This document shows positions 1 through 10,857 of a stretch of DNA of 10,857 nucleotides, one piece after another. The stretch spans positions 1 to 10,857 of the forward strand of contig CAMAIG010000020.1 of the NCBI GenBank assembly GCA_945835085.1. The letters run 5' to 3'. This stretch comes from an uncultured Ruminococcus sp. (GTDB lineage: Bacteria; Bacillota; Clostridia; Oscillospirales; Ruminococcaceae). The notes beneath the pieces were generated by a model that did no database searches, was not told the DNA's origin, and saw nothing but the letters and a program-made list of their open reading frames with translations. Each line of letters begins with the position of its first letter. Position 1 is the stretch's first letter. The translations under genes were made by a program, and so were the position numbers.

Positions 1-7
1 TCCTCCT
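1..7 (-). promoter_or_regulatory. Ribosome binding site of the next downstream gene (gene cut off)
   Basis: On the minus strand these bases read AGGAGGA, a near-perfect Shine-Dalgarno sequence, preceded by an A-rich stretch just after the fibre stop codon. The spacing implies that another minus-strand gene begins a few bases beyond the left edge. In siphophages the genes after the tail fibre are often accessory tail, holin or endolysin genes, but nothing of this one is visible. Confidence 0.7.
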
Positions 8-15
8 TTTAATTT

Positions 16-1092
16 TTAATTAATTGAACCATCAGGGCGGGGAATTAGCGAAAAACAATTTTGAAAACAATTTGTGCCAAAAATGCAATTTTCTGAAAAT
101 ACTGCTTTTTCAATACCAAAATCGCCTATAAATCCATTGTTGCCAATGGACGCGCAAAGTGGTGCTGTTACTTCTTTTGTAATAGGGCAATATGCTACGC
201 CACTTCCACCTATAGATGTACATTTAGGCAAATCCAGCTTTGAAAAATAGCTGTAATACAAACCGCTATTCGCTATTTCGGTGACCTCGGAAAAATCAAA
301 TTTTTTTAGATTGTAACAATAGACAAACGTCTGACTTGGTATGATTGTAGGCGGAATTGCAATTTCTACTTTTCGCAAAACATAACAATTATGAAAACCG
401 TGATCTCGTGGTAATCCGCCTTTTCCACCAAGTTTTACATAATGCAGGCGGGATTGACGATAAAATGCTCGTTGTGTATGATCTGTGCCTCCGCTGATAC
501 TATCATTATTGACAACGATTTCTCTACCGAGTTTGGCAATTAAAACCTTTGACTCGGGGTTCCCAGTTGGTGTAATCCGTTGTAAAAAACAGCTACCCGC
601 TGAGGCTACGATCTTCACGATATACTGACCGATAGCAGTATAAGTATGTATAGTATCACTTTGTGACCATGATGTACCACCGTTTTCAGACCCAAGCCAT
701 GACTGTATTGTTCCGTCGCCCCAATCAATAGTTAACGAATCATAGCCGGTACCGGCGTCAACAGGGCGAGATAGTGCAAATCCTAAATTGGTGCTTGAAA
801 CATCTACTATATCTACCAACAGATAAATTTCATAGTCGCCCGGTTCCGGCACTGGCAGCCAATCTTCCGGCGGCGTCCAATCCTCGTCACCTCCTCCCGA
901 ACCGGATTGAAAAAGCTCATTTATCGCCCCGGCAAGATCCTGCGCTTTGGTAAGCAGGGGAGTGTCCGGGGAAAGTATGACCTTAGGAGCATTAAGGCGT
1001 ATTACGTCCTGACCGGAAACCTCAGCGCCTATATCTCCGGTATCTTCGTCTGTATATCCATCAAAATAGCCGGATTCCTTTTTGGTTTTCAA
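16..1092 (-). CDS. Tail fibre / receptor-binding protein with PKD domain and BspA-like leucine-rich repeats
   Basis: This 358-residue protein is the last complete gene of the tail module, where receptor-binding fibres usually lie. Residues 1-62 look like a virion-anchoring N-terminus, ending in TKAQDLAGAINELF. A Gly/Ser/Asp linker and a Trp/Pro-rich stretch (66-87) follow. Residues about 88-163 resemble a PKD (Ig-like) domain: DWGDGT at 123-128 and HTYTAIGQYIVKI at 149-161 match the family's WGDG...HxYxxxGxYxV pattern. Residues about 230-350 carry degenerate BspA/LRR_5-type repeats (FHNCYVLRKVEI, FVYCYNLKKFDF, FQNCFSL). BspA-like repeats are known from surface proteins that bind host ligands, so cell-surface recognition is inferred. 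The start is TTG, chosen because GGAGGG lies six bases upstream and there is no nearby in-frame ATG. The gene follows the hub gene by 14 bases. About the last three quarters is clearly more AT-rich than its neighbours, suggesting transfer. An adhesin-like tail-tip accessory is the alternative. Confidence 0.75.
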   Translation of the reverse strand: MKTKKESGYFDGYTDEDTGDIGAEVSGQDVIRLNAPKVILSPDTPLLTKAQDLAGAINELFQSGSGGGDEDWTPPEDWLPVPEPGDYEIYLLVDIVDVSSTNLGFALSRPVDAGTGYDSLTIDWGDGTIQSWLGSENGGTSWSQSDTIHTYTAIGQYIVKIVASAGSCFLQRITPTGNPESKVLIAKLGREIVVNNDSISGGTDHTQRAFYRQSRLHYVKLGGKGGLPRDHGFHNCYVLRKVEIAIPPTIIPSQTFVYCYNLKKFDFSEVTEIANSGLYYSYFSKLDLPKCTSIGGSGVAYCPITKEVTAPLCASIGNNGFIGDFGIEKAVFSENCIFGTNCFQNCFSLIPRPDGSIN

Positions 1093-1098
1093 TTATAT

Positions 1099-1104
1099 CC
1101 CTCC
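1099..1104 (-). promoter_or_regulatory. Ribosome binding site that fixes the TTG start of the fibre gene
   Basis: The minus strand reads GGAGGG, then six bases, then TTG at 1092-1090. This spacing is good for initiation and supports the non-ATG start. Confidence 0.7.
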
Positions 1105-1106
1105 GA

Positions 1107-2027
1107 TCATGCATTATGATTAACAAAAACCGTTACCTTTTCGCCCTTGCTTTGCTTTTTATCAAGCCGGCGATCCATTTCGGATTTATATGCCCATTCA
1201 TCCTCGGTGATCGTATTCCTGCCGACCGAGCCGAAAATTCCCGAAGCGCACGGCTTTATAGTAATACTATTGCAAAGGTAATAGCCTTCCGGCTGATGTT
1301 CTCCGATGAAATCAAACTCTGTGCCTACGGGTACATATCCGGGGAGCAGACACATAGTGCATTTCCACATAACGTACTTATAGCCGTCAAAGCGTCCATA
1401 CGCTGCACCTGCCGCTTCTTCCGATGCGTAATCGGTGTCTATGGTAAGACATTGTTCAGCTCCGCCGCCGCTTATGTATGTTTCGCTGCCATCGGACATT
1501 ATTACGGATCTGTATTCGACAAGCCCACATCGCAGCGGAGCAGCGTAAGAATTCACATTTGTTATTGCGTATGATATTTCCGGTTTTTGAAAAAGCAGAT
1601 TATTTTCCATGCCGATACGCCAATATCCGCACCATGCTTTGGACAGATCTTCGAGTATCTCCCGTCCGGAGCGTCCATGTATTTTATCACGGCTAAGGTA
1701 CGGTGTAAGGTATGCCCCGTCAATAGGTACAGCTTCGCTGAATCCGCATTTGCCTGCTATGTACAAGAGTGCTTCGGAGAGCTTGACAAGGCCGTTATCA
1801 TCATAACCCAGAGAATCATCATTAATAACGGTGTCCGCTTTGACCATTCCGTCAACACAGCTGAAGGTGCAGGTGTTGTTGTCGTTGACAGTTCTTGAAG
1901 ATACATAGTACGCAGGAAAAGAAAATTCGCTTGCACCGCCTGTTCCCTTTAGGATCACTTCTGCCCTTTTTGGGATCGATTCCGCATAGCTTGCCGGGAA
2001 TACAGTTACGCTTAACGTTCCTGTCAT
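1107..2027 (-). CDS. Baseplate hub / tail-associated (Tal-like) protein; true N-terminus uncertain
   Basis: From its first ATG this product has 306 residues. It lies after the Dit-like gene and before the fibre, the usual place of the hub or Tal protein at the tail tip. Visible features fit the hub-domain family of Firmicutes tail proteins: a CVDGMVKADTVIND stretch, a helix containing IAGKCGF, and RSGREILEDLSKAWCGYWRI followed by NNLLFQKPEI, which resembles the family pattern 'R-x-ILE-x-IA...G-x-L-x-F'. It ends with a basic segment (MDRRLDKKQSKGEK). No lysozyme or peptidase motif is seen, so enzymatic activity is not claimed. The reading frame stays open and protein-like upstream to about 2118, including LTIGGVPIKYFGDVTVSEQL, yet no ATG, GTG or TTG lies in frame there and 2027 has only a poorly spaced GGAG. 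The natural protein is therefore probably about 336 residues, with a disrupted or unusual start. Confidence 0.7.
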   Translation of the reverse strand: MTGTLSVTVFPASYAESIPKRAEVILKGTGGASEFSFPAYYVSSRTVNDNNTCTFSCVDGMVKADTVINDDSLGYDDNGLVKLSEALLYIAGKCGFSEAVPIDGAYLTPYLSRDKIHGRSGREILEDLSKAWCGYWRIGMENNLLFQKPEISYAITNVNSYAAPLRCGLVEYRSVIMSDGSETYISGGGAEQCLTIDTDYASEEAAGAAYGRFDGYKYVMWKCTMCLLPGYVPVGTEFDFIGEHQPEGYYLCNSITIKPCASGIFGSVGRNTITEDEWAYKSEMDRRLDKKQSKGEKVTVFVNHNA

Positions 2028-2118
2028 TACTCCGGAAATTCCTATGCCGTCAAGCTGCTCGCTTACGGTTACATCTCCGAAATATTTTATCGGAACGCCG
2101 CCAATGGTAAGCGACCAT
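2028..2118 (-). other. Probable N-terminal coding extension of the hub gene, out of frame with its apparent start codon
   Basis: The hub frame continues upstream of 2027 as SLTIGGVPIKYFGDV followed by TVSEQLDGIGISGV, which reads like a structured tail-protein N-terminus and echoes the INLIIGGVDFSEW start of the Dit-like protein. An ATG at 2118-2116 overlaps the Dit stop (TGAATG), but it is one base out of frame and as written gives only a 22-residue peptide. Removing a single G (ATGG-TCG to ATG-TCG) would give M-SLTIGGVPIKYF in frame with the hub. The alternative is a +1 shift at the CTT-TGA end of the Dit gene. Confidence 0.55.
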
Positions 2119-2520
2119 TCAAAGAGAGCCCGACACCGCCGTAACAGCTGATGTCAGGCTTATTTTCATATTCCACAGATCGCCGTCATCCGTTTCTGCG
2201 GCTATGCTTCCGCCTATCTCTTCCGGACGCTCAAACGAAGCCGTTGTTGTGCCGTCTTCCGAATCACTCAATAGGTCGGTGAATTTAACGGGAATAACGT
2301 CGTGGTCAAGCGCCTTTGCAAGAGCAGACGCAGCAGTTTCAGGCAGTTCATTCAGATTTACCGACAATTCGTAACGGTAGCCGCTTCTGGGGGCATATTC
2401 CGCTCCGTCATAATTGGTGAATGAGTGGGGGACAATATCTCTGCGTATGCAGGAGTAGCTTTCAGCTTCCACCCACTCGGAAAAATCAACTCCGCCGATG
2501 ATAAGATTTATCGTACTCAT
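2119..2520 (-). CDS. Short distal-tail (Dit-like) protein
   Basis: This 133-residue protein lies directly between the tape measure and the hub gene, the standard position of the distal tail protein that joins tube and tip in Gram-positive siphophages. It starts INLIIGGVDFSEWVEAESY and is rich in predicted beta strands (YRYELSVNLNEL, LWNMKISLTSAV). It is much shorter than full-length Dit proteins such as SPP1 gp19.1 (about 250 residues), so it would represent only the ring-forming N-terminal half, without a carbohydrate-binding or galectin-like part. The ATG overlaps the tape-measure stop as ATGA, with GGGAGGAAG about 11 bases upstream. It ends CTT TGA, a sequence known from the prfB +1 frameshift. 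The assignment rests mainly on position, size and the strand-rich pattern; 'tail protein of unknown role' is the fallback. Confidence 0.6.
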   Translation of the reverse strand: MSTINLIIGGVDFSEWVEAESYSCIRRDIVPHSFTNYDGAEYAPRSGYRYELSVNLNELPETAASALAKALDHDVIPVKFTDLLSDSEDGTTTASFERPEEIGGSIAAETDDGDLWNMKISLTSAVTAVSGSL

Positions 2521-5456
2521 TTTATAACGCTTCCTCCCGTTACTCTTGATTTATTGTTTGCGTAATTTATGACGTATTCTGCAATGATCTTGCCGTCAAG
2601 TGTGAGGTACAAAGGCTGATTCTTTGATTCGTCCGTTTTATCGGTCTTGCCGCTCTTGCTTTCACTTGCGGTCTGTGATGTTTTCACGCCGCCGGAAACA
2701 GCAGCAGGCGCAGCTGAGCTTTCAGTCTCCACAGTAGTTTTTATAACAGCCGCAGCGTCTGCATTCTCTAAAAGTTTGCTTACGGCGGCGTAAATATCCG
2801 AGCTGCGGTCGTTCAGCTCCTTGGTGAAAGCATCAACGTAATCATCGGCATTGCTTACGGCAGCCGATGCGCTGTCTATGCTGTCACCAACGCTGTCAAA
2901 AATACCGTCAAAATAGTCTGTAATGTCGCTTATGACTGTTTCCTTGGACGTATCAAGACCTTCAACAAAGCCTGCGGCAGATTCAAGCCCGATCCCCTTT
3001 ATTTCTTCGGGAAGTCCGCCGAACAGCTTTCTTACATCGGATACGAAATCATCATTTACTTTCTGAAGCTCACCGCTGTAAAGCTCCTGCGAACGGTCGT
3101 CAATAAGTTTGGAAACCTCATTGTAGGTATCATTTATCTCGTTAAATTCCTTATCGCCCATAGCAAGGAGATTCTTGCTGTACACAAGACCGTCCTTCAT
3201 ATCCATGTTCATTATCTCATTAAGCAGATCTGTGTTAAGGTTACGGTCTTTCAGCTTCTGAATAGATTTCGTAAATTCATCTACCTGCTTTTTGTATTCC
3301 TTGATGTTGGATATGGAATAAATTATCTTGTCGTCGGTTTCTTCCTTTTGGAAGATGTCAAGACCGGATTTAAGACGGCTTGCATATGATTCCTGCTGCT
3401 TTAAAATGTCGTTGTACTTTGACTGATAAGTCTTTGCAAGCTCGTTAAGAGATGATTTGAGTGCGGAAATTGATTCCTTCTGCGACTTCGTCAGCTGTTT
3501 AAGTGCTGCTTTATCTGCTTTTTCTTTGGCTTTGAGTGCCTCTTTGTCTGCCTCTTCCTGAGCTTTAAGAGCAGCTTTGTTCTGCTTTTCCCGGTAAGTA
3601 TTTATCTCATTGTAATACTTGTTATACGCCGAAAGACCCTTTGCATGATAGCTTTCAAGCAGCTCACCCAGCTTGGTGTAATACTCCTCTTCGGATATTT
3701 CACCGTATATCTGCTGCATATTAAGTTCTTCGTATGCAGCCTTGAATTCATCGGAGATCTTGTTTTCAAGCTCTGCATTTTTGGCGTTCAGCCTTGTAAG
3801 AGCGTCTGCTTCTTTTTCAGCCTGTCTGCCCTTTTGCTCATAATACCGAGCCATGGACGATGCATAGCTGTCTTCCGTCTGTTTGGGTTCTCTGCGTCCG
3901 CTGCTGCTGCCTCCGCCCATGCTGTGTCCGCCGCTTGAACCGCTTTTTGTGGATTCTCCATATGCGATTTCAGTAGCTAATTCAAAAACGTTCATCATTC
4001 CGGCAGTCATGAGTTCGCTGATCCTGTTACCTATTTCGGTCAGCCTTTCGGTACAGTTATCAACAGCGTCATTATATGCCGCAACACAGTCGTCGACCCA
4101 TTTGGTGGCTGTTTCTTCAAAATCAAAATTCTCCAGTCCGTCAGTAACGCTTTCCATCAGCCGGATAGGAAGATCAATAAATGCAGTAAGCGCACAATCA
4201 ACAAGTGCTTCACCCAGACTCCAAATAATTTTCGGCACAGCCTCTATCAGCTTCGGTATGGAATCAATAAGTCCGTCTGCAACCCCTATTATCAGCTTTT
4301 CCGCCGAATCAAGCAGCAGGTCAATATTGTCAAGAAGTCCCTGAGCAATTGCAAGAACAGCGCCCACAGCTGCCGGGATAAGCTCATCCGCACTTTCTCC
4401 AAGCCCGGAAGCCAGCTCTGATATGAGCTGTACCGCCGCATCAACAAGCAGCGAAGCGTTTTCAATCAGCGCGTTTGCAATAAGAATGACCGCATCCACA
4501 GCCGCAGGAATAAGCTCCGGCAGCATTTCCAGAATGGCGTTCAGCACTTGTGAAAACAGGTCTGCCGCCGTCTGTATTATGGTCGGCAGCATCGCCGCTA
4601 CTGCATCAAGCAGAGCATTTACGGCGGTCGGAAGTGCAGAAATTATATTTTCGATAACGGGTGTAACGTTGTCAACAACATTGTTAAAGGATTCTGCTAC
4701 ATTCTGACAAAGCTGCTCTATGTTTGCGTCCGCATCGCCCAGACCCGTCACCAGATTGCTTATTGAGCCCTTGAGAGTGTCAATAGAGCCTGTGATAGTG
4801 TGTTCAGCCTCCGCAGCAGTCGTTTCTGCAATATCCATGCTCTCCTGGATAACGTGTATAGCCGAAACAACGTCCGCATAGGAATCAATATCATATTCAA
4901 TGCCCGAAATAGCCTCTGCATCAGCAAGCAGACGCTCCATTTCTTCCTTGGTGCCGCCGTAGCCGAGCTTAAGGTTGTCGAGCATTGTATAGTTTTGCTT
5001 TGCAAAGCCCTGATACGCATTCTGTATTGATTCAATGTCCGTACCCATTTTGTTGGCGTTGTCGGACATATCCGTAACAGCCATATCCGCATATTCGGCG
5101 GCTTTTTGGGTATCACCGCCGAGGGAAGAAATGAGGCTTGCGGAGAAGCCGGTGACGGTTTTCATGTACTCGTTTGCTGACATACCTGCCGTCTTGTATG
5201 CGTTTGCGGCATACTGCTGCACCGTTTCGGAGGAATTCTTAAACAGAGTGTCAACGCCGCCCACAAGCTGCTCATAATCGGCGTATGAAGAAACGATTTC
5301 CTTGCCGAGCTTTACAGCTGCCGCACCTGCCGCAGCGATAGAAGCAGCCATAGCGGCACCTGTTGCCTTAGCCGCCGAGGTAAGACCCTTGAATTCACCT
5401 TTTAGCTGATCTGAATCCCCCGTGATCTTTACCCTTACTTCTCCGTCCTCAGCCAT
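2517..5456 (-). CDS. Tail tape measure protein
   Basis: This 979-residue protein sets tail length, is packed inside the tail tube, and is released during DNA ejection. It is by far the longest gene and sits directly after the chaperone pair. The N-terminus has an Ala-rich amphipathic segment (28-50) followed by the family-typical YEQLVGGVDTLF (61-72) and a conserved block to about 240 (SASLISSLGGD, YGGTKEEMERLL). Residues about 262-435 are strongly hydrophobic and include two tandem 44-residue repeats (314-357 and 358-401) beginning ELIPAAV. A Gly/Ser linker (502-520) leads to a charged helical region, including Lys/Ala/Glu-rich repeats at 627-653, probably coiled coil. The C-terminus LYLTLDGKIIAEYVINY (949-965) resembles tape-measure tails of related phages. 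The start is supported by GGAGGTGAT just upstream, and the gene overlaps the preceding one by 8 bases. By the lambda-based scale of about 0.15 nm per residue, the tail would be near 145 nm (inference). Confidence 0.95.
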   Translation of the reverse strand: MAEDGEVRVKITGDSDQLKGEFKGLTSAAKATGAAMAASIAAAGAAAVKLGKEIVSSYADYEQLVGGVDTLFKNSSETVQQYAANAYKTAGMSANEYMKTVTGFSASLISSLGGDTQKAAEYADMAVTDMSDNANKMGTDIESIQNAYQGFAKQNYTMLDNLKLGYGGTKEEMERLLADAEAISGIEYDIDSYADVVSAIHVIQESMDIAETTAAEAEHTITGSIDTLKGSISNLVTGLGDADANIEQLCQNVAESFNNVVDNVTPVIENIISALPTAVNALLDAVAAMLPTIIQTAADLFSQVLNAILEMLPELIPAAVDAVILIANALIENASLLVDAAVQLISELASGLGESADELIPAAVGAVLAIAQGLLDNIDLLLDSAEKLIIGVADGLIDSIPKLIEAVPKIIWSLGEALVDCALTAFIDLPIRLMESVTDGLENFDFEETATKWVDDCVAAYNDAVDNCTERLTEIGNRISELMTAGMMNVFELATEIAYGESTKSGSSGGHSMGGGSSSGRREPKQTEDSYASSMARYYEQKGRQAEKEADALTRLNAKNAELENKISDEFKAAYEELNMQQIYGEISEEEYYTKLGELLESYHAKGLSAYNKYYNEINTYREKQNKAALKAQEEADKEALKAKEKADKAALKQLTKSQKESISALKSSLNELAKTYQSKYNDILKQQESYASRLKSGLDIFQKEETDDKIIYSISNIKEYKKQVDEFTKSIQKLKDRNLNTDLLNEIMNMDMKDGLVYSKNLLAMGDKEFNEINDTYNEVSKLIDDRSQELYSGELQKVNDDFVSDVRKLFGGLPEEIKGIGLESAAGFVEGLDTSKETVISDITDYFDGIFDSVGDSIDSASAAVSNADDYVDAFTKELNDRSSDIYAAVSKLLENADAAAVIKTTVETESSAAPAAVSGGVKTSQTASESKSGKTDKTDESKNQPLYLTLDGKIIAEYVINYANNKSRVTGGSVIK

Positions 5457-6099
5457 TCACATCACCTCCATGCTTCGCAAGCCGCTGTACCTCAGCATAT
5501 CTCTGCTTAATGTGTTCACGGTATGCCGTGTTTCTGTCGGCGAGAGAAGCAAAACGCCGTATCTTGTGTTCCTTAAGCGCAAACAGCTCCTGCAGCTTTT
5601 TAATGCGAGCCTTTTCGTCCTTGTTTTTTATCTTTGAAACGTCCGTACAGCGGTATTGCATTATCTTTACGAACTCCGTTTCTTCGGTAAGCCCGAGGAA
5701 CAGACTGCGGAACGTCCACCAATGCAGTTCCGCCGTAAGCAGATCTATGCCGTACTGCTGCAGAAAAGCCGCATAAATATATTCGCTGTCATACGCAAGG
5801 TCGTAGCACCGCTTGCGCTTTTTACCCTCCGAGCCTCCGCTTTCCGCCTCCTTGCCGCAGCGAAAATACCACATAAGGCGGCTGACGATCTCCGAAGTGT
5901 GTGTGGAAACGTCAGGCTTGTCAATAAAAAGAGCCGATATTGTTTCCGAAAGGATACTTGAAAAAGTGTTTCTGTCGGAAATATCGGCTTCGTTTATTCG
6001 TATCTCAAAATCCGCCATAATGCGGAAGTCCGTGTTAATTCTGTACGGTTTTTCGCTTATGACAAGGAAACGGGGAGGCTCCTGCGTAAATACGCTCAT
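5449..6099 (-). CDS. Gp15-family phage tail assembly protein
   Basis: This 216-residue protein lies just before the tape measure, where siphophages encode the second tail-assembly chaperone component. It matches the Firmicutes phage Gp15 family (Pfam Phage_Gp15): FRIMADFEIRI near the N-terminus, YDSEYIYAAFLQQYGIDL at 103-120, LHWWTFRSLFLGL at 125-137, and IMQYRCTDVSKI at 146-157. A basic helix (161-182) and a Tyr/Arg-rich C-terminus follow. The known family is defined by sequence; the chaperone role is inferred from position and analogy with lambda GT. Its ATG overlaps the upstream stop as ATGA, so translation is probably coupled. It lies in the -1 frame of the upstream gene, just after a run of seven A residues, so a frameshift fusion is possible. 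AAAGG six to ten bases upstream can serve as its own binding site. Confidence 0.85.
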   Translation of the reverse strand: MSVFTQEPPRFLVISEKPYRINTDFRIMADFEIRINEADISDRNTFSSILSETISALFIDKPDVSTHTSEIVSRLMWYFRCGKEAESGGSEGKKRKRCYDLAYDSEYIYAAFLQQYGIDLLTAELHWWTFRSLFLGLTEETEFVKIMQYRCTDVSKIKNKDEKARIKKLQELFALKEHKIRRFASLADRNTAYREHIKQRYAEVQRLAKHGGDVNG

Positions 6100-6452
6100 T
6101 TTCTTTTCCTTTTTTTGTTGTAGTAGGGGTTGTTTTTAGGCGTTCTCTGCCTTGTAAACGCCGTGATGCCGTTGGAAATATAGGTCAGCAGGTCAATGTA
6201 GTCGTAAATGTTCTTTACTCTGCCTCTGAATATCCTTTCATCTGCACCTTCTCCGAGAAGCCTGTCGACAAACCCTGCGCATTTTTCACACAGAACTTCA
6301 ACGTCCTTTTCATCGGTTACGGCTTTTCCGCTTTCCGCAAGCTCCTGTCCGACCTCTTTAACTGCCTTCATAAGGTCGCTTGTGGCAGGAATATTGTATA
6401 TCTCTCCGCATATTTCAAGCCGTATATACTGATCTCTGAAATTAAAACCCAT
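6096..6452 (-). CDS. Tail assembly chaperone-like protein (first of the pair)
   Basis: This 118-residue protein occupies the slot between the major tail protein and the Gp15-family gene, equivalent to lambda gpG. It starts MGFNFRDQYIRLEICGEIYNIP, continues as a mostly helical domain (SDLMKAVKEVGQELAESG; DVEVLCEKCAGFVDRLLG; YIDLLTYISNGITAFT), and ends with NPYYNKKRKRK encoded by an A-rich stretch. It resembles the small DUF6673-type proteins found next to Gp15 genes in Clostridia phages, though I recognise this only from pattern and position. The start has GGGAGG about eight bases upstream and lies just after a strong hairpin. In many siphophages this gene and the next are made partly as a frameshift fusion; here the stop codon overlaps the next ATG. 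The chaperone function is inferred. Confidence 0.7.
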   Translation of the reverse strand: MGFNFRDQYIRLEICGEIYNIPATSDLMKAVKEVGQELAESGKAVTDEKDVEVLCEKCAGFVDRLLGEGADERIFRGRVKNIYDYIDLLTYISNGITAFTRQRTPKNNPYYNKKRKRK

Positions 6453-6469
6453 AGTAATTTCCTCCCATA

Positions 6470-6508
6470 AACAAAGCCGCCCCGAAGAGCATCTCGGAAC
6501 GGCTTGTT
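6470..6508 (-). terminator. Strong hairpin after the major tail protein gene, probable partial terminator
   Basis: On the minus strand, bases 6508-6493 pair with 6487-6470 to give about 16 base pairs with one bulged U and three G-U pairs, closing a loop of about six bases. The arms contain AACAAGCCG and CGGCTTTGTT. The trailing UUUGUUUAU is only a modest U-tract, so incomplete termination is likely. It sits 17 bases after the tail-protein stop and 18 bases before the chaperone start. A hairpin here could cap the abundant tail-tube message and lower expression of the assembly genes, or stabilise the mRNA 3' end. Confidence 0.65.
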
Positions 6509-6525
6509 ATCATATTTTATCGCGC

Positions 6526-7296
6526 TTAGGACTTTGTAACGACAACGGTGTATTCGCTGCTTTCCGTGTCGTTTATTACCTTGATCTTTACGGTATTTTC
6601 ACCGCTTGACCATGTGGCAGCAGCACCGTTTTCAACAACCGTTTCACCAACCTTAATTGAAATAACGGCATTGTCAGCCGCAGCCGTTACGGTGATAACA
6701 TCGGATTCGTTTGTGGTTGCGGCTGTGTAAGACTTAACGCTTCCGCTGAATTCGGGGCTGAGTTCAAGTGCTCCTATGGCAATAGAGGAAAGCTCGGCGC
6801 TTACTCCCCACACGAATTCGGTAGGCGCAGAACCCGACTTGGAAAGCTCAATGTCAATTGTGGCATTTTCACCGCCGTTTCCGCCGCCGTCCTTGTTTAC
6901 GGCTACGGAAGCCTTGCCCTTTTCGCCCTCGCCCGTGAGCATATTGAAGTAAACGTAATTGACGATAGCCTTCTGACCCGTTGCGTACTTCATAGCGTGG
7001 CTGAGCAGCTTGTCCTGCGCTTCATCGCCCTTGTACATATCGCCCGAAATGCCGAAGGTTCTCTGTGTTCCCGTCTTAGTCGTGGACTTTCCGGCACGAA
7101 GATAGTTTTTCTCTGAGGTTTCGGAGTTAAGGGAAGGGTCAACGCCTTCAATGCCCATCTGCAATACCGCATAATCTTCCACAGCTGCGTCCTGCGCTTC
7201 GGAAACGTCAATTGCAAGCACCATATCGTCAGCCATAACAAAGCCTGCAAAGTCAGCGCTTGGGGTAATGCCTTTCATAAGTTCAGAAAGTTTCAT
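6526..7296 (-). CDS. Major tail tube protein with C-terminal Ig-like domain
   Basis: This 256-residue protein would polymerise into the tail tube. The first 168 residues are the tube domain: an early LAIDVSEAQDA/YAVLQMGIEGV strand-rich part, then KNYLRAGKSTTKTGTQRTF and SGDMYKGDEAQDKLLSHAMKY, as in major tail proteins of Firmicutes siphophages, and VVWGVSAEL-like strands before the junction (seen as EFVWGVSAEL). Residues 169-256 form a separate Ig-like beta-sandwich of the cadherin-like type (LSPEF...SY...AAAT...SGENTVKIKV...YTVVVTKS), probably displayed on the outside of the tail. This domain is 45/88 identical, without gaps, to the C-terminus of the capsid protein. The ATG overlaps the preceding stop (ATATGA), with AAGGAG upstream. 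Ig-like additions to tail proteins are known and are thought to bind surface sugars or mucus weakly. Confidence 0.9.
   Translation of the reverse strand: MKLSELMKGITPSADFAGFVMADDMVLAIDVSEAQDAAVEDYAVLQMGIEGVDPSLNSETSEKNYLRAGKSTTKTGTQRTFGISGDMYKGDEAQDKLLSHAMKYATGQKAIVNYVYFNMLTGEGEKGKASVAVNKDGGGNGGENATIDIELSKSGSAPTEFVWGVSAELSSIAIGALELSPEFSGSVKSYTAATTNESDVITVTAAADNAVISIKVGETVVENGAAATWSSGENTVKIKVINDTESSEYTVVVTKS
6529..6792 (-). repeat. Ig-like domain module, copy in the major tail protein
   Basis: This segment encodes residues 169-256 of the tail protein. It is a diverged copy of the 88-residue module at 8791-9054; both start with LS, share the LxPxF, SY, WxSGxN and KIKV/EIKV positions, and end TK plus one residue directly before the stop codon. 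Confidence 0.85.
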
Positions 7297-7685
7297 ATGT
7301 TCTTTTTCTCCTTTTCATTGTAATAATATTCCACGGACAGTATGCAGGAATAGACCCACTCACCGCCCGATTCGCTGTAAGCCTTGGGAGCCGGGGGAGT
7401 GCCGACCTCTATACGCCGTATCTCCCAGCCGTTTCCCTTGTGCCGCCGCACCTTTTCAAGTACGCCGCATATCTCGTTTATATCATCGGAAAGCTGCATC
7501 TGATTTTTGCTTTTGGCAAGTACAAGCAGGCGCATTATGTTCACGCCGCTGCCGTCAAGATACCGCTTTTTGTTTGTTCCTCCGGCAAACTGTACCGCAC
7601 AGTCAACAGCAGGGGAGAGCCGCCCTATGCTGTCTATCCCTGCAAGCTCCGATACCGCATTGATTATTTCCGTCTGTACCGTCAT
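7293..7685 (-). CDS. Tail terminator-like / minor capsid protein (third of the neck set)
   Basis: This is probably a neck protein that caps the tail tube where it joins the head, judged from its position directly before the major tail protein. With the start at 7685 the product has 130 residues. I prefer this ATG to an upstream GTG at 7730 because it overlaps the preceding stop as ATGA, as at the neighbouring junctions, and has AAAGGG upstream. MTVQTEIINAVSELAG is an N-terminal helix; MRLLVLAKSKNQMQLSDDINEICGVLEKV and IRRIEVGTPPAPKAYSESGG with a WVYSCILSVEYYY strand follow. This alternating pattern fits the Minor_capsid_3 / tail-terminator type of small phage protein. The family name is from pattern memory, not a search. 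Confidence 0.65.
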   Translation of the reverse strand: MTVQTEIINAVSELAGIDSIGRLSPAVDCAVQFAGGTNKKRYLDGSGVNIMRLLVLAKSKNQMQLSDDINEICGVLEKVRRHKGNGWEIRRIEVGTPPAPKAYSESGGEWVYSCILSVEYYYNEKEKKNI

Positions 7686-8038
7686 TTTTTCAACCCTTTC
7701 ATAAAACCTTTTGTGTAAGCAGTTTGCCACTCGTCATAGTGTACGTCCTTCGCCTTGTGGAACCACATCATCTGAGCGTTAGGGTTAGGATCCTTGCTTG
7801 CGCTTTCAAGATAATACTGATTCTTGGCATAAGGTGTTACCCACGCAAGCTCGCCGTCCTCGGGGCTTGAATGTATAAGGCTGCTGTCGATAAGCGTTCC
7901 TTGATCCTGCTTGCAGTAAAAATTACTGTCCATAAGTGCCTGCTGCGACATGGCAAATACACCAAAAGCGTTTGCAGCATCAATATCGGCACCCGAGGGC
8001 AGGTCCGCTTCAACGGTTACGTCAACGTTAAATTTCAT
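7682..8038 (-). CDS. Minor capsid / head-tail joining protein (second of the neck set)
   Basis: This 118-residue protein lies in the neck-gene cluster and probably acts at the head-tail interface. Distinctive positions are the N-terminal strand KFNVDVTVEADLP, LMDSNFYCKQDQGTLIDSSLIHS in the middle, and LAWVTPYAKNQYYL followed by NPNAQMMWFHKAKDVHYDEWQ near the end. This layout (substrate-like W..PYA..YY....NP.....W...A......W) is what I recall of the Minor_capsid_2 family of Firmicutes phages, which is related in position to gp10-like neck proteins. It overlaps the previous gene by four bases (GCATGA) and the next by four, so the three neck genes are probably translationally coupled. GAGGTG precedes the ATG. 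The exact role is inferred from context. Confidence 0.7.
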   Translation of the reverse strand: MKFNVDVTVEADLPSGADIDAANAFGVFAMSQQALMDSNFYCKQDQGTLIDSSLIHSSPEDGELAWVTPYAKNQYYLESASKDPNPNAQMMWFHKAKDVHYDEWQTAYTKGFMKGLKK

Positions 8039-8406
8039 GCAAGCCCCACCTCATAATGATGTATTCGGTCAGCGTCCGCATAAAGGGCGTCTATGACCTT
8101 GACGGTAAAAGTCCGTCCCCCGAATACCACCTGCTGAACTTCAACGGTTTTTCCACCCGCTTTATCCCCCGTAAGAGCAAATACAACACCCCTCGGAGCG
8201 CTGTTGCGGCAGTCATAGATAAGTGTCGCCGAAAGCTGTATAACTGTACCGGAGGTGTCTGTAACGCTCTTTGACGCAGGCTCGATACGGACGTTTTTAA
8301 GGCTTGCCGTGTCACATTCGGCAGCGTTGCCCCACTTATCGGCGTTGTACCGAGTGATAAGCTCCGCCGAATGTACAAGCAGCATTTTAGGGATAGGCGG
8401 TATCAT
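8035..8406 (-). CDS. Head closure-like / minor capsid protein (first of the neck set)
   Basis: This 123-residue protein follows the connector gene. It contains a predicted beta-rich core: VRIEPASKSVTDTSGTVIQLSATLIYDCRNSAP, GGKTVEVQQVVFGGRTFTVKVIDALYAD and a C-terminal IHHYEVGLA. A 'strands, then Asp/Tyr-His-x-Glu' ending is typical of small stopper or Minor_capsid_1 proteins, which close the portal channel and receive the tail. Size, strand-rich content and position all fit. Its ATG overlaps the preceding stop (TTATGA), and GGGGGCGG lies upstream. I see no enzyme motif. The choice between head closure and another neck role is an inference. Confidence 0.65.
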   Translation of the reverse strand: MIPPIPKMLLVHSAELITRYNADKWGNAAECDTASLKNVRIEPASKSVTDTSGTVIQLSATLIYDCRNSAPRGVVFALTGDKAGGKTVEVQQVVFGGRTFTVKVIDALYADADRIHHYEVGLA

Positions 8407-8783
8407 AAAGCACCGCCCCCTCTGTAAAGCAGACCCACGGCTTCAAGATATGCAAGCATAGTCGGGGCGGCGATCTGTTTTGCGGTCGCTCCGCCCGATG
8501 AGCCGCCAGACATACTGAATTTGCCGATAGAAAAACTTGCTATACCGCCCGAATTAAGCCATTCAAGGCCGCCGTTTGCGTTTATGTACTCAGCCTGTGC
8601 GCATACGGCCTTCTTGATATTTTCCTGCATAAAATTCGGCAGCTTGGAAATATCGTCAAGGCGGTAAAGTGTATGCTGCTGTACTATATCGAAGGAACGC
8701 TCCAGAAGAACGTCAAGGGCATCGTAAACCTCGGCACCCTTGTAAACGTCCGTATAGTAAGCAGCGTCAACCGGCGCACTCAT
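8403..8783 (-). CDS. Head-tail connector (adaptor-like) protein
   Basis: This 126-residue protein is encoded directly after the capsid gene, the usual place of the adaptor that docks under the portal. The N-terminal half is helical (YTDVYKGAEVYDALDVLLERSFDIV; LPNFMQENIKKAVCAQAEYI), followed by a conserved-looking turn LEWLNSGGIASFSIGKFSMSG and a Gly/Ser loop, then a C-terminal helix (IAAPTMLAYLEAVGLLYRG). Four helices with a central SFSIGDFS-like stretch are typical of the gp6-like connector family. The ribosome binding site AAGGAG is made by the last two sense codons (Lys-Glu) of the capsid Ig-like domain, so the end of that domain also serves as a control element. Confidence 0.7.
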   Translation of the reverse strand: MSAPVDAAYYTDVYKGAEVYDALDVLLERSFDIVQQHTLYRLDDISKLPNFMQENIKKAVCAQAEYINANGGLEWLNSGGIASFSIGKFSMSGGSSGGATAKQIAAPTMLAYLEAVGLLYRGGGAL

Positions 8784-8787
8784 AGGC

Positions 8788-9945
8788 TTACTCCTTTGTT
8801 ACGGTTACGGTATATGTCTTGCTGTAATTGCCGTTTGTTACCTTGATCTCAACAGCATTATCGCCCGAATTCCATGTTGCCGCAGAGCCGTTTTCAACGG
8901 TGCTGCCATTTACTGTGATAGCAACAGTTGCACCCTCAGCGGCAGCAGTTGCCGTGATAGTGTTGGTAGCGTTTGCAGTAGTAGCCTTGTAAGATACCGT
9001 TGCAGCGTCAAATGTGGGGTCAAGGCTAAGACTGCCGATAGTCAGCGCCGAAAGGGTAGTGTCATATACAGCGCCGCCTGCAGGAGCAAGAGCCGCAAAC
9101 GCCTCGGGCTTAACGCAAAGGTAAGCAATGAGCATAGTTGCCTTGATAGCAACCATATCCTGTTCCGCAAGGGAAAGGGGCTTTCCGTCCTCGTCAAGTG
9201 TGCCCTGGAGCGTTGCTTCCTTGAGTATCTCATAAGAGATCTCTCCGTGTGTGCCTACAAGAGAATACTTCCATTCACCTGCGATAATTTCTGCCTGATC
9301 GTCCTTCCATGCACCGTTGCGCACAAACTCGATAGGCTGACCGTACAGCTCGTTCTGGTTGGTGTCCTGCACGAATACGGGCGCACCGTTTGCGTCACGG
9401 AGCTTGCGCAGACGATTCTTTACGCCTATCTTTGCAGTAAAGCCGTCAACGTCATAGCCTTCCTCTTCCACCTTTGCCATAACGTCCGAAGCCGCAATGT
9501 CAAAGTTTACACTATCTGCTGTAATAACAGCACCGCTCTCACGGACAGCACCCATAAGGGAAGTTGAAAACGGGCTGTTATATCCGAACAGAGCCGCAGA
9601 ATCGAAGGCAGTATAGAATGCCTCCGCAATGCTGTCCTGCAGTTCGGTAAATACGTCGATAGTGGCAAAATCCAGCTTTTCCTTTGTAACGGGAACAATG
9701 ACCGCCAGCTTTTTGGTGACAAGCTCGGGATATATCCACTTTGCGCCGGAAGTGCTTATGCGCTGACCCTCGCCGACCCAGTAAGCACCGGGACCCGACA
9801 CCATAACGGGAACCTTTTTCTTTTCCGAGTTCATAGGCTCCAGACGGGAAAGTCTGATAACGCTTGAACCTCTTGCCACCTTCTTGATGATCTCGTTTGC
9901 CTGTTCTGTGGGTACAAAACCCTGCAGCTGATCCTTAAGATACAT
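8788..9945 (-). CDS. Major capsid protein, HK97 fold, with C-terminal Ig-like domain
   Basis: This 385-residue protein forms the icosahedral shell. Residues 1-297 fit an HK97-type capsid protein: short N-terminal arm (KDQLQGFVPTEQANEIIKKV), then VPVMVSGPGAYWVGEGQRIS (45-64), VTKKLAVIVPVTKEKLDFA (76-94) as the E-loop/P-domain region, the spine helix IDVFTELQDSIAEAFYTAFD, and an A-domain with GVKNRLRKLRDANG and AEIIAGEWKYSLVG. There is no N-terminal delta domain and no visible protease gene between scaffold and capsid, so a separate scaffold is likely used. Residues 298-385 are an Ig-like cadherin-type module (LDPTF, WNSGDNAVEIKV, YTVTVTKE), probably exposed on the capsid surface. AAGGAGG lies about nine bases before the ATG. 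Confidence 0.95.
   Translation of the reverse strand: MYLKDQLQGFVPTEQANEIIKKVARGSSVIRLSRLEPMNSEKKKVPVMVSGPGAYWVGEGQRISTSGAKWIYPELVTKKLAVIVPVTKEKLDFATIDVFTELQDSIAEAFYTAFDSAALFGYNSPFSTSLMGAVRESGAVITADSVNFDIAASDVMAKVEEEGYDVDGFTAKIGVKNRLRKLRDANGAPVFVQDTNQNELYGQPIEFVRNGAWKDDQAEIIAGEWKYSLVGTHGEISYEILKEATLQGTLDEDGKPLSLAEQDMVAIKATMLIAYLCVKPEAFAALAPAGGAVYDTTLSALTIGSLSLDPTFDAATVSYKATTANATNTITATAAAEGATVAITVNGSTVENGSAATWNSGDNAVEIKVTNGNYSKTYTVTVTKE
8791..9054 (-). repeat. Ig-like domain module, copy in the major capsid protein
   Basis: This segment encodes capsid residues 298-385. An ungapped residue-by-residue comparison with the tail-protein copy at 6529-6792 gives 45 identities in 88 positions, with the strongest blocks around TATAAA/TVTAAA, VENGxAATW and IKVxN. 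Both copies end directly before the stop codon, as expected for a tail-on domain added to a complete protein. Confidence 0.85.
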
Positions 9946-9958
9946 AAATTATTCCTCC

Positions 9959-10567
9959 TTATTTTCTCTTTACCTGATTTTCTTTCATAACGTCGATAAA
10001 ACTTGACTTGCTGCCGGAGCTGTCGGAAATGACCTGAGTTTTTGCGCCGGTGGTAATGCCCCTTGCTATCTGCTGTACGCCGTTATCCTTGCCGCCGCTG
10101 AAAACGGGGTATTTTTCGATAACCTTTTCCACAGCCTTGTCAATGGTTGTGTTGTCGTCAACGTACTTTGCGGCAAGAGCCATTACATCGTCCACATACT
10201 GAGGTGCAACACCCCTTGAAAGGCAGGAAACCTTGATTTCAAGTGCCTCTTTATCCTTTTCGGCAGCTTCCTTTGCGCTGTTGGCTGCGGCAAGGTCGTC
10301 GGCGGCTTTCTGCTCAGCCGTTTTCTGTGAATCCTTCCACTCTCTGTATGCTTTCAGCTCTTCCTTGGACGGCATATCCTTTTTAGCACGGTCAAGCCTC
10401 TGCTTGACAATGTCGTCAAGCTCCTTCTGCGTAAATGTTTTTTCCGCCTGCGCAGGTTCGGGCGTAGATACAGCGTTCACGGTGTTACCCGTGCCGCCCT
10501 TTGGATCACCTCCGCTGTTTTCAGCCTGTTCGGTTTCGGTTACGGTTGTGTTTGTTTCTTCTGCCAT
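9959..10567 (-). CDS. Capsid scaffold protein (DUF4355 / GP20-like)
   Basis: This 202-residue protein directly precedes the capsid gene, as scaffold genes do. It starts with an acidic, Gly/Pro/Thr-rich, likely disordered segment (1-42). TFTQKELDDIVKQRLDRAKK (44-63) is the recognisable motif of the DUF4355/GP20-like scaffold family. A highly charged coiled-coil helix follows (about 66-112, including EQKAADDLAAANSAKEAAEK). Next comes a small domain SRGVAPQYVDDVMALAAKYVDD with TIDKAVEKVIEKYP, and the protein ends in a basic tail (ENQVKRK), the part that usually contacts the capsid protein. It would guide shell assembly and then leave. AAAAGGAGG lies about six bases before the ATG. The gap to the capsid gene is 13 bases, so the two are co-transcribed. 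No protease motif is visible. Confidence 0.85.
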   Translation of the reverse strand: MAEETNTTVTETEQAENSGGDPKGGTGNTVNAVSTPEPAQAEKTFTQKELDDIVKQRLDRAKKDMPSKEELKAYREWKDSQKTAEQKAADDLAAANSAKEAAEKDKEALEIKVSCLSRGVAPQYVDDVMALAAKYVDDNTTIDKAVEKVIEKYPVFSGGKDNGVQQIARGITTGAKTQVISDSSGSKSSFIDVMKENQVKRK

Positions 10568-10575
10568 TGAAAATT

Positions 10576-10582
10576 CCTCCTT
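10576..10582 (-). promoter_or_regulatory. Ribosome binding site of the scaffold gene
   Basis: The minus strand reads AGGAGG at a good distance from the ATG at 10567. I see no convincing -35/-10 promoter between it and the terminator upstream; TAAAAT near 10617-10612 lacks a matching -35. Confidence 0.7.
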
Positions 10583-10643
10583 TTAGGTCGGGTAGACCGT
10601 TATTCCGTGCGGATTTTAACGCCGTTCAGCACGTTTCGGGCAT

Positions 10644-10676
10644 AAAAAATGCGCCTTGCAGTTGACTGCAAAACGC
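10644..10676 (-). terminator. Intrinsic terminator (or attenuator) upstream of the scaffold gene
   Basis: On the minus strand, GCGUUUUGCAGU (10676-10665) can pair with ACUGCAAGGCGC (10662-10651). This gives up to 12 base pairs, two of them G-U; a realistic fold has 11 pairs and a UCAA loop. An A, six U residues and another A follow (10650-10643), the classic intrinsic terminator layout. It lies 39 bases after the stop of a possible upstream reading frame and about 80 bases before the scaffold ATG. It implies either that the scaffold-to-fibre genes have their own promoter, or that the terminator is overridden by late antitermination. Confidence 0.75.
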
Positions 10677-10714
10677 TTGGGAAACTATATTTTAAAGATG
10701 TCGATTCCGAGGGG

Positions 10715-10857
10715 TTAACTTGCTGTCAACTTGCCGGAATTCCCGACTTGTTCGGCATTTCCGAATAAGTAAGCCGTTTTTTTACTTGCCTGTAACTTGC
10801 GGTTATCTCTTGAAATCAACAAGATTTTCACAAGATAGCAATTGCAGTTGATGTATC
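10715..10857 (-). CDS. Possible 3' end of an unrecognised upstream gene (partial)
   Basis: One minus-strand frame is open from the window edge to a TAA at 10717-10715, giving 46 codons that end in SRDNRKLQASKKTAYLFGN and then AEQVGNSGKLTAS. A terminator lies 39 bases after the stop, which fits the end of a gene. I recognise no family. In the order of related phages, a portal or minor head gene would be expected further upstream, but this segment does not let me call either. The short length and the repeats overlapping it (RKLQAS and GKLTAS are encoded by two of them) leave open that this is non-coding leader DNA. Confidence 0.3.
   Translation of the reverse strand, partial: YINCNCYLVKILLISRDNRKLQASKKTAYLFGNAEQVGNSGKLTAS
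10717..10800. repeat. Two pairs of (A/T)ACTTGC direct repeats with 11-bp phasing
   Basis: On the plus strand AACTTGC occurs at 10717-10723 and 10728-10734, TACTTGC at 10783-10789, and AACTTGC at 10794-10800. Within each pair the period is 11 bases, and the pairs are 66 bases apart. Over the longer units (10716-10737 against 10782-10803) 15 of 22 bases match. One further ACTTG at 10746 is out of phase. Helically phased repeats can be binding sites for a regulator, but no protein is suggested by the sequence. Confidence 0.5.

What the first reader, a model, noticed from the sequence alone, without database searches (positions are those of the whole stretch)
6529..9054. The same Ig-like domain is fused to both the major capsid and the major tail protein
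Seen: the last 88 residues of the capsid (8791-9054) and tail-tube (6529-6792) proteins align without a gap with 45 identities and both end at the stop codon. Known: Ig-like domains occur on phage capsid or tail proteins and are proposed to bind sugars or mucus. Inferred: one module was duplicated or captured twice within this phage, so hundreds of copies would coat head and tail alike, giving uniform surface display. Paired decoration of both shells with near-sister modules is unusual enough to follow up.
Basis: partly seen in the sequence, partly recalled or inferred. Interest (0 to 1): 0.7.

Follow-up and report, generated by a model that had tools for sequence, protein, structure and literature searches.

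The report
Matching surface domains on head and tail
A phage in a gut-type bacterium's genome assembly ends both its main head protein and its main tail protein in similar Ig-like domains, a pairing already described in other phages, and here the two copies more likely have separate histories than one being a copy of the other.

Summary
Observation confirmed. The last 88 residues of the major capsid protein (8788-9945, minus strand) and major tail protein (6526-7296, minus strand) share 45 ungapped identities. Both match Pfam PF12733, a cadherin-like (Ig-like) beta sandwich.

The inference of one module duplicated in this phage is not supported, though not excluded. The capsid copy is closest to other capsid copies (up to 96%), the tail copy to two other tail copies (92%, 73%). 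18 of 126 other non-tail domains score above its own capsid mate. Sisterhood is disfavoured here (p 0.087) and rejected in two other genomes carrying both copies (p below 0.001). Related tail cores carry no domain, another cadherin-like lineage, or Big_5. The nearest domain-bearing core outside the window's group carries another lineage (p 0.0016 against shared descent; test chosen afterwards).

Paired, related head and tail extensions are in print for mycobacteriophages Bxb1, LeBron and Wildcat; Douge has Ig-like domains on both. Outward display is likely for the tail (lambda-like tube protein) and, by homology only, for the capsid. Glycan or mucus binding is inference. New member of a known kind; modest interest.

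The parts
8788..9945 (-). major capsid protein, 385 aa: HK97-fold core (residues 1 to about 290) plus C-terminal cadherin-like domain
   Evidence: PF05065 E 1.1e-31; phrog_10 major head protein E 2e-66; core matches chain 6b0x_A, a major head protein (recalled: phage 80alpha), E 7.2e-46 over residues 6-290
8791..9054 (-). C-terminal cadherin-like beta-sandwich domain of the capsid protein (88 residues, to the stop)
   Evidence: PF12733 E 1.2e-12; the ten best-scoring relatives are all capsid domains, 96% to 71% identical
6526..7296 (-). major tail (tail tube) protein, 256 aa: tube core (residues 1 to about 163) plus C-terminal cadherin-like domain
   Evidence: phrog_820 major tail protein E 2.4e-23; AlphaFold2 model pLDDT 79.7, best Foldseek match lambda gpV E 9.1e-7 over 275 columns
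6529..6792 (-). C-terminal cadherin-like beta-sandwich domain of the tail protein (88 residues, to the stop)
9959..10567 (-). head scaffolding protein, directly upstream of the capsid gene
   Evidence: phrog_2303 E 1.4e-29
8403..8783 (-). head-tail adaptor, 4 bases after the capsid stop
   Evidence: phrog_541 E 9.4e-29; spacing
8035..8406 (-). head-tail adaptor / Minor_capsid_1
   Evidence: PF10665 E 1.7e-14; phrog_793
7682..8038 (-). Minor_capsid_2 / minor head protein
   Evidence: PF11114 E 1.5e-10; phrog_556
7293..7730 (-). minor head protein, directly upstream of the tail gene
   Evidence: phrog_913 E 5.3e-10
5449..6099 (-). Phage_Gp15 family protein downstream of the tail gene
   Evidence: PF06854 E 1.3e-38
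2517..5456 (-). tape measure protein, 979 aa
   Evidence: phrog_6900 E 3.3e-78, phrog_3981 E 9.7e-70

Best explanation
Its capsid and tail-tube proteins each end in a cadherin-like (PF12733) beta-sandwich domain at a C-terminal 'slot' that relatives fill differently or leave empty. The capsid copy is long-standing in its clade of capsids. The tail copy is an optional attachment, present in a minority of related tails, and was acquired separately from the phage pool of such domains. Shown: the domains, their hosts, the patchy occurrence on tails. Supported by tree tests: the tail domain does not share descent with the domain on its nearest domain-bearing relative outside its own group. Inferred: both project outward and act as many weak binding sites (avidity) that hold the virion to glycans of the host cell or its surroundings before the tail tip engages. 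The donor of the tail copy is not identified.
For: Capsid slot: 118 of the 120 listed closest capsid proteins carry the domain by my HMM and cut-off; the two others, P0160 and P0164, hold only part of it (alignment). Tail slot: 14 of the 120 listed tail proteins carry it. In the eight contigs where both genes match strongly (window, L041-L047), the capsid has it in 8 of 8 and the tail in 3 of 8. Tail-core tree of 101 rows (15 with, 86 without): the label changes at least 7 times, and the window's core (99% to P0001) lies next by path to P0005, which has no domain. Domain tree: window tail copy + P0001 + P0002 form one clade (100/99), and eleven other tail copies, including P0003, another (100/98); P0006 stands apart. 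Forcing P0003 (nearest domain-bearing core outside the P0001/P0002 group) to join the window tail copies is rejected, AU p 0.0016. Own mate is not the nearest non-tail domain: 18 of 126 score higher. The slots take other domains: Big_5 on tail P0087; SbsC C-terminal domain on capsids L056, L069, L085. Outward display: tail model matches lambda gpV; in print, preliminary structural work puts the C-terminal extension of the Bxb1 capsid outside, and Douge capsid and tail Ig-like domains protrude and, isolated, bind host glycans.
Against: The domain tree rests on 90 columns and many forks are unresolved. Sisterhood of the window's two copies is not rejected at 5% (p 0.087; p 0.133 with P0127 added), nor is one clade of all 15 tail copies (p 0.30). 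One of the 18 higher-scoring domains is P0121, the near-copy of the window's own capsid domain, so score differences of this size are small. The P0003 test was chosen after I had seen the trees, and the tail-core bootstrap had not settled. The closeness of the capsid list is biased, because the query contained the domain: of the 80 capsid loci from the viral collection (at most 66% identity) none carries it by my HMM, one of them (L126) being cut by its contig end. Some listed tail proteins may be cut by contig ends, which I did not check. Only three contigs with both copies were in hand as DNA, plus one pair (P0014/P0134) inferred only from equal contig length. The whole-length match to gpV has TM-score 0.37 and rmsd 13.9, so core and domain match but not their mutual placement. 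The capsid model is poor outside the domain (pLDDT 57.7), so outward placement of the capsid copy rests on homology alone. No result here bears on what the domains bind.
Confidence: 0.7

Rival explanations
1. One reading: one domain was duplicated from capsid gene to tail gene within an ancestor of this phage, and the two copies are sisters kept alike so that head and tail bind the same target.
For: At two sites the window tail copy shares the gap pattern of capsid copies, unlike eleven other tail copies. Sisterhood is not rejected (p 0.087 and 0.133). Slightly more shared codons than usage predicts, 23 against 16.1, s.d. 3.1.
Against: 18 of 126 other non-tail domain sequences score higher against the tail copy than its own mate does, 17 without the near-copy P0121. 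The best tree is 24.8 log units better than the best found with the two clades held together. In the tree the tail clade sits beside domains appended to other head proteins (88/81, not starred). In genomes L041 and L047 sisterhood is rejected.
Confidence: 0.17
2. The tail copy is an old, vertically inherited part of this tail family, lost many times.
For: One clade of all 15 tail copies is not rejected (p 0.30). Changes on an unrooted tree cannot separate gain from loss.
Against: Vertical descent predicts that the domain of P0003, whose core is next to the window group (100/97), joins the window tail copies. It joins the other tail lineage instead (100/98), and the forced grouping is rejected (p 0.0016; chosen after seeing the trees).
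Confidence: 0.1
3. The domains serve stability or assembly (a clamp on shell and tube) rather than binding.
For: In print, the Douge capsid Ig-like domains take part in contacts between neighbouring subunits (passage), and Bxb1 extensions could be removed but not replaced in the constructs tried (passages).
Against: Relatives of the tail core lack the domain altogether, and in Bxb1 both extensions can be removed with a viable phage.
Confidence: 0.15

Closest known systems
Mycobacteriophage Bxb1 capsid gp14 and tail tube gp19 C-terminal extensions (PMC8704799; passages read)
   Same: [quoted passage not shown] 35/85 in my BLASTP), absent from closely related phages, dispensable.
   Different: Pfam gives no PF12733 on either Bxb1 protein, so a different domain family by that test. 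A phage of mycobacteria.
Mycobacteriophages LeBron and Wildcat (PMC3029335; passages read)
   Same: Major capsid and major tail proteins share a common C-terminal extension of about 70 residues, related to Ig-like domains; the paper puts them at more than 750 copies per virion.
   Different: Not compared by sequence here; other hosts.
Mycobacteriophage Douge (PMC13033339; passages and section 14 read)
   Same: C-terminal Ig-like domains on both capsid and tail tube, 919 copies projecting outward. Isolated domains bind host glycans.
   Different: Whether its two domains resemble each other in sequence was not examined here. The binding is to mycobacterial glycans.
Lambda tail tube protein gpV
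   Same: Tail tube fold with a C-terminal Ig-like domain; best Foldseek match of the tail model.
   Different: The Ig-like domain is Big_2 in lambda (table in PMC9022992), PF12733 here. Whether the lambda capsid protein carries such a domain was not looked at.

Membership tests
Pfam PF12733 cadherin-like beta sandwich domain | score above the curated cut-off (24.2 bits) | tested here: met
   48.5 bits (capsid), 30.3 bits (tail)
Pfam PF12733 cadherin-like beta sandwich domain | Ig-like beta-sandwich fold | tested here: met
   [not shown]
HK97-fold major capsid protein | PF05065 / phrog_10 core and solved relatives by sequence | tested here: met
HK97-fold major capsid protein | predicted three-dimensional fold | tested here: inconclusive
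   model pLDDT 57.7, core unreliable; not searched
siphophage tail tube protein | tail tube fold | tested here: met
   lambda gpV, monocin and SPP1 tube proteins among the best matches; phrog_820
phages with paired, sequence-related C-terminal domains on capsid and tail tube (Bxb1 type) | related C-terminal domains on both major proteins of one genome | tested here: met
   45 of 88 identities
phages with paired, sequence-related C-terminal domains on capsid and tail tube (Bxb1 type) | extension absent from close relatives | tested here: inconclusive
   for the tail, 106 of 120 listed relatives lack it by my HMM. For the capsid, 118 of 120 listed relatives carry it and only more distant ones lack it (80 of 80 loci, one cut)
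bacteriophage adherence to mucus / glycan-binding Ig-like domains | binding to mucin or other glycans | not testable with these tools
   needs a binding assay
Ig-like domains appended by programmed frameshift | domain in another frame, slippery site at the junction | tested here: not met
   both window copies are in frame with their hosts; the only X-XXY-YYZ heptamers in the two genes lie away from the junctions

The most novel reading that the evidence does not exclude
Head and tail slots of these phages draw on one shared, phage-specific pool of cadherin-like domains, and selection for a common target makes lineages such as this one swap a capsid-type domain onto the tail in place of the usual tail-type domain, so that head and tail converge on the same ligand by module exchange rather than by duplication.
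Probability: 0.15. Interest if true: 0.45.

Novelty: new member of a known kind. Interest (0 to 1): 0.27.

Why it matters
It extends the paired head-and-tail decoration known from mycobacteriophages to phages near Oscillospiraceae-type bacteria, with domain family PF12733. Two searches of the held papers for cadherin-like domains with phage terms listed three papers. In the passages I saw, one lists a phage gene for a cadherin-like beta sandwich protein not tied to head or tail, one gave no phage domain, and the third I did not open. The tails also give a natural series, related cores with no domain, with one lineage of it, or with another, on which the role of such domains could be tested.

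Tried and rejected
Recent gene duplication or gene conversion: rejected as recent, because the DNA is 59% identical and third positions 45%. Programmed frameshift at the window's junctions: none. Listeria phage PSA as a precedent: its record shows slippage extensions on capsid and tail, but these end only 142 and 73 bases after the short forms, too short for such a domain, so I dropped it without comparing sequences. Capsid structure as direct proof of outward placement: model too poor, not searched. Solved relatives of the tail profile by sequence: none at E 0.01. Named phage records with this domain: 2 of 50,697 match the capsid copy at E 1e-3, both unannotated records from human faecal samples; the tail query found two records matching only in the domain. 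Tail relatives in the viral collection: 1 locus by single sequence, which is a domain-only match, 3 by alignment.

Rows dropped before counts: for the domain tree, capsid copies over 82% alike by position to one already kept (five named ones excepted), duplicate loci and weak hits; 55 rows kept of 174 domain hits. For the tail-core tree, rows without a domain over 88% alike to one already kept (three named ones excepted), duplicates, and hits at or below 140 bits; 101 kept. Three loci (L053, L054, L065) with a capsid lacking the domain and a weak tail match (20 bits) were left out of the eight-contig count. In the 126-domain count identical sequences and the window's own copies were dropped.

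Because of these, confidence in the best explanation went from 0.72 to 0.70 and in the duplication rival from 0.15 to 0.17.
Full report
Check of the observation. The window is a whole contig (C20, 10,857 bases) of an unnamed 2.17 Mb genome assembly in 420 contigs. On the minus strand it carries, in order, a scaffolding protein, the major capsid protein (8788-9945), four small head or head-tail proteins, the major tail protein (6526-7296), two further genes, the tape measure gene and more genes. The last 88 residues of capsid and tail proteins share 45 ungapped identities; 20,000 shuffles of one copy reached at most 21, and BLASTP gives E 2e-23. Both match PF12733.

Where else the domain sits. 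Of the 120 listed tail proteins (of 500 with E at most 0.001), 14 carry it; of the 120 listed capsids (of 2,099), 118 do by my HMM and cut-off. The capsid figure is inflated because the query held the domain. Of the 80 more distant capsid loci kept from the viral collection (80 of 487 found), none has it, one being cut by its contig end. Three of those carry instead the SbsC C-terminal domain at the same site. In eight contigs with strong matches to both genes, capsid copies are present in 8 and tail copies in 3. Related domains occur on two other major tail families (phrog_88 in L031; phrog_117 in L140) and next to four other head proteins in an overlapping frame (L003, L025, L026, L171). One tail relative, P0087, carries Big_5 at the same site. 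In 396 genomes of the same family, 16 places in 12 genomes match the domain profile above 80 bits. In two genomes, this one and G289, two such places lie on one contig; the next best match is 60 bits, in a 1,828-residue frame. The profile was built from phage copies, so this gap suggests, but does not prove, that phage copies are a set apart from those of large proteins.

Are the two copies sisters? In the domain tree (55 rows, 90 columns) the window tail copy groups with P0001 and P0002 (100/99), and the window capsid copy with P0121 and P0127 (98/89). The best-scoring non-tail relatives of the tail copy are not its own mate: 18 of 126 distinct other domains score higher, one of them P0121, the near-copy of the window's capsid domain. 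Holding the two window clades together costs 24.8 log units but is not rejected (AU p 0.087); with P0127 added it costs 16.3 (p 0.133). For L047 and L041 the same grouping is rejected (p 0.00016, 0.00003). One clade of all 15 tail copies is not rejected (p 0.30). The short alignment limits every such test.

Is the tail copy inherited with its tail core? The tail-core tree (101 rows; bootstrap not settled) puts window, P0001, P0002, P0005 (no domain) and P0003 (domain) together (100/97), and the label changes at least seven times. If the domain were inherited with the core, the domain of P0003 should join the window's. It joins the other tail lineage instead (100/98), and forcing it is rejected (p 0.0016; test chosen after seeing the trees). 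The tail slot has therefore probably changed occupant at least once among close relatives. Tail copies of the other lineage also differ from capsid copies by gaps at two sites that the window's tail copy does not have.

How it most likely works. Shown: two in-frame C-terminal domains on the two major structural proteins, and patchy, exchangeable occupancy among relatives. From the literature: such domains project outward on tail tubes (PMC9022992, passages); for Bxb1, preliminary structural work puts the capsid extension outside and both extensions are dispensable (PMC8704799, passages); in Douge the capsid and tail Ig-like domains protrude, 919 in all, and the isolated domains bind host glycans (PMC13033339, passages and section 14). 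A 2026 study reports that gut phages with Ig-like-domain proteins adhere to epithelial cell layers; the types named in the part I read are BACON, PKD and Big2, besides unspecified ones (PMC13370021, abstract and one results section). Inferred: here too the domains give many weak contacts to cell or environment; which, I cannot say. Recalled rules of thumb (415 capsid subunits if T=7; about 1.5 angstrom of tail per tape-measure residue, so about 150 nm and some 220 tail subunits) would give roughly 600 copies; neither number was measured.

Comparison with what is known. Related C-terminal extensions on capsid and tail tube are in print for Bxb1 (47% identity) and for LeBron and Wildcat; Ig-like domains on both are in print for Douge. 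I found 35 of 85 identities in Bxb1 and no PF12733 there. Attachment of Ig-like domains by frameshift and their movement between phages are also reviewed in print (PMC5009743, passages). What is added here is the domain family, the host group, and evidence that head and tail copies probably have separate histories. Two searches of the held papers for cadherin-like domains with phage terms listed 1 and 2 papers. Passages of two of them show a phage gene so annotated without a head or tail role (PMC5478533) and no phage domain (PMC12617251); PMC8519021 was seen in the listing only. The original Ig-like domain survey of 2006 is known to me only through citing papers and recall.

Noticed in passing
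L026:1440-1560, L025 (minus strand, near 1773), L003:1950-2080: The same domain lies in a minus-one frame overlapping the end of a head gene. At two of the three junctions a heptamer of the slippery type (A-AAA-AAA in L026, A-AAC-CCC in L025) precedes the stop, suggesting expression by frameshift.
   Followed up: partly
L171:1495-1776: A domain-only ORF that starts by overlapping the stop of a phrog_544 head gene; it may be a separate overlapping gene or a frameshift extension.
   Followed up: no
window 16-1092 (-): The last gene of the tail module has BspA-type leucine-rich repeats (PF13306, E 6.4e-11) and a weak PKD-like stretch (E 0.05, under the cut-off), so it may be a tip or adhesin protein.
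   Followed up: partly
L056:2885-4051, L069:1597-2769, L085:4989-6164: Related capsids carry the SbsC S-layer C-terminal domain (PF18316) at the same C-terminal site.
   Followed up: no
window 6474-6505 (-): A terminator-like hairpin (13 pairs, 7 G-C) with a T-rich tail lies between the tail gene and the next gene (3 such sites found in 6400-6700, 0.3 expected); phage PSA has a terminator annotated at the same place.
   Followed up: partly
G408:C23, G511:C199, G513:C106, G576:C35, G620:C131: In other genomes of the order, pairs of neighbouring frames of about 500 to 700 residues (one of 264) each hold a weak match to the domain, perhaps a host surface system.
   Followed up: no
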